From Roseateles sp. (lineage in GTDB: Bacteria > Pseudomonadota > Gammaproteobacteria > Burkholderiales > Burkholderiaceae_C), in the NCBI GenBank assembly GCA_015657635.1, contig JACDQM010000167.1:1-64000 (forward strand): a stretch of DNA of 64,000 nucleotides. Reading direction: 5' to 3'. The notes below the pieces were generated by a model that saw only the letters and a program-made list of their open reading frames with translations, did not search any database and had not been told where the DNA came from. This document shows positions 1 through 64,000 of this stretch, one piece after another. The first letter of the stretch is position 1; each line of letters opens with the position of its first letter. The translations under genes were made by a program, and so were the position numbers.

Positions 1-5
1 AAAGG

Positions 6-3000
6 TTGTCGGTTGGTGCGTTTGTCCGTGTCGCAACAGACGCGGCACGAAGTCTAGGGATCGGAAAAGTTGTTGCACTCTCGGGCGACAGTGCAACCGT
101 GGCTTATTTCGATGTGCCAGGCGAAGCGATGGCTCTTCAGGTTAACGCGCCCGTCGCTCAGGTGCGAGTTGTCGTTCTGCCGGAGCAGACCCGGGTTTTC
201 CGCCGCGACGATGACACCGGTCGCTGGCAGGTAGGTCGTATCGCCGACGGCAATGGGCCAACGTGCCTGGTGGCGTTCCCCAACAAGGTGACCGTCAACG
301 TGCCGCGAGAAGAGCTGCAGGTGCGTTGGCGCAAACCGATTGCCAACCCAATCGAATTCCTGATCCGCCACGTCACAGAGACCCCCCTCTTTGCAGCTGC
401 GCGATCAGAGTTCGTTCGTGCTGTCACTACCCAAAGGGCCGCTTGCCGCGGAATCGGCGCGCTGTTGTCAGCGTCGGTCCAACTGGCAGACTACCAGTTC
501 AATGTTGTGCGCAGGGTGCTGCAGGACCCTGTTCAGCGTTACTTGCTGGCTGACGAGGTGGGCTTAGGTAAGACCATTGAGGCAGGCCTACTGATTCGTC
601 AGTACACCCTGGACGTCGCCGATGCGCAGATTCTGCTGATCGTGCCGCCATCGCTGGTGACGCAGTGGCGCCAAGAACTCATCCAACGCTTTGGATTGCG
701 TGACTGGCTTGACGACCGCCTATGGATCATTTCGAGCGATGACTTGATCGGTGTCAACGAGCATATTCATGCAGTTGGAATGGTTGTCGTTGACGAAGCC
801 CATCACCTGTCTCGCAAGTCTGCTGAGCGTGCCCACCCGCTGTACGAACTGCTTCGCAAACATGCCCCATCGGTGCCTCGGATGTTGCTGCTGTCCGGCA
901 CACCGGTGCTTGCCGACACCGAGGGCTTCTTGCGGATCCTCCATCTTCTCGACCCTGTCGTCTTTCCGCTCGACGACCTAGCCGGCTTCGAGAGGCGCTT
1001 GCACGCACGGCAACTCGTGGCGGAAATTGCAGCGTCGCTACAGCCTGAGAACGTGTTGGCAATGGAGGATGATCTCGATCGCCTCCGTGACACCTTCGGC
1101 GACGACCCGACCCTCATGAAGCGCATAGATGCCCTTCGGCCCATCGTGCAATCTTTGCCCGAAGAGGATGACGAGGACTATCTGTCTGCTCTGAGCGACG
1201 TTCGAGCCCATTTGTCGGAAACCTACAAGTTGCACAGGCGAGTTCTGCGCAACCGACGTAAGGCGGTTCCTTGGGCCACCCCGCAGCGCAAGGGACTTCA
1301 GACCGTGGGCTATGCGAGTAAATGGCAATCCGAGCGACTTCGGATTATCGACGACTTGCGTGTCCATCTGGTGAATGCCACCGAATCGCCAGGTGCAGTC
1401 CAGGAACTCTTCTCGAGCGCCGTGAACGCAGGTAGTTCCAAGTCACTCGAAAAGGCGCTTTTGGCCCTGCGCATCGACGACGACCGCGCGCTGGATCTGG
1501 CCAAACAGGCTGACGAACTCAAGCGGCGCGCCGACGAAGCCGGCGATCGTGATCAGGTTACGCATGCGGCTATCCGCGACTGCCTGTCGACGCCCGGCGT
1601 CCAAGTTGTGGTGTTCTGCGACGAGTCCGGTACAGCGGACCGTCTCACCATCTCCCTCAGCGCTGCGCTGAGCGAGACTGTGGAAGTGCTTCGCCATGAC
1701 TGCACTGGCAACGACGCCGATGCCGATTCCGATGAGGTAGGAGAGGGAGAGTCTTGGCGACGGTTTCTTAGCGAACCCGATCGCTGCCGGGTGCTGGTCT
1801 GTGATGCCAGAGCAGAGGAGGGTCTCAATCTGCATGGCGGACACAAAGTGGCTTTTCACTACGACCTGCCACCCGCCCCCAATCGAATTGAGCAACGCCT
1901 CGGGCGTCTGGATCGGTTTGGCGTGGGCAACGCCATCCGTTCAATGGCCCCGGTCTGCAAGGACGATGCAACCGAAATGGCTTGGGCCGAGTGTCTGGCC
2001 GATGGCCTGCAGGTTTTCAACGTCTCGATAGCCAGTCTGCAGTACTTGGTTGAAGGCACTCTCAAAACAGCTATTCAAGATTGGTGCAACGAAGGCGTTG
2101 GCGGATTGCTCCGATGGAAGGACCAGTTGGCGGGTTCCACAGGTTGGGCTGCGCGGGAGCGGCGGCGCATTGATCAGCAAGACAGCCTCGATGCCATGGG
2201 TGATCCCCAGAGCGAGGAGTTTGAACACCTCGAAGACGTCGATAGTCAATGGAGGGAATGGCGATCTGCATTCGATGGCTTCGCCTTCAATGTGCTGCTG
2301 TTTCATAGTCGCCCTGAGACTTGGACTGGTAGCCTGCCAGAAGGTGAGCGGGTATTCCGACTTAACTACACCCGTGACAACAACCGCCAGACCTTGTTGC
2401 CTCTGCCGGACTTTGTCAGTCAATTCCTTGGAACGATTGACACCGAAGCTCGCCAGAGCACGGCGAGGTCGCCGCTCACTTATCCCTATGCCTACAGTCG
2501 TCACACCGTGATGTCCAAGCAGGGGCAGTCCAGAGGCCTCCGATCCCTGCGATACGGCGATCCGTTGGTGGAGTCATTGACATCGTTCTGTCAGTCTGAC
2601 GATCGTGGTCGGGCCTTCGCAATGTGGCGCTATCGGCCTGACTTCGAAGCACGAGACGCAAGCGGCTGTGATTTGTGGTTTCGCTTTGACTTTCTGGTTG
2701 AAGCCAATCTCACAGAGTCCGACGATGACGCCGCACGTGCCTTGAAGCGCAGAGCGGAGCAGCACTTCGCACCTCAGTTCCATACCGTGTGGGTCTGTGC
2801 GGCTGATGGTGCCACGTTGCAACCACCCGAAGTTCTCTTGGAGGCCTATCGTCAAACGGATCACACCCACGGCCGCGACTTCAACCTCAATCCCCGCCGA
2901 TGGCAGACGCTGCAGATGCATGTCGACTCGGCACCGTGGCTGCTGGATTGGCGTCACCACTGCCAGAGCGCAGCGGCCAGCGCCTTGGCCTACATTACCG

Positions 3001-3251
3001 GCCACGACCTCCTTCAGCAGCAACAGGCCAGAGGCCTGGCCTCCTTGAGACACCAGCACGCGACGCGCGTTGCACAGATTGAGTCTCGACTCACGCGCCT
3101 CTCGGGTGTAGCGCACCGTGCGGAACAGCGCGATCTGGACGAAGAAGAGGTGTTGTTTGCGCGTCTGAATGATGCAATTCGGACACCCTCTGTACGCATT
3201 GACGTCGCTGGCGCAGTCTTCGCGTCTGCGAGCGCACCGTTCGTCCAATGA
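6..3251 (+). CDS. dpdE: DpdE, SNF2/RapA-like helicase of the Dpd DNA-modification defence system
   Basis: This is a superfamily 2 helicase-like ATPase of the SNF2/RapA type. A Walker A motif (DEVGLGKT) lies near residues 182-190, a DEAH box (VVDEAHH) near 262, and a C-terminal helicase domain with a motif VI-like RIEQRLGRLDRFG near 627-639. The remaining ~400 residues have no motif I recognise. The N-terminal pattern with GIGKVV resembles the small beta domain that often opens such proteins. The call as DpdE rests on its place as first gene of the dpdE-F-G-H-I-J-K-D order and on domain type. In Salmonella Montevideo DpdE belongs to the genes needed for the restriction-like phenotype. The protein opens with a TTG at base 6, directly after AAAGG, so the true start and promoter may lie just outside the window. 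It overlaps the next gene by ATGA. Confidence 0.85.
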   Translation: MSVGAFVRVATDAARSLGIGKVVALSGDSATVAYFDVPGEAMALQVNAPVAQVRVVVLPEQTRVFRRDDDTGRWQVGRIADGNGPTCLVAFPNKVTVNVPREELQVRWRKPIANPIEFLIRHVTETPLFAAARSEFVRAVTTQRAACRGIGALLSASVQLADYQFNVVRRVLQDPVQRYLLADEVGLGKTIEAGLLIRQYTLDVADAQILLIVPPSLVTQWRQELIQRFGLRDWLDDRLWIISSDDLIGVNEHIHAVGMVVVDEAHHLSRKSAERAHPLYELLRKHAPSVPRMLLLSGTPVLADTEGFLRILHLLDPVVFPLDDLAGFERRLHARQLVAEIAASLQPENVLAMEDDLDRLRDTFGDDPTLMKRIDALRPIVQSLPEEDDEDYLSALSDVRAHLSETYKLHRRVLRNRRKAVPWATPQRKGLQTVGYASKWQSERLRIIDDLRVHLVNATESPGAVQELFSSAVNAGSSKSLEKALLALRIDDDRALDLAKQADELKRRADEAGDRDQVTHAAIRDCLSTPGVQVVVFCDESGTADRLTISLSAALSETVEVLRHDCTGNDADADSDEVGEGESWRRFLSEPDRCRVLVCDARAEEGLNLHGGHKVAFHYDLPPAPNRIEQRLGRLDRFGVGNAIRSMAPVCKDDATEMAWAECLADGLQVFNVSIASLQYLVEGTLKTAIQDWCNEGVGGLLRWKDQLAGSTGWAARERRRIDQQDSLDAMGDPQSEEFEHLEDVDSQWREWRSAFDGFAFNVLLFHSRPETWTGSLPEGERVFRLNYTRDNNRQTLLPLPDFVSQFLGTIDTEARQSTARSPLTYPYAYSRHTVMSKQGQSRGLRSLRYGDPLVESLTSFCQSDDRGRAFAMWRYRPDFEARDASGCDLWFRFDFLVEANLTESDDDAARALKRRAEQHFAPQFHTVWVCAADGATLQPPEVLLEAYRQTDHTHGRDFNLNPRRWQTLQMHVDSAPWLLDWRHHCQSAAASALAYITGHDLLQQQQARGLASLRHQHATRVAQIESRLTRLSGVAHRAEQRDLDEEEVLFARLNDAIRTPSVRIDVAGAVFASASAPFVQ

Positions 3252-5809
3252 ACTCGGTGGGCAGTGGAAACTTCGACGTCGCTGCACTGATGGATGTGTG
3301 CAGTCAGTGGCCTGCACTCCCAGTGTCAGAAGTGCCCGTGAGTGACTCACTCCTTGAGCGACTGAGGCAAGTGTTGGTGGCGATGCGTCACCACCCGGCT
3401 TCGGTTTCCGAGATCGATTGCATCGCCTTGATTCGGCATGTGCTTCTACGTGTTGCGCCACAGGATGGTCAGGCACCTTGGTTGCGAGTGCCCCTCAGCG
3501 TTGGGTGGCCATCGGAGGATCAATGGCGGCGGGCTCAGTTTGAGGTCCTGCCCGGTGCCACTGCGCTCAACGTGCAACCGCAATGGCCCCGGCCGAGCTT
3601 CCTGGACAAACAGGCAGACCTGTTTGATGACGTCTTCAGGGCTATCCAGTCCCGGCCCACGTGCGAGATCCCCGCCGACCCTTTGCTGGTTGAAGGGATG
3701 GGCCTGCCCACCTACACCGGTCAAGGTCAGAGAGAGGCCGTGCGTGCATTGCTGCACCTTCCCGAAGGCCATACGCTCATTGCCAACCTGCCGACAGGAA
3801 GTGGCAAGAGCCTGCTGGCGCACCTGCCCCCGTTGATCGAGCAGGATGGTCAGATGACGCTGGCCATCGTGCCAACGGTCGCACTAGCCATCGACCAGGC
3901 TTCGCGGATGAGGGAGTTGTTGCGGCAGCGCTTCCCCTACCGCGACTTTCCGCCACTGGCCTTTCATGGAGGTCTGACCAAGGCGGAGCGTGCCCAGGTC
4001 CACCAGGCTATCCGTCAAGGCACGCAGCCGATTCTCTTTGTCTCACCCGAGTACGCTGTTGGCAGCCTTCGTGAAGGTCTGGAGCAAGCCGCTTCGGAAG
4101 CCCGCCTTCATCGAGTCTTCATTGACGAAGCCCATCTGGTCATTGGCTGGGGCAATGGATTCCGCCCGGCGTTTCAGTTGCTTCCCGCATTGGTGCGCAT
4201 GCTGCGATCCCGTCATGCAGGAAACGGCATTCGCGTGGTCTTGGCCTCAGCCACGCTCACAGACACAAGCCTTCGAGACCTACGGCAGTTGTTTGGACCT
4301 GCACACCTGGTCCATGTAGTGTCTGCGGTGCACTTGCGCCCAGAGATCCGGTATGCCTCAGTTTGCTGTAACGAGTTGGAGCGATTGGACAAGGTACTTG
4401 AGGCTGTGCAGTTGGCTCCTCGGCCATTCATCTTGTATGTCACACGCCCCGACGAGGCCGACGCCTTGCTGCACCGACTGCGTCAGGCCGGCCTTAAGCG
4501 GCTGAACAAGTTCACAGGCGCCACTTCACCCGACGAGCGCCGGCGACTCTTGGAAGCTTGGGGAGCGAATGAACTCGACGGCATGGTGGCTACGTCAGCG
4601 TTTGGCCTGGGTGTGGACAAAAGCGATGTACGAACTGTCATCCATGCCACCTTGCCGGAATCGCTCGATCGGTACTACCAGGAGGTTGGGCGGGCAGGTA
4701 GAGATGGTCGGGCAGGTGCTGCCCTGCTGCTCCACACCCCAAGCGACGAAGAACAGGCCAGCAGTCTTGCGTTGCCCAAATTGATTGGAGATGAGAAGGC
4801 ATTCGAGCGCTGGAGTGGCATGCTCGATGGAGCCCAACCGCACCTCAAGATACCGGAGGTTTACTGGGTCGATCTGACCCGACTGCCATCACATCTTCAA
4901 GTTAAGTCGGAAGCCAGCGTGGACTGGAACGTTCGCGCCCTAACGCTCATGGCCCGAGCTCGACTCATCGAGTTGGTGGCTATGCAGTCAGATCAGACTT
5001 TCGAAGACGAGACCCCCCTGAACATCAACGATGTCACGCGGGCGGCTGTGCGATTGCTGAGTGATGGCCATCGCCATCCGGATGCCTTTGCGAGCGCAAT
5101 GGCGCGTGCTCGTGACGATGTCCGAAAAGCGTCGCTGCGAGGCCTGAATGCCATTCGAGATGTTGCAACGGGTCGCCTGGAGGTCTCTATGGCCCTCAAC
5201 CAGATGTACTCGGTCCACGGAGACCCCTGGGTTCCTGTCTCCACATGCTGCGGCGGTTGCGCCTTCCACTGGGAGAACCGTCGGGAAACCGTTCATTACG
5301 CAGCGCCTGTTGTTGCACGGTTGCCGGAGTTCGCCCCTCGTCGTTTGGTCGCGCTGGATCGGATGGTTCCGCTGAGAGCCATGGGCAATCTGATAGTGAT
5401 CGCCACACCACGAGATAGGGACTTCGCGCAGACATGCGCTCAACTTCTCGCGACTCTGGCGCCGCAGGTGGCGTGTCACACCGTCGCATGGGATCCAGAG
5501 TTTGCCGCGACAAGTGGAGCGCTGGTCATGCAGCACATCCCCAGGGATCAGAGGCTGCGTACGTTCTTCGACACACTCCAGTCGGATGCCTTGAGCCATC
5601 TGACCTCCGGCAAGGGCGAAGTGCGGATCCTGATCTGGACCCAGAACGAAACAGCGGAACTCTGGAACCACTTGAAGTTGTCGCCTGCCCAACTGGAGAT
5701 TCTGTTGGTTCCGTCAGACTTGCCCCATCCCTACCACCCGATGCGTCGACTGATTGACACCACACCCTATATGTTGGCCAGAGACTTTCTACAGATCCTG
5801 AACCCATGA
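3248..5809 (+). CDS. dpdF: DpdF, RecQ-like DEAH helicase
   Basis: This is an 853-residue superfamily 2 helicase with a RecQ-like core. Walker A (PTGSGKS) is near residue 183, the DEAH box (FIDEAHL) near 291, and motif VI (YQEVGRAGRDGRAG) near 476-489. After the core a cysteine group (STCCGGCAFHW, near 664) could bind zinc, as the RecQ zinc-binding region does. The last ~180 residues are not recognised. It starts with ATG overlapping the dpdE stop (ATGA) and overlaps dpdG by the same 4 nt, so translation is probably coupled. The assignment rests on domain type plus gene order. It presumably works with DpdE, DpdH and DpdJ to recognise or process unmodified DNA; this is inferred from the family and not visible in the sequence. 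Confidence 0.85.
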   Translation: MNSVGSGNFDVAALMDVCSQWPALPVSEVPVSDSLLERLRQVLVAMRHHPASVSEIDCIALIRHVLLRVAPQDGQAPWLRVPLSVGWPSEDQWRRAQFEVLPGATALNVQPQWPRPSFLDKQADLFDDVFRAIQSRPTCEIPADPLLVEGMGLPTYTGQGQREAVRALLHLPEGHTLIANLPTGSGKSLLAHLPPLIEQDGQMTLAIVPTVALAIDQASRMRELLRQRFPYRDFPPLAFHGGLTKAERAQVHQAIRQGTQPILFVSPEYAVGSLREGLEQAASEARLHRVFIDEAHLVIGWGNGFRPAFQLLPALVRMLRSRHAGNGIRVVLASATLTDTSLRDLRQLFGPAHLVHVVSAVHLRPEIRYASVCCNELERLDKVLEAVQLAPRPFILYVTRPDEADALLHRLRQAGLKRLNKFTGATSPDERRRLLEAWGANELDGMVATSAFGLGVDKSDVRTVIHATLPESLDRYYQEVGRAGRDGRAGAALLLHTPSDEEQASSLALPKLIGDEKAFERWSGMLDGAQPHLKIPEVYWVDLTRLPSHLQVKSEASVDWNVRALTLMARARLIELVAMQSDQTFEDETPLNINDVTRAAVRLLSDGHRHPDAFASAMARARDDVRKASLRGLNAIRDVATGRLEVSMALNQMYSVHGDPWVPVSTCCGGCAFHWENRRETVHYAAPVVARLPEFAPRRLVALDRMVPLRAMGNLIVIATPRDRDFAQTCAQLLATLAPQVACHTVAWDPEFAATSGALVMQHIPRDQRLRTFFDTLQSDALSHLTSGKGEVRILIWTQNETAELWNHLKLSPAQLEILLVPSDLPHPYHPMRRLIDTTPYMLARDFLQILNP

Positions 5810-6705
5810 GCCTGCTCAACCTCACCAGCGACGGTCTACCCAACATCCTGGTCGTGCTCTACGCGACGATCGCGAAGACACGCACGCCCATGACGGCAAA
5901 TGAGTTGATAGAGGCTGTTGCGCCCAAGTCGGTGGTCAAGGATCCACGACTTGCGAAAACCACTCTGAATCGTTGGACCGAACTCGGCCTTTTCAGGGCG
6001 GATCCCAATACGGATGTGCTTTCCCTTCACCGGCCACCTCCGATCGACATGAAGAGCGAGGCCGACATCGTTCGGGCGGTTCGCATGGAGGCACGCTCTG
6101 TGGCACTGTCTGAGTCGAACAATGGCGATCTCTGGGCCCGCGAGGAGGCTCGTTCTGCCGATCTGACTCGATCATTGGCTTGGCTGCTGGCATTGGACGT
6201 GTACCGTCAGGGCGCAGAGAACCTTTTTGCTCTTGCGAACGATCACATCCGGGACACCGGTCTTGCCCTCATGCAGAACGAATCGCGCCTTTCCGGGTTG
6301 CGGTCCTGGGGACACTTTCTGGGCTTCATTCGTCACCCTAGAGCGAACGAGATCGACCCTACGATGGCGATCTCGGAAGTCCTGCCTGACTGCATCAGCC
6401 CCGGCGAGGAGATGCCAGCCAGAGACTTGATCGAAAGACTTGCTCAAGCCTTGCCTGTTCTTGACGGAGGTCGCTATCGCCAGGCTGTTCTGGAAAAGTT
6501 GCGAGACAACGCATTGCCTCCGATGCAAGCAAGCCAGTTGTCAACTTCGTTGTCCCGTGCCTTGCATTGCCTAATGGTCAACCAGACGCTGCAATTCAAA
6601 TCGCTTTCGGATGTGGGCAGCAGCATCACCCTAACTGGCAGGGATGGTGCACAGGCGACCCATCGCTATACCTGGGTTAGTCGACCGCGCAGGGGGGGGC
6701 AATGA
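5806..6705 (+). CDS. dpdG: DpdG, restriction-arm protein of the Dpd system
   Basis: This 299-residue protein has no catalytic motif I can name. The first ~90 residues read like a winged helix-turn-helix: helix-rich, with a stretch ending LNRWTELGLFRADP that resembles a recognition helix plus wing. The rest is mostly helical, with a short beta-rich tail. It lies between dpdF and dpdH with 4-nt ATGA overlaps on both sides, so it is expressed with them. DpdG is the usual occupant of this slot and is reported to matter for the restriction phenotype in Salmonella. A role as DNA-binding adaptor to the DpdH ATPase is a guess from the winged-helix look. Confidence 0.75.
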   Translation: MSLLNLTSDGLPNILVVLYATIAKTRTPMTANELIEAVAPKSVVKDPRLAKTTLNRWTELGLFRADPNTDVLSLHRPPPIDMKSEADIVRAVRMEARSVALSESNNGDLWAREEARSADLTRSLAWLLALDVYRQGAENLFALANDHIRDTGLALMQNESRLSGLRSWGHFLGFIRHPRANEIDPTMAISEVLPDCISPGEEMPARDLIERLAQALPVLDGGRYRQAVLEKLRDNALPPMQASQLSTSLSRALHCLMVNQTLQFKSLSDVGSSITLTGRDGAQATHRYTWVSRPRRGGQ

Positions 6706-9700
6706 CTTCACTTAGTGACTTCTGGCCGAGTTCACAGAACATCGCCGACTGCATCCGGACCGAGGCGGAGGTCGTCGATGACGCGGTGCTGCTGGCTGTT
6801 CATGAACCCGGACCGCTGATCACGCGCACGGCGAATGGCGCAGTGGAGCGACGTGCAACTGAAGCCGATCTGCTCGCATCCCTCATGCGCGACGCCAGCG
6901 ACGGCAGTGCAGTGCTGGTTGCCATCACGGGTGAATCGGGCGTCGGTAAATCCCACCTAGTTCGCTGGCTGCATGCACAACTGCAGCGGCACCCTAGACG
7001 CGCCCAATTGGTGATCGTTCTGGTCCCCAAGACCGCGAGCTTGCGCCAGGTCGTCGAACGCATCCTCCAGCCACTGCAAGGCGAGGCCTACGCGAAACTG
7101 CTCACTGAACTCAGCCAGACAGTCGATCACCTGAGGCCAGGTCACGCAGCCGCCATGCTGTGTACGGCGCTTAGCCTTGTGCTCGAGCAGAAGCTCACCG
7201 AGGGCCTGGCCTCTTTGAATCCAGAAGACCGACAACTGCGAGAGCGATTGGCCCTGACTCGTGTTTTGCGGGACCTGATTCGCGAGCCCGAAGTGTTTGA
7301 TGAGTGGTTTCACAAGCACCTTGAGCGCATCGTCCGCCAAACAATCGAGGGAGGCAGCGAACAACAGACGGGAGAACAGCGCCGCTTCATGCCCACCGAC
7401 CTAGATCTTCCGGAGTCTTACACCCCCGATGGAAGTCGCCGCGCGATCCAGGTGGCACTTCAACATCTGACGCGAAGCGACGGCGCCAGCCGCCCCCTCG
7501 CAGCCGAGATCCTTCAAGAGGCATTGGATCCGGCGCTGCGCGATGTTTTCCAGTTCTCCCGAGTTCTGGGGCAGCGCACGATTGAGGAAATCGTCGACGG
7601 CATCCGGCAGCAGTTGCTCAAGGACGGCAAGGAACTGGTGCTCCTGATCGAGGACTTCGCGGCATTGGCGGGGATCCAGCAACCATTGCTCAATCTGATG
7701 ATCGCTGAAAGCGATCACGGTGGTGTGCGCGTACGGGCGCCAATCCGCACAGCCCTGGCGGTCACCGACGGCTTCTTGCCAAGCCGGCAAACGATTCTGA
7801 CGCGCGCCAAGCAAGAGTGGCTGATCCCCAATACGGCGGCCTCGCCGCAAGCCATCATCAACCGCATGGTGTCGCTGGCAGGCCGATATCTCAATGCCGC
7901 TCGCTGGGGAGCGAAAGCCCTACGCGAGCAGTTTGAGGTCGATTCGGCTGGTGAACTCGAAGGCTGGGTCAAACCGTTCCCAACTGAACTGTCCGACGAC
8001 GACCATCAGAGACTGTCCGCTTTTGGGACCAGCCCCCAGGGCTACCCGCTTTTCCCCCTGTCTGCCGTAGCTATCGAGTCGATCGCACGCCGCGAACTAA
8101 GCCCTGGCGGGGAGCTTCGCATGAATCCGCGGGCGTTCATTGACACCGTCCTGCGGCAGACCTTGCAGCATCGTTCGCTTTACGAGGGCAAGGCGTTTCC
8201 CCCTGCCAACTTCAAAGGCGCCGCTCCAAATGCCACCGTGCAAATCGCGCTCAAGGCACGCGGGATACCGCAAGAGCAGCTCGATAGGTTGGCCTCCGTG
8301 CTGGACTACTGGGCAGGCAATCCCGGCAACCTAAGCGATGCGCCGCGCGCAGCCAAAGGTGTGTTCGAGGCGTTTGACCTCCCTTGGCCCTTCGACGCCA
8401 AACTAGACATCGCAACGGAACCGGCCATCGTAGTAAAGAACGCGGAGCAGCGACCATCCGCGCCGTCTCCATTACCAGAGCCGCCTTCGCCACCGCGACC
8501 GTCGGCTCCGACTCCCGAACTGGAGTACCTCAACGTCTGGTCGAAGGGCAGCATTGATCAAAAGTTTGCTCGGCGCGTTCGCAACTTGCTTGCCGAAGCT
8601 CTGAAGGATCGCATCGACTGGTCCATCTATCGTCTCAAGTCGAGAGCGATCGATGCGGCACACCTCTGGCTACCGTTCGCGAGCGTGGGCAATCCGAGCA
8701 ACGAACCAAAACTTATCGTAGCCGCGGAGGCAAGGCCATTGGATCCCGTGCTTCTGGCGGGTCTGGCAGCCCTGGAGCGCTGGGGCGAAAACAAGAAGTC
8801 GTGGGACTACAGTCATTCTGAGGCGGACTATGCGATCGCTCAGCAGTTGCTCGATCGCATCGAGGCACAGGCCATCGCTTGGCACACTGCGGCGGCAGAG
8901 CAGCAAGCTGGCGTCGCGCTCAAAGTCCTTCAGCGCCAGGCACTCATCCTGCGGTTGAGTCGCGCTGCGGAGCCTCGAACGCCTCCTCTGTCTGACTATT
9001 TCTCCGGACTGCCACAGCAGCCATGGAATCCTGACGCCGCGGACAACCAACCCGCCGCGATGGTCGCTCGAGCGATCAGTCGCGCCGAAGCCGCACGTGC
9101 CACGGTGGCCGGGATCGTCACCAAGTCGGTCGGGTGCTTCCAAGGCGACGGAGACATCGTGATGGCGATCGATCTTAGACGAGCAAAGTCTGCATGGCGC
9201 CAACCCCTGCCAGAGGCGGGCACGATGCTCATCGGCACCCTACTTGGCGACTCAAAAACCGCTGCTGAGGAACTGTTTGTCACCTCTCGGGTCGAGACGC
9301 TCCTCAAGCGTTACTCATCGGCTACGGACATCGTGTTGCCAAGGATCCGAGAGCGGCTCAGTGATTGGGATGGTGCTGCTCCCGTAGCAGCGCTTATGGA
9401 GCAACTTCAGCTAGCACACAAAGCCGGGCTCTTTGCCTATATCCCGTCTGGGAATTTCGAGCAGGCAAAGCGGGCGGTCGAGAAACTGTCGAGTGATGAG
9501 GCTCGCCAGATGATTCGGCAAGCATTGGCGTTCAAGGAACCCGACCCGCAATCATCGATAGAGAACCGACTGTTGGCCTGGGCAGCGCTCAACATGCAGC
9601 AACTCGTTGCCGTAAATGACGCCTTGACCATGTTGGACAGGGTCTTGCCGGATCTCGATCGAGTTGCCGATGCGCAACTTCGCAATCTCGGAGGAGGGGA

Positions 9701-9767
9701 CATTGGGGCCATGCTGACAGCGTTGCAGGCTGATCTCGAGGCAATCACTAAGGATGTCGAACCATGA
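6702..9767 (+). CDS. dpdH: DpdH, large P-loop ATPase of the Dpd system
   Basis: This is a 1021-residue ATPase. Walker A (GESGVGKS) is near residues 76-84 and a Walker B-like LVLLIEDFAAL near 311-321. The wide spacing, with an inserted helical region, is typical of large STAND/AAA-like defence ATPases. A proline-rich linker (residues ~585-605, rich in P, S and E) separates the ATPase half from a C-terminal helical half of ~400 residues. The gene follows dpdG and precedes dpdI with ATGA overlaps. Size, motif positions and neighbours fit DpdH. Its role in restriction is known only genetically for the family; what it senses or moves cannot be read from the sequence. Confidence 0.82.
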   Translation: MTSLSDFWPSSQNIADCIRTEAEVVDDAVLLAVHEPGPLITRTANGAVERRATEADLLASLMRDASDGSAVLVAITGESGVGKSHLVRWLHAQLQRHPRRAQLVIVLVPKTASLRQVVERILQPLQGEAYAKLLTELSQTVDHLRPGHAAAMLCTALSLVLEQKLTEGLASLNPEDRQLRERLALTRVLRDLIREPEVFDEWFHKHLERIVRQTIEGGSEQQTGEQRRFMPTDLDLPESYTPDGSRRAIQVALQHLTRSDGASRPLAAEILQEALDPALRDVFQFSRVLGQRTIEEIVDGIRQQLLKDGKELVLLIEDFAALAGIQQPLLNLMIAESDHGGVRVRAPIRTALAVTDGFLPSRQTILTRAKQEWLIPNTAASPQAIINRMVSLAGRYLNAARWGAKALREQFEVDSAGELEGWVKPFPTELSDDDHQRLSAFGTSPQGYPLFPLSAVAIESIARRELSPGGELRMNPRAFIDTVLRQTLQHRSLYEGKAFPPANFKGAAPNATVQIALKARGIPQEQLDRLASVLDYWAGNPGNLSDAPRAAKGVFEAFDLPWPFDAKLDIATEPAIVVKNAEQRPSAPSPLPEPPSPPRPSAPTPELEYLNVWSKGSIDQKFARRVRNLLAEALKDRIDWSIYRLKSRAIDAAHLWLPFASVGNPSNEPKLIVAAEARPLDPVLLAGLAALERWGENKKSWDYSHSEADYAIAQQLLDRIEAQAIAWHTAAAEQQAGVALKVLQRQALILRLSRAAEPRTPPLSDYFSGLPQQPWNPDAADNQPAAMVARAISRAEAARATVAGIVTKSVGCFQGDGDIVMAIDLRRAKSAWRQPLPEAGTMLIGTLLGDSKTAAEELFVTSRVETLLKRYSSATDIVLPRIRERLSDWDGAAPVAALMEQLQLAHKAGLFAYIPSGNFEQAKRAVEKLSSDEARQMIRQALAFKEPDPQSSIENRLLAWAALNMQQLVAVNDALTMLDRVLPDLDRVADAQLRNLGGGDIGAMLTALQADLEAITKDVEP

Positions 9768-10489
9768 GCACTCTCGTGCAACGTTGCCAGACTCTGGAAT
9801 TCAAACTCAAGGCCCTGGCGCAGGCGAACAGTCTTGCCAATGACTTGAAGTTCATCCAGCAGCGTGCCGGGGAGTGGCAGGCCCGGTATTCCAAATTGGT
9901 GGGTTTGCGTGCCCAGACTGCCCCTTTGACTCTCTCAAGCCAGGATGCGGCAACGGTAGCCTCGAAGATCGGTGCGCTTCGCCAGAATGGCCAAAAGGTG
10001 CTGACTCGCCTGCTTGCGAACGAGAACATCAAGGAACTGACTCGCGATTCGGCTTGGACGCGCCTGCTGAATTCCTGCGAAGGTCTCGCCGAGGAACTCG
10101 AGGTAGCCGGGCGCAAGGCCTGGAGAGCCCACTTGGAGCAACTTGGCACTCTAGAGGATCCGGCTACCCTGCGTGTGCGAACTCCCCCAACACCAAGCAA
10201 CGACGAGGCTCTGCGGGCTTACCAGGTTAGCTATGCCGCCTTTGCAGCGATTGCGCGCCTTGGGCTACCCCGATCGTCTGACGACCTCGCGCAAGTCTCG
10301 TCCCAAGTGGCGTCTTGTCGCCAGGCTTTCGCGCGTCTCACTTTCGATTTGCCGGTTGAGGTCAAGGCGTTCTATGACGCCATCTATGCTGGTACCGCCA
10401 CTCTGGCTCACGTTACTCCGACCGTTGCAAAGTGGCTGGGCGAACAGGGGCACTTGGAGCGGTTCCGCGTCCGGAGTGCCGATCAATGA
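9764..10489 (+). CDS. dpdI: DpdI, small helical protein of the Dpd system
   Basis: This 241-residue protein looks almost wholly alpha-helical, with heptad-like spacing of Leu and Ala through the first ~130 residues, which suggests a coiled coil. There is no enzyme motif, signal peptide or membrane segment. It sits between the DpdH ATPase and the DpdJ helicase with ATGA overlaps on both sides, the position that DpdI takes in other Dpd clusters. It may be a structural partner of DpdH or DpdJ. The name is supported by gene order and size rather than by a diagnostic motif. Confidence 0.72.
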   Translation: MSTLVQRCQTLEFKLKALAQANSLANDLKFIQQRAGEWQARYSKLVGLRAQTAPLTLSSQDAATVASKIGALRQNGQKVLTRLLANENIKELTRDSAWTRLLNSCEGLAEELEVAGRKAWRAHLEQLGTLEDPATLRVRTPPTPSNDEALRAYQVSYAAFAAIARLGLPRSSDDLAQVSSQVASCRQAFARLTFDLPVEVKAFYDAIYAGTATLAHVTPTVAKWLGEQGHLERFRVRSADQ

Positions 10490-13400
10490 GCCTTTCACCC
10501 GACTTAGCACTTGCCGAAGCAGCTCTTGACTGTCTGGAGCGACTGGAAGTCCGCGTTCTGGTTTGGGGCCTGGTCGATAGTGCGTTGAGCGCAGCGGAAG
10601 TCGAGGCCGCTCTCCGAGATGTCTTGAATAGCCGCCAGGACATCGCTGCCGATCCGAACTGCACTATTGATACAGAGGCCGCGCTTCAGCAATGCCTCAT
10701 GAATCTCGGTTACTTGTTTGCTGTTCCGAGACGCCCGGGTGCCCCGCCTCGGTTTCGCACCCGCATGGCTGAGGGCGTCCGCTTGTTTGCCCGCCTGCGT
10801 CAAATGTTCCCTCGCCAGCACGAGGGGGCAGATTGGGTGAGTGCTGCCACACTGGTGGCCGACTACCGATTGCTTTGGCGCCCCCGGAAGTACCCAGCGC
10901 GGGATCTGACGACCGCCGCGTCTCAAGAGATCATTGCATCGCGAGTGTCCGATCCGAGAGTGCTGGCGGCCGTCGCGACGTGGTTCGGTGGCGGCAATCC
11001 TCAGTGGAAGTTTGCGCGCTTCCAAATTGACGCCGCGGCCCGCATTCTTGAAGGCCTGACGACCCGTGCCACACGAGGCACGCTCGTCTCAGCGGGAACG
11101 GGAAGTGGCAAGACACTTGCGTTCTATTTGCCTGCGCTAACGTGGTTGGCTGCAGAGAGAAGATCTCATCCCGGCACCAGTGGAGTTCGTGTCCTGGCGA
11201 TGTACCCCCGCAATGAACTCCTGAAGGATCAACTCGCGGAGGTGTACGAACAGGCCCGCAAATTCGATACAGACTTGGGCAAAGTAGGTGCCACGCTCAG
11301 CATTGGCGTGCTCTATGGGGATACACCTGAGACGCTGAATTCCGTTGAAAAGCAGTGGCAGAAGACTCGAGGAGAGTGCCCCTTCCTTCGCTGCCCGGAA
11401 CCTGGCTGCGGCGGGGGGCTGCGTCTCGCGAGCCCACCGGGTCCCGAGGACCAGGGCCGCTTGGCCTGTATGAAGTGTGGGCACGTCGTGGAGACTCGTC
11501 AACTTCGGTTCACTCGTGCGGCGATGAGAAAGGAACCGCCCGACATCCTCTTTACCACGGTAGAGATGATGAACCGGCAGTTGTCTGACTCAAACACTAG
11601 ACACCTCTATGGTCTTGGCCCCAAAGCCTCAAGGGCACCCGCACTGATGCTGCTGGACGAAGTGCACCTCTACACCGGGACTTTTGGCGCTCAGACTGCC
11701 CACCTTCTTCGGCGTTGGTCGCACCTGAGTCGGCGCCAGACACAGTTTGTGGGCCTGTCCGCAACCATTGCCGACGGCGCTTCGTTTTTCGCGTCCCTGG
11801 TGGGTTTGGATCGCAGTGTTGTCGAGGAAATTTCGCCCAACCCAGAGCACATGGTCAGTGAAGGCGCTGAGTACATGCTGGCCTTGAGAGGCGACCCAGT
11901 CTCTCAGTCCGCGCTCCTGTCGACATCGATCCAGACTTTGATGCTGGCATCGCGGTTGCTGGACACGCGGGACGGGTTCACGACGGGTCGAAAGCCATTT
12001 TCTGGCTGGCGCAGTTTTGCGTTCACGGACCAACTAGACGCGACCAACCGCCTTTTCTACGACCTCAGAGATGCGGAAGGTCGTACGGAGCAGGGCCATC
12101 CAGCCAACCGTCGGCACCCCAACGGCGGCTTGGCCCACCTGCGCCGCGCCGGTGGAAGTCTTCGCCGCTATGAGGGGGGGCAAGACTGGAGGGCTCTGGA
12201 GGCCAACGGGCATGACCTTTCTACCCGGCACCGGGTGGAGCGAACGACGGCGCTCGATACAGGTGTCAGCCACGATGCGGAAATCGTGATCGCCACAGCT
12301 GCACTGGAGGTGGGCTACGACGACCCGGCAGTTGGCGTCGTTCTCCAGCATAAGGCTCCTCGAGACATGGCGCAGTTTCTGCAGCGCAAAGGCCGGGCGG
12401 GCCGCACGCGCCACACGCGTCCCTGGACCATCATGGTGCTGTCTGATTACGGACGTGATCGTTTGGCCTATCAGGCTTACGAGCAGTTCTTCGATCCAGA
12501 GTTGCCTCCCCGGGAACTCCCTCTGACGAACCGCTACATCCGCCGGATGCAGGCGGTCTATGCACTGATCGATTTCCTTGGCGTGGCCATGCAGCAAGGC
12601 GAGCCCGTCGGGTCAGTGTGGCGAGACCTCTCTGCTTATGAACCTCAGAACTTTGATGGATGGACGTCTTCATCGAAGGCGGAACTCAAGAGGTTTAAGG
12701 AGTGCTTTCCGCTGACGCCACGCGACTGGACAACTGTAAAGAAAAGGGCAGATCAACTAGGGCATCCCGACAACAAGTATGCCGGTAGAAACTGGCTGCA
12801 GTCCCGACTGCGTCGCACCTACCTTGCTGATCAACTGGCCAATCTACTCCGGGACCCCGCGAAATCGGAAGAACTCACGCGTTTTCTGGTCCAGGCGCTG
12901 GCTCTTCCGCGCGAGGATGTGGATACCCTGCTTTGGGAGCATCCTCGCCCCCTGCTTCTGACCGTTGTGCCAACGGCCTTGAGGCGCCTGGCAACTAATT
13001 GGCGGTCCCAAGGTCAGGTGGCCTCCGATCGTAGAAACGGACACCCGCTTCCCGAGTTCATTCCGGGAACTTTGTTCAGCGACCTGTCGCTGCCCGAGGT
13101 CGACCTCAAAGGCGGGCGCTACGACGATGTGGCTTTGCCGGTGCTGCAGGCATTGAATGAGATGGCCCCGGGAAAAGTATCCCGACGTCTGGACGAGGCG
13201 CTTTGGATCGGACTTTCTGAGTCTGATCTCGCCGCCGATCTTGCTTCCCAAACGACTGACCGCGATGTAGACGTCGGTGCCTGGTACGACCTTGATCCGC
13301 AGTTCGACTTTCAGCGTGCCGAAAGTGGAAAGGTCAACAACTGCGCTGCCTTTCGGCCTGTGGCGATCCGACTGACCCCGCCCCCTCGGCGCCCCGAACT

Positions 13401-15198
13401 GCGTGATACCTCCAATGCGAGACTGAGATGGCGAACGCAACTGATTGGGCGCCGTGTTGGCAATGTCTTCGAGGCCCCCTCCGATAGGGTCGGCATCGCC
13501 CGATTGGTTCAGCAAGTCTCCGTACACACCCATGCCAGCCAGTCGGCGGCCACCGTCCGACGCTACGCCGTGGCCTCCACTGTGAGTCTCCGTGTCGCGA
13601 CCGGTAACCAGACGGTCGACCACACAGCCGTATGGCATTTCACTCATGGAGGTACTCCCTGCGGCATTGGATTCGAAGTCGAGGCCGATGCGCTGTGTTT
13701 CCACATGAACCTGCCGGCCTCCCCAAGTGCCGTGCTGCTGCAGCAGGATCCGGCCATACTTCGCGCCGCCCGCAGTGCACGTTTTCAATGGGAAGCCCAG
13801 CATGGTCCGGCGCTAGCCGGCACAGTGGGTAACGTGTTCCTGCGAGGATGGCTCGCCCAGATCTTCAAGGTGGCTGCTGTTGCCCTCGCTCAGGAGCGAG
13901 AGATGCAGTTGGGCGAGGCCATCGATTTGCTGCGGCTTCCGGAAGAGCAATATAGACTGCGTGACGTCTTAGTCACGGTCTTTCAATCACCAGACGCGCC
14001 TGAAGACGACGACCAGACTCAGGCAGGCAGGGAGCCCCGCCTGCGGTCTAGGTTGACCGAGGCGTTTGCTGACGACGCAACCCGCGAAGCCCTTGTTACT
14101 CTGGCACACGACATCCTTGTCGAGCCTGTTGATGCGGCCTGGGATGGCTGGCTAAGTCGGGCGCAACTGCAGACGTTTGCTGCGGCCCTCATGGACGCCA
14201 TTCAGCAGGCCTGCCCACAAGTCGACCCGGACGACCTCATGGTCGATACCGATCCAGGTCCGACCGAGGCCAGTGAGATCAGGCCAGAGGTTCAGTTGTG
14301 GATCACCGAGGCGAACCCAGGCGGCAATGGACTCATTGAACAAGTGGTTGAAGCCATCGCCTCCCGGCCGGATCACTTCTACCGCCGGATCGAAGCAGCG
14401 CTAGGGCCCTCGGAGTTCGAGCAAATCGACATCCAACTTCGGGACTACCTCCAACGGATTGGAGGACAAGCTCCCGATCAGGCCTGGATCGATGCTACCC
14501 AGGCAGTCCGCGCAGCTTCGTCGACAAGTGAAGCGCAGGCGAGCCTATTGGCGCTGCGACAGTTCCTCGTATCACAAGGTCATTCGGTATTTCACGGTTA
14601 TGTCTCGGCGATCAGCAATCGATTGCTTCGTCCGAACAGCCCGCAGGATCTAGACCAACTACTTGCAGAGTTGCTGAAAGACTGGGATGCCCTTGAGGAG
14701 CGATTGGGCGTGGAAGTCGATGCGCGAGTGATGTGCGCTGTCTTCAGCCACGATCCTCGAATCGATGCAGCATTCGCAGCGGCTGACTTTCAACTACCTG
14801 CCAATCATGTTGTCCCGTGGCGCTTCAGCATGCTGCTGGGAGTACTCTGGGCTAGGGGCCACGGGTTGCGCGCTCATTCCCTGCCGCTCACGGAGCGGTT
14901 CGCTGAAACGCCCATGAACACGGACCGTCTTTTGCTGGCGTCCTGGCTGTCTCAACCCCAGCAACCCTTGGCGGCCGATGCCCCTGACCTACAGGAGCAA
15001 CTGCACCAGCAACTCAGGATAACTGGGCAAGCGATCGTTTCTGCGGTCCCAGACCCTGAACAAATCCAGCGGGTTATCTCCTTGGCAGCTACGGTGCCAA
15101 TTCAACTTGAGTACCTGAATGTGTTTCCTCGACTGACGTCAGTGGTCCGCGCATTGGGGGTCGTGGCCCTCCACTTCGAATTGGAGGCCACGGCATGA
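10486..15198 (+). CDS. dpdJ: DpdJ, giant DEVH-box helicase with zinc-finger insert
   Basis: This 1570-residue superfamily 2 helicase has Walker A (GTGSGKT) near residue 205 and a DEVH box (LLDEVHLY) near 390. Motif VI-like FLQRKGRAGRTR lies near 632-642. Between Walker A and the DEVH box sit two cysteine pairs (CPFLRCPEPGC near 298 and CMKC near 328), probably a zinc ribbon inserted in the first RecA lobe. The last ~900 residues are unrecognised. I chose the ATG at 10486 because it overlaps the dpdI stop as ATGA, like the other junctions; an in-frame TTG 54 nt upstream lies inside dpdI. The order and the Lhr/DUF1998-like helicase type match DpdJ, which is possibly involved in restriction. Confidence 0.83.
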   Translation: MSLSPDLALAEAALDCLERLEVRVLVWGLVDSALSAAEVEAALRDVLNSRQDIAADPNCTIDTEAALQQCLMNLGYLFAVPRRPGAPPRFRTRMAEGVRLFARLRQMFPRQHEGADWVSAATLVADYRLLWRPRKYPARDLTTAASQEIIASRVSDPRVLAAVATWFGGGNPQWKFARFQIDAAARILEGLTTRATRGTLVSAGTGSGKTLAFYLPALTWLAAERRSHPGTSGVRVLAMYPRNELLKDQLAEVYEQARKFDTDLGKVGATLSIGVLYGDTPETLNSVEKQWQKTRGECPFLRCPEPGCGGGLRLASPPGPEDQGRLACMKCGHVVETRQLRFTRAAMRKEPPDILFTTVEMMNRQLSDSNTRHLYGLGPKASRAPALMLLDEVHLYTGTFGAQTAHLLRRWSHLSRRQTQFVGLSATIADGASFFASLVGLDRSVVEEISPNPEHMVSEGAEYMLALRGDPVSQSALLSTSIQTLMLASRLLDTRDGFTTGRKPFSGWRSFAFTDQLDATNRLFYDLRDAEGRTEQGHPANRRHPNGGLAHLRRAGGSLRRYEGGQDWRALEANGHDLSTRHRVERTTALDTGVSHDAEIVIATAALEVGYDDPAVGVVLQHKAPRDMAQFLQRKGRAGRTRHTRPWTIMVLSDYGRDRLAYQAYEQFFDPELPPRELPLTNRYIRRMQAVYALIDFLGVAMQQGEPVGSVWRDLSAYEPQNFDGWTSSSKAELKRFKECFPLTPRDWTTVKKRADQLGHPDNKYAGRNWLQSRLRRTYLADQLANLLRDPAKSEELTRFLVQALALPREDVDTLLWEHPRPLLLTVVPTALRRLATNWRSQGQVASDRRNGHPLPEFIPGTLFSDLSLPEVDLKGGRYDDVALPVLQALNEMAPGKVSRRLDEALWIGLSESDLAADLASQTTDRDVDVGAWYDLDPQFDFQRAESGKVNNCAAFRPVAIRLTPPPRRPELRDTSNARLRWRTQLIGRRVGNVFEAPSDRVGIARLVQQVSVHTHASQSAATVRRYAVASTVSLRVATGNQTVDHTAVWHFTHGGTPCGIGFEVEADALCFHMNLPASPSAVLLQQDPAILRAARSARFQWEAQHGPALAGTVGNVFLRGWLAQIFKVAAVALAQEREMQLGEAIDLLRLPEEQYRLRDVLVTVFQSPDAPEDDDQTQAGREPRLRSRLTEAFADDATREALVTLAHDILVEPVDAAWDGWLSRAQLQTFAAALMDAIQQACPQVDPDDLMVDTDPGPTEASEIRPEVQLWITEANPGGNGLIEQVVEAIASRPDHFYRRIEAALGPSEFEQIDIQLRDYLQRIGGQAPDQAWIDATQAVRAASSTSEAQASLLALRQFLVSQGHSVFHGYVSAISNRLLRPNSPQDLDQLLAELLKDWDALEERLGVEVDARVMCAVFSHDPRIDAAFAAADFQLPANHVVPWRFSMLLGVLWARGHGLRAHSLPLTERFAETPMNTDRLLLASWLSQPQQPLAADAPDLQEQLHQQLRITGQAIVSAVPDPEQIQRVISLAATVPIQLEYLNVFPRLTSVVRALGVVALHFELEATA

Positions 15199-15725
15199 GT
15201 GGCACTCGCAAGATCTACAAAGGCGCGGTTACATCTCAGCATGCTGTGAGGGAGGTGTTGACGATGGTGTTTGCGCAGGAGTTGCTGGCTCCCAGCAGGG
15301 AGGTGTTCATCGTTGCTCCCTGGATCAGCAACATCGTCATCTTCGACAGTCAGATCGGCCAGTACGCGACCCTCAACCCGGAGTGGGCGAAGCGCGAGAT
15401 TCGTCTTGCCGAGGTGCTGGTCGCCATCGCTGCCAACGGCACCTCGCTCCATATCCACACCCGCCCGGACGAGCACAACAAGGCATTCAAGCGTCGCATC
15501 CAAGAGGCCCTTGGCGATGCCGGACTACTTGATCAACTGCGCTGGACAGACAGCAACGGACTGCTGCACACCAAGGGTGTCTTGACCGATCGGGTCCTTA
15601 TCGATGGCTCCATGAACCTCACCGAGAGCGGTGTGGCGCTTAACGAAGAAGCCGTGACGGTTTCATTCAATCTCGCGCACATCGCTGAAGCTCGGGTGCA
15701 CTTTGATCTATATGAACAACCCTGA
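15195..15725 (+). CDS. dpdK: DpdK, phospholipase D-like nuclease
   Basis: This 176-residue protein carries one HKD-type catalytic motif of the phospholipase D superfamily. HTKGVLTDRVLIDGSMN starts near residue 122 and supplies the His, the Lys two positions later, and a downstream Asp and Asn. With only one motif it would have to dimerise to build an active site, as small PLD-type nucleases do. It is the best candidate in the operon for the DNA-cutting subunit, which is an inference. It starts by ATGA overlap with dpdJ, and dpdD begins 14 nt before its stop codon. There is no signal peptide, so the protein is cytoplasmic. Confidence 0.82.
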   Translation: MSGTRKIYKGAVTSQHAVREVLTMVFAQELLAPSREVFIVAPWISNIVIFDSQIGQYATLNPEWAKREIRLAEVLVAIAANGTSLHIHTRPDEHNKAFKRRIQEALGDAGLLDQLRWTDSNGLLHTKGVLTDRVLIDGSMNLTESGVALNEEAVTVSFNLAHIAEARVHFDLYEQP

Positions 15726-17940
15726 TACTGAGGTTCAGCGCCAACGAGCTGCGGCGCTCCAGGCCGGATTCTTTCAGTTGCCGAATCAATGCGCCCCGTC
15801 GGATTTCAATGACGACCCGCAAGCGCAGAGTGCGCTGCAGGCATGCCTAAAGCGCCATGCATCTGGCGCTATCGACCGAGGCGTGCTCCTGCCCTTCAGG
15901 GCTTCCGCCACTGGACCGACTGCTTGGTTTTCTGCGCCAGTTCGACGCAGATGCTGCGGCACTCCAGGATGAAGTGCGTGCCTTCATCGGACCGAGCTAC
16001 GCCGAGGAAAGGCACAAAGTCGACTTCCGGATGCCGCGGATCAACACGCGTTGCCTCTGATCGAAGCGGCAGGCTGGTTCTCGCTGCGCCTGGATTCGCC
16101 AGATCTGCGCAGCAATAACCGACTGTTGAACCAGTGGCGCCTCTACGAGGACGTGCTTAGCCGCCGCCCTCGTTCACCGTCCTATGTGCCGAGTACGTTT
16201 CACCAGCTTCGAGCGTCGTTCGATCGGGCATTGTTAGCGCGGAACGAGGTGGCAGCGCAGGCTGCCATAGCGGCGATGCGCGAGCGGTTCGGAGTCTCGG
16301 CGGAGAACCGCTTGTATCTCGAGATCCGTCTGAACGCCGCCTTTGAGCGCTGGGAGGCGATCGCTCAAAACCCTCTGCTGTCCCGGTTGACCAACCTCCA
16401 GTTGCCACCCGAGACCTACGGTGATGTGATGGAGGCGCTGTACCGCACACATGCACAGGCCTTCGAGAGAGGCCCTACGCTCGAGCCCCTCCTTGAGCAG
16501 TTTCAAGCCGAGATTGCGACTCCGGCACAGCCGCTCTTCAAGACTCGCCGCACCTCCCGTCGACCAGCTGTTCTAAAGGCCTTTGTTCTTCAGGAACTTC
16601 TTCAGAGCGAGCCTCAATGGGCCGTCTGTGATCGGATCCTTCAGGAGCTTCCTGCAGGTGCCTTTGGAGCGGTTGACGCACTGGTGCGCGCAAGATGCGC
16701 ACGGTCCCCCAGGTCCGCATCCATTGAAGTTGCCAAAGCTGCTTTAGACAACGATCAGTTCGATCGCGCCTGGGACTTGTATTGGGACCTGCCGGATGGC
16801 GTTGACGTGCTGCGAGGGCTCATCGCTTGCGCGCGAGAGTTGGCGGACCCAGCCAAGGTCTCTGCCGTTCTGTCTCGATTGGAGGCGTCGGAGGGGTCTA
16901 TCCGACTGCTTGTCGAGTCAGCAGCGGCCACGCGCCTTGCGAACCTTCGAGGCAGTTTCCGAGCGCCCGCCGAACCGTCGGCGCAGACTTTTCCGTTTGC
17001 GCGTTGGCCCGAGGAGCCGGAAGAGCGGTACGTCGAACGCTGGGCCGAGTTTGTTCGTTCGATCGATCCGGCCGCACTGCTGGCACGCGAAGGATTGGTT
17101 CAATCAGCTGTCGACTGCCTCGTGCACCTTGCCGTCGACGATCCTGCGCTATTTGAGCGGCTTTACCCGCTATGGCACGAGTTGTTCATCGAGCGCATCG
17201 ATCCCTCCCGACTGCTGGTGCCGGTCTATCTCGAGATGCTTGAGGCACTTCGGGCGCGCGATGTATTTCAGCGAACGGATCAGGAGTTGATCCATCAGAT
17301 CCTCGTGGCCATCGTCGACAGCGGTGACGACTCGTCTTATCGACAGGCGGTTGACACCGTGTCCAAGGTCTTCGAGGCCATCCGATCCCCAATGGCACTG
17401 GGCTGGGCGCTCGACGTCTGCGACTCTCTGTCCCAGCGACGGGTCCGCGACACCGACGCGCGCCTGAGGTTGCTGACTCAGGTCATCCAGGCCTGTCAGG
17501 AGTTCAGTTCCAGACTCGATCTCCTCCAGACCTATCAACTGCGCCAGCTGGCCAAGGAGGCCCAACTCGAACCGCCTGAGTTGCCTGAGGCCGCTCAATG
17601 TTCCGACGAGGGGAGCGGCGTGCCCGACGAGACGCCGTACCGCGTCGCGATCTACAGCCTCGATGAAGCGGCAACACGCCGCGCCGTAGATGTCTTGAAG
17701 TCGCTGCGCCCTCACTGGGTTATTGATACCAACGCGGATCAAGTCTGTACCGATCGCCTCAAGGCATTGGCTCACAAAGCCAATGTGTTCGTCTTTGCCT
17801 GGCGCTGCAGCAAACATGCGGCCTTCTACTGCGTAAAGGCCAGCACTCAGAAAGAGAACCTGGTCATGGCCCGCGGCGTAGGCACTACTAGTCTAGTGGC
17901 CGCGGCAGTCGAGTTCCTCCAAGGACGGCACAACCCGTAA
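15712..17940 (+). pseudogene. dpdD: dpdD, interrupted by two apparent frame changes
   Basis: The last gene of the restriction operon would encode a ~740-residue protein, the size and place expected for DpdD, but it is not one open frame. Frame 0 runs from the ATG at 15712 and stops at 15970-15972. Sensible protein (LPPLDRLLGFLRQF and onward) continues in frame +1 from about 15900 to 16025. It then returns to frame 0 (DQHALPLIEAAGWF) and stays open to 17940. The two shifts compensate, as one inserted and one missing base would. The large 3' part is helical and repeat-like, with a small alpha/beta end domain (RVAIYSLDEAATRRAV). Either the gene is broken, which would weaken restriction, or the bases carry sequencing errors. 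No slippery sequence is evident at the junctions. Confidence 0.72.
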
Positions 17941-18067
17941 ACTGCTAACGCCTTGTGCGACTGCACCGATACACGTCTTTGCGCTCGCACCAGACTGTGC
18001 CGCGCGTTGGTTCGAGGTCCAGTCATGACGCCCCGAGGGCTTAGTCTTGTGGTGGCGTAGTGCTGGT

Positions 18068-18120
18068 TTGACGCGCCCTGAAACTGCCAGGCAGTTTGGT
18101 AGACGCTAATTGTGGAGGAG
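18068..18120 (+). promoter_or_regulatory. Candidate operator palindrome and ribosome-binding site upstream of the 18125 gene
   Basis: A perfect interrupted palindrome, AAACTGCC-A-GGCAGTTT, occupies 18081-18097, 27 nt before the start codon of the next gene. A TTGACG that could serve as a -35 box is at 18068-18073, but no good -10 box is seen at the matching distance. A strong Shine-Dalgarno stretch (GGAGGAG) at about 18114-18120 fixes the start of the gene. The palindrome is placed where a repressor would block transcription. Confidence 0.45.
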
Positions 18121-18124
18121 CAGG

Positions 18125-18769
18125 ATGCTCGAACAGGCTATGCGCGACCGTGTTGCCGCTTTCGACCTGGCGCAAGAGTTGATATTGGACGCTCTTGGTG
18201 ACGGCGTGTTGGACTTGGTACAGAAAATTAGCCAATCTCCACTAAAGCAGGGGATGCCACCCTTCGTGTTGGAACTCGACGGCGACCCCTTGTTCGTTGC
18301 GCAAGAGAGCGGAACGCTATTGCGGTTGCCGCCGGACTTCCAACTAACTGGTGAAATGCTCGGTGATTCGCCAGTAGCTATCTATTCGTTGCCGTTCGAA
18401 CAACTCGGGGTAGTTCGATTCATCTCAATCGCGGCGGACGTTGAACTCCCCGAGCCGTATTCGGGTGGCGCAGCGGTCACTGGCATTGCCCCAGGCTTCT
18501 TGGCTACGCTAGACCGTCTACTCGGTGCAATGCACTCGTCGGCGCTCAAACTTGCCTGCACAAAAATGGCAAGGAGTCTTGTTCGGGCCGAGTCTGCAAT
18601 GCAAGAGACCGCTTTGGACTCAGGGAAGAGTCCTGCAGAGTTATTGACTAACCAAGAGACGATGGAAGCGTTTGTTGACATGCTCGGTCGCGCTTACGTC
18701 CAGGCGTCTGAGCGGTCAAGTGAGATATTGCTGGATGCGTTTCGCGAGCAGGGACAGGAGCGGTTCTGA
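18125..18769 (+). CDS. Unrecognised 214-residue protein between the two Dpd arms
   Basis: I do not recognise this protein. It has no signal peptide, no membrane segment and no catalytic motif. The middle third reads beta-rich (LELDGDPLFVAQ, SLPFEQLGVVRFISI) and the last ~90 residues are helical. The ATG at 18125 is preferred over an upstream in-frame TTG because it follows GGAGGAG. It lies 184 nt after the dpdD stop, so it may have its own promoter, and a perfect palindrome precedes it. It is not part of the usual dpdA-K set. It could be an accessory factor of the island or an independent cargo gene. Confidence 0.6.
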   Translation: MLEQAMRDRVAAFDLAQELILDALGDGVLDLVQKISQSPLKQGMPPFVLELDGDPLFVAQESGTLLRLPPDFQLTGEMLGDSPVAIYSLPFEQLGVVRFISIAADVELPEPYSGGAAVTGIAPGFLATLDRLLGAMHSSALKLACTKMARSLVRAESAMQETALDSGKSPAELLTNQETMEAFVDMLGRAYVQASERSSEILLDAFREQGQERF

Positions 18770-19212
18770 GTCTGAAAGCCGATGGCAATCGTTGAGTGCT
18801 GGGATCCGTTCTCAGATTCTCGTCGCATGCCGATGTCCAGTGCTTTGTTCGGCCCCGGTGGAGAGGCGCTTATACATCTTCGCTGCAGCAGTTTCTGCGT
18901 ATCTGCATGTAGTAGCCAGAGCACAGCGTTGGCAGTTTGGCAGAGCAGATCGCAAAGGCCATACGCACCAACAAGGTCCCTTACGGCAACAACTGGAGTT
19001 GGCTAAACGACTGCAAGGAGTAGAAGCAAGGGTAAGGGCCAAATTAGCAGAAAGGGGTGCAATGACGACTCAGGCGAAGGCTGATTGGCAGCAAATGAAA
19101 TGGAGAAATATGCCGCCTCGGTCAAGGATGGCAGTGGCGCTAAAAAGAGTCCCAGTTGACCGCCTGTTTTGGGCCTTGAACTGGGTGTCCTATTGCAATG
19201 AGTTGCGGGTTG
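18770..19212. other. Region without a confident gene between the restriction and modification arms
   Basis: No complete gene is convincing here. A plus-strand frame starting ATG at 18782 reads MAIVECWDPFSDS, and another frame reads VPYGNNWSWLNDCKE to a TAG ending near 19027. Together they look like fragments of a decayed gene. A longer plus-strand frame crosses into queC on the other strand and is arginine-rich, like non-coding sequence. No terminator hairpin with a T-run was found. Confidence 0.4.
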
Positions 19213-19905
19213 TCAGACGGCGTATCTTTGATAGCCGTTCTTTCGCAGTTCGCACGCCGGGCACACGCCGCAGCCAAACCCCCATTGGTGCCTGGTTGTC
19301 CGATCGCCTTGGTAGCAAGTGTGAGTTTCTTGCTGCACCAGACTCACCAGACAAGTACCACCTAGGTCTTCTGCGAGTCGCCACGTCTGAGTCTTGTCTA
19401 GCCACATCAATGGTGTTTCGATGACTAGTCGGGCATCGAGTCCCAAACTCAAGGTCACCTGCAAGGCCTTAAGGGTGTCGTCTCGACAATCCGGGTAGCC
19501 CGAGTAATCGGTTTCGCACATCCCCCCCACCAACACCTGCAACCCTCGCCGGTAGGCCACCGCAGCGGCGTAGGTGAAGAACAGTAGGTTGCGCCCTGGC
19601 ACGAAGGTGTTGGGCAGACCGTTTTTCTCGAAGGCGATGGCGCGCTCGTCGGTCAGGGCTGTGGCGCTGATTTGGCCGAGTTGCTTCAGGTCGAGCAGAT
19701 GGTCGTCGCCCAGTTTGGGCGCCCACTGGGGGAAGTCGGCACGCAGGCGCTTCAAGATGACTTGCCGGCACTCCAACTCCACCGCGTGGCGCTGGCCGTA
19801 GTCGAAGCCGATGGTTTCGACATGCTCGTACCGGTCAAGGGCCCAGGCCAAGCAGGTGGTGGAGTCTTGACCGCCGGAAAAAAGCACTAGCGCGCGTTTG
19901 TGCAT
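19213..19905 (-). CDS. queC: QueC, 7-cyano-7-deazaguanine (preQ0) synthase
   Basis: QueC turns 7-carboxy-7-deazaguanine into preQ0 with ATP and ammonia. The N-terminal PP-loop ATPase motif is SGGQDSTT, starting near residue 9. The zinc site is complete: a cysteine in THTCY followed by CGVCPAC near the C-terminus. At 230 residues it matches the usual length. I chose the ATG at 19905, which follows AGGGAG and gives the conserved start ([12 protein letters not shown]). An upstream ATG at 19935 overlaps the end of the preceding DGQHR gene and would add 10 unconserved residues. It is last in the minus-strand modification operon. Host queuosine biosynthesis would normally have its own QueC, so this copy probably raises preQ0 supply for DNA modification. 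Confidence 0.93.
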
Positions 19906-19927
19906 GGGGGCTCCCTGCGGGGTAGGC

Positions 19928-21007
19928 TTACTCATTGGCTGCGCGGCGTGCCTTGCGCAGCGCCTTCTTGACGGCAGCAACCAGGTAACGGGTGAGTGCG
20001 TCGATGTCGCTTGGCGTATTCTGGATGCCGTTCCAGGGGCGCACGTCGGACTCGGTGAATTGCCACTGGCCGCTGGTCCAGGCTGTGTAGGGCTTGAGGG
20101 CCTCGAGACCCGGCTTGAACTGCGAGCGGTGACTGGCGCCCTCGGCGTAGTAGAGGTGGTCCATGACGAAACCCATGGCCACCAAACCGGCGCCGTGCAC
20201 CAAGCGCGACTGGCGCGGCGTCATGCCCTCCCACTCTGGGCCGAACACGTCCTCCACCGCTGCGAAGAACTCGCTGACGAGTTGGTAGGCTTGGTCTTCG
20301 CGGTTTTCGTACTGGATGAAGTCTCGCAACGCGCCGTCGGACGCTGAGTTCATGACCAACTTCTGCATGGCCACGTCACTGAGTACACCCAGGGTGTTGG
20401 TGTGCTGACGGATCTGCCGGTGTAGCGAAGAGTTGGCAGAAAAGTTGAGGCGGTCCACGATGCGGGCAGAGAATTTGCGCTTGGTGAAGCGCTCGGGCAA
20501 CCCCTCAACCTCTGGCAGCAACTCGTAGATTAGGGTTTTGGGAAGTGGGCGCGTGTTGTTAATGAGTACGAACTGCTGGCGCAGCTCGTTGTAGTCCTTG
20601 CATACCAGGGCAGAGACGAACACTTGGAAACTGCTCTTCTCTAGGCCCGAAAGGGCCGTAAGGCGCTGCTGGCCGTCTACGACAAATCCTGGCTTTTGGC
20701 CATTGGTTGCGTCGACCTCGATGTCGAGGACGCCTTCCGATTCGCTTGCGATACGCACGCCATCGATGAAAGCAACGATGACGGCGTTGGGCAGCACGGC
20801 GTCTTCGCGCGCGAGGTAGTCGCGGATGTCTTTGATGTGCGAACCGATCTGGTGGCGCTGGAAGCCGTTCAACTTACCGTCGTCTTGACGCGAGACGCGC
20901 TCGATCTCGGAGAAGGCCAGCACGTCGTGCGGATTGGCGGCGAAGACGAAGACGTCATGCCCGGGCGCTTGGTGCGCGCGAATGGCTTTGAAGCGGTAGG
21001 TGGTCAT
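19928..21007 (-). CDS. dpdB: DpdB-like DGQHR-domain protein, copy 1
   Basis: This 359-residue ParB/Srx-like protein has the family signature DGQQRLTAL at residues 111-119. It also has an upstream [10 protein letters not shown] block and a [14 protein letters not shown] block. DGQHR proteins include DpdB of the Dpd system and DndB of phosphorothioation clusters. DpdB is needed with DpdA to place preQ0 in Salmonella DNA. The ATG overlaps the dpdA stop by 4 nt. A second protein with the same blocks lies on the other side of dpdA, so which one is the orthologue of DpdB cannot be decided by reading. Confidence 0.82.
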
Positions 21008-22335
21008 GGGGTGTCGCGAAGTGTGCGCTGCACGTGGCGGTGGTAGACGCCGAGGTTGTGGAAGCCGCGGCGGCGGTTGTGGTTGTTTGATCGAAAGACC
21101 ATGACCTCGATGCCTATATCGCGGCAGATGTCGCAGTTGCAGCGCTTCCAGGGGGCGGCTTCAAGGGTTTCCCGGAGCGCCTTGTCGATCTCTGCGAGTT
21201 TCTTGTCGCACCTGGCGCCGTCGCTGTAGAGCGGTGCTTCAATCTCGTTGTGATACGCCATGACTGCAGTCCTGGCCGCTTCGGCGCTCGCCTCGCCTGC
21301 GTCAAAAGCTCGCAGCGCCTTAAGGGCTTGGGATTCAAACTTGGCCAATGATTCGGGCTTGTAAATGCCGTCTTTGACGCCGCGCATCAGACGCGCACTG
21401 CCCAGGGTCTGGGGCACGCGGATAGCGGTGAAATACTCCAAGCGCCCTTCGGGCTTCTCAAGGTAGTAGTTGGCCTTGGCGTCTTTGAAAGCGCGGATGA
21501 GCGGTGAAGTGGAGTCGAAGCTGGTGATGCCGAAACCGGTGAACTCGTCGATGGATTCGGCCTTGGCAAAGCCTAAGAGGTGGATGTGGGTTTCGGGCTT
21601 GATCTTGGCTCGGATGGCGTGCAGAACCGCTTTGATTGCCGGCACCTTGAGCGGCACCAATCCCCCAATAGCGAGGTACCGATAGCCCATGCCCTCCAGT
21701 GTTTGAGCCGCCTGGGCCATGCTGGCTGGCGACCAGCCTTGAACCGGGCCCATGGGCTCGAACGGATGATCGTTGTCGCGAACGATCTGCAAGAAGCGAC
21801 GGGCATTGTCGAGCGTGATCTCGTACCGGTCTTTCACGCGTGCCACGTAATGCGCCACTTCCTCTGGCGGCAGGCCCTCAGGAGCCCGGGGTACCTTGGG
21901 ATTGCTGAGGTCGCACTCGAAGATGATGTGGTCGGGCGAGACGCCGTGCGTGAAGCCCGCCTCGTCGTAGAAGTCGAAGACCTCTTGCGGCGTGAATGCA
22001 GGGCGTGGCAACCCGACGTAGGCGAAGGCCCCGCAGTCGCCCATTAGCATGAGGTCTTTAAAGCGTGGGCCGCCGAATCGCAAGTACCGGCGGGCTCCGT
22101 CGCGCAAGAATCGCTGTTCTTGCGCCGTTGTGTAACGTACCTTGGACTTGGCCACACCCTCGGCTTGGCGCACGGCACTCATGGCAACGAGCAACCCGTC
22201 GTACGGTGGCTCGGACATCAACTCGTGCGCATAGGCGTCGGTATGGTCCTTCTCGCGGCCGGCAGAGAATTTCTCGCCAACGAAGTCGAAGTCGGGGTCG
22301 ACGAAGTCTTGGGTATCGGAATAAAGGAACTTCAT
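21004..22335 (-). CDS. dpdA: DpdA, TGT-like DNA transglycosylase that inserts preQ0
   Basis: DpdA is the DNA relative of tRNA-guanine transglycosylase and swaps guanine for preQ0 in DNA. In the 443 residues I see the TGT-like aspartate at D100 (MGDCGAFAYVG). AIGGLVPLK at 222-230 corresponds to the base-binding glycine loop, and a second aspartate is D274 (GITSFDSTSP). The zinc site is C399, C401, C404 (CNCDIC) with H426 or H419. All elements needed for activity therefore appear intact. It sits between two DGQHR genes with ATGA overlaps. The size and divergence from TGT fit DpdA rather than a housekeeping Tgt of about 380 residues with a typical queuosine neighbourhood. Confidence 0.92.
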   Translation of the reverse strand: MKFLYSDTQDFVDPDFDFVGEKFSAGREKDHTDAYAHELMSEPPYDGLLVAMSAVRQAEGVAKSKVRYTTAQEQRFLRDGARRYLRFGGPRFKDLMLMGDCGAFAYVGLPRPAFTPQEVFDFYDEAGFTHGVSPDHIIFECDLSNPKVPRAPEGLPPEEVAHYVARVKDRYEITLDNARRFLQIVRDNDHPFEPMGPVQGWSPASMAQAAQTLEGMGYRYLAIGGLVPLKVPAIKAVLHAIRAKIKPETHIHLLGFAKAESIDEFTGFGITSFDSTSPLIRAFKDAKANYYLEKPEGRLEYFTAIRVPQTLGSARLMRGVKDGIYKPESLAKFESQALKALRAFDAGEASAEAARTAVMAYHNEIEAPLYSDGARCDKKLAEIDKALRETLEAAPWKRCNCDICRDIGIEVMVFRSNNHNRRRGFHNLGVYHRHVQRTLRDTP

Positions 22336-23462
22336 TGGCGATTACCTGCGGTGTAGGCGCGCACCAACGCGTCTTGCAGGCGTTTGATGTCTCGGGGGGT
22401 GCTTTGAATTTCATTCCAGGCGACGCCGATCGAGTCCCAAGTGCCCTTGGTCCAGCGGCAGTGCGGGGCTACGCGCTCAATCTCCTTCTGGACGGTCTTG
22501 AGGTCTTCGTCGCCCAAGGAAAACTTGGCAAAGATGCGGTCCATGAGCACGCCCATGGCCTCGATGCCGGCCGAGTGCATGAGGCGACTGTGGCGCGAGT
22601 CTTTGCCCCATGCCTCGGGGAAGACGGCTTTCACGGCCGTCCAGAAGGTGCACAGCACACGATACATAGCCTCCAGGTTGGCCGGGTCCCGGTGTGTGGC
22701 CTTGTAGGGTGCCAAGGCCCCCAAGGGGTTGTTCATGCTGTTGCGGATCATGCTGATCACAGCGGTGTCGGTAATGACGCCTTTGGCGACACCCCTGTCC
22801 GACGGGCGCTTGATCAGTTTGTGGAACGGCGAGTTGGGGTCGCGGTTGAGCAGGCCGCAGAGTTCGGACGGCACGCGACGCGCAGACAGTTCTCGCGGCA
22901 AGGTGATTCCACTGGTTTCGGGCAGCAGTTCGTTGATCAGGCGAGTGGGCAGGGGCTTGGCCTTGTTGACCAAGATGAACTGCTCGCGCTGGATCTCAAG
23001 GCTGTCGGAAACGAAGCCGACCACGGGTACGGGGATGTCGCGGTTCTGGGCCTGGGCCAACGCCAAGGAGCGCTGTTGGCCGTCGACGATCCAGGCCACG
23101 CACTCGCCCTGGGGCCGCACGGGCATAGTTAGGGTGCCGGCGGTGGCGATGCCTTCATCACCCTTGGGGCTGGGGCCGCGGGAGGCAGTGAACTTTACCT
23201 CGGGCGACATGGCCAAGATGATGGCGTTGGGGAACAGTACCGCGCCTTGGTTCAAGTATTCCACGATGCCGCGAACGTGGTTGCGGATCTCAGGACGCTG
23301 GAAGCCCTTGAGTTCGTCGGCCCCGTCACGTTCGATGCGACTGATGTCGGCCACCCGCACGATGTCTGCCCCTCTGATGAAAAAGGCAAACACGTCGAGG
23401 CCAGCGCCTTGCACCGTGCGCAGGGCTCGAACCACGATAGGCTCAGGCTTGCTAGCTTTCAT
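22332..23462 (-). CDS. DpdB-like DGQHR-domain protein, copy 2
   Basis: This 376-residue protein is clearly related to the DGQHR protein downstream of dpdA. It shares a GFQRPEIRNH block near residue 54, DGQQRSLAL at 127-135, FILVNKAKPLPTRL and a C-terminal WNEIQSTPRDIKRL. It differs by an insertion of ~15 residues before the DGQQR motif. The ATG at 23462 overlaps the stop of the upstream gene (ATGA), which settles the start; the frame is open further upstream. It overlaps dpdA by 4 nt. Well-studied clusters carry one DpdB, so the pair may form a heteromer or split the work. Either copy could be the true DpdB. Confidence 0.8.
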   Translation of the reverse strand: MKASKPEPIVVRALRTVQGAGLDVFAFFIRGADIVRVADISRIERDGADELKGFQRPEIRNHVRGIVEYLNQGAVLFPNAIILAMSPEVKFTASRGPSPKGDEGIATAGTLTMPVRPQGECVAWIVDGQQRSLALAQAQNRDIPVPVVGFVSDSLEIQREQFILVNKAKPLPTRLINELLPETSGITLPRELSARRVPSELCGLLNRDPNSPFHKLIKRPSDRGVAKGVITDTAVISMIRNSMNNPLGALAPYKATHRDPANLEAMYRVLCTFWTAVKAVFPEAWGKDSRHSRLMHSAGIEAMGVLMDRIFAKFSLGDEDLKTVQKEIERVAPHCRWTKGTWDSIGVAWNEIQSTPRDIKRLQDALVRAYTAGNRQ

Positions 23463-24391
23463 GAACGGCCTCTCGATGGATCGAAGTCCTGACGGACGGT
23501 TTGCCACAACCGGCGGAAACGACCTTGCTCGCAAGCTATGCCAAGGTCTCGGCGTAGATGAGCCAACAGCCGCGTCGACTGGCCAAACTGTGCTTCCCAG
23601 CTCTCACGCAGTTGACAGATCAACTCATCGTCCGTGAGCGAACGGCGTTTGGCGCTGTAGTGAGCCGTGACAGATGCGAGTGAGTGCTCCACCGCCAAGC
23701 GTGCTGTGTCTGCGGAAACAGTGCTGGGCAATCGCAGGTCCAAGAAGTGGCGAAGTGCGCGCTGCGGGAAGTCGGACTGCGTGCCGGCCGGCCCGACGAC
23801 TTCTAGTCGGGCGTCGTAGGGTAAAGCGCGTGAAGTCAGTCGGGCGGGCAGCAGCGCTCGACCGGGCGCCGAGGTGAACACCCAAGTTCGCTCAGCCATA
23901 GGCGACGCGGCCAAGGCCGCCAACTCGTCGGCGATCAGTGCCAAATAGGTGGACGGGATGGCAAGGTAGATGGCTCGGGTGTGGGTAGAGTTCCAGTGGG
24001 ACTGCAAAGGCCGACTGAACGCCTGCGTGAGTGCCTCCCACCAAGCCGACGGCGCGACACCCAGCCTTTGGAGGTGCGGGCCGATGGCAGACAATCCGCC
24101 GTGAAGCGTGAGGTTGTAGGAGGGGATGGGCGCGTTCGCTGGCACGGCGCCCAATCCGGCGGACACGAACACCAAGCGGGCCTGCAGTTCTTGTGCCGCA
24201 GCAACGGCCTCCTTCACCGAGCGGCCTTGGTACAGGGCGTGTGCTGGGCGAATGGCTGGGACTTGCTCCACTTGTGCCACCCATGACTTCACGGCCCCAC
24301 TCAGGGACGACCAATCGCCCTCAGGTAAGTTGGGCACCTCATCGGCCTTCGCCTTGCGAGCAGTGCAATTGGTGATGACAAGGGCAGACAT
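23459..24391 (-). CDS. dpdC: DpdC candidate, YaaA/DUF6884-like fold
   Basis: This is the first gene of the modification operon, 310 residues. The first ~100 residues follow the order of the YaaA/DUF328 and DUF6884 group: TNCTARKA at residues 7-14, HALYQGRS at 51-58 and SAGLGAVPANAPIPSYNLTL at 77-96. The C-terminal ~150 residues are helical and unrecognised. In Salmonella DpdC turns DNA preQ0 into the amido form (ADG). Position next to dpdA/dpdB and the motif set make this the best DpdC candidate, but I cannot confirm orthology or assign catalytic residues. If it is not DpdC, the island would make only preQ0 DNA. It overlaps the next gene by ATGA. Confidence 0.6.
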   Translation of the reverse strand: MSALVITNCTARKAKADEVPNLPEGDWSSLSGAVKSWVAQVEQVPAIRPAHALYQGRSVKEAVAAAQELQARLVFVSAGLGAVPANAPIPSYNLTLHGGLSAIGPHLQRLGVAPSAWWEALTQAFSRPLQSHWNSTHTRAIYLAIPSTYLALIADELAALAASPMAERTWVFTSAPGRALLPARLTSRALPYDARLEVVGPAGTQSDFPQRALRHFLDLRLPSTVSADTARLAVEHSLASVTAHYSAKRRSLTDDELICQLRESWEAQFGQSTRLLAHLRRDLGIACEQGRFRRLWQTVRQDFDPSRGRS

Positions 24392-24412
24392 GGTTCGCAG
24401 TATTTTCGACCA

Positions 24413-24441
24413 AAGTTAGTGCAAGTTTTAAATAACTGCAA
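24413..24441 (-). promoter_or_regulatory. Candidate sigma-70 promoter of the dpd modification operon
   Basis: Read on the minus strand, TTGCAG (24441-24436) is followed after 17 nt by TAACTT (24418-24413), a reasonable -35/-10 pair, about 22 nt before the ATG at 24391. The leader is short and has no clear Shine-Dalgarno site. On the plus strand the same stretch holds TGCAAG twice (24420-24425 and 24437-24442), 17 nt apart, which could be a half-site pair for a regulator shared with the divergent queD gene. Confidence 0.4.
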
Positions 24442-24482
24442 GACAATGCCGAATTCTACGACAGCAGTAATCGAGATCACCA

Positions 24483-25589
24483 ATGAAGCCTCATTGCCTC
24501 ACGACCGCCGCCGCCCCCTTTGAAGCAGCCCGGCAGGTCTCGTCTCTGCCGATGGGTCACCGTAGTCGCAACCTTCACGGCCACAGTTTCCTCGCCACAG
24601 TGCGCGCCACAGACAGTGCGAACTGGCAGGATTTCGAGGGCAGTGCGGCTTGGACTTTGAATGAGCAACTAAAGGCCATCGTGAGTGAGTTGGACTACAG
24701 GGACCTCAATGCCCTGATGCTGCAACCCACCGACGAGAACTTGGCCCGCTGGATTCGCGACAAGTTCGCTGAGCGGCACCCCCTGGTCAGCCTGCAGCAG
24801 GTGGGCGTGAAGAGCACCTTGGGCACAGGTGTTGACCTTGACGCTCAGGGGCAAGCGCACGTGTGGCGGCGGTACCGGTTTCAGGCAGCACACCAACTGC
24901 CGAACGTGCCGATGGGGCACAAATGCGGTCGGATGCACGGGCACTCGTTCGAGGTGATCGTTCACGCCAACCAAGAGTTGGGCGGAAGGGATCTGAGCAT
25001 CGACTACGACCACCTGGACGAGATTTGGGCGCCGTTCCACATGCAGTTGAACTACGAGTGCCTGAACACGATCCCTGGCTTGGAGAACCCCACCAGCGAA
25101 GTCATCTCTGCCTGGTTGTGGCGTCGACTTAGAGGGGTGTTGCCTGCGCTGAGTTCGGTCACCGTCTATGAAACAGGCTCTTGCGGTGCCAACTTCAACG
25201 GAACGGATTACCGCATCTGGAAAGAGATGACCCTGGACAGCGCGGTGCAGTTAAAGCGCGCCCCTGAAGGCCATCCCTTGCGCGCGTTGCATGGCCACAC
25301 CTTCGACCTGCGCCTGCACTTGAAGGCACCGATAGACGAGGTCATGGGGTGGACGATCGACTTTGGCGACGTGAAGACTTTGTTCGATCCGGTCTTCAAA
25401 GCACTGGATCACCAACCGCTGCACCAGCGCGAGGACCTTTTGGACTGCGACACAGAGTCGCTAGCCCGCTGGGCCTTCGCCCAGGCGCAAGCAGTCCTTC
25501 CCTCTATCGAGCGCGTGGACATCTTCGAGGTTCAGGGCGCAGGCACGTTGCTATTCGTTGACGAAGCACCGGACTTGATTCCGGTATGA
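24483..25589 (+). CDS. queD: Triple-domain QueD-type 6-carboxytetrahydropterin synthase homologue
   Basis: QueD makes 6-carboxytetrahydropterin from dihydroneopterin triphosphate on the way to preQ0. The usual enzyme is about 120 residues; this one is 368 and holds three tandem QueD-type units. The middle unit (from about residue 129) has the full set: a zinc His in FQAAHQLP, the catalytic Cys in GHKCGRMHGHS, and both HGH histidines. Unit 1 has FEAARQVS and GHRSRNLHGHS, so the first His is Arg and the Cys is Ser. Unit 3 has AVQLKRAPEGHPLRALHGHT, again without the first His and the Cys. Only the middle unit should be catalytic; the outer two may keep the fold for assembly. The gene is divergent from the dpd modification operon. 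It may form a pseudo-oligomer replacing the normal QueD multimer. Confidence 0.85.
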   Translation: MKPHCLTTAAAPFEAARQVSSLPMGHRSRNLHGHSFLATVRATDSANWQDFEGSAAWTLNEQLKAIVSELDYRDLNALMLQPTDENLARWIRDKFAERHPLVSLQQVGVKSTLGTGVDLDAQGQAHVWRRYRFQAAHQLPNVPMGHKCGRMHGHSFEVIVHANQELGGRDLSIDYDHLDEIWAPFHMQLNYECLNTIPGLENPTSEVISAWLWRRLRGVLPALSSVTVYETGSCGANFNGTDYRIWKEMTLDSAVQLKRAPEGHPLRALHGHTFDLRLHLKAPIDEVMGWTIDFGDVKTLFDPVFKALDHQPLHQREDLLDCDTESLARWAFAQAQAVLPSIERVDIFEVQGAGTLLFVDEAPDLIPV

Positions 25590-25898
25590 GCATCTTCATG
25601 TTGGACGATTTGCTCCGGGGATCTACCCCGAATCGCTCCAAGAATTGAATCGCCCCGGAGGGTGAACTGACGCCCAGAAGTCGTACGGTCGCGAATTGAC
25701 AAGCGCGTTGGCAAATGGGATTGGCTTCGAACTCGGCAGGCGGGACTTAGCCAAGCGCTCTCACGTGCCGATGATGATTGGGCCAGGCACCCATTGCAGC
25801 ATTGCCAGTTCCACCGCTTGTTCGCTCTTCCACATCCCGGGCCAATGGATGACTTGGAGCATTGGCACCGACTGTGACTGGGCAATGCCTAAGCCCTG
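25590..25898. other. Region without a confident gene after queD
   Basis: No gene is convincing. A short plus-strand reading (QFHRLFALPHPGP and onward, about 25795-25870) looks protein-like but is closed by stops, and may be the decayed front of the Fic gene that follows. Just after the queD stop the sequence holds GATTTGCTCCGGGG and CCCCGGAGGG segments that could pair. Confidence 0.35.
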
Positions 25899-26381
25899 GC
25901 AAGGCAAGTGTGTTGAGTGAATCTTGGCAGGGGCGGCGTCCAGTTTGCGACTGCAGCTTTGCTACCTGGCTTGCTGCGCGACTTTGAGCCGCAGTGCCTG
26001 GCGCAATTTGCGCCCTGCAGCAGTCTGGCTAACGGGGAACTCGTTCACGCCATTGCCGTGACCCACGCAGAGCTGGGCGTGATTCACCCGTTCCGAGAAG
26101 GCAATGGGACCCTATCGCGCTTGCTGGCCGACGTGATGGCGGTTCAGGCTGGACGTGAGTTGCTGGACTACAGCAACTGGGAGCCACGCAGACCGGCCTA
26201 CATTGGGGCGATTCATGCCGGGTGTTCGGGGGGAACTGTCGCCCAATGGCTGGCCTCGTCGTTGAGGCGATGGTTGCGGGCGATGCTGGCAAGGATGGCT
26301 AGGAGCGCTCTGATGAGTTCAGCGGGCCAATTTGATGTAGGCGAAACGCTGGGCAGGTGCTTGCCTCAAGCTTTGCTCTAG
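25899..26381 (+). pseudogene. Fic-family protein remnant, N-terminus lost
   Basis: The frame from the GTG at 25917 encodes 154 residues with the Fic-family block VNLGRGGVQFATA and the AMP-transfer motif IHPFREGNGTLSRLL. The canonical motif is HPFxxGNGRxxR: the first Arg is Thr here and the second Arg is kept. Just before the GTG the same frame reads ARQVC followed by TGA, where intact family members have a WAGQ-R-S-type segment, so a stop has entered the gene. The N-terminal half is missing or scrambled. I therefore read it as a decayed Fic gene in the cargo end of the island. A short functional product from the GTG is less likely. Confidence 0.6.
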
Positions 26382-26489
26382 TAGCGCTACGCTGCGGCCC
26401 GTTTCAACAGCAGTAGAACTGGCCACGGCGCGTTGCAGGGCCTTGCGGCTGGGTTTCTTGATCGGGGGCTGCGAGGCTGTTTTCAACAT
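26319..26489 (-). CDS. Possible small basic protein convergent with the Fic remnant
   Basis: A 56-residue frame starts MLKTASQPPIKKPSRKALQR and contains ASSTAVETG, which loosely recalls the inhibitory helix (S/TxxxE) of small Fic antitoxins, then ends FAYIKLAR. It is rich in Lys, Arg and Ala. It overlaps the 3' end of the Fic remnant in the opposite direction, whereas known Fic antitoxins are encoded upstream on the same strand. No Shine-Dalgarno site is seen. The frame may be chance. Confidence 0.3.
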   Translation of the reverse strand: MLKTASQPPIKKPSRKALQRAVASSTAVETGRSVALLEQSLRQAPAQRFAYIKLAR

Positions 26490-26910
26490 GGTGTGCGCTC
26501 ACGACTAAGGTTCGGTGAGTTTATTGGGTTCCGCCTACAGTCCTGCCTTTGATTGAAACCAGGCCAGCACCAGTGCTACACATGTTTCGGGGATGTGCAC
26601 GCCGTGGCAACTTGCTGGTGCAATGAGTCGATCGTGCGAGTGAATGTTGACATGAGAGCCAAGTGCATTGGCAGTTACTCGTGCATGTGGGCGCCGTCAG
26701 TGGCAACGAGTCTGCGATCCGCGTATCTCAGCCCATTGCAGTCACCCATTTCAGGGTAAAGCGGACGACGTATCCAACTGACACTTGCGCGTCTTCAACG
26801 CGATTCCAGCCTGATCGACGACGTTCTTCTGGGGCGCCATCAATGCGAGTTCGCTGGACGGCGCCGAGCCTGAGAGTTTGCGCTACTGGAGCCTGGGTAA
26901 TCTCGTCGGC
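26490..26910. other. Gene-free stretch between Fic remnant and integrase
   Basis: No open frame here looks coding on either strand: the frames are short, Cys/Arg-rich and without a start preceded by a binding site. No tRNA, hairpin terminator or repeat was recognised. It is probably recombination debris at the island end. Confidence 0.4.
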
Positions 26911-28269
26911 TTACCCACCCACACCGTCCTGTGAGCCCAAGATGCGCGTGCCCGTCGGTTTTGAATTAGCTGTAGCCGAAGTCAACTCGCGGTGAAGTAA
27001 GTCGAGCGCCTCTCGCTTCTCCTGCATGTAGTCGTGACCGTCGTAGTGCCGGGCTTGGATGCCAGTGAGTCCATGCGATTGCACATGCCCGCGAATCTCT
27101 CGACTGATGCGGTTGGCAGCCAACAGCGTTTCCACGCCGGAACGAACGCGTTTGAGCTGAAAACCTTCAATCGCATCACCGACAACCTGCGCTGCCCAGC
27201 CTGACAAGGTTGTGCCCGAGATTGGCTTGACACCCTTCGTCGTGGAGAAGACATGGTCGCCGACGCGCTCGAATGCCTGGAGGTCGCGCAGGGCCGCCTT
27301 AATGATTGGCACTGTGTGTGCCCGCGGGCCTCGCCCCGGGCGACCCTTGGTGTCATGGATGGTGATTGAGTCCGCGCGTACGTCCACCCAGTGCAGTCGC
27401 ACGAGTTGCTCGATGCGCTGCCCACCGGTGAGCAAGTGCATGCGCAGGCAACGACCGCTCAAGCCCGGCAGCTTCTCGATCAGCTTCCAATAGGCTCGGA
27501 GCTCATCTGCGCTCAGTGGTCGCTTGTCTGCACCGTCGAAGCGTCCATCGCGGCGCGTTTGAGCTGCCGGGTTGGCCTGTACGGCATAGGCCTTGAATGC
27601 GACCGGAATCGACGCTGTCACGCGTACATCAACGGCGCACTGAAACGCAGCCCGAAGGTAGGCTCGTAGCTTGTTCGACGTGCGACCTTTGCCCTGCTCA
27701 GTCAGCCGTCGCAGCATGTCGATCACTTGGTCCTGGGTGATTTCGCTTGCCGGGGTCTGGGCCAACTTCGGCCAGGCTTTCACGACATGCAGATCGAAGA
27801 GGTTTTTCGCCTCGCGGGCGCTGACTCGCCCCTGGGTGGCCTGGTGCTTGACGTAATCATCAAGCAGCTTGCCCAGCGAATGCGTGGCTCGGGTCGCCTC
27901 AGCCTCCTTGTCAGCCACATACTGCCGGCGCTCAATGGCCTTGGCTTCCTTGAGGCCACCGACCCCGTGGAGCTTTGTATGCTTTAGCGATAGCTGGCGG
28001 CACCGTTCGCGGGCGGCTGCGATGCTCAAGCCACGCGAAGTCGGCTCCAGCTTCTTGGGTGGCGACACGGGGTCGTAGGGGCCGAGTGGCTCTCGGTGCG
28101 TGCGCCCCTCGTTCGCGTAACGCCAGTAAAGCTGGACTGCGCCCGTACTCAATCTACGCGCCTGCAAGGACCCGCCTTGCTCCAACTTCTCGATCGTGAT
28201 GAAGGCTCCGGCGGGCAGCGCCAGAAGCTGTTTTGGCAGCGCCAAAGTCGCTGGTGCCAGTCCGCTCAT
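26911..28269 (-). CDS. Tyrosine-type site-specific integrase of the island
   Basis: This 452-residue P4/phage-type tyrosine recombinase has an N-terminal arm-binding region, a SAM-like core-binding domain (about 140-240) and a C-terminal catalytic domain. The first catalytic Arg is in TGGQRIEQL near 284. The second Arg-bearing helix is KRVRSGVETLL, followed by GHVQSHGL with the His, and the nucleophile Tyr is in ARHYDGHDY near 410. The canonical HxxR spacing is loose, as in many island integrases. It ends the dpd-bearing segment and starts 147 nt from a 45-bp tRNA 3' fragment, the usual place of an integrase beside its attachment site. It appears intact. Confidence 0.88.
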   Translation of the reverse strand: MSGLAPATLALPKQLLALPAGAFITIEKLEQGGSLQARRLSTGAVQLYWRYANEGRTHREPLGPYDPVSPPKKLEPTSRGLSIAAARERCRQLSLKHTKLHGVGGLKEAKAIERRQYVADKEAEATRATHSLGKLLDDYVKHQATQGRVSAREAKNLFDLHVVKAWPKLAQTPASEITQDQVIDMLRRLTEQGKGRTSNKLRAYLRAAFQCAVDVRVTASIPVAFKAYAVQANPAAQTRRDGRFDGADKRPLSADELRAYWKLIEKLPGLSGRCLRMHLLTGGQRIEQLVRLHWVDVRADSITIHDTKGRPGRGPRAHTVPIIKAALRDLQAFERVGDHVFSTTKGVKPISGTTLSGWAAQVVGDAIEGFQLKRVRSGVETLLAANRISREIRGHVQSHGLTGIQARHYDGHDYMQEKREALDLLHRELTSATANSKPTGTRILGSQDGVGG

Positions 28270-28415
28270 TTTTGTCCCCCAAATTTCTGGTGCCAGTCTG
28301 GTGCCAGTTCTAGAGGGGATGCTACGAGATTGCGTGGAACGGCGGTAGACGTAACCTATTGATTTATAAGGATATGCGCGTCCCAGAAAATCCCGAAAAA
28401 TCCCAATTTGAAGTT

Positions 28416-28460
28416 CTCATAATCCTTTGGTCACAGGTTCAAGTCCTGTACGGCCTACCA
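28416..28460 (+). repeat. Attachment-site copy 1: 3' part of a CAT-anticodon tRNA
   Basis: The 45 bases from CTCATAA to ACCA are the 3' part of a tRNA. They comprise the anticodon loop with CAT, the 3' anticodon stem TCCTT, variable loop TGGTC, T-arm ACAGG-TTCAAGT-CCTGT, acceptor strand ACGGCCT, and ACCA. The 5' half is absent, so this is not a working gene but an att scar. The TTCAAGT loop and TGGTC resemble tRNA-Ile2 (CAU) at least as much as elongator tRNA-Met. An identical copy lies at 33754-33798. The integrase is adjacent on the left. Confidence 0.85.
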
Positions 28461-28621
28461 ATAAAACCAAAGCTGGACAACGAGTTAGCGTTGCTTACGG
28501 CGCATCGGTGCCATTCATCGGACTGTAGAAGTCCGTTGAGCGGTACATCTGTGGGGGATAGCGCCGTGGTTCGCGGCTTCCCCGCTGAAGCATTAGTCAG
28601 CTGCCAAGAGCGTTCTGCGAG

Positions 28622-29323
28622 TCAGGCGGTGCGGGCTGTTTCAGGCTTTGCAGGTGCAGATGGAAAGAGCGACCTCAGGGCACCGAAGTTCGCAAACTCG
28701 CCACGGAACTTGATCCGGTGGGCATGCAAAGGTGTGTGCCCGTAGTTCTTGGCTTGCATGAATTCGAGCGTCGACCAGATGACGTCAAACACAGTCTTGA
28801 CGTCGTGTCGGTCGATGGCCGTAGGGCTTGCGTTAAGCCGAAGTAGCTTCGTCTTCCTGGAGTCGATGTCGACGATCCGCTCGTAGTCCTTCTTGGTAGC
28901 CATGCCAAGGTCCTTTGGGTTCATCAGCGTTGGCGCGCCATTGACGTCGACATTGGAGACGTCCAGATTCCAGATGTGGTTATGCGCGGCGATCTTGCCA
29001 ACCATGTAGACATCTTCAAGCTCCGCCAGGGTTGGGAGGTCGGGAAAGAGGATGCCTAACTGACCGGGGACAGTTTTTCCATTCTCGACCTCGGCCTGTC
29101 GACAGAACCTGAGCCGGGCGACGTAGGACTCGAGTGCGACATTCAGTAGGACAACAATTGCGACCGAGTAACCGTTCTCCAGGCTCGACGTGCCAGAGGG
29201 ATATGGGGCCGGCTCCTGCTTGGCCAAGAGTTTGTCCATTAGGTCAGCTAGCGGTTGGAAAAGGCTGGATCCGACCACGGTAACGATGTCGCCAATTGCA
29301 GCCTTGGGGTCTGTTTCTGTCAT
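28622..29323 (-). CDS. Unrecognised helical protein next to the GmrSD-like gene
   Basis: This 233-residue protein is mostly helical, with no signal peptide and no membrane helix. Residues ~110-120 read VGKIAAHNHIWNLD and the C-terminal part has YGHTPLHAHRIKF. The His-rich helix recalls HEPN-type proteins, but an RxxxxH motif in the expected form is not clear, so I leave it unassigned. It lies 41 nt downstream of the GmrSD-like gene on the same strand and may be its operon partner. Confidence 0.6.
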   Translation of the reverse strand: MTETDPKAAIGDIVTVVGSSLFQPLADLMDKLLAKQEPAPYPSGTSSLENGYSVAIVVLLNVALESYVARLRFCRQAEVENGKTVPGQLGILFPDLPTLAELEDVYMVGKIAAHNHIWNLDVSNVDVNGAPTLMNPKDLGMATKKDYERIVDIDSRKTKLLRLNASPTAIDRHDVKTVFDVIWSTLEFMQAKNYGHTPLHAHRIKFRGEFANFGALRSLFPSAPAKPETARTA

Positions 29324-29364
29324 GAGCCGTTCTGTGGTTCTTGGATTTCGTAGGCATCTCAGTG

Positions 29365-31485
29365 TTAGGCGCCGTCGCTCGCAAGTTCGTAGGCCTTACG
29401 AATGAGAGCGAATGCCTCTTGCAGTTTCGCCTCAGAATTGACGCTGAAGATCGAACCTTCAGTGCCTTGTGTTGCCGAGTTTGCGATCCAGGCCCACGAC
29501 GAAGATGCTAGTACTCCTGGGGCAATCGCTGCCAGTTCAGCAGGATCAGAAGCAAGTCGCACATCGATCCAGTTTGCACGGGGCAAGAATTCGACAAACC
29601 AAGATGGCATGCGGTAGACCAAAGTTCTTAGGCTTGGTACTTCCGTCACATCATCGCCAAGCGCGACGGTGAACTCAGCCAGTTGGTCTAGCCAAGGGCG
29701 CAAACCTTCTGGGCAGAGCACGTCGCCACGGGTCTTGCCGCCAGCCGCAATCAATGCGTCTTCAAGCTCTGCTTCCTTGATGGCCGAGATGTCCGCCGCC
29801 AGTGGCTTCCATATCTTGAGGGCAGCTTCGGACAATGCCTTGCCGCGGCTTTCAATTTCTGGTGCCCCCCAAGTTGTCAGCTTGGCCAGGCTGCGGTTGA
29901 GCCAAACCGGACTGTTTGCGTACCCACCGGGATCGCGGTCGCGCTTCTGAAGAAATGGTTTGGCCTGGAACTCGCTGTTGAACGCCGTCAACGTCAAGTT
30001 GCCGAGTCGATGCAGCCAGACTCGCTGGACCTCGGCCCAATCCGGCCCGAGCATTTGTTGCCACTCTTCAGACAGATCAGCTTTCTGAGGCAAGACATGC
30101 TCGATGGTTAGACCCGTCAGCGATACCTTTTCCTTGCCTGCATTGGTCAGTCGAGACAGCATGTAGAACGCGGTGCGACGGTGGTACATGTCGTTCGTCG
30201 TCAGTGCAGCCATGAAGGCGTCGTCGTTCGGAAACTCCTTGCCGCGCCCCATCATTGCTAGACGAGCTTTCAGGCTCGCCAGCGGAGTTTCGGTGCGGAT
30301 CTTGGTTGCTAGGTTCGCAAAGATGGTTCCTCCGCTGCGAGTTTCGGCGCCCAGCGCTGACCGCCGGAAGACGTAGCTTTCGAGAATGTCGATTGCTTCG
30401 CAAAATTCAGTCTGCTGCAGGGTCCCGTCATGGTGCAGCCGCTCGTACAAAACCATCACCACTGTTGCCGCCACATCTACTAACTGGCGCAACCGCGCGA
30501 GCCGCTCCTCGATGGCTGGAGTTTCGTCGGGGCCAATTGTGAAGCGGCAGAAGTAGCGGCCGAAGCGCGCCATTCGCTGCAGGCGATCAATGGCTTGTGC
30601 GTGGTTCTCAGTGCGGTTGATGTAGGGCGGGTACCAGCGCTTGAACTCGGCGTAGACATTCTCCAGCTTGAACGGCTTGGCTGGCCGAAGCTCTAGGGTC
30701 AAGAAATCGCGAAGGAACCCGTCAAACAGTGCGCGGTAGTGGATGCCAAAGGCGGCCTCAAGGGGTTGCCAATACTTCAAGTACCAGTCGGTTTGAAGTT
30801 GCTCGGAGTGTCCCATCAGCACGTAGTTGCGCACCAAATCTGCTTGCGCCAGTTGCATGCCCGTTGAGTTCAGGCTTTCGAAGATGAGTTGCGGATTGTC
30901 TTGGCCCGGAGACAAGGAAACCGAAACGATCATCAGCCGCCTAACACCCTTGATGATCCTGGCGGCGTCTTCGCCCTCAAGCAGTTGCCGCAGGTAGGCT
31001 AGATTCCGCGGAACCTGACTCTGCTTGTCGTCGGGCATCGGCGCGTCGAGCAACAGATGCTGCAACCAGGCGTTGTCCAATCGACGTAGCTGCAACTTCG
31101 ATCTCAGTTCAGAGCGATCCACGTAGGGGTTCACCAGGTACTGATTTTGAAGGGCATCAGGTGAGTCTCCCTGTGCGACCACCGCTCCGGACTGCCTCAG
31201 GTGATCTCGTAGCGCCAGCACCAGCAGCAAGCATGTCGTCAAACGCTGCTGACCATCGATGACAAGTCGCTGTGACAGAACGGCGTCGCCCTGTTCACTG
31301 CCAACCCACACGACGGAACCAAGGAAGTGGATCGCTCCATCAGGCGCATCTGCGACAGTCAGAACGTCAGAAACCAAGCGTTCACATTCGGTCGCGGTCC
31401 AACTGTAGTCACGTTGAAAGATGGGGATTACAAACTGCAGTTGGCCGGCTAGCAGCGTGAGCAATTGAGTTTCTCTGGCTTGCAT
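29365..31485 (-). CDS. DUF262/DUF1524 (GmrSD-type) putative modification-dependent nuclease
   Basis: This 706-residue protein fuses a ParB-like DUF262 domain with a DUF1524 HNH-type nuclease domain. DUF262 shows IPIFQRDYSW near residues 20-30 and IDGQQRLTT near 75; in GmrSD enzymes this domain hydrolyses nucleotides. DUF1524 shows IEHVLPQ near 460 and LGNLTL near 494, the His and Asn of the nuclease motif. Some 200 further residues follow. GmrSD enzymes cut phage DNA carrying modified bases. The ATG at 31485 is preceded by GGGAG and gives a normal start; a longer frame upstream adds 28 poorly behaved residues. It would need to spare the island's own 7-deazaguanine DNA if both are active. Confidence 0.85.
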   Translation of the reverse strand: MQARETQLLTLLAGQLQFVIPIFQRDYSWTATECERLVSDVLTVADAPDGAIHFLGSVVWVGSEQGDAVLSQRLVIDGQQRLTTCLLLVLALRDHLRQSGAVVAQGDSPDALQNQYLVNPYVDRSELRSKLQLRRLDNAWLQHLLLDAPMPDDKQSQVPRNLAYLRQLLEGEDAARIIKGVRRLMIVSVSLSPGQDNPQLIFESLNSTGMQLAQADLVRNYVLMGHSEQLQTDWYLKYWQPLEAAFGIHYRALFDGFLRDFLTLELRPAKPFKLENVYAEFKRWYPPYINRTENHAQAIDRLQRMARFGRYFCRFTIGPDETPAIEERLARLRQLVDVAATVVMVLYERLHHDGTLQQTEFCEAIDILESYVFRRSALGAETRSGGTIFANLATKIRTETPLASLKARLAMMGRGKEFPNDDAFMAALTTNDMYHRRTAFYMLSRLTNAGKEKVSLTGLTIEHVLPQKADLSEEWQQMLGPDWAEVQRVWLHRLGNLTLTAFNSEFQAKPFLQKRDRDPGGYANSPVWLNRSLAKLTTWGAPEIESRGKALSEAALKIWKPLAADISAIKEAELEDALIAAGGKTRGDVLCPEGLRPWLDQLAEFTVALGDDVTEVPSLRTLVYRMPSWFVEFLPRANWIDVRLASDPAELAAIAPGVLASSSWAWIANSATQGTEGSIFSVNSEAKLQEAFALIRKAYELASDGA

Positions 31486-31569
31486 TTCTTGGTGTCTCCC
31501 TTGTCGAACATTGCCAGTATCTTCTAGGCACGTGTTCGTTAGCCACTCGGGTTGACAGTGCGATGGCAA

Positions 31570-31873
31570 AGCCGGCTGGTCGACCGCTTCAGGTTCATGT
31601 GCCGAGCCCGGTTGGAGTCCGCAAGGACGGCGCGGTTCGGACTACTGTGGCAAACAGTCGCAGGCTTTTGGTGTTGGCATGCCTTTTTTGCCTCTGGCTG
31701 TTGGGCAAAGCGTTGATCGTGCCGGCAAAGCTGCTCAAACAGCGTGCCGAGGAGTCAACCTGTGGCAATCGATGACTGGTTCAGTAACGCAACAATTACG
31801 GGGCGTCGCGTCTACCGCACACTTGGTAGTGCCCCGGTGCGCGGCGTCCGCAGTTCGACCTAGACTGACGTAA
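31570..31873. other. Intergenic region between divergent nuclease gene and PIN operon
   Basis: About 300 bases without a confident gene. A short plus-strand frame (31563-31775) has a hydrophobic stretch LLVLACLFCLWLLGKALIV that could be a membrane helix, but its start is unsupported and it overlaps the upstream end of the divergent gene. The region should hold promoters for both flanking units; none was clear enough to mark. Confidence 0.35.
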
Positions 31874-32617
31874 ATGGCTGAACCTCGCTGGTCCTTCATG
31901 TTTCGCATGCTGAAGCGGAACCCCGACCGAGTCCCGATGGACCGGCTGGGGGAATACTTGCGCCTGTTCGCCGAGCTTCTTGGCACAGAGAACCAGCCCA
32001 TCTTCAAGGGCATCAAGAAGGCAAGCACGGGTCTGAAAGCGTTCGTGCCCGAAGAGCGGCTACAGCACGTTCAAGTGCGATTGAAGTTGGTGCACTCAGA
32101 GGCCGGCAGCCGTCCGGCCCGGATCGCATCAGATCTGGAGGCGATGCTCGGTGTCGACGGCATCAAAGAAGCGCAGTTGCTCGATGCCAGTGACAACGTC
32201 ATCCACCTTTTCCGCGGTGTGCCGGCGGCAAACGAAGAAGTCATCCGTGTCTGGCAGGAGGGCACTGTGGATGGCGTTGTAACCGGCCTAGTTGGTGCTG
32301 ACGACACCATGCACCTTCACTTGCGCGGCCTTGATGGCCACGACGTGAAGGTCTTGGTGCGCGATGAGAGCTTGGCGCGTTGCATCCTGGCGCACTTCCG
32401 GAACGGTTGCGTGCGCGTCACTGTGCGTGGTCACTGGGTCCGCGGCGAAGACGGCTGGCACCCAGATACGAACAAGTGCACGGCGAAGTCGTTCGAAGTC
32501 CTGGAGGACACGTCGCTGTCGACGGTGTTCCGAGACTTCGCTGCAGTACCGGACAGTGGTTGGCGCACTGCGGACAGTCCCGACGACTTCTGGCGTGAGC
32601 TGAGGGGGATTCATTGA
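31874..32617 (+). CDS. Unrecognised 247-residue partner of the PIN-domain protein
   Basis: I do not recognise this protein. It reads as a mixed alpha/beta protein: an N-terminal segment (RNPDRVPMDRLGEYLRLFAELLG) is helical and the centre is beta-rich (DDTMHLHLRGLDGHDVKVLV and onward). A Trp-rich end (SGWRTADSPDDFWREL) closes it. No catalytic motif or signal peptide is present. Its stop overlaps the TTG start of the PIN gene (TTGA), so both are made from one message. By position it could be the antitoxin or regulatory partner of the PIN protein, though it is longer than usual antitoxins. Confidence 0.65.
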   Translation: MAEPRWSFMFRMLKRNPDRVPMDRLGEYLRLFAELLGTENQPIFKGIKKASTGLKAFVPEERLQHVQVRLKLVHSEAGSRPARIASDLEAMLGVDGIKEAQLLDASDNVIHLFRGVPAANEEVIRVWQEGTVDGVVTGLVGADDTMHLHLRGLDGHDVKVLVRDESLARCILAHFRNGCVRVTVRGHWVRGEDGWHPDTNKCTAKSFEVLEDTSLSTVFRDFAAVPDSGWRTADSPDDFWRELRGIH

Positions 32618-33177
32618 TCAAGCTCGGCTCGCAACAGAAGGTCGCTGTGGACACCAACTTCTTGGTGGCTTTGGTGGATGCCAGCCTCAGCGACGATGAT
32701 CGCGCCCGGATCGATGAGTTCGTGGCCAGCATGGACAAGGCAAAGGGCCAAGTTGTCATCCCCATGCCGGCGCTGGCCGAGTTTCTCGCTGGTGCTGAGC
32801 AGGCTGGCCTGGAATACCTCGACAAGCTTGAACGCAAGGCCTACATCGAAGTTGCGCCGTTCGATCGCAAGGCCGCCGCAGAATGCGCCTTGCTTGACGC
32901 CGCCGCCTACGGTCGTGCCTCCCGTGCTGCAGCCAACGGCAAGGATGCTGCAGCTGCGAAGAAGGACGGGGTCAACGGCAATCGGCAGAAGGTCAAGGTT
33001 GATCGGCAGATCGTCGCAATCGCAAAAGCCTGTGGTGCGAAGGCGATCATCTCGGCAGACGTCGACGTTCGCGCGGCAGCCCTGCGGGCCGGCATTCAGC
33101 ACTGGACGATCGCCGACCTGCCCTTGCCCGACTCTGCTCGGCAGCACAAGCTGCCTTTGGACCCTCGGCCTACATAG
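32614..33177 (+). CDS. PIN-domain protein, putative ribonuclease toxin
   Basis: This 187-residue protein has PIN-domain features. The first acidic residue is in VDTNFLVAL near residue 12 and the Glu in MPALAEFL near 52. A later Asp cluster lies in KVDRQIVAIAK and IISADVDV near 130-150. PIN proteins are metal-dependent ribonucleases, often toxins. A Lys/Ala-rich insert (residues ~105-125) is unusual. The start is TTG at 32614, preceded by GAGGGGG and overlapping the stop of the upstream gene. It lies between the two tRNA-fragment repeats, so it is mobile cargo. Confidence 0.78.
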   Translation: MIKLGSQQKVAVDTNFLVALVDASLSDDDRARIDEFVASMDKAKGQVVIPMPALAEFLAGAEQAGLEYLDKLERKAYIEVAPFDRKAAAECALLDAAAYGRASRAAANGKDAAAAKKDGVNGNRQKVKVDRQIVAIAKACGAKAIISADVDVRAAALRAGIQHWTIADLPLPDSARQHKLPLDPRPT

Positions 33178-33753
33178 CTTCTGCCGTCTGTCGCTTGCGG
33201 GTGGGCCGATCCTCAGACGTACGGCGATCTACGTGGGAATGGCTGCAGTATTGGGTCAGAACGGCGCCGGAGCGGATGATTCCGTCATGCCGCACGTGGC
33301 GAGCAACGCATCGAAGACTGGTCAGTGGTTGGTTCTCGAAGGTGGGGGCGCCTGTCCGGTGGTGAAGTCGAGCGGTCTCGCGTTCGGCACGATCCGTGAG
33401 CGGCAGACCGAGCTAACGAAGCCTCGCGAGATCGGGCGACACAGCAATGACCAGAAGTGACAGCGGAGCCCTGGGGTCTGCTTGGGGTCCGTTCATCTGC
33501 TGTCTGGCGTCGCGCTGAAGCGGCCGGGCATGAAGGGGTCCTATGCCTCAGTTTGGCTTTCGGTGGTGACGGACCCCAGCAACTGGGGTCCGCCCGGGGT
33601 CAGTTCTCAGGGCCTGGGTGGTCGTTCAGCGCCAGCCAGGCGCGCGCGGTCAACTGCGCGACGGGTGGCGTGTGGGACGGATCACCATGGCCCGCTTGGA
33701 CTTTTGCAGATCTCGAAGAGAGCAAGCCCGACCGACTGCAAGCGTTCGGCGAC
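33178..33753. other. Non-coding or decayed stretch before the second attachment site
   Basis: The open frames here are arginine- and serine-rich and lack supported starts. I see no recognisable protein. The stretch includes a perfect 10-bp stem hairpin, CGGACCCCAG-CAA-CTGGGGTCCG, at 33570-33592. It could be a transcription stop without a T-run or a leftover recombination site. Confidence 0.4.
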
Positions 33754-33798
33754 CTCATAATCCTTTGGTCACAGGTTCAAGTCCTGTACGGCCTACCA
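33754..33798 (+). repeat. Attachment-site copy 2: 3' part of the same CAT-anticodon tRNA
   Basis: This is identical over all 45 bases to the copy at 28416-28460 and again lacks the 5' half of the tRNA. The matches end exactly at the anticodon loop on the left and at CCA on the right. It marks the boundary with core chromosome: from 34 kb on the genes are housekeeping and richer in GC. A hairpin (AAGCCA/TTGGCTT followed by CTTGCTTTT) at about 33813-33845 may be the original terminator of the tRNA gene. Confidence 0.85.
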
Positions 33799-34071
33799 GT
33801 CACATCGAATGCCAAGCCAGCTCCTCGGGGTTGGCTTCTTGCTTTTCGGCGGCACATTTGCGCCCCGGGCAGGGGCAGCGTGGCGCTGTAGGACATCGAA
33901 CTCTCAGACCTGATGCAGGCATTTGAGCCGGATCAATCGATCGCAATCGGCGCCGCCATAGTTTATTCACTGATTGCTTATATTCAGTGCCATTGCTGAG
34001 TCGAGGCCGAGCAGAGCCTGTCGGCGTCCGTTCGACTCAGCAGCTGTGGCAACCCTGGAGCATCTTCATCA

Positions 34072-34434
34072 ATGAGCAAGAACTACCGCGAGATCACGGC
34101 CGAGGTTTCGGCGTCCCTGGCCAAGCTGCGCCCGGACATTCCAGACACCACGCGTGGCTTTTCGGCGCTGGCGCAGGCGGCCACCAAGGATGGCGTGCTG
34201 GACAAGAAGAGCAAGGAGCTGATCGCGATGGCGCTGTCGGTGGCGGCGCGCTGCGATCCTTGCATCGGCTTTCACGCCGAGGCGCTGGTCAAGCTGGGCG
34301 CCACACGCAAGGAGTTCGAGGAGATGCTGGGCATGTGCATCTATATGGGCGGCGGCCCCGCGCTGATGTATGCCGCGCATGCGGTGGACGCGTATGAGCA
34401 GTTCGGCGGCGAGCGCGCCGCTGTGACGGCCTGA
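34072..34434 (+). CDS. AhpD-like carboxymuconolactone decarboxylase family protein
   Basis: This 120-residue helical protein has the AhpD-type thiol motif CDPCIGFHAEAL near residue 62: the CxxC pair and a nearby His. Such proteins act in peroxide reduction or as small oxidoreductases. The length is normal for the single-domain family. The ATG at 34072 was chosen because it gives the usual family start; a second frame over the same bases is a shadow. It is the first core gene after the island. Confidence 0.85.
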   Translation: MSKNYREITAEVSASLAKLRPDIPDTTRGFSALAQAATKDGVLDKKSKELIAMALSVAARCDPCIGFHAEALVKLGATRKEFEEMLGMCIYMGGGPALMYAAHAVDAYEQFGGERAAVTA

Positions 34435-34539
34435 TTGCCTGATTGTTTGCCTGATTGATTGGCGCCGGGCCTGGCCGGCCCGGGCGCGCGACGTCGGTCG
34501 TTCTTGCCCCTGTGCTAACAGGCCGGCGGGCGCGCCGCC

Positions 34540-35034
34540 TTACCAGGCGATGTAGGCGTAGCCCTGTTCTTGCAGCTCCATCATCGCGGCCGCGCCAACT
34601 TCCTCGATGCGGGCAAAGTCCACCATGTCCTTGTCGGTCCAGCCGACGGTCTTCATGGTGTTGCCGCAGGCGATGAACTTCACACCGTAGTCGCGCGCCT
34701 GGCTGCGTGCGCGTTCGCGCAGCGCGGCGGGGATCGGGCGCTTGGGCGCCTTGGCCAGCAGATGGATGCCGGGGCCGAAGACCACCACCACCAGGCTGAT
34801 GTTGTCGGCGTACTTGCCGATCATCGCGCCCACCGAATTCATGATGTGCTCGATGTAGTCTGCATCCGCATGGTTGAGCTGGTAGACCAGCTTGTGCTCG
34901 GGCGGGTCGCCCGGAAAGCGCTCGGCCTTGGCGGCGGCCGCCTTCGGGCTGGATGCGGCCGTGGTGGCCGCCACAGCTGCGGCGCTGCTGCCAAGCAGCG
35001 GAAGGGCGGTCAGAAGGCGGCGGCGCAGGTTCAT
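34540..35034 (-). CDS. Exported DsrE-like protein
   Basis: This 164-residue protein has an N-terminal export signal (MNLRRRLLTALPLLGSSAAA with Arg residues, possibly Tat). A DsrE/DsrF-like alpha/beta domain follows. A Cys in VKFIACGNTM sits where DsrE-family proteins carry the conserved cysteine, and the C-terminus reads MMELQEQGYAYIAW. Members of this exported group are of unknown exact role, perhaps sulfur handling in the periplasm. The gene is convergent with the AhpD-like gene; a GC-rich hairpin with a bulge lies between them at about 34462-34487. Confidence 0.8.
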   Translation of the reverse strand: MNLRRRLLTALPLLGSSAAAVAATTAASSPKAAAAKAERFPGDPPEHKLVYQLNHADADYIEHIMNSVGAMIGKYADNISLVVVVFGPGIHLLAKAPKRPIPAALRERARSQARDYGVKFIACGNTMKTVGWTDKDMVDFARIEEVGAAAMMELQEQGYAYIAW

Positions 35035-35175
35035 GGCTGGAGTCAGGGGCTTGGGTGGGCAGGGGTGAGGCGGGCGAGTGAGGCTGTCTGTATATCACCT
35101 GTGCCTGATGGACGCATGATCGCAGCGCAATGGCCGACGACCCCGCTCCAGCACGGCGCGCGGCTTGCTGCTCCA

Positions 35176-37398
35176 ATGCGGGCCATGATCCGCCAGCCTG
35201 TTGCCCGTCCCCTCTCGATCCTGCTGACCTGCCTGACTTTCGGCGGCCCTGTGCTGGCCCAGGCGCAGGGCACTGTTTCTACCTCTCCCTCTTCACCTCA
35301 GCAGCTGGAGCGCGTGGTGCTGACGGCCAATGGCACTGAGCAGCGGGTGTTCGAGACGCCGTTTGCCGTCAGCGTGGTCGATGCGGCAGAGCTGCAGGGC
35401 GCAGGCGCCATGCTCAATCTGTCTGAAGCGTTGGCGCGGGTGCCGGGCCTGGTGGTGAATCTGCGCCACAACTATGCGCAGGATCTGCAGCTCAGCTCGC
35501 GCGGCTTTGGTGCGCGCGCCAGCTTCGGCGTGCGCGGCCTGCGGCTCTATACCGATGGCATCCCCGCCAGCGGCCCCGACGGGCAGGGTCAGGTCTCGCA
35601 TTTCGATCTGGCCGGCGCTCAGCGCATCGAGGTGCTGCGCGGCCCGTTCTCTGCGCTCTATGGCAACAGCTCGGGCGGCGCCATCCTGCTGCACAGCGCG
35701 GCACCAACCGAGCGGCGCATCGCGCTGGATGTCGATGCCGGCAGCGCGGGCCTGCAGCAAGGGCGCCTGAGCCTGGCCTTGCCGCTGGACAGCGGCTTCA
35801 GCCTGCGCGCGCAGGTCTCGCGTTTTGATATCGACGGCTTCCGGCCGCACAGCAGCGCCAGCCGCGAGCTGGCCAATCTGCGGCTGGGCTGGGAGGGGGC
35901 GCAGGACCGCGTGCTGCTGGTGTTGAACAGCCTGGACCAGCCGGCGCTGGACCCGCTGGGCCTGACGCGCGCGCAGTGGCAGGCCGATCCGCAGCAGACG
36001 GCCAGCATCGCGCTGCCGCAGCGGCAGCCGGGCGAGCCCGATCGCTTCAACACCCGCAAGCTGACGCGCCAGCAGCAGGCCGGCGCCAGCTGGCGGCATC
36101 GCTTCGAGGCGGCAGTGGCGGGGCCGCTGGCCGAGAGCCAGCTCAGCGTCTATCGCGGCGAGCGCGCGGTGACGCAGTGGCAATCGATTCCGGTGGCGAC
36201 GCAGGCGAATGAGCGCCAGCCCGGCGGCGTGATCGACTTCGACCGCAGCTACCAGGGCCTGGACGGCCGCCTGCTGTGGCGCTGGCGTCTGGCCGATGAG
36301 CGCCAGGCCCGGCTGGTGACCGGCCTGGCGCTGGACCAGAGCCGCGAGGACCGGCGCGGCTTCGAGAACTTCAGCGGCCCGGCAGCCACGCGGCTGCTGG
36401 GGGTGAGCGGGCGCCTGCGCCGCGATGAAATCAACCGGGTGGAGAGCCGCGATGCCTATGCCCAGGCCGAGCTGGAGCTGGCGCCCGATTGGGTGGCCAG
36501 CGCGGGCCTGCGCGGCGGCGCGCTGCGCTTTCGATCTGAGGACCGCTACATCGTCGGTGCCAATCCGGATGATTCCGGCAGCCTGCGCTTTGCCTACCGC
36601 AATCCTGTCGCGGCGCTGCAGTGGCGGCCGAGCGAGACGCTGAATCTCTACGCCAGCCTGGGCCGCGGTTTCGAGGCGCCTGGCCTGGCTGAACTGGCTT
36701 ACCGGCCGGATGGCCAGCCTGGCTTCAACAGCGTGCTGCAGCCGCAGACCAGCCAGCAGTGGGAGCTGGGCGCCAAGTGGCGCTGGGCGCCGCTGCGCCT
36801 GAGCCTGGATGTGGCGCTGTTCCAGGCCGACAGCGCCAACGAGATCGGCGTGGCCAGCAATAGCGGCGGCCGCGCCAGTTTCCGCAATGTCGGCCGCACG
36901 CGCCGGCAGGGGCTTGAGCTGGAGCTGGGCCTGAGCCCGGCACCCGGCTGGCGGGCGCAGCTCTCGGCCAGCTGGCTGGACGCGCGCTATCGCGACAGCT
37001 TCGCGATCTGTGCCGGCGTGCCCTGCACCACACCCACTCTTCTGGTGCCGGCCGGCAATCGCATCGCCGGCACGCTGGCGCGCAGCGCCTATGCGGAGCT
37101 GGGCTGGACGCCGCTGCCGGCCTTTGAGCTGGCCCTGGAAGTCCGCGGCCAGGGGCGCATGCCGGTCAATGATGTCAATGCCGACTTCGCCGCGGGCTTC
37201 GGCTTGGCCGCGCTGCGGGCGCGCTGGCGCCATGAGTTGGGTGCGGCAGGCCGGCTTGAGCTGCTGGCGCGGGTGGACAACCTGGCCGACCGGCGCGTGG
37301 TCGGCAGCGTGATCGTCAACGAAGGCAATGGGCGCTTCTTCGAGCCCGCGCCGGGCCGCAACTGGCTCTTGGGCTTGCGCTGGAGCCGCGGCTGGTAG
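35176..37398 (+). CDS. TonB-dependent outer-membrane receptor
   Basis: This ~740-residue outer-membrane receptor has a signal peptide ending near LAQAQG. A plug domain follows, with FETPFAVSVVDAAEL, the LSSRGFGAR block and LRGPFSALYGNSSGG near residues 155-170. A 22-strand-type barrel ends in the aromatic residue of WLLGLRWSRGW. Substrates are probably iron chelates or another TonB ligand; the sequence does not say which. The frame is open well upstream, but residues before 35176 do not look like protein. An ATG nine bases further on (35185) is an equally possible start. Long minus-strand frames over this gene are shadows of GC-rich codons. Confidence 0.88.
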   Translation: MRAMIRQPVARPLSILLTCLTFGGPVLAQAQGTVSTSPSSPQQLERVVLTANGTEQRVFETPFAVSVVDAAELQGAGAMLNLSEALARVPGLVVNLRHNYAQDLQLSSRGFGARASFGVRGLRLYTDGIPASGPDGQGQVSHFDLAGAQRIEVLRGPFSALYGNSSGGAILLHSAAPTERRIALDVDAGSAGLQQGRLSLALPLDSGFSLRAQVSRFDIDGFRPHSSASRELANLRLGWEGAQDRVLLVLNSLDQPALDPLGLTRAQWQADPQQTASIALPQRQPGEPDRFNTRKLTRQQQAGASWRHRFEAAVAGPLAESQLSVYRGERAVTQWQSIPVATQANERQPGGVIDFDRSYQGLDGRLLWRWRLADERQARLVTGLALDQSREDRRGFENFSGPAATRLLGVSGRLRRDEINRVESRDAYAQAELELAPDWVASAGLRGGALRFRSEDRYIVGANPDDSGSLRFAYRNPVAALQWRPSETLNLYASLGRGFEAPGLAELAYRPDGQPGFNSVLQPQTSQQWELGAKWRWAPLRLSLDVALFQADSANEIGVASNSGGRASFRNVGRTRRQGLELELGLSPAPGWRAQLSASWLDARYRDSFAICAGVPCTTPTLLVPAGNRIAGTLARSAYAELGWTPLPAFELALEVRGQGRMPVNDVNADFAAGFGLAALRARWRHELGAAGRLELLARVDNLADRRVVGSVIVNEGNGRFFEPAPGRNWLLGLRWSRGW

Positions 37399-37425
37399 TC
37401 GGGCGCTCCGGGCGCGCCGGGCCGC

Positions 37426-38070
37426 TCAGGGCAGCAGTTCGAGCTGGTGGCCGAGCTTTTCGCGCTTGGTGCGCAGATAGCGGCCGCTTTCTTCGTTGGA
37501 CTCGACTTCGTGGCCCTCACGCGCCACCACCTCGATGCCCAGTTCGTGCAGCGCTGCCAGCTTGAAGGGGTTGTTGCTCATCAGGCGCACGGAGCTGACC
37601 TTGAGGTCGCGCAGGATGTCGGCTGCGGCGTCGAAACGCCGGCCATCGATGGGCAGGCCCAGCGCCACATTGGCCTCGACCGTGTCCATGCCCTTGTCCT
37701 GCAGCACATAGGCGCGCAACTTCTGGCCCAGGCCGATGCCGCGGCCTTCGTGGCCGCGCAGATAGATCACGATGCCGCCTTCGGCCTCGATGCGCTGCAG
37801 CGCCAGCGCCAGCTGCTCGCCGCAGTCGCAACGTAGCGAGCCCAGCACATCGCCGGTGAAGCATTCGGAGTGCATGCGCAGCAGCACCTCTTCACGCGCC
37901 ACATCGCCCTTGACGATGGCGACATGCTCTTCGTGGCTGCCCGGTGCCTGGTAGACGTGCACGACGAATTCGCCGTACTTGGTCGGCAGGCGGGCGCTGG
38001 AAACACGCTGCACCGCAGCCGGGCTGTCGTTCGACGCAGGGGAAGAGGTGGAAGGCAAGGGCGGGTTCAC
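37426..38070 (-). CDS. ribA: GTP cyclohydrolase II (riboflavin biosynthesis)
   Basis: RibA opens GTP to the pyrimidine precursor of riboflavin. The zinc motif is HSECFTGDVLGSLRCDCG, with three Cys in the C-x10-C-x-C arrangement. The active-site segment RGHEGRGIGLGQKL follows, and LTSN-type guanine-site residues appear as VRLMSNNPFK. The GTG at 38070 gives 214 residues, about 18 more than the enzyme of E. coli. A TTG at 38118 is also open but adds residues without family likeness. It is a separate enzyme from GTP cyclohydrolase I, so it does not feed the preQ0 route. Confidence 0.9.
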   Translation of the reverse strand: MNPPLPSTSSPASNDSPAAVQRVSSARLPTKYGEFVVHVYQAPGSHEEHVAIVKGDVAREEVLLRMHSECFTGDVLGSLRCDCGEQLALALQRIEAEGGIVIYLRGHEGRGIGLGQKLRAYVLQDKGMDTVEANVALGLPIDGRRFDAAADILRDLKVSSVRLMSNNPFKLAALHELGIEVVAREGHEVESNEESGRYLRTKREKLGHQLELLP

Positions 38071-38200
38071 GCGGACGGATCTGATAGCAGGGCGAAAGAA
38101 ACCGGGAGCCGCATACAAGCACGCTCCCGGCCCTACATGGTAGCGCCCACGCTCAAACGCAAGGGGGCTGCCGGTGACAAGGCCCTTGCGATTCGTCCGT

Positions 38201-38683
38201 TCAGGGCTTGGCGGGGGCCTGGACGGCCGGTGCGCGGCTGACGCGGGTCTTGCCGCCGGTGGTCACCAGGATGACGGCATCGCCCGGGTTGAAGACTTCG
38301 CTGCCCTTGGCCTGCACGACCGAGCGGCGCTCACCGTTGCGCAGCTGCAGGATGATTTCCAGTGCCTCTTCAGCGGTGGTGCTGCGCTCGATCGCGTTGC
38401 CGACCACCGCGCCGGCCACGGCACCGAGCACGCCAACCACCTGACCTTCGCGGCGGCCGCCCACGCTGGAGCCGGCAATTGCGCCGACCACACCGCCAGC
38501 CGCGGCACCGACGCCGCTCTGTGAGCCGTCCACCTTGACGCTGCGCACCGTCAGGACGGTGGCGTCCTGTACTTGCGAGAGGCGCTGGGCGTCGCCGCGC
38601 TGGATGGTGTCGGGACTGGTGGTGGAGCAGCCGCCCAGCAGGGCAAGGGCGCTGACGGTGGCTGCAAGCAGGAACTTCTTCAT
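38201..38683 (-). CDS. Glycine-zipper lipoprotein, SlyB-like
   Basis: This 160-residue lipoprotein has a signal peptide with lipobox (ALLGGCSTT, Cys near residue 20). A glycine zipper (GAAAGGVVGAIAGSSVGG and GVLGAVAGAVVG, residues ~55-95) follows, then a small beta domain. SlyB-type proteins sit in the outer membrane and respond to envelope stress. The ATG at 38683 is supported by GGAG nine bases upstream; the longer frame is not needed. Confidence 0.85.
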   Translation of the reverse strand: MKKFLLAATVSALALLGGCSTTSPDTIQRGDAQRLSQVQDATVLTVRSVKVDGSQSGVGAAAGGVVGAIAGSSVGGRREGQVVGVLGAVAGAVVGNAIERSTTAEEALEIILQLRNGERRSVVQAKGSEVFNPGDAVILVTTGGKTRVSRAPAVQAPAKP

Positions 38684-38785
38684 TGTCTGGTTCTCCGATG
38701 GCGGGTTGATAGCCAACGCGCTCCATTGTCGCGGCGTTGACCGCAGCCGCCAGCGGTGCAACAAGTCTTTACTTGTGCACCGTGC

Positions 38786-39343
38786 TCAGCCGTGCAGGCG
38801 GCTGTTGCGCGGCACGCTGGCGAGCAGGAACTCCATCTGGTCGGCCAGGATGCGGCGACCGCGCAGGATCATGTCCTCGTGCAGGCTGGGCACATAGGGC
38901 AGGTAGAGCAGGCTCATATGCGCCTCCTCGGGCATGCGGCTGCCTTTGCGGCCGTTGCAGCTGCGGCAGGCGGTGATGCAGTTCATCCAGCTGTCGGCGC
39001 CGCCGCGCGAGGTGGGCACGATGTGCTCGCGCGTCAGATCGTCGGCATGGAAGTGGTGGCCGCAGTAGGCGCACAGATGGCGATCGCGCACGAACAGCTT
39101 GGGATTGGAGAGTGCCGGAGCCTGGCGCCAGGCACGGCTGGGAATGGCGCCGCGCACCGCAATGATGGGGTGCACTTCAATGCGCGACTGTAGGCCGGTG
39201 CGGCGCTGCATGCCGCCGCGCAAGACCTGGCAGGGTTGGCCCAGGGTCCAGGCAACGCCGTCGCTGGCATAGATCACCGCGGCTTCCTTGGTGGTGATCC
39301 ACGCCTGCGGCCGGCCACAGATATCCAGTTGAAGAACATCCAC
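38786..39343 (-). CDS. HNH endonuclease-family protein
   Basis: This 185-residue protein has an HNH nuclease fold built on two zinc Cys pairs (CAYCGHHF and CRSCNGRKG, near residues 105-150). The nuclease segment LTREHIVPTSRGGADSWMN lies between them. This family is common as a single core gene in Burkholderiales; its role is not known. I chose the GTG at 39343 because it is preceded by AGGAGG with an 8-nt spacer. The longer ATG frame begins with an Arg-rich stretch that looks untranslated. Confidence 0.85.
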   Translation of the reverse strand: MDVLQLDICGRPQAWITTKEAAVIYASDGVAWTLGQPCQVLRGGMQRRTGLQSRIEVHPIIAVRGAIPSRAWRQAPALSNPKLFVRDRHLCAYCGHHFHADDLTREHIVPTSRGGADSWMNCITACRSCNGRKGSRMPEEAHMSLLYLPYVPSLHEDMILRGRRILADQMEFLLASVPRNSRLHG

Positions 39344-39566
39344 AGCATTGACCTCCTGGCGCCAGAGTACTGCATTCGCCGGGAGGCGCTCAAGTCTTGC
39401 GCGCTGGGGCGCCCGGCTGTGTCGGCGCCGCCACCGTGTCATCGGCCTGTCATGGCGACGCGGATGCACCACGCGTGCCGGTCCCGAGTGTGCGGAACTA
39501 GGCGCATTCCCCTAAAGATTGCATCGGCATTCTTTTGCGCGGTAGCGTCACTTTCTGCAAAATAGC

Positions 39567-39578
39567 ACGACCGTTCGT
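39567..39578 (+). promoter_or_regulatory. Candidate operator of the TetR-family regulator
   Basis: ACGACCGTTCGT, with matching ACGA/TCGT ends, lies about 40 nt before the start codon of the TetR gene and is followed by an AT-rich TTTATTAT. TetR regulators often bind such short inverted repeats in their own promoter. This is a placement argument only. Confidence 0.35.
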
Positions 39579-39618
39579 TTTATTATCCGGCCCGAATCGA
39601 TTCCCCAAAGCCTTTGCC

Positions 39619-40341
39619 GTGAGCGACACCTCCACCATTGACCAGCCCAGCACCCCGAGCGCGCCGCGCCGTGGGGCGCGTTCGCTGCAAAAGGGCCAGC
39701 ACACCCGTGCGGTGATCCTGGACGCCGCGCTGGGACTGGCTTCGCACATGGGCCTGGAAGGGCTCTCCATCGGGGCGCTGGCCGATGTCACCAAGATGAG
39801 CAAGTCGGGCGTGTTCGCCCACTTCGGCTCGCGTGAGGAACTGCAGATCGCGGTGGTGACCGAATACCACGCCAAGTTCGAGGAAGAAGTGTTCTTCCCG
39901 GCCATCCGCGAGCCGCGCGGCCTGCCCCGCCTGCGTGGCTTGTATGAGCGCTGGGTGCGTCGCGTGTCGGTTGAAATCGACTCGGGCTGCATCTATATCA
40001 GCGGCGCGGTCGAGTTTGATGATCGGCCCGGCCCGGTGCGCGACGCCCTGGTGTCCATGGTCAAGGCCTGGCACGCGGCGCTGCGCAAGGCCATCGTGCT
40101 GGCCAAAGACAACGGCCATCTGGCGCCGGAAGCCGATGTCGAGCAGATCCTGTTCGAATTGCACGGTCTGATCCTGTCCCTGCACCACGACGCGCGCTTC
40201 ATGCGCATCCCCGGCGCCATCGGCCGAGCCGGGGTTGGGTTTGATCGCGTCATCCATTCCGTCATCACGCCGGCCGGTCAGCACATCGATGCCGAGACCA
40301 AGAAGAAGCCGGCAACAACCGCTCCCAAGAAGCGGACCTGA
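39619..40341 (+). CDS. TetR-family regulator of the fatty-acid degradation cluster
   Basis: This 240-residue protein has an N-terminal helix-turn-helix: RAVILDAALGLASHMG, then LSIGALADVTKMSKSGVFAH, residues ~30-75. A helical ligand-binding domain and a Lys-rich tail follow. It lies 29 nt upstream of the acyl-CoA dehydrogenase gene on the same strand and probably controls the cluster in response to acyl-CoA, as PsrA/FadR-type TetR proteins do; that is inferred from context. The GTG at 39619 is chosen because upstream residues do not look like protein; no strong binding site precedes it. Confidence 0.85.
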   Translation: MSDTSTIDQPSTPSAPRRGARSLQKGQHTRAVILDAALGLASHMGLEGLSIGALADVTKMSKSGVFAHFGSREELQIAVVTEYHAKFEEEVFFPAIREPRGLPRLRGLYERWVRRVSVEIDSGCIYISGAVEFDDRPGPVRDALVSMVKAWHAALRKAIVLAKDNGHLAPEADVEQILFELHGLILSLHHDARFMRIPGAIGRAGVGFDRVIHSVITPAGQHIDAETKKKPATTAPKKRT

Positions 40342-40370
40342 ATCACCCTCATCCCAATCCGGAGTTCTCC

Positions 40371-42161
40371 ATGCCTCAGTACACCCCTCCCTTGCGCGAC
40401 ATGCAGTTCGTGATGCACGAAGTGCTCAATGCGGTCGACGAGCTGAAGATGCTGCCTGTCCATGCGGACATCGATGCCGACACGATCAATGCGGTGCTGG
40501 AAGAAGGCGGCAAGTTCGCCGCTGAGGTGCTTACGCCGCTGAACCTCTCCGGCGATGCCGAGGGCTGCGTGCTGGACCGCAGCACCCATGAGGTCAAGAC
40601 GCCCAAGGGCTTCAAGGAAGCCTACAAGCAGTATGTCGAAGGCGGCTGGCCGGCGCTGGGCTGCGACCCGGAATACGGCGGCCAGGGCCTGCCGGTGCTG
40701 GTGAACCAGTGCTTCTACGAGATGCTGAACTCGGCCAACCAGGCCTGGACCATGTATCCCGGCCTGAGCCATGGCGCTTACGAGGCCCTGCATGCCCACG
40801 GCACGCCCGAGCAGAAGGCCACCTACCTGCCCAAGCTGACCAGCGGCGAGTGGACCGGCACCATGTGCCTGACCGAGCCGCATTGCGGCACCGACCTGGG
40901 CCTGCTGCGCACCAAGGCCGAGCCGCAGGCTGACGGCACCTACAAGATCACCGGCGCCAAGATCTTCATCTCGGCTGGCGAGCACGATATGGCGGACAAC
41001 ATCGTCCACCTGGTGCTGGCCCGCCTGCCGGAGGCGCCCGAGGGTTCCAAGGGCATCTCGCTGTTCATCGTGCCGAAGTTCCTGGTGAATGCCGACGGCT
41101 CGCTGGGCGCGCGCAACGGCATCTACTGCGGCGGCCTGGAGCACAAGATGGGCATCCACGGCAATGCCACCGCACAGATCGTGCTGGAAGGCGCGGTCGG
41201 CACGCTGGTCGGCCAGCCCAACAAGGGCCTGGCCGCGATGTTCGTGATGATGAACGCGGCCCGTCTGGGCGTGGGCAATCAGTCGCTGGGCCTGACCGAA
41301 GTGGCCTACCAGAACGCCGTGGCCTATGCCAAGGACCGCATTCAGATGCGCGCCCTGAGCGGCCCCAAGGCGCTCGACAAGCCGGCTGACCCCATCATCG
41401 TGCACCCCGACGTGCGCAAGATGCTGCTGACCGCCCGTGCCTACGCCGAAGGCGGCCGCGCGCTGTGCCACTATGTGGCGCTGCAGCTGGACAAGGCTCT
41501 GGCCTCGGATGACGAAGACGAGCGCAAGGAATGCGACGCCGAAGTGGCGCTGCTGACGCCCATCATCAAGGCCTTCATCACCGACAACGCGTGGATCTCG
41601 ACCTCGCACTGCATGCAGGTCTTCGGCGGCCATGGCTTCATCCACGAGTGGGGCATGGAGCAGTTCGTGCGCGATTCGCGCATCAACATGATCTATGAAG
41701 GCACCAACACCATCCAGTCGCTGGACCTGTTGGGCCGCAAGATCCTGGGCAACAACGGCGCCACGCTGAAGAAGTTCGGCAAGAAGATCGCCGCCTTCGT
41801 CGAGGAAGAGGGCACCAACGAGGCGATGCAGGAGTTCATCAACCCGCTGGCCGACATCGGCGACAAGGTCACCAAGCTGACCACCGAGATCGGCATGAAG
41901 GCCTTCCAGAACCCGGACGAAGTCGGTGCTGCCGCGGTGGACTATCTGCGCGTGGTCGGCCACATGACCTATGCCTACTTCTGGGCCCGCATGGCCAAGG
42001 TCGCCCTTGAGAAGAAGGACAGCGGCGATCCTTTCTACACCGCCAAGCTCTCGACGGCACGCTTCTATTTTGCGAAGCTGCTGCCTGAGACGGCCTCGCT
42101 GATCCGCACCGCGCGTGCAGGTCTGCAGCCGTTGATGGAGATGGACGAAGCCTTGTTCTGA
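40371..42161 (+). CDS. Acyl-CoA dehydrogenase
   Basis: This 596-residue flavoenzyme catalyses the first step of beta-oxidation. The middle domain shows MCLTEPHCGTDLG (FAD and substrate loop). The C-terminal helical domain has the catalytic-base region RINMIYEGTNTIQSLDLLGRK, with the Glu of YEGTN. The length and C-terminal extension place it with the ~600-residue group found in Pseudomonas and Burkholderiales rather than short-chain enzymes of ~380 residues. The ATG follows GGAG. It heads the structural genes of the cluster. Confidence 0.92.
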   Translation: MPQYTPPLRDMQFVMHEVLNAVDELKMLPVHADIDADTINAVLEEGGKFAAEVLTPLNLSGDAEGCVLDRSTHEVKTPKGFKEAYKQYVEGGWPALGCDPEYGGQGLPVLVNQCFYEMLNSANQAWTMYPGLSHGAYEALHAHGTPEQKATYLPKLTSGEWTGTMCLTEPHCGTDLGLLRTKAEPQADGTYKITGAKIFISAGEHDMADNIVHLVLARLPEAPEGSKGISLFIVPKFLVNADGSLGARNGIYCGGLEHKMGIHGNATAQIVLEGAVGTLVGQPNKGLAAMFVMMNAARLGVGNQSLGLTEVAYQNAVAYAKDRIQMRALSGPKALDKPADPIIVHPDVRKMLLTARAYAEGGRALCHYVALQLDKALASDDEDERKECDAEVALLTPIIKAFITDNAWISTSHCMQVFGGHGFIHEWGMEQFVRDSRINMIYEGTNTIQSLDLLGRKILGNNGATLKKFGKKIAAFVEEEGTNEAMQEFINPLADIGDKVTKLTTEIGMKAFQNPDEVGAAAVDYLRVVGHMTYAYFWARMAKVALEKKDSGDPFYTAKLSTARFYFAKLLPETASLIRTARAGLQPLMEMDEALF

Positions 42162-42231
42162 TCCTTGTTGCCGTCCGCGGGCCTGTCACAAAGAGGGCAG
42201 GTTCGCTTCACCACAATACCCAGGAGACACC

Positions 42232-42666
42232 ATGAAGACCTTGTTTGCCGCAGCAGCCCTGTGCCTGTTCGCCCAGGGCGCTTTTGCCCAATCCTCGCCG
42301 GTCGGTCTGTGGAAGACCATCGATGACGACGGCAAGACCGAGAAGTCGCTGGTCCGCATCACCGAGAACAACGGTGTGCTGACCGGCACGATCGAGAAGA
42401 TCTTCGACGCCGGCAAGCAGGACTCCAAGTGCGACAAGTGCGCGGACGACCGCAAGGACAAGCCGGTGATCGGCATGCAGATCATCCGTGGCGTCAAGCA
42501 GGACAACGACGACAAGCTGCACTGGGTGGGCGGTGAGATCCTGGATCCGAACAACGGCAAGACCTACAAGACCCGCCTCAAGCCGGTCGAGGGCGGCAAG
42601 AAGCTGGAGATGCGCGGCTACATCGGCTTCCTCTACCGCACCCAGGTCTGGCAACGCGTCGAGTGA
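42232..42666 (+). CDS. DUF2147 exported protein
   Basis: This 144-residue protein has a clear signal peptide (MKTLFAAAALCLFAQGAFAQ). A DUF2147 domain follows, with GLWKTIDDDGKTEKSLVRI and GKTYKTRLKP. Two Cys pairs in SKCDKCADD may form a disulfide or bind metal. The family is a small periplasmic beta-barrel-like protein of unknown role, often next to beta-oxidation genes in this order. Start ATG follows CAGGAG. Confidence 0.88.
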   Translation: MKTLFAAAALCLFAQGAFAQSSPVGLWKTIDDDGKTEKSLVRITENNGVLTGTIEKIFDAGKQDSKCDKCADDRKDKPVIGMQIIRGVKQDNDDKLHWVGGEILDPNNGKTYKTRLKPVEGGKKLEMRGYIGFLYRTQVWQRVE

Positions 42667-42721
42667 TCAGAGAGTTGCGGTGCCCGCCGGGCCCGCCGTA
42701 TAGATTTTTAGGAGAACTCAA

Positions 42722-45118
42722 GTGAGTCGATTCCAAGTTCGCAAAGTCGCCGTGCTCGGCGCGGGCGTGATGGGCGCGCAGATCGCGGCCCATCTGGTCA
42801 ACGTCAAGGTGCCGGTGGTGCTGTTCGATCTGCCGGCCAAGGAAGGCCCGAAGAACGGCATCGTGACCAAGGCGGTCGAGGGCCTGAAGAAGCTCAAGCC
42901 CGCTCCGCTGGGCGTGCCCGAGAACGCCGCGCTGATCCAGCAGGCGAACTACGAAGAGCATCTTGAGTTGCTGAAGGACTGCGACCTGATCATCGAGGCC
43001 ATCGCCGAGCGCATGGACTGGAAGCTGGATCTGTACACCAAGATCGCTCCCTTCATCGCACCGCACGCCATCGTCGCCTCCAACACCTCGGGCCTGAGCA
43101 TCACCAAGCTCTCCGAAGTGCTGCCTGAAGAAATCAAGCCGCGTTTTTGCGGCATCCATTTCTTCAACCCGCCGCGCTATATGTACCTGGTCGAGCTGAT
43201 CAACACGCCGACCACCAAGCCGGAAGTGATTGACCAGCTGGAGAGCTTCGTCACCACCGCGGTCGGCAAGGGCGTCGTGCGCGCCAATGACACGCCCAAC
43301 TTCGTCGCCAATCGCGTCGGCATCGCCGGCATGATGGCCACAATGATCGAGGCCGAGAAGTTCGGCCTGAGCTGCGATGTGGTGGACGACCTGACCGGCA
43401 AGAAGCTGGGCCGCGCGTCCAGCGGCACCTTCCGCACCGCCGACGTGGTGGGCCTGGACACCATGGCCCACGTCGTCAAGACCATGCAGGACACGCTGAA
43501 GGACGATCCCTTCTACAGCACCTATGCCACGCCCAAGGTGCTGGCCGGTCTGATCGAGAAGGGCGCGCTGGGCCAGAAGGCCGGCGCGGGCTTCTACAAG
43601 AAGGTCGGCAAGGACATCCAGCGCCTGGACTTCGCCAGCGGCGAGTACGTCGCTGGCGGCAAGAAGGCCGACGAGATCGTCGCCCGCATGCTGAAGAAGC
43701 CCGCGGCCGAGCGCATCAAGCTGCTGCGCGAGTCGAGCAACCCGCAGGCGCAGTTCCTGTGGTCCATCCTGCGCGACAGCTTCCACTACGTGGCTGTGCA
43801 TCTGGACACCGTGGCCGACACCGCGCGTGAGATCGATTTCGCGATGCGCTGGGGCTTCGGCTCGCAACAAGGCCCCTTCGAGCTGTGGCAAGCCGCTGGC
43901 TGGAAGCAGGTGGCCGAGTGGGTGAAGGAAGATATCGCCGCCGGCAAGACCCTGGCCAGCGCAGCGCTGCCCGCCTGGGTGTTCGAAGGCCCGGTGGCCG
44001 ACAACGGTGGCGTGCACAGCGCGGCCGGCTCCTGGAGCGCGGCCGAAGGCAAGTTCAAGCCGCGCGCCAAGCTGCCGGTGTATGAGCGCCAGGCCTTCCC
44101 GGAGAGCCTGGTTGGCGAAGGCGCTGCCGAGCCGCTGAAGGCCGGCACCGAGCTGTTCAAGAACGAAGAAATCCGCGTCTGGACGCTGGACGGCGAAGTT
44201 GTGATCGCCTCCATCACCGCCAAGCTGCACCTGATCAGCCCCACCGTGACCGAAGGCCTGCTGAAGGCGGTCGAGATCGCCGAGGCCGGCTACAAGGGCC
44301 TGGTGATCTGGTCGCCGGACGATGTGTTCTCGGCCGGCGCCAACCTGGAAGCGCTGATGCCGGTCTTCATGACCAAGGGCGCCAAGGGCATCGCTCCGGA
44401 AGAGAAGAAGCTGCAGGACATGATGCTGCGCCTGCGCTACGCCAATGTGCCGGTGGTCGCCGCAATGCGCGGCCTGGCCCTGGGCGGCGGCTGCGAATTG
44501 GCGGTGCACTGCGCTCGCCGTGTCGCGCACATGGAAAGCTATGTGGGTCTGGTGGAAGTCGGCGTGGGTCTGATCCCCGGTGGCGGCGGCCTGGCTTACA
44601 TCGCCCGCCGTGCGGCCGAGATGGCCAAGGCTGGCAATGCCGATGCCGACATCTTCGCCTTCCTGAAGGACGGCTTCACGACCGCGGCCACCGCCAAGGT
44701 CGCGACCTCGGCGCTGGAAGCCAGGAAGAACGGCTTCCTGCTGGACAGCGACATCATCGTGCCGAACAAGGACGAGCTGCTGTATGTGGCCTCGGCCCAG
44801 GCCAAGGCCATGTTCGAGTCGGGCTACCGCGCACCGCTGAAGGCGCTGATCCCGGTGGCCGGCCGCTCGGGTATCGCCACCATCAAGGGCCAGCTGGCCA
44901 ATATGCGTGACGGCGGCTTCATCAGCGCCCACGACTACCACCTGGCCTCGCTGATCGCCGATGTGGTCTGCGGCGGCGAAGTCGAAGCCGGCTCGCTGGT
45001 CGACGAGGAATACCTGATGTCGCTGGAGCGCAAGCACTTCTGCTCGCTGCTGGAGCACCCGAAAACGCAAGAGCGAATCATGGGCATGCTGCAAACCGGC
45101 AAGCCGGTCCGTAACTAA
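42722..45118 (+). CDS. Bifunctional 3-hydroxyacyl-CoA dehydrogenase/enoyl-CoA hydratase (FadN-like)
   Basis: This 798-residue beta-oxidation enzyme has the dehydrogenase first and the hydratase last, the reverse of FadB. The Rossmann motif VLGAGVMGAQIAAHL is at residues ~9-23, and the catalytic His is in CGIHFFNPPRYMYLVELI near 141. The crotonase part shows the oxyanion loop AMRGLALGGGCELAVHC near 580 and the catalytic Glu region LVEVGVGLIPGGGG near 610. The GTG start follows AGGAGAA. A long minus-strand frame over it is a shadow. It works with the adjacent thiolase. Confidence 0.92.
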   Translation: MSRFQVRKVAVLGAGVMGAQIAAHLVNVKVPVVLFDLPAKEGPKNGIVTKAVEGLKKLKPAPLGVPENAALIQQANYEEHLELLKDCDLIIEAIAERMDWKLDLYTKIAPFIAPHAIVASNTSGLSITKLSEVLPEEIKPRFCGIHFFNPPRYMYLVELINTPTTKPEVIDQLESFVTTAVGKGVVRANDTPNFVANRVGIAGMMATMIEAEKFGLSCDVVDDLTGKKLGRASSGTFRTADVVGLDTMAHVVKTMQDTLKDDPFYSTYATPKVLAGLIEKGALGQKAGAGFYKKVGKDIQRLDFASGEYVAGGKKADEIVARMLKKPAAERIKLLRESSNPQAQFLWSILRDSFHYVAVHLDTVADTAREIDFAMRWGFGSQQGPFELWQAAGWKQVAEWVKEDIAAGKTLASAALPAWVFEGPVADNGGVHSAAGSWSAAEGKFKPRAKLPVYERQAFPESLVGEGAAEPLKAGTELFKNEEIRVWTLDGEVVIASITAKLHLISPTVTEGLLKAVEIAEAGYKGLVIWSPDDVFSAGANLEALMPVFMTKGAKGIAPEEKKLQDMMLRLRYANVPVVAAMRGLALGGGCELAVHCARRVAHMESYVGLVEVGVGLIPGGGGLAYIARRAAEMAKAGNADADIFAFLKDGFTTAATAKVATSALEARKNGFLLDSDIIVPNKDELLYVASAQAKAMFESGYRAPLKALIPVAGRSGIATIKGQLANMRDGGFISAHDYHLASLIADVVCGGEVEAGSLVDEEYLMSLERKHFCSLLEHPKTQERIMGMLQTGKPVRN

Positions 45119-45145
45119 GCCGCGCGGACGACAAGGAACCCAATC

Positions 45146-46359
<1,214 letters not shown>

Positions 46360-46372
46360 CCGAGAGGCTCAG

Positions 46373-46921
46373 ATGAAGATGCAGCGCCGCCGCTTGCTTC
46401 GCTCCGGCGCGCTGCTGGCCGCCGTGCCGGCCACGGTCGGCCTGGCAGGCTGCCAGGGCAGCCTGCCGGCACCCTTCGCCGACTGGGCCTCGGCCCGCTC
46501 GGCGGTGGCGGCCTTGCGCGACAGCGCGCCGGCTCTGGCCAATCCGCGCTGGAACCTGGCGCAGATGCTGCAGCATGCGGCGCAGAGCATCGAGTTCTCG
46601 CTGCAAGGCTTTCCCGAGCCCAAGCCGGCCTGGTTCCAGGCCACGCTGGGCAGCGCGGCCTTCGCGCTGTTCGATGCGCGCGGCGCGATGAGCCATGCGC
46701 TGGATGAGCCGATTCCCGGCGCGCCAGCGCTGGATGCTGCACAGGCCCTGCCGGCCGCGGCGCAGCGTTTGCTCGACGCGATGGACGCCTTCGATGCCCA
46801 CAGCGGCCCGCTGCGGCCGCACTTCGCCTATGGCGAACTCACGCGCGAGCAGTTCCGTCGCGCCCATCTGATGCATTTGGCCAATCACTGGCAGCAACTG
46901 CCGACGCCCCAGCGGGGCTGA
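46373..46921 (+). CDS. DUF1569 protein with lipoprotein/Tat-like signal
   Basis: This 182-residue protein begins MKMQRRRLLRSGALLAAVPA, a twin-Arg-like signal, and then has LAGCQG, a possible lipobox. The mature part matches the DUF1569 layout (LANPRWNLAQMLQHAAQSIE, then HLMHLANHWQQL), a DinB-like four-helix fold with His residues that could bind metal. The role is unknown. The ATG at 46373 follows GAGAGG and lies 14 nt after the thiolase stop. Confidence 0.8.
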   Translation: MKMQRRRLLRSGALLAAVPATVGLAGCQGSLPAPFADWASARSAVAALRDSAPALANPRWNLAQMLQHAAQSIEFSLQGFPEPKPAWFQATLGSAAFALFDARGAMSHALDEPIPGAPALDAAQALPAAAQRLLDAMDAFDAHSGPLRPHFAYGELTREQFRRAHLMHLANHWQQLPTPQRG

Positions 46922-46951
46922 GCGCAGCCGGTCCGGCCGCAGGAGCTTGCG

Positions 46952-47818
46952 ATGAGTCTGGTGTTTCACGCCCGTGATGGCTTCGAGCTGCATGGGCATT
47001 GCTATGGCGATCCGCTGACGGCCAAGGCCGGCCTGCTGATCGCGCCGGCCATGGGCGTGGAGCAACGCTTCTATGCCGACTTCGCGCACTGGATGGCCGC
47101 GCAAGGCTGGCTGGTGCTGAGCTTTGACTACCGCGGCATGGGGGCCTCGCGCCCGGCGGCGTTGAAGCAGTCGCTCAAGGGCCTGGACGCGGACATCCGC
47201 ACCTGGGCCGAGCTGGACGCGGCGGCCGCGCTGGACGAGCTGTCGCGCCGCCTCGGCGGCGAGCCGGGCCAGCAGCGTCCCATCCATTGGCTGGGCCACA
47301 GCCTGGGCGGGCAGATCCTGGGGCTGCTGCCCAACCGTGAGCGCGTCAGCCGCGCCATCACCATCGGTTGCGGCAGCGGTTACTGGCGCGAGAACGCCAC
47401 TGCATTGCGGCGTTATGTGTGGTGGCTCTGGTATGTCGTCGTGCCGCTGGCGCTGCCGCTGTTCGGCTACTTCCCCGGGCGCCGCCTGCGCAAGGTGGGC
47501 GATCTGCCGCGTGGCGTGATGGCGCAGTGGCGCCGCTGGTGCCTGCAGCCCGACTACATGATGGGCGAGGGCGGTGCGGCGCTGCGTGCGCATTACGCGG
47601 CCTTCGACGCGCCGATGCTGTCGCTGGCCTTCACCGACGACGAGTTCATGTCACGCCGCAACATCGAATCTCTGCACAGCTTCTACGTCGGCGCGCAGCC
47701 GCTGATCAAGCACTTCTCGCCGCGCGATGTCGGCGAGAAGCGCATCGGCCATTTCGGTTTCTTCCGTTCCAAGTTCCAGACCAGCCTGTGGCCGCAGGTG
47801 CCGCAGTGGCTGGCATGA
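46952..47818 (+). CDS. Alpha/beta hydrolase
   Basis: This 288-residue serine hydrolase has the nucleophile elbow GHSLGGQILG near residue 115 and the oxyanion region LLIAPAMGVEQRFY near 30. The catalytic His is probably in RIGHFGFF near the C-terminus. The layout resembles the alpha/beta hydrolases found beside beta-oxidation genes, perhaps acting on acyl esters or as a thioesterase. The ATG follows AGGAG and it is cotranscribed with its neighbours. Confidence 0.87.
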   Translation: MSLVFHARDGFELHGHCYGDPLTAKAGLLIAPAMGVEQRFYADFAHWMAAQGWLVLSFDYRGMGASRPAALKQSLKGLDADIRTWAELDAAAALDELSRRLGGEPGQQRPIHWLGHSLGGQILGLLPNRERVSRAITIGCGSGYWRENATALRRYVWWLWYVVVPLALPLFGYFPGRRLRKVGDLPRGVMAQWRRWCLQPDYMMGEGGAALRAHYAAFDAPMLSLAFTDDEFMSRRNIESLHSFYVGAQPLIKHFSPRDVGEKRIGHFGFFRSKFQTSLWPQVPQWLA

Positions 47819-47849
47819 TGCCGACCTATCCAGAATCAGGAGACAAGCG

Positions 47850-48614
47850 ATGACGATCAAGACCGCCACCGTCAACGGTGTGATGACCATTGAGATTGCC
47901 CGCCCCGAGAAGAAGAACGCGCTGACGCGGGTGATGTACCAGGCCATGTGCGATGCGCTGATTGCCGCCAACACCGACAAGGCGGTGCGCTCGGTGCTGA
48001 TCCAGGGCCAGCCGGGCATCTTCACGTCAGGCAACGACATCGAGGACTTCATGGGCAGCCCGCCGCGCGACGAGGACGCGCCGGTGTTCCAGTTCATGCG
48101 CGCCCTGCTGGGCTGCGAGAAGCCGGTGATCGCCGCCGTCAACGGCGCGGCCATCGGCATCGGCACCACGCTGCTGCTGCACTGCGACTTCGTTTATGTG
48201 GCTGACGACGCGCGCCTGGCCATGCCTTTTGTCGGCCTGGGCCTGGTGCCGGAGTTCGGCTCCAGCCTGGTCGTGCCGCGCCTGATGGGCCATGTGAAGG
48301 CGGCCGAGAAGCTGTTGCTGGGCGACCCCTTCACCGGCGCCGATGCGGTGGAATGCGGCATCGCCAACGCCGTGCTGCCGGCTGGCGAGGTGGTGAACCA
48401 GGCGCGCCGCGTGGCCGAGCGCTTCAACCACCTGGCCCCCAGCGCGGTGCGCGAGAGCAAGCGCCTGATGCGCCGCCACAGCATCGAGCAGCTGCAGGAA
48501 ACCATCCGCGTCGAGGCCGAAATCTTCGGTGCCCGCCTGCGCTCGCCCGAGGCGATGGAAGCCTTCCAGGCCTTCTTCCAGAAGCGCCAGCCGGACTTCA
48601 GCAAGTTCGATTGA
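47850..48614 (+). CDS. Enoyl-CoA hydratase/isomerase family protein
   Basis: This 254-residue crotonase-fold enzyme has the oxyanion segments SGNDIEDFMG near 60 and NGAAIGIGTTLLLHCDFVY near 100. FVGLGLVPEFGSSLVVPRLMG near 130 carries the catalytic-site residues. The ATG at 47850 follows CAGGAGAC; the longer open frame overlaps the hydrolase gene. The length is normal for the family. It probably handles unsaturated acyl-CoA intermediates together with the bifunctional enzyme. Confidence 0.88.
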   Translation: MTIKTATVNGVMTIEIARPEKKNALTRVMYQAMCDALIAANTDKAVRSVLIQGQPGIFTSGNDIEDFMGSPPRDEDAPVFQFMRALLGCEKPVIAAVNGAAIGIGTTLLLHCDFVYVADDARLAMPFVGLGLVPEFGSSLVVPRLMGHVKAAEKLLLGDPFTGADAVECGIANAVLPAGEVVNQARRVAERFNHLAPSAVRESKRLMRRHSIEQLQETIRVEAEIFGARLRSPEAMEAFQAFFQKRQPDFSKFD

Positions 48615-49369
48615 GCTTGAGCCTTCCGCTCACCGCGGCCAAGATCGCGCTGGCGCCCGCGCTGCTCTGGCAGGGGCGCCAGGTGCGGCGCCGCGCGCTG
48701 CGCCTGCCCGAGGCTGCTGGCGCACGCGCCGGGCTTGTGGGCGCGGGCGAGCCTGCGCTGCGGCTGCTGATCGTCGGTGATTCGTCCGGCGCTGGCGTCG
48801 GTGCTGCGCATCAGGATGAGGCGCTGGCCGGGTGTCTCTCACGGGCGCTGGCTGATCGACTGGGCGGCTCGGTGCACTGGCAATTGCTGGCCACGACAGG
48901 GCACAGCAGCGCGGATGCGCTGCAGGCCCTGCAGGCCGCCGAGCTGGCGCCGGCCGACTTGCTGGTGACCGCGCTGGGTGTCAACGATGTGGTGGGCCAG
49001 GTCTCGGCGCGCCGCTGGCTGGATCTGCTGGCGCGCATCGATGCGCTGGGGCGCCAGCGCGCTGGCGTGCGCTACACGCTGCACAGCGCGGTGCCGCCGA
49101 TGCACCTGTTTCCGCTGCTGCCGCAGCCCTTGCGCTGGTTGCTGGGTGCGCAAGCCGCGCAGCTGAATCGTTCGCTGGCAGCGGCGTTGCAGGATCGAAG
49201 CGACCGCGGACTGCAGGCGATGCCGCAGCTGATGGGTGCCGGCAGTGCGGCTGCCTTGATGGCCGAGGACGGTTTCCATCCCGGGCCGGCGGGTTACCAA
49301 CTCTGGGCCGAAGCGCTGGCTGAGCGTCTGACGCGTGAACTGCCTCAGATCACATTGAGCTCGCGGTAA
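48611..49369 (+). CDS. SGNH/GDSL-type hydrolase
   Basis: This 252-residue esterase-type protein has block I LLIVGDSSGAGVG (Ser nucleophile, near residue 55), block III TALGVNDVVG (Asn) and block V EDGFHPGPAGY (Asp and His). All catalytic positions are present. An N-terminal helix (TAAKIALAPALLW) may anchor it. The TTG start overlaps the stop of the preceding gene (TTGA), so it is translationally coupled. Its 3' end overlaps the convergent FAD gene by 25 bp. Confidence 0.82.
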   Translation: MSLSLPLTAAKIALAPALLWQGRQVRRRALRLPEAAGARAGLVGAGEPALRLLIVGDSSGAGVGAAHQDEALAGCLSRALADRLGGSVHWQLLATTGHSSADALQALQAAELAPADLLVTALGVNDVVGQVSARRWLDLLARIDALGRQRAGVRYTLHSAVPPMHLFPLLPQPLRWLLGAQAAQLNRSLAAALQDRSDRGLQAMPQLMGAGSAAALMAEDGFHPGPAGYQLWAEALAERLTRELPQITLSSR

Positions 49370-50502
49370 GGCTGACCGGCCGCAATGCGCGTCGGCGACA
49401 GCGGCGCCAGATCCAGGCTACGGTATTCGCCGTAGGCGATCAGCTCGGCCACGCCACGGCCCACGCCCGGCGCATGTTGCAGGCCGTGGCCTGAGAAGCC
49501 GCAGGCCAGCAGCAGGTTCGGGCACCCGGGCAGGGCGCCGACCAAGCCGTTGTGGTCGAAGCTGTTCATCTCGTAATAGCCGGCCCAGGCACGCTGCGGC
49601 CGCAGGCTCTCGAAGCCGGGCACGCGCTCGGCCAGTGCGGGCCAGAGCCGCTCTTCGAACAGATCGGGCTCGGGGTCGAGGGGCAGGAAGTCATCGTCCG
49701 GTCCCAGCGGCGGGCCGCCGCAGATGAACAGCCCGTCGTCGCCCTCGGGGCGGAACCACAGACCCGAGGGGTCGATCAGCAGGGGGCTGCCCGACGCCTT
49801 CTCGGGGCTGCGAAACACATAGACGCTGCGGCGTTTGCCGCTCACCGGCACGGCCAGGCTGGCTGTGGCGGCCAAGGTGCCGGACCAGGCGCCGCAGGCC
49901 AGCACATAGTGCTCGGCCTGCAGCAGCGTGCCATCGGCGCAGCGCACGCCGGCCAGCGCGCCGGTGGCGTCGCGCTCCAGCGCCACCGCTTCGGCCTGCA
50001 GATAGCGCACACCGTGCTGGATCGCCTCGCGGCGCTCATGCTGCAGCAGGCCCCAGCCGTCGAACCAGCCTTCGCCGCTGCGGCCCCAGCTGCCCAGGGA
50101 CAGGTCTTGCGTGGCCAGCCAGGGCCAGCGCTGGTTCAGCTGCGCCGGGGTCATCAGCGCGATGTCGGCGCCGGCCGAGCATTGCAGCGCGTGCAGCTCA
50201 CGCAAACCTTCGGCGCCTTCCGGCGTGGCCAGGTAGAGATAGCCGCGTTCGACCAGGCCGGCGTCCGGCCCCATCGCGCGCAGCTGCTGCAGCCCGTACT
50301 GCGACAGCGCGATGTTCAGCGGCGTGCTGAACTGCTGACGGATGGAGGCGGCCGACAGTGCCGACGAAGCCTGGGCATAGCTGGCGTCGCGCTCCAGCAC
50401 AGTGATCGAGTGGCTCTTCCCCTCGGGCAGGCGGGCCAGATGGGCGGCGATGGCGCTGCCGATCGCGCCGCCGCCGATGATCAGCACCGAGCGCTTGCTC
50501 AT
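49345..50502 (-). CDS. FAD-dependent amino-acid/amine oxidoreductase (DadA-like)
   Basis: This 385-residue flavoprotein begins with a dinucleotide-binding motif (LIIGGGAIGSAIAAHLA). The DAO fold with GYLYLATPEGAEGL and the C-terminal FAD segment LLACGFSGHGLQHAPGVG follows. It resembles glycine/sarcosine/D-amino-acid oxidases. The exact substrate cannot be told. The ATG at 50502 overlaps the thioesterase gene stop by ATGA, so the two are an operon. Confidence 0.88.
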   Translation of the reverse strand: MSKRSVLIIGGGAIGSAIAAHLARLPEGKSHSITVLERDASYAQASSALSAASIRQQFSTPLNIALSQYGLQQLRAMGPDAGLVERGYLYLATPEGAEGLRELHALQCSAGADIALMTPAQLNQRWPWLATQDLSLGSWGRSGEGWFDGWGLLQHERREAIQHGVRYLQAEAVALERDATGALAGVRCADGTLLQAEHYVLACGAWSGTLAATASLAVPVSGKRRSVYVFRSPEKASGSPLLIDPSGLWFRPEGDDGLFICGGPPLGPDDDFLPLDPEPDLFEERLWPALAERVPGFESLRPQRAWAGYYEMNSFDHNGLVGALPGCPNLLLACGFSGHGLQHAPGVGRGVAELIAYGEYRSLDLAPLSPTRIAAGQPYRELNVI

Positions 50503-50924
50503 GCGCTCGGTTCGATGGGTCGGGGTTTGCCGTTGGCGTCGATGGCGACGAAGGTCAGGTTAGCTTCGGTCACCTTCACCACCTGCGGCGCGGTCGGGTT
50601 GCGCTCGGCGATCACTTCCACATGTAGCGTGATCGAGGTGCGGCCGATGCGCGTCACCTGCGCATAGAAGGACAGCAGATCGCCCACCGACACCGGCTGC
50701 TTGAAGATGAACTCGTTGACCGCCACGGTGGCGACACGGCCGCGCGAGATGCGGGTGGCCAGCACTGACGCGGCCAGGTCGACCTGGCCCATGATCCAGC
50801 CGCCGAAGATGTCACCGTTGCCATTGGTATCCGCCGGCATGGGCATTACGCGCAGCACCAGCTCGCGGGTGGAGGGCAGCGTGCTGCCGATGGGAGTGGG
50901 ACTGGAGCTTGGAATCTCGGACAT
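50499..50924 (-). CDS. Hot-dog-fold acyl-CoA thioesterase (YciA-like)
   Basis: This 141-residue hot-dog protein has the YciA/BFIT signature NGNGDIFGGWIMGQVDLAA near residues 35-53, with the catalytic Asp in GQVD. It hydrolyses acyl-CoA to free acid and CoA. The ATG at 50924 gives the normal length; the longer frame upstream runs into the divergent ABC gene. The neighbouring beta-oxidation cluster fits a role in acyl-CoA turnover. Confidence 0.88.
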   Translation of the reverse strand: MSEIPSSSPTPIGSTLPSTRELVLRVMPMPADTNGNGDIFGGWIMGQVDLAASVLATRISRGRVATVAVNEFIFKQPVSVGDLLSFYAQVTRIGRTSITLHVEVIAERNPTAPQVVKVTEANLTFVAIDANGKPRPIEPSA

Positions 50925-50988
50925 GGTGCTTACCTGGGAGAATGGACGCTGAACATTGTCAGCCACGCCGAGACCCCCAGCAAAAAGC

Positions 50989-52824
50989 ATGCGCAATCGA
51001 TCCCAGGCCCGGGCTGTCCCCAGTTCCACCGCTGCAACGGACGACGCGCCGCAGCCCGCCGCACGCTCCGACTGGGCCACCATCGGCAAGTTGCTGCCCT
51101 ATCTGTGGCGCTACCGCTGGCGGGTCGGCCTGGCGCTAGGCTTCATGCTGGCCGCCAAGCTGGCCAATGTCGGCGTGCCGGTGCTGCTGAAACATCTGGT
51201 GGACAGCCTCTCCATCAAGCCTGGTGACGCGCAGGCGCTGCTGGTCGTGCCGATCGGCGTCTTGCTGGCCTATGGCGCGCTGCGCTTCTCCAGCTCCTTG
51301 TTCACCGAACTGCGCGAGCTGATCTTCGCCAAGGCCACCGAGGGCACGGCACGCTCGATCTCCTTGCAGGTGTTCCGCCACCTGCATGACTTGAGCCTGC
51401 GCTTCCACCTGGAGCGCCAGACCGGCGGCATGACGCGCGACATCGAGCGCGGCACCCGCGCGGTGCATTCGCTGATCTCGTATTCGCTCTACAGCATCGT
51501 GCCCACGCTGATCGAGGTGGCGCTGGTGCTGACGCTGCTGGCGGTCAAGTTTGATGCCATGTTCGCGTGGATCACGCTGGGCGCACTGGCGCTGTACATC
51601 GGCTTCACGATCACCGTCACCGAATGGCGCACCAAGTTCAGGCGCCAGCTCAATGAGCTGGATTCGGTGGCGCACAGCAAGGCCATCGATGCGCTGCTGA
51701 ACTACGAGACGGTGAAGTACTTCAATAACGAGGATTTCGAGGCGCGCCGCTACGACGAAAGCCTGGAGAAGCTGCGCCGTGCCCAGCTCAAGTCGCAGAG
51801 CACGCTGTCGTTGCTGAACAGCGGCCAGCAGCTGATCATCGCCTGCGCCTTGGTGGGCATGCTGTGGCGCGCCACCGAGGGCGTGGCGTCCGGGCAGATG
51901 AGCCTGGGCGATCTGGTGATGATCAACGCCTTCATGATCCAGCTCTACATCCCGCTCAACTTCCTGGGCGTGATCTACCGCGAGATCAAGCAAAGCCTGA
52001 CCGACCTGGACAAGATGTTCACGCTGCTGGAGCGCGAGCGCGAGGTGGCTGACGCGCCGGGCGCTGCTACGCTGAAGGTGAGCGGCGCCAGTGTGCGTTT
52101 TGATGCGGTGGACTTCTCCTACGACCCGGCGCGGCGCATCCTGCATCAGGTCTCGTTCGAGATCCCGGCGGGCCGCAAGCTGGCGGTGGTGGGGCCCAGC
52201 GGCTCGGGCAAGAGCACGCTGGCGCGCCTGCTCTACCGCTTCTATGACGTCGACGGCGGACGCATCAGCATCGACGGCCAGGAGTTGCGTTCAGTCACCC
52301 AGACCTCGCTTCGCCGTGCCATCGGCATCGTGCCGCAGGACACGGTGCTGTTCAACGACACCATCGCCTACAACATCGCCTACGGCCGGCCCGGTGCCAG
52401 CCGCGAGGAGATCGAGGCGGCGGCGCGTGCCGCGCATATCCACGACTTCATCGTCGCGCAGCCCAAGGGCTACGACACCATGGTGGGCGAGCGCGGGCTC
52501 AAGCTCAGCGGCGGCGAGAAGCAGCGCGTGGCGATTGCCCGCACGCTCTTGAAGGATCCCCCGATCCTGATCTTCGACGAGGCCACGTCGGCGCTGGATT
52601 CACGCAACGAGCGCGCCATCCAGGCCGAGCTGGAGGCGGTGGGCCAGAACAAGACCGTGCTGGTGATTGCGCACCGCCTGTCCACCATCGTCGATGCGCA
52701 CGAGATCCTGGTGCTGGAACAGGGCCGGGTGATCGAGCGCGGTCGGCATGAAGACTTGCTGGCCCGAGGCGGCCGCTATGCGCAGATGTGGCAACTGCAG
52801 CAGGCGGGTGGCGCCCCGGCCTGA
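50989..52824 (+). CDS. ABC exporter of the Atm1/HMT type
   Basis: This 611-residue half-transporter has six membrane helices in the first ~330 residues and a nucleotide-binding domain after. The domain has Walker A GPSGSGKST near 403, signature LSGGEKQRVAIAR near 507, and Walker B ILIFDEATSALD near 528. The membrane part, with YFNNEDFEARRY and KQSLTDLDKMF, is characteristic of Atm1-like exporters of glutathione-linked sulfur or metal compounds. The ATG at 50989 is chosen over an upstream TTG. The operon is single. Confidence 0.9.
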   Translation: MRNRSQARAVPSSTAATDDAPQPAARSDWATIGKLLPYLWRYRWRVGLALGFMLAAKLANVGVPVLLKHLVDSLSIKPGDAQALLVVPIGVLLAYGALRFSSSLFTELRELIFAKATEGTARSISLQVFRHLHDLSLRFHLERQTGGMTRDIERGTRAVHSLISYSLYSIVPTLIEVALVLTLLAVKFDAMFAWITLGALALYIGFTITVTEWRTKFRRQLNELDSVAHSKAIDALLNYETVKYFNNEDFEARRYDESLEKLRRAQLKSQSTLSLLNSGQQLIIACALVGMLWRATEGVASGQMSLGDLVMINAFMIQLYIPLNFLGVIYREIKQSLTDLDKMFTLLEREREVADAPGAATLKVSGASVRFDAVDFSYDPARRILHQVSFEIPAGRKLAVVGPSGSGKSTLARLLYRFYDVDGGRISIDGQELRSVTQTSLRRAIGIVPQDTVLFNDTIAYNIAYGRPGASREEIEAAARAAHIHDFIVAQPKGYDTMVGERGLKLSGGEKQRVAIARTLLKDPPILIFDEATSALDSRNERAIQAELEAVGQNKTVLVIAHRLSTIVDAHEILVLEQGRVIERGRHEDLLARGGRYAQMWQLQQAGGAPA

Positions 52825-52851
52825 AGGCTGGCGGGCGAGCGACAAAAGAAA

Positions 52852-52876
52852 GGGCCCACCGTTGCCGGCGGGCCCA
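52852..52876. terminator. Bidirectional terminator-like hairpin
   Basis: GGGCCCACCG-TTGC-CGGCGGGCCC forms a 10-bp stem with one A-C mismatch. It is preceded by AAAAGAAA and followed by AAAT, so on the minus strand it has a T-rich tail. It lies between the ends of the convergent ABC and PEP-CTERM genes. Confidence 0.55.
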
Positions 52877-52924
52877 AATGTTCGCGAGAAGTGCGTTCTT
52901 GCTTTGCGGAGGGTGATCGGTCGA

Positions 52925-53593
52925 TCAGGCGGCCTTCGCGGCCAACTTGCGGCGGCGCGTCAGCGCGGCAGCGCCAGCAGCGGCCAAGGCCAGGGCCAGC
53001 GAGGCAGGTTCGGGGACGTTGTTGCCGGGGTCGGCGGCGCCAAAACGCATGTCATCGAAGAACAGATCGCTGCCGCCAAGTGCAGAAATCCGCACTGAAT
53101 ATGCGGTTCCCGAGAACAAGAGCCCTTCGTCATTCCAGCGACAGATGCCAGCTTCCTGATTGGGCAGTAGAGGGCAGTCACGCTGGTCAATGCTACCCAG
53201 TGTCAACGTTGGGCCGACTTTGCTTCCAGCGCCGTTCAACTCTGAGAACAACTCAACGATGCCGGTCGTACCCCGAATGTTGCTGTAGAAGAAGTTGAGC
53301 GAGTCCTGAAACCCGCCAGTCACGTTGATGATGAAGCTGATGTCAAACGGATCTGTGGAGGTAAAGCCAAGTGCCGTCGACTGGGAAGGCATGCTGGCGG
53401 TGACAAATCGGCCACTGCCGCCCGCACCGACGGCGACGAGGCCGAATGCGTTGCTGCTGAACGTGTAACCCGCGTAAAGGTTGCCTGGGTTTGCCAGATC
53501 GCCTACACCCTCGAAACTGAGGGTCGTACCTGCGGCACAAGCAAGGGACAGTGAAGACAGCGCGCCTGCTGCCAGGGTTTTGATCAGCCGCAT
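52925..53593 (-). CDS. PEP-CTERM sorting-domain protein
   Basis: This 222-residue secreted protein has a signal peptide (MRLIKTLAAGALSSLSLACA). A beta-rich body follows, and then a complete PEP-CTERM tail: VPEPASLALALAAAGAAALT and RRRK. The tail is the signal for cleavage by exosortase, for proteins destined for the cell surface or extracellular matrix. No exosortase gene is in the window, so it must be elsewhere. Four Cys residues (DCPLLPNQEAGIC and others) may form disulfides. Confidence 0.9.
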   Translation of the reverse strand: MRLIKTLAAGALSSLSLACAAGTTLSFEGVGDLANPGNLYAGYTFSSNAFGLVAVGAGGSGRFVTASMPSQSTALGFTSTDPFDISFIINVTGGFQDSLNFFYSNIRGTTGIVELFSELNGAGSKVGPTLTLGSIDQRDCPLLPNQEAGICRWNDEGLLFSGTAYSVRISALGGSDLFFDDMRFGAADPGNNVPEPASLALALAAAGAAALTRRRKLAAKAA

Positions 53594-53793
53594 GGGGATG
53601 CTCCGGCGAAAGGGTGGTGAAGCGGTCGCCCGACTTCATACAGTAGGTTCGTCCCGACTTTACTGAGCGGCTTTAGTTCGCAAGCTCCGTGCCCCCCTTT
53701 ATCTAGGGGGGGTAAGCACCGCGAACGAGGGGGTGTAAGCAGCGCTTGAGCCCTGCGGATAGGGGGCTGATGAGGCCCGGCTACACTGAACCC

Positions 53794-54723
53794 GTGGAAA
53801 CCAAATGGCTTGAAGACTTCGTCAGTTTGGCCGAGACGCGCAGCTTTTCGCGTTCGGCGCAGCTCCGGCATGTGACGCAGCCGGCGTTTTCGCGCCGCAT
53901 TCAGGCGCTGGAAGCCTGGGCTGGCGTGGATTTGGTGGACCGGTCGTCCTATCCGACCCGGCTGACCAGTGCCGGCGAGACCCTGCTGGGCCAGGCGGTG
54001 GACATCCTCGGCAGCCTGCAGTCCACCCGCAATATGTTGCGCAGCCATCAGGCGGCCGGGCAGGACATGATCGAGTTCGCCGTGCCGCATTCGCTGGCCT
54101 TCAGCTTTTTCCCGCATTGGCTGATGGATTTGCGTCAGCGCTTCGGCGCCCTGAAGTGCCGCCTGAATGCGCTGAACGTGCATGACGCGATGCTGCAGCT
54201 CAGCGAAGGTAATTGCGATCTGCTGATCGTTTATCACCATGCCAGCCAGCCGCTGCAGCTGGACCCGGAGCGTTACCAGATGGCCTCGCTGGGTTCCGAG
54301 ACGCTGGCCGCCTATGCCAAGGCCGATGCGAAGGGTCGCCCGCTGTTCGGCCTGCCCGGTCATCCGGGGCAGAAGTTGCCCTTCCTCAGCTATGCCTCAG
54401 GCGCCTACCTGGGGCGGCTGGTCGAGCTGATCGTCAAAGAGGCCCCGACCGCGCTGAACCTGGACGCGATCTACGAGACCGATATGGCCGAGGGACTCAA
54501 GGCCATGGCGCTGGAAGGCCACGGCATTGCCTTCCTGCCGGCCAGTTCGGTGGTCAAGGAGCTGAAGGCCGGCTCGCTGGTGCAGGCCAGTGCAGCCGGC
54601 AGCTTCGAGCTGAACATGGAGCTGCGCATCTACCGTGAGCGCCCCGAAGTGGCCAAGCGCAGCAAGCCGCCAGCGCTGGCCTTGTGGGATTTCCTGACCC
54701 AGACCCAAGCCGCGAAGGTCTGA
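53794..54723 (+). CDS. LysR-family transcription regulator
   Basis: This 309-residue regulator has an N-terminal winged helix-turn-helix (FVSLAETRSFSRSAQLRHVT, then QPAFSRRIQALE). A LysR substrate-binding domain follows with no odd features. The GTG at 53794 gives the usual start ETKWLEDF; an ATG at 53770 adds eight residues. No adjacent gene is an obvious target. The DUF4394 gene lies convergent at the end. Confidence 0.88.
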   Translation: METKWLEDFVSLAETRSFSRSAQLRHVTQPAFSRRIQALEAWAGVDLVDRSSYPTRLTSAGETLLGQAVDILGSLQSTRNMLRSHQAAGQDMIEFAVPHSLAFSFFPHWLMDLRQRFGALKCRLNALNVHDAMLQLSEGNCDLLIVYHHASQPLQLDPERYQMASLGSETLAAYAKADAKGRPLFGLPGHPGQKLPFLSYASGAYLGRLVELIVKEAPTALNLDAIYETDMAEGLKAMALEGHGIAFLPASSVVKELKAGSLVQASAAGSFELNMELRIYRERPEVAKRSKPPALALWDFLTQTQAAKV

Positions 54724-54752
54724 GAGGCCCGGTCCAGGTTCTGCCGGCTGCG

Positions 54753-55634
54753 TCAGGGCTCGATCGCGGCGCCGACGACGGACTCGCCGCCGCCGATGCT
54801 GCCGATGCGCTGGGCGCGGCCGCTGCCCAAGTCGATCCGATACCAGACCGAAACCTTGCCCTGGCTCAGCGCTGCATAGGCAGCGTTGGACAGATCCGAG
54901 ATGTCCAGCGTGGCCCGCGCAAAAGGCCCCAGGCCCAGCGAACCGACGGTGTAGAGCCGGCCGGTATTGGGCGAGACGGCGGGCTGCACGCCTTCCAGCG
55001 TGCCCTGATGCACCAGGGTGCCGAGGCGGCCGTCCAGCGCATAGTTGCTGGTGATCTTCTCGTTGGTCTTGTTGTAGGTGTAGCCGGCGGCCACCAGGCC
55101 GGGTGCCTGGCCGGCATTCACATCGCCGGCCGCATAGGCCAGGCGCGGATCGAGCTGAACGCCGGGCTGCTCCGGGTCGCCATCGACGATGGCGCCGGTC
55201 TCCGGGTGCAGGCGCAGATTGAATCCGGCGTCGTTGACGACGCGGATGCGGTCCACCGTCGGGTTGAAGTCCATGCCCCACTCGCTGGCACCCTGGCTGG
55301 GCAGCGCCACCGGGCTGCCGATCTTCTCCAGCCGCGCGTCGGTGGTGTGGATGCGATACAGCTGGCCGCTGGCGCCGAGGCCATAGAGCTGGCCGCGGGC
55401 CACGCGGTAGTCAATGCCCAGCAGGCGCTCGCCAGCGGGCAGGCCTTGCAAGGGGCGGCGGCTCAGCAGCCGCTGCGGCTGGCCGGCGTTGAAATGGATC
55501 AGCTGCCCGGACTCGGTGACGGCGTAGATGGTCTCCTTGGCAGCCGGCCCCACAGTTTCGGTGGGTGCGGTGGCACAGGCGATCAACAGCACTGAAGCAG
55601 CGACCATCAGGATCGGGTTGGAAAGACGGCTCAT
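54753..55634 (-). CDS. DUF4394 lipoprotein
   Basis: This 293-residue lipoprotein has a short signal with lipobox (VLLIACA, Cys near residue 18). The body carries the DUF4394 repeats, beta-propeller-like segments with recurring patterns such as SGQLIHFNAG, ASGQLYRIH and TGRLYTVG. The family is of unknown role and is usually exported. The ATG at 55634 follows GGAG and gives a clean signal peptide; longer frames do not. Confidence 0.85.
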   Translation of the reverse strand: MSRLSNPILMVAASVLLIACATAPTETVGPAAKETIYAVTESGQLIHFNAGQPQRLLSRRPLQGLPAGERLLGIDYRVARGQLYGLGASGQLYRIHTTDARLEKIGSPVALPSQGASEWGMDFNPTVDRIRVVNDAGFNLRLHPETGAIVDGDPEQPGVQLDPRLAYAAGDVNAGQAPGLVAAGYTYNKTNEKITSNYALDGRLGTLVHQGTLEGVQPAVSPNTGRLYTVGSLGLGPFARATLDISDLSNAAYAALSQGKVSVWYRIDLGSGRAQRIGSIGGGESVVGAAIEP

Positions 55635-55782
55635 CGGGATCTCCGGGCGCTTGGGTGCTTGGGCACTTCGGTGCGAGGCCCGCGCAGGCGCGATTGTTGG
55701 TCCAGCGGGGGCTGAGTTGCGGCCTGAAGTAGCGGGCAATTGAGAGGGATTTCACAAGCTTGGCCGATGCGACAATTCGGGC

Positions 55783-56826
55783 ATGAGTACCGCCCCCCTT
55801 GAGCTCAGCCTCACCCGCCCGGACGACTGGCACCTGCATCTGCGCGACGGCGCCGCGATGCAAAGCGTGCTGCCCTACACCGCACGCCAGTTCGGCCGCG
55901 CCATCGTGATGCCGAATCTGCGCCCGCCCATCACCACGGCCGCACAGGCCGCGGCCTACCGCGAGCGTATCCTGGCCGCATTGCCCGAGGGCAGCGACTT
56001 CCAGCCGCTGATGACGCTCTATCTGACCGACAACACGCCGGTGGACGAGATCAAGCGCGCCAAGGACGCCGGCGCCGTCGCGCTGAAGCTGTATCCCGCC
56101 GGCGCCACCACCAACAGCGATGCCGGCGTCACCGACATCCGCAAGACCTACAAGACGCTGGAAGCGATGCAGCGCGAAGGCCTGCTGCTGCTGGTGCACG
56201 GCGAGGTCACCGACCCGGAGATTGATGTGTTCGACCGTGAGGCCGTCTTCATCGACCGCGTCATGCAGCCGCTGCGGCGCGACATGCCCGAGCTGAAGGT
56301 GGTGTTCGAGCACATCACCACCAAGGAAGCCGCGGAGTACGTGGCATCGGCCGATGCGTATACGGCGGCGACCTTGACGCCGCAGCACCTGCTCTACAAC
56401 CGCAACGCCATCTTCATGGGTGGCCTGCGCCCGCATTACTACTGCCTGCCGGTGCTCAAGCGCGAGCAACACCGCCTGGCGCTGCTTGCGGCGGCCACCT
56501 CCGGCTCGACCAAGTTCTTCCTCGGCACCGACAGCGCACCGCATGCCTCGGTGATGAAAGAGAACTCGGTCTGCGGCGCCGGCTGTTTCACCGCATTGTC
56601 GGCGCTTGAGCTGTATGCCGAGGCCTTCGAGTCGGTCGGCGCGCTGGACAAGCTCGAAGCCTTCGCCAGCTTCAACGGCCCGGCCTTCTACGGCCTGCCG
56701 CGCAACAGCGGCCGCGTCACGCTGCGCAAGCAGGACTGGACCCTGCCTGAGAGCGTGGCCTTCGGTGACGCGCAGCTCAAGCCCCTGCGCGGTGGTGAGG
56801 CACTGGGCTGGCAGCTGCTGCCCTGA
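55783..56826 (+). CDS. pyrC: Dihydroorotase, class II
   Basis: PyrC closes carbamoyl-aspartate to dihydroorotate in pyrimidine synthesis. Metal-site motifs are [10 protein letters not shown] near residue 14, the carboxylated Lys in [13 protein letters not shown] near 101, VHGEV near 142, HITT near 180 and GTDSAPH near 250. At 347 residues it matches the family length. It is followed after 15 nt by the DUF3025 gene, a common arrangement in this order. Confidence 0.95.
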
Positions 56827-56841
56827 ACCTGCCAGTCGTCC

Positions 56842-57579
56842 TTGTTGGCGCCTGACTGGAACGCTGCCTGGCTGGCGCCGTATCGCGAGCCGGGGCAGCG
56901 CCTGCATGGCCGCTGGGCGGCCGGCACGCCGCTGGACGAGCTGCTGAACGAGGCGCTGCGCTGCCACCCCATCGAACTGCCGGCCGGCCGGCTGCGTTTC
57001 GTGCCGCAGCAGGCGCTGCCGCCGGGCGAAGCCTACGAGGCCTTCGTGGCCCGCACGGCCTGCGTGCCGACGCGCGACAACGCGCATGACTTCTTCAACG
57101 GCCTGGTCTGGCTGCGCCAGCCGCTGCTGAAGACGCGCTTGAACGCCTGGCATGGGCAGGGCCTGGCCGCGGGGGGCGAGGGCCGGCGCGGCGCGCTGCG
57201 CGACGCCCTGACGGTGCTGGACGAAAACGGTGCGCTGCTGCAGGCACCGCCGGCGCTGGCGCAAGCGCTGGCGGCGCGCGACTGGCCGCGCCTTTTCACC
57301 GAGCTGCGGCCGTTGTGGCAGCAGGCCCGCCTGGAGCTGGTGGGCCATGCCTTGCTGGAGAAGCTGCTGCAGCCACGCAAGCCGATCTGCGCCCATGTGC
57401 TGCTGGTCGAATCGATCGATGGGGCTGCGGCCGCTCTCGATGCCGACGTGCTGGCGGCCAAACCCTTCCATCCGCTGCCGGTGCTGGGCGTGCCGGACTG
57501 GTGGGCGGCCAACGCGCGGCCCGACTTCTATGCCGATGCCACGGTGTTCCGTCCCCGACGCCAGCTGCAAAGCAGCTAG
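56842..57579 (+). CDS. DUF3025 protein
   Basis: This 245-residue protein has the DUF3025 block RDNAHDFFNGLVWLRQPLLK near residue 83 and a basic N-terminal segment. The role is unknown. It starts at a TTG 15 nt after pyrC; no strong binding site is seen, so coupling to pyrC is likely. Confidence 0.82.
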   Translation: MLAPDWNAAWLAPYREPGQRLHGRWAAGTPLDELLNEALRCHPIELPAGRLRFVPQQALPPGEAYEAFVARTACVPTRDNAHDFFNGLVWLRQPLLKTRLNAWHGQGLAAGGEGRRGALRDALTVLDENGALLQAPPALAQALAARDWPRLFTELRPLWQQARLELVGHALLEKLLQPRKPICAHVLLVESIDGAAAALDADVLAAKPFHPLPVLGVPDWWAANARPDFYADATVFRPRRQLQSS

Positions 57580-57607
57580 CATCGGCGCAGTAAAACAGGG
57601 AGTTCTC

Positions 57608-58963
57608 TTGCGCACGATCCCGTTCCTGGCCGGCTTGCTGCTGGCCGCAGGGCTTCATCCGTTCTCACAGGCGCAGACGGCGCCGCCGGCGGCACCGGCA
57701 GCGGCCGCCAGCGCGCCAACGCAGGCCAGCCCGGTTTCCGCCACCGCCCGGCGTGTCTACGAGCAAGCCCGCTCGCAGCTGCTGCAGATCCGCACGCTGC
57801 TGCAGAACCAGGACAGCCAGGCCTCGGTCGGCTCAGGCTTCCTGGTCAGCGAAGACGGCCATGTGATCACCAACTACCACGTCATCAGCCAGGCGGCGCT
57901 GGAACCGGATCGCTACCGCCTGCGTTACGCGACCACGGAGGGCGGCCAAGGCGAGTTGCAGCTGCTGGACTTCGATGTGCGGCGCGACATGGCGCTGCTG
58001 AAGATCTCTGGCGGCGGTCTGCGCGGTGTCGCGCCGCTGCGTTTTCGGACGCCGGACCAGCCCTTGTCCAAGGGCGATCGCATCTACTCGATGGGCAATC
58101 CGCACGATGTCGCGTTTGCAGTGGTGGAGGGCACCTACAACGGCATGGTCGAGCGCAGCTTCGACGAGCTGATCTACTACTCTGGCAGCATCAATTCCGG
58201 CATGAGCGGCGGGCCGGTGGTGGATGAGATGGGGCGCGTGGTCGGCATCAATGTGTCGGCCATGTTCTTTGCCCAGCAGATGAGCTTTCTGGTGCCGGCG
58301 CCCTATGCCAGCGCGCTGCTGACGCGCAGCCGCGACGCCAAGCCCATGTCCGGGCCCGCCTGGCCGCGCCTGCGCGAGCAGTTGATGGCTTACCAGGACG
58401 AGCTGAGTGCGCGCTTCATCGCCCAGCCCTGGCGCGGCGCGGATCACGACCGCTACCGCCTGCCGGTGCCGCAGGAGGACTTCATGCGCTGCTGGGGCCG
58501 CGGCACGCCGGCTGACAGCAAGGGGCTGGAATTCCAGCGCTCGCAATGCCGGATGGAGCATGCAATCTTCATCAACGGTGGGCTGCAGACCGGCTTCCTG
58601 AACATGGCGCACGAGGCCTATGACGGCGCCAAGCTCGGTGCGGCGCGTTTTGCCAAGCAGTACACGGCCAGCTTCCGCAACGAGAACCTGGGCCGCAATG
58701 ACAAGCACCGCACCGCGCCGCATTGCAAGGAAGATTTCGTCCAGCAGGCCGACGGCAAGGGACCGCCGCTGCGGGCGGTGGTCTGCCTGCGCGCCTACCG
58801 CAAGCTGAAAGGCCTGCACGATCTGAGCGTGCTGGTCACCACGGTGGACGGCCGCACCGAAGGCGCGCTGGGTCGTTTTGACGCGCATGGCGTCAGTTTT
58901 GACAACGCGCTGCGTCTGAGCGCCCATTACCTTGGAGGCTTCGGATGGACACGGGCGCAGTGA
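57608..58963 (+). CDS. Exported trypsin-like serine protease
   Basis: This 451-residue protein has a signal peptide (FLAGLLLAAGLHPFSQAQ) and a Ala/Pro-rich linker. A trypsin-fold protease domain follows with the His in ITNYHVIS near residue 91, the Asp in RRDMALLKI near 127 and the Ser in NSGMSGGPVV near 200. The C-terminal 200 residues are a domain I do not recognise, with several Cys residues. The TTG at 57608 follows AGGGAG. The stop overlaps the FHA gene start by 19 bp, so the two are made together. Confidence 0.83.
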   Translation: MRTIPFLAGLLLAAGLHPFSQAQTAPPAAPAAAASAPTQASPVSATARRVYEQARSQLLQIRTLLQNQDSQASVGSGFLVSEDGHVITNYHVISQAALEPDRYRLRYATTEGGQGELQLLDFDVRRDMALLKISGGGLRGVAPLRFRTPDQPLSKGDRIYSMGNPHDVAFAVVEGTYNGMVERSFDELIYYSGSINSGMSGGPVVDEMGRVVGINVSAMFFAQQMSFLVPAPYASALLTRSRDAKPMSGPAWPRLREQLMAYQDELSARFIAQPWRGADHDRYRLPVPQEDFMRCWGRGTPADSKGLEFQRSQCRMEHAIFINGGLQTGFLNMAHEAYDGAKLGAARFAKQYTASFRNENLGRNDKHRTAPHCKEDFVQQADGKGPPLRAVVCLRAYRKLKGLHDLSVLVTTVDGRTEGALGRFDAHGVSFDNALRLSAHYLGGFGWTRAQ

Positions 58964-59922
58964 TCGAGCTGCTGGGCCGCGACGGCCAGCAGCGGATGGT
59001 TCACAAGGTGCTGGGCTGGCCTTGCACGATCGGCCGTTCGCCCGCCTGCGATCTGGTGCTGGACGACGCGCATCTGGCGGGTCAGCATGCGCGCATCGAA
59101 CTCGATGAGAGCGGTGCAGCGCGGCTGCTGCTGCTGCCGAGCCTGAATGGTGCTGCTGTCGGTCGGCGGAAATTTGAGGCCGGTGCGGCGCTGACGCTGG
59201 ATCCGGGAGCCGTGTTCCAGCTCGGTGCCTCCAGCCTGCGCCTGCGCCTTGCTGCGGACCCGCTGCCCCCCGAGTTGGCGCTGCTGCCCGAGGTGGGACC
59301 GCAGCGCAAAGTGCTGCTGCCGGTGTTGCTGCTGCTCTGGTTGGGCCTGCTGTGGTTCGATCAGTGGTCGGCCCTCAATCCCGGCTCGCCCTGGATCCAG
59401 TACAGCGGCGCCGTGCTCGGTCCGCTGGCGGTGCTGCTGCTGTGGGCGGCGGGCTGGGCTTTGCTGACGCAGTTGTTCCAGCACCGCTTCCCCTTTGTTG
59501 CCCATCTGTGGCGCGCTCTGCTGAGTGTGGCCGGACTGCATGTGCTGACCTTTGGCCTGCCGGTGCTGGCCTATGCGTTCTCGGCGCCGCGCCTGCTGGT
59601 GCTGGATGCGCTGCTGTTTCCGCTCGGGCTGGCCGCGATGCTGTGGTGGCATGCGGTCCTGGTCTGGCCGCGGGCGCGTCGGGCGCTGGTCTGGGGGCTG
59701 GGCGGCTTGCTGTGTGCCGCCTTGCTGCTGATGGCCGCCCGCAAGCAGGATCAGCAGCATCTGTTCGGGCCGCTCTACCTCAGCACGTTGCCGCCGCCCG
59801 AGTGGCGCATGGTGCAGCCCAAGCCGCCCGAGGCCTTGATCGAATCCTTGCGACCGCTGGAGGCCGAGCTGGCGCGCAAGGCGGCCAAGGACGAGACGGA
59901 CGAGCCCGCAGAGTCGGACTGA
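58945..59922 (+). CDS. FHA-domain membrane protein
   Basis: This 325-residue protein has an N-terminal FHA phosphothreonine-binding domain (TIGRSPACDLVLDDAHLAGQ near residues 28-47, with the conserved Arg and Ser). About four membrane helices and a charged tail follow. It overlaps the protease gene and may act with it at the membrane, perhaps sensing a phosphorylated partner. The partner kinase is not in the window. Confidence 0.83.
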   Translation: MDTGAVIELLGRDGQQRMVHKVLGWPCTIGRSPACDLVLDDAHLAGQHARIELDESGAARLLLLPSLNGAAVGRRKFEAGAALTLDPGAVFQLGASSLRLRLAADPLPPELALLPEVGPQRKVLLPVLLLLWLGLLWFDQWSALNPGSPWIQYSGAVLGPLAVLLLWAAGWALLTQLFQHRFPFVAHLWRALLSVAGLHVLTFGLPVLAYAFSAPRLLVLDALLFPLGLAAMLWWHAVLVWPRARRALVWGLGGLLCAALLLMAARKQDQQHLFGPLYLSTLPPPEWRMVQPKPPEALIESLRPLEAELARKAAKDETDEPAESD

Positions 59923-59948
59923 GCTTGATTGCAGCGATAATCCCGCCG

Positions 59949-60394
59949 GTGAAGCAAGCCAGACCGCCGCTGGTGCAAGCGTGGAAACACGGCACTGGAG
60001 GAAGGTCCGGACTGCATAGAGCGGCGTAGCAGTTAACGGCTGCCCGGCGCAAGCCGAGGATCAGAGCAACAGAGACGAGTTCTGTCAGGCAACCCGATGG
60101 GTGGTCTATGAGGCGCCAGCGCAAGCTGGCGTGGGGCAAGGCGAAAGCCTTGAACCATCGGGCGATAGCCCGAACCGAATAGCACCTCTGTCGGGCAAGG
60201 CCCGACAGAGGTGAAACGGGCAATCTCTACGCGCAGCAACACCAAGTAGGCCAGCGTTGATGCGGCTCGCAGAGCTGGCGGGTAGGTGGCACCGAGCCGG
60301 ACAGTGATGTCCGGCCCAGAGGAATGGCGGTCACAGGGCCTGGCCCGCAAGGGTCAGGTCTTGCACAGAATCCGGCCTATCGGCTTGCTTCACA
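59949..60394 (+). ncRNA. rnpB: RNase P RNA, catalytic subunit
   Basis: The ends pair as GTGAAGCAAGCC (59949) with GGCTTGCTTCAC (to about 60394), the P1 helix. The conserved core is present: GAGGAAGGTCCGGACTGCATAG near 59997, AGAGCAACAGAGAC near 60063, and CAGAATCCGGCCTATCGGC at the end. A perfect 14-bp hairpin, CACCTCTGTCGGGC-AAG-GCCCGACAGAGGTG, lies at 60183-60213 where the P12 arm is expected. At about 446 nt it is longer than the 380-nt norm because of extended arms. It processes pre-tRNA 5' ends. Confidence 0.92.
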
Positions 60395-60411
60395 CTTTTT
60401 CAGCAGTGCCC

Positions 60412-61401
60412 TCAGGCAGTCTTGCCTGCCAGGATGGCCTCGATGGTCTCCTGCGCGGCCAGCGCCTCCGCAAATCCCGGCAAGCAATGCGAGCGGCCTT
60501 CGATCATCGCCACCCATTGGTCGAGCTGGTCGAGATGCGCGGCAGTGCGCCAGGCTTCGCCCTGGCCCAGATCCCGCCAGCTGCCGTCGGTCTGGCGTTC
60601 GCGGGCCTGGCTGAACCACTCGTTCAGTTCGAGCTCGCCGGCGCTGGCCTGCCAGCGCATGGCGTTGTAGTCGGCCAGTCCGCCGCCCACGCGCGCCCAG
60701 ATGCGAACCGGCACGCCAGAGGCATTCAGCTCGGCCTTCAGGCCGGTCTCGGCGCTTTGGCCGTCTTCCGGATAGTCGACGGCGCTGCTCGTCACGCTGC
60801 AGCTGCCCAGCACGCGCTGGATCGCAAAGATGAAGTGGGACAGCACCTCGCGCGCCATGCCACCTTCACCGCGCTGCGACAGCCAGGCACCGGCCGCTGC
60901 CTGCCAGGGCCGCGGCCAGGCGGCAAAGGCCAGTTCGAGTTCGACGCTTTGCAACTGGCCGAGCGGCTGCCTGGACGCCGCGCCGAAGGCGCGCTGCAGC
61001 GCGCTCAGGCCCGCCGACGAGGCCAGTGAAAAATTGACCGCGGCCCGGCGCTTCTCGCTTGCGATGCGCGCGATGGTCTGGCGCGCCGAGTCGAAGTCCA
61101 CAGTCAGCGGCTTCTCGCAGAACACGCTCAGGCCGGCGTCGAAGGCCAGATTCGACAGCGGCATATGGGCCGCCGGCGGGGTGGCGATATAGAGGCTGTG
61201 CAGGCCGGAGTCCTGAATCAGCGATTCGGCGGACTCCGCGACGCGCAGCTCGGGCCAGCGCTGCTGCACCTCGGCGACGGCTGCCGGATTGGCGTCCCAG
61301 ACGCGCACGGCGCGCAGGCGCTCGTGGCCGGCCATGCGGGCCAGCATGCGCTGCCCCATCACGCCCAGGCCGATCACACCGACATTCAACTGCTTACCCA
61401 T
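60412..61401 (-). CDS. Gfo/Idh/MocA-family oxidoreductase
   Basis: This 329-residue NAD(P)-dependent sugar-type oxidoreductase begins LNVGVIGLGVMGQRML (Rossmann). FCEKPLTVD follows near residue 93 (the conserved EKP), and a C-terminal alpha/beta domain. The substrate is not known. The ATG at 61401 gives the usual length; the open frame upstream looks like untranslated sequence. Confidence 0.86.
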   Translation of the reverse strand: MGKQLNVGVIGLGVMGQRMLARMAGHERLRAVRVWDANPAAVAEVQQRWPELRVAESAESLIQDSGLHSLYIATPPAAHMPLSNLAFDAGLSVFCEKPLTVDFDSARQTIARIASEKRRAAVNFSLASSAGLSALQRAFGAASRQPLGQLQSVELELAFAAWPRPWQAAAGAWLSQRGEGGMAREVLSHFIFAIQRVLGSCSVTSSAVDYPEDGQSAETGLKAELNASGVPVRIWARVGGGLADYNAMRWQASAGELELNEWFSQARERQTDGSWRDLGQGEAWRTAAHLDQLDQWVAMIEGRSHCLPGFAEALAAQETIEAILAGKTA

Positions 61402-61519
61402 CTGACGCCCGTTGCTGGAATCCTTGAAGGGCGGCAGTTTAAGCGTGGCGGCTACACTGCCCCGGCGGTCTGCGATCCCGGTTCTCCGAGCGGGGCGATC
61501 CGCGCACGTTTCCCCCCCA

Positions 61520-62725
61520 ATGAATCCTGATTCAGCGACCCTCTGGCGCGCGCCGCGCTGGGCCTTGGCCCTCTTGCTGGCCGGTCTGGCCACGGTCGGT
61601 CCCTTCTCGATCGACACCTATCTGCCGGCCTTCTCGGGCATTGCCGAAGCGCTGAACGCCACACCGGTGCAAATGCAGCAGACGCTATCGAGCTATCTGC
61701 TGGGCTTCGCGGTAATGAATCTGTTCCATGGCGCGCTGTCCGACAGCTTCGGGCGTCGGCCGGTGGTGCTGATCGGCATGGCGGTGTTCACGCTGGCCTC
61801 GCTGGGCTGCGCCCTGGCCGACAGCATCGGGCAGCTGGTGTTCTGGCGCACCGTGCAGGGCATGTCGGCCGGGGCTGGCGTGGTGGTGTCGCGCGCCATC
61901 ATTCGCGATATGTTCCCGCCGGCCGAGGCGCAGCGCGTGATGTCGCAGGTGACGATCTTCTTCGGCGTGGCACCCGCGGTGGCGCCGATGGTGGGCGGCT
62001 TCCTGTTCGTGCATGCCGACTGGCACTCGATCTTCTGGTTCCTGGTGCTGGTGGGTGCGGTGCTGCTGGTTGCGAACTGGCGCCTGCTGCCGGAGACCCT
62101 GCACAAGGACCAGGCGCAGCCCTTTCATCCGGTCTCGCTGCTGCGCGGCTACCGGCAGATGTGCAGCAGCCGGCGCTTTCTGTTGCTGGTGCTGGCCAGC
62201 GGCATTCCTTTCAACGGCATGTTTCTCTACGTGCTGGCCGCGCCGGTGTTTCTGGGCGAGCATCTCGGCCTTGCGCCGACCCAGTTCTTCTGGTTCTTCT
62301 GCTTCACCATCGGCGGCATCATGAGCGGCGCCTGGCTCAGCGGGCGCTTGGCCGGACGCATCGCGCCCAAGCGCCAGATCCGGCATGGCTTTGCCATCAT
62401 GCTGGCGGTCGCCGTGCTCAATGTGGCGCTGAACCTCGTGCTGGCGCCCAGCGTCTGGTGGGCGCTGCCGGTGATCGCGGTGTTCTCGTTCGGCTGGTCG
62501 CTGATGGTGCCGGTGGTCACGCTGATGGTGCTGGACCAGAACCCGGAGCGGCGCGGCATGGCCTCGTCGCTGCAGGCCGCCATCGGCAGCGCTGCCAATG
62601 GCCTGGTAGCCGGCCTGCTGGTGCCGCTGGTGATGCATTCGACGCTGAGCCTGGCCGTGGCTTCGCTGGCCTTGATGTCGGTCGGGCTGGTGGCCTGGCT
62701 GATGATCAAGCGCGAGCTCAGTTAG
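61520..62725 (+). CDS. Bcr/CflA-family drug-resistance exporter
   Basis: This 401-residue major facilitator protein has about 12 membrane helices and the family's GALSDSFGRRPVVLIG loop (motif A) near residue 73. The opening PFSIDTYLPAFSGIAEAL is typical of Bcr/CflA exporters. It probably pumps drugs out by proton exchange. The start is the ATG at 61520. It is divergent from the oxidoreductase gene. Confidence 0.88.
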   Translation: MNPDSATLWRAPRWALALLLAGLATVGPFSIDTYLPAFSGIAEALNATPVQMQQTLSSYLLGFAVMNLFHGALSDSFGRRPVVLIGMAVFTLASLGCALADSIGQLVFWRTVQGMSAGAGVVVSRAIIRDMFPPAEAQRVMSQVTIFFGVAPAVAPMVGGFLFVHADWHSIFWFLVLVGAVLLVANWRLLPETLHKDQAQPFHPVSLLRGYRQMCSSRRFLLLVLASGIPFNGMFLYVLAAPVFLGEHLGLAPTQFFWFFCFTIGGIMSGAWLSGRLAGRIAPKRQIRHGFAIMLAVAVLNVALNLVLAPSVWWALPVIAVFSFGWSLMVPVVTLMVLDQNPERRGMASSLQAAIGSAANGLVAGLLVPLVMHSTLSLAVASLALMSVGLVAWLMIKRELS

Positions 62726-62887
62726 GGAAGCTCTGCATAAGTCGACGCGAGGCCGAGTCCTGCGGATCGGGATGGGATGCAAGGCGCAGTTTGCTGCCAA
62801 TAGCCGTAGCTATTGGCGAGAACTGCAACGCCGCAGCCCGCCCGAGTCCGCGCGATCACGGACCGCGTTGATTTGTGCAGAGCTTCC
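62726..62887. repeat. MITE-like palindromic element
   Basis: The 162-bp segment starts GGAAGCTCTGCATAA and ends TTGTGCAGAGCTTCC; the ends are inverted repeats matching at 14 of 15 positions. Inside is a second palindrome (CCAATAGC-CGTA-GCTATTGG at about 62799-62818) flanked by further pairing bases. No coding frame exists. It begins right after the stop of the exporter gene and may serve as its terminator. It is probably a small non-autonomous mobile or repetitive element. Confidence 0.6.
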
Positions 62888-63007
62888 TTATGGCTAGGCT
62901 GAAGAAGTCGCGCTAAAGAGCGCGGCCAAGCGTCCGAAGAAGAGGGCAAGAAGAAAGGGCTCCGCGGCCAGGCATGAGGTCGTCCTGGGCGGGGCCGGGA
63001 GCCTGCA

Positions 63008-63994
63008 ATGCCGCCATTCGCACCGATCAACAAGCCTGGATTTGCCACTGTGCAGACGCTGCTGGCGCTCAGCCTGCTGGCGTCTGCACCGGCTTGGGCA
63101 CAGAACCGCCCGGCGGCGATCAGCACCAAGCCGGTGCCGCGCGCCGCGGCGGAGCCCGCGGCCAGCGCGGAGGACGCCGGTGATCCGCTGCGTCAGCGCC
63201 TGGCCGAGCGCCTGAGCTCCAGCAAGGAGCCGATTGACGCGCCCAGGGCTGCCAAGCGCCCCGCCGCCAAGGAGGGCAGCAAGTCCGGCAGCGGCGCCAA
63301 GGCTGAGGGTCATGGCGCCGCCGTGCATTGGTCCTATGTCGGTGAAAGCGCGCCGGAGCGCTGGGGTCAGTTGCGGCCTGACTATCGCCTGTGCGCCATC
63401 GGCACGCGCCAGAGCCCGATCGACATCCGCGAGGGCATCAAGGTGGATCTGGAGCCGATCCAGTTCGACTACCGGCCCAGTGCCTTTGCGGTGCTGGACA
63501 ACGGCCACACGGTGCAGGTCAATGTGGCGCCAGGCAGCGGCCTGCAGGTGATGGGGCGTCGCTACGAGTTGCAGCAGTTCCACTTTCATCGCCCGAGCGA
63601 AGAGCGCGTGATGGGGCGGCAGTTCGAGATGTCGGCGCATCTGGTGCACAAGGATGCCGAGGGGCGTCTGGCGGTGGTTGCCGTGCTGCTGGAGCGCGGC
63701 GCTGAGCAGCCGCTGGTACAGATGGTGTGGAACAACCTTCCGCTGGAGAAGCACGAGGCACTCAACGGGCCGGGGCAGATGGACCTGCAGCAGTTGCTGC
63801 CGGCTGACCGAAGCTACTACACCTATATGGGCTCGCTGACGACGCCGCCTTGCTCGGAAGGCGTGCTGTGGCTGGTGATGCGCCAGCCGGTGCCGGTGTC
63901 CGCCGAGCAGGTGAATATCTTCTCGCGCCTGTACCCGATGAATGCGCGGCCGCTGCAGGCTGGCTCCGGACGCCTGATCAAGGAAAGCCGCTGA
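63008..63994 (+). CDS. Alpha-class carbonic anhydrase, exported
   Basis: This 328-residue protein has a signal-like N-terminus (LLALSLLASAPAWAQ). An Ala/Lys-rich linker of ~70 residues follows, then a full alpha-carbonic anhydrase domain. Substrate and zinc residues are RQSPIDIRE near 139, the His pair in FHFHRPSEE near 192, the third His in SAHLVHKD near 212 and the Thr in SLTTPPCSEGVLW near 280. The stop codon is at 63992-63994. It converts CO2 and bicarbonate in the periplasm. The ATG at 63008 is the only plausible start; the linker is longer than usual. Confidence 0.93.
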   Translation: MPPFAPINKPGFATVQTLLALSLLASAPAWAQNRPAAISTKPVPRAAAEPAASAEDAGDPLRQRLAERLSSSKEPIDAPRAAKRPAAKEGSKSGSGAKAEGHGAAVHWSYVGESAPERWGQLRPDYRLCAIGTRQSPIDIREGIKVDLEPIQFDYRPSAFAVLDNGHTVQVNVAPGSGLQVMGRRYELQQFHFHRPSEERVMGRQFEMSAHLVHKDAEGRLAVVAVLLERGAEQPLVQMVWNNLPLEKHEALNGPGQMDLQQLLPADRSYYTYMGSLTTPPCSEGVLWLVMRQPVPVSAEQVNIFSRLYPMNARPLQAGSGRLIKESR

Positions 63995-64000
63995 GGCCTC

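What the first reader, a model, noticed from the sequence alone, without database searches (positions are those of the whole stretch)
24483..25589. QueD with three tandem units, only the middle one catalytic
Each unit has the HGH pair, but units 1 and 3 lack the first zinc His and the catalytic Cys (Arg/Ser in unit 1; non-His and non-Cys in unit 3). The middle unit has the complete set. This looks like built-in pseudoenzyme domains around one active centre, a different architecture from the usual homo-multimeric 120-residue QueD.
Basis: partly seen in the sequence, partly recalled or inferred. Interest (0 to 1): 0.72.

Follow-up and report, generated by a model that had tools for sequence, protein, structure and literature searches.

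The report
Three-in-one QueD sharing one active site
This gene makes a queuosine-pathway enzyme in which three copies of the usual small subunit are joined into one chain, and the parts of a single working site appear to be split between the middle and last copies; relatives with the same layout occur in many other bacteria.

Summary
The 368-aa ORF is real and has three QueD (PTPS, PF01242) units. Only unit 3 of this protein has that dyad (Asp309-His310). Best reading: a QueD trimer fused into one chain, with one composite active site split between units 2 and 3.

The layout recurs. In 106 aligned triples the unit-2 zinc/Cys/Glu set and the unit-3 dyad are kept in all 106; the unit-2 dyad survives in 12. 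In 37 held-out sequences the result is 37, 37 and 9. All 22 single-unit QueDs examined keep the dyad. The genome assembly (94% complete) has a second triple QueD beside queE and no single-unit QueD was found. The window copy lies in a Dpd DNA-modification island. AlphaFold2 predicts three T-fold modules (pLDDT 89.5). No coordinates were available, so the cross-unit contact is inferred, not measured. Bimodular QueF and monomeric dUTPase are precedents: a new variant of a known kind.

The parts
24483..25589 (+). Triple-unit QueD, 368 aa
   Evidence: ORF; three PF01242 stretches; TIGR03367 above cut-off; AF2 pLDDT 89.5, pTM 0.88
24492..24845 (+). Unit 1 (about aa 4-121): first zinc His, Cys and Glu replaced (Arg17, Ser28, Ser111); Asp71-Tyr72
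   Evidence: predicted alone it matches E. coli QueD
24852..25205 (+). Unit 2 (about aa 124-241): His137, His152, His154, Cys148, Glu230 present; Asn190-Tyr191 instead of Asp-His
   Evidence: aligned to E. coli QueD with Z 16.7
25206..25565 (+). Unit 3 (about aa 242-361): no first zinc His, no Cys; carries Asp309-His310 and Glu349
24924..24926 (+). Codon of catalytic Cys148 (unit 2)
   Evidence: sequence; Cys in 106 of 106 triples
25050..25055 (+). Codons of Asn190-Tyr191, the lost Asp-His dyad of unit 2
   Evidence: sequence; Asp-His kept in 12 of 106 triples
25407..25412 (+). Codons of Asp309-His310, the dyad proposed to complete the unit-2 site
   Evidence: sequence; Asp-His in 106 of 106 triples and 37 of 37 held-out
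23459..24391 (-). DpdC (neighbour)
   Evidence: PADLOC DpdC E 7.4e-79
22332..23534 (-). DpdB, first copy (neighbour)
   Evidence: NF041060 E 1e-139
21004..22335 (-). DpdA (neighbour)
   Evidence: NF041059 E 6.1e-151
19928..21007 (-). DpdB, second copy (neighbour)
   Evidence: NF041060 E 1.7e-117
19213..19980 (-). QueC (neighbour)
   Evidence: TIGR00364 205.6 bits, cut-off 150.3

Best explanation
The protein is a QueD trimer fused into one chain that has kept one of three original active sites. That site is composite: unit 2 gives the zinc ligands (His137, His152, His154), the thiol (Cys148) and Glu230, and unit 3 gives the Asp309-His310 dyad across the unit 2/unit 3 interface, as a neighbouring subunit does in homo-oligomeric PTPS (that intersubunit triad is recalled, not from a call). 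Unit 1 probably closes the ring and is structural. The product would be 6-carboxytetrahydropterin on the way to preQ0, here for the DNA-modifying Dpd island. Shown: three units, which residues each has, their conservation, a T-fold prediction. Inferred: ring arrangement, cross-unit contact, activity, product.
For: Window protein: only one full catalytic set exists and it is split between units 2 and 3. Across 106 triples, unit-2 His/Cys/His/His/Glu 106 of 106 and unit-3 Asp-His 106 of 106, while Asp-His is kept in 12 of 106 in unit 2 and 54 of 106 in unit 1; in 40 of 106, the window among them, unit 3's is the only one. Held-out sequences, none above 88% identity to the set: 37 of 37, 37 of 37, and unit-2 dyad 9 of 37, unit-1 dyad 1 of 37. 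Without the 79 rows found by peptide pattern: 27 of 27, 27 of 27, 8 of 27. Control: 22 of 22 single-unit QueDs keep D70-H71. Unit-2 state changes at least 9 times on the tree. AF2 shows three modules, and two-module uricase chains align over units 1-2 and 2-3 (Z about 11). Gene context: Dpd island; a queE match in 69 of 80 named relatives' loci.
Against: No coordinates, so the Cys148-His310 distance was not measured. The source for intersubunit catalysis is recalled; the papers are not held. Unit-2 Asp-His survives in 12 of 106 and 10 of 40, so there the site could be completed in cis. The window copy is a long branch. No activity data.
Confidence: 0.82

Rival explanations
1. One reading: the middle unit is an autonomous active centre and both outer units are inert scaffolds.
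For: Zinc His, Cys and Glu all lie in unit 2; 12 of 106 triples keep Asp-His in unit 2.
Against: The window's unit 2 has Asn-Tyr at the dyad; 94 of 106 triples lack Asp-His in unit 2 but 0 of 106 lack it in unit 3.
Confidence: 0.08
2. The window copy is a decaying, inactive paralogue, and the second triple QueD (contig C10) does the work for tRNA and DNA.
For: Long branch, at most 65% identity to any other aligned member; a second triple QueD exists in the genome.
Against: Every residue of the proposed composite site is intact in an unbroken frame. Three of 80 named relatives also lie in Dpd islands with the frame kept.
Confidence: 0.1
3. The protein catalyses another COG0720 reaction (PTPS-II or PTPS-III type) or serves only as a binding protein.
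For: COG0720 members are known to differ in function (PMC5041015, section read).
Against: Only the QueD signature CxxxHGH is present, in unit 2; no ExxHGH or CxxxxxHGH. QueD equivalog cut-off passed. Dpd/queC/queE context.
Confidence: 0.05

Closest known systems
QueD / PTPS-I (COG0720; E. coli 4NTK/4NTM, P. aeruginosa 2OBA)
   Same: Fold, zinc His triad, Cys, Glu, Asp-His, CxxxHGH signature, pathway context.
   Different: About 120-residue single-unit chains; here three units in one chain and the catalytic set split between units 2 and 3.
Bimodular QueF (V. cholerae, E. coli)
   Same: Two tandem T-fold domains with motif and Cys/Glu separated between domains and one interdomain site per chain (PMC5372742, passages). 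Same superfamily and pathway.
   Different: Two units, not three; a nitrile reductase of another family; homodimer without a central tunnel.
Monomeric dUTPase of herpesviruses
   Same: Duplicated and fused subunit of a trimeric enzyme, with one active site built from two domains (PMC12524310, passages).
   Different: Another fold, two domains, different chemistry.
Urate oxidase (two tandem T-fold modules)
   Same: Tandem T-fold chain that aligns across units 1-2 and 2-3 of the model (Z about 11, rmsd about 4.8).
   Different: Two modules and another reaction; a fold resemblance only.

Membership tests
QueD (PTPS-I) | PTPS domain / QueD equivalog score above cut-off | tested here: met
   PF01242 180.2 bits (cut-off 22.4); TIGR03367 148.5 (cut-off 89.25)
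QueD (PTPS-I) | Signature CxxxHGH (PMC5041015) | tested here: met
   Unit 2 only: C148-G-R-M-H-G-H; units 1 and 3 lack the Cys
QueD (PTPS-I) | Three zinc His (H16, H31, H33), Cys27 and Glu110 in one unit | tested here: met
   Unit 2: H137, H152, H154, C148, E230
QueD (PTPS-I) | Catalytic Asp70-His71 in the same unit as the Cys | tested here: not met
   Unit 2 has Asn190-Tyr191; the dyad is in unit 3. It lowers the claim that any single unit is a complete QueD, not the claim that the chain works like one
QueD (PTPS-I) | Homo-oligomer of single-domain subunits of about 120 aa | tested here: not met
   One 368-aa chain with three units; oligomeric state not testable here
QueD (PTPS-I) | Makes 6-carboxytetrahydropterin | not testable with these tools
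   needs an assay
PTPS-II / PTPS-III | CxxxxxHGH or ExxHGH motif (PMC5041015) | tested here: not met
   None of the three HGH motifs is preceded so
Dpd island | dpdA, dpdB, dpdC with dpdD-K | tested here: met
   DpdA, two DpdB, DpdC, D, E, F, G, H, J, K matched; the ORF in the DpdI place (9764-10489) matched no PADLOC model
Bimodular QueF | QueF motif E(S/L)K(S/A)hK(L/Y)(Y/F/W) | not tested
   considered only as a precedent for the architecture

The most novel reading that the evidence does not exclude
A widespread family, apparently undescribed, of single-chain asymmetric QueD trimers in which one composite site does the chemistry and the two dead sites were kept for another job. The HGH pair persists in the dead units (unit 1 106 of 106, unit 3 105 of 106), and in 64 of 106 unit 1 has Cys where the first zinc His stood. 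These remnants could hold a second metal or a regulator, or dock QueE or QueC for hand-over of the product.
Probability: 0.2. Interest if true: 0.65.

Novelty: new variant of a known kind. Interest (0 to 1): 0.5.

Why it matters
Evolution has here run the tethering experiment for an interface enzyme. By losing residues in two of three sites the family indicates which residues act in cis (zinc ligands, Cys, Glu) and which in trans (Asp-His, perhaps the Asp54 equivalent). That makes intersubunit catalysis in QueD/PTPS testable by single-site mutants in one chain, which a homo-oligomer does not allow. For annotation, it warns that a unit-by-unit check of catalytic residues would call all three units of this protein incomplete although the chain holds one full set.

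Tried and rejected
Middle unit fully catalytic on its own: rejected, the Asp-His dyad is absent. Outer segments not QueD-like: rejected for unit 1; unit 3 was not predicted alone but scores 64.8 bits with PF01242 and forms a module in the whole model. Frameshift or assembly artefact: rejected, the layout recurs in other assemblies. A phage- or plasmid-borne form: no triple found; the 35 viral loci match over 246-486 bases, about one unit, and 0 of 82 plasmid and 0 of 3 phage records cover 80% of the query in one place. One Dpd-specific clade of triple QueDs: not supported, the four Dpd copies need 4 changes on a quick tree with long branches. An internal TGA flagged in three relatives (L241-L243) proved to lie near the C-terminus, where the profile match runs past the stop. 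No tRNA found in the window as an integration site. Contact distances: not computable, no coordinates among the files. Literature: no description of a triple QueD seen in the listings, or in passages of PMC5041015, PMC6884629 and PMC11888242; two key papers are not held, so this does not prove absence. Searches for the PTPS intersubunit triad gave nothing usable.

Limits of the counts. A3 has 106 rows, 104 different. Seventy-nine of them come from the best 80 of 404 genome contigs relatives, found by peptide patterns, one of which covers the second and third zinc His of unit 2; without those rows the result is the same (27 of 27). Dropped rows: L067 (a stop inside the match), the G022 copy (inside a 1504-aa open frame), and L036 and L044 as repeats of L115 and L163. 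Of the 40 later loci, three repeat genomes of A3 (L210, L228, L235), leaving 37; two pairs among these are over 95% alike. The single-unit controls are 20 matches taken from the listed, truncated part (ten near its top, its last ten) plus L007 and L008, so they lean to well-scoring QueDs; the other single-unit matches were not used, and those printed include many without the QueD Cys.

Full report
What is there. The ORF at 24483-25589 (+) encodes 368 aa. Pfam PTPS matches it in three stretches (E 1.6e-53) and the NCBIfam QueD equivalog passes its cut-off (148.5 against 89.25 bits). Unit 2 is closest to solved QueDs: best hits are P. aeruginosa 2OBA and E. coli 4NTM/3QN0/4NTK over about residues 125-240. 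Identities to E. coli QueD are about 35% (unit 1), 45% (unit 2) and 35% (unit 3), and 22-29% among the units.

The correction to the finding. Aligned to E. coli QueD, unit 2 has zinc ligands His137, His152 and His154, Cys148 and Glu230, but Asn190-Tyr191 in place of Asp70-His71. Unit 3 has Asp309-His310 and Glu349 but no first zinc His and no Cys. Unit 1 has Asp71-Tyr72 and has lost the first His (Arg17), the Cys (Ser28) and the Glu (Ser111). The chain thus holds one full catalytic set, spread over units 2 and 3. The roles of these residues, and the intersubunit Cys/Asp/His triad of rat PTPS, are recalled from the literature; the papers looked for are not held.

It is a family. The own genome has a second triple QueD on contig C10 beside queE; no single-unit QueD was found in this assembly, which is 93.8% complete. 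Of 60 relatives, ten have at least three PTPS matches, and in these ten I read a triple QueD (G001, G008, G014, G022, G029, G031, G035, G040, G050, G053). With triple profiles at E <= 1e-60 there are matches in 61 of 399 genomes of the order (G1043 in two partial pieces), 19 of 369 of the class and 14 of 299 of the phylum, the own genome counted each time; I read the proteins only where loci were given. The genome-contig scan found 404 encoding relatives and kept 80, with names such as Roseateles, Paucibacter, Pelomonas, Ideonella, Rubrivivax, Sphaerotilus and Rhizobacter. Of these 80 loci 69 hold a queE match, usually directly downstream, 3 lie with dpd genes (L048, L078, L116), and 8 have neither. 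The viral, plasmid and phage collections gave no triple.

Conservation. In 106 aligned triples (A3) the unit-2 set is kept in 106 of 106 and the unit-3 Asp-His in 106 of 106. Unit 2 has Asp-His in 12 of 106 (Asn-Tyr in 70) and unit 1 in 54 of 106; in 40 of 106, including the window, unit 3's is the only one. The first zinc His is absent from units 1 and 3 in 106 of 106; Cys is present in 2 of 106 in unit 1 and 0 of 106 in unit 3. The unit-2 state changes at least 9 times on the tree. Of 40 later loci, 37 are new genomes, none above 88% identity to A3: unit-2 set 37 of 37, unit-3 dyad 37 of 37, unit-2 dyad 9, unit-1 dyad 1. Of 22 single-unit QueDs, 22 keep D70, H71, C27, E110 and the zinc His. 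The equivalent of E. coli Asp54 is 106 of 106 in unit 3 and 97 of 106 in unit 2, so it too may act from unit 3.

Reading the pattern. If unit 2's zinc site is the live one, a dyad in cis cannot be required (94 of 106 lack it), nor one from unit 1 (52 of 106 lack it); only unit 3's is never lost. The dyads that would serve the two dead sites are the ones that drift. That is what a ring with donation from unit i+1 to unit i would give after fusion and loss of two sites (inference). On a tree of 45 units and 23 single QueDs each unit class is one side of a branch (SH-aLRT 99-100, only 119 columns, long branches flagged), which fits one old triplication.

Structure. AlphaFold2 on A3: pLDDT 89.5, pTM 0.88, three ordered modules, 4-120, 125-238 and 242-358. 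Unit 2 aligns to E. coli QueD entries (Foldseek TM 0.92 by target; Z 16.7 at rmsd 1.3). Two-module uricase chains align over residues 123-361 and 4-241 (Z about 11, rmsd about 4.8). Unit 1 alone (22 rows, pLDDT 85.3) finds E. coli QueD first (E 1.9e-8, TM 0.66). No coordinates were among the files, so the contact between units 2 and 3 was not measured.

Context. Around it lie DpdE, F, G, H, J, K, D, QueC, DpdB, DpdA, DpdB and DpdC and an integrase at 26911-28269. A survey reports QueD in 78% of dpd islands and frequent extra dpdB copies (PMC11888242, passages), so the setting is ordinary. In the own genome QueC was found twice (island, C38), FolE twice (C38, C158), and QueE once (C10, searched with its own QueE): the island duplicates QueC and QueD but seems to borrow QueE and FolE (inference).

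Comparison and verdict. Bimodular QueF is the nearest precedent: two weakly homologous T-fold domains share one interdomain site (PMC5372742, passages). Monomeric dUTPase is one in another fold (PMC12524310, passages). The COG0720 review does not contain the word 'tandem' and its case-study section describes no fused form. I call this a new variant of a known kind, with a composite active site that is well supported by conservation but not yet by geometry or assay.

Noticed in passing
24483-25589, HGH motifs of units 1 and 3: The HGH pair is kept in the dead units (unit 1 106 of 106, unit 3 105 of 106) although the third zinc ligand and the Cys are gone; in 64 of 106 unit 1 has Cys at the first ligand. 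Structural role or a remnant metal site: unexplained.
   Followed up: partly
19928-21007 and 22332-23534 (-): Two DpdB paralogues flank DpdA; the same order is seen in L048 and L078. Extra dpdB copies are reported as common (PMC11888242).
   Followed up: partly
25917-26381 (+): Short Fic-like ORF between the QueD gene and the integrase; matches PADLOC PDC-S04 only from profile position 86 on, so perhaps an N-terminally truncated remnant.
   Followed up: no
29365-31569 (-): GmrSD-type restriction protein with both N and C domains (PADLOC Orf5/HEC-06/SspE-like) just beyond the integrase.
   Followed up: no
18110-18769 (+): 219-aa ORF between DpdD and QueC with no NCBIfam or PADLOC match.
   Followed up: no
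L015, L017, L020-L028, L030, L031: Single-unit COG0720 proteins of the same family of bacteria with a run ending in ...S(R/K/L)R(I/V)HGH and no Cys at the QueD position, yet with LDH kept: a different paralogue group of unclear function.
   Followed up: no
L084, L085, L094, L104, L111, L113, L117: Triple QueDs with neither queE nor dpd genes found in the locus, grouping with the Dpd-associated L078 on the tree; neighbours of L085 and L113 were listed but not identified.
   Followed up: partly
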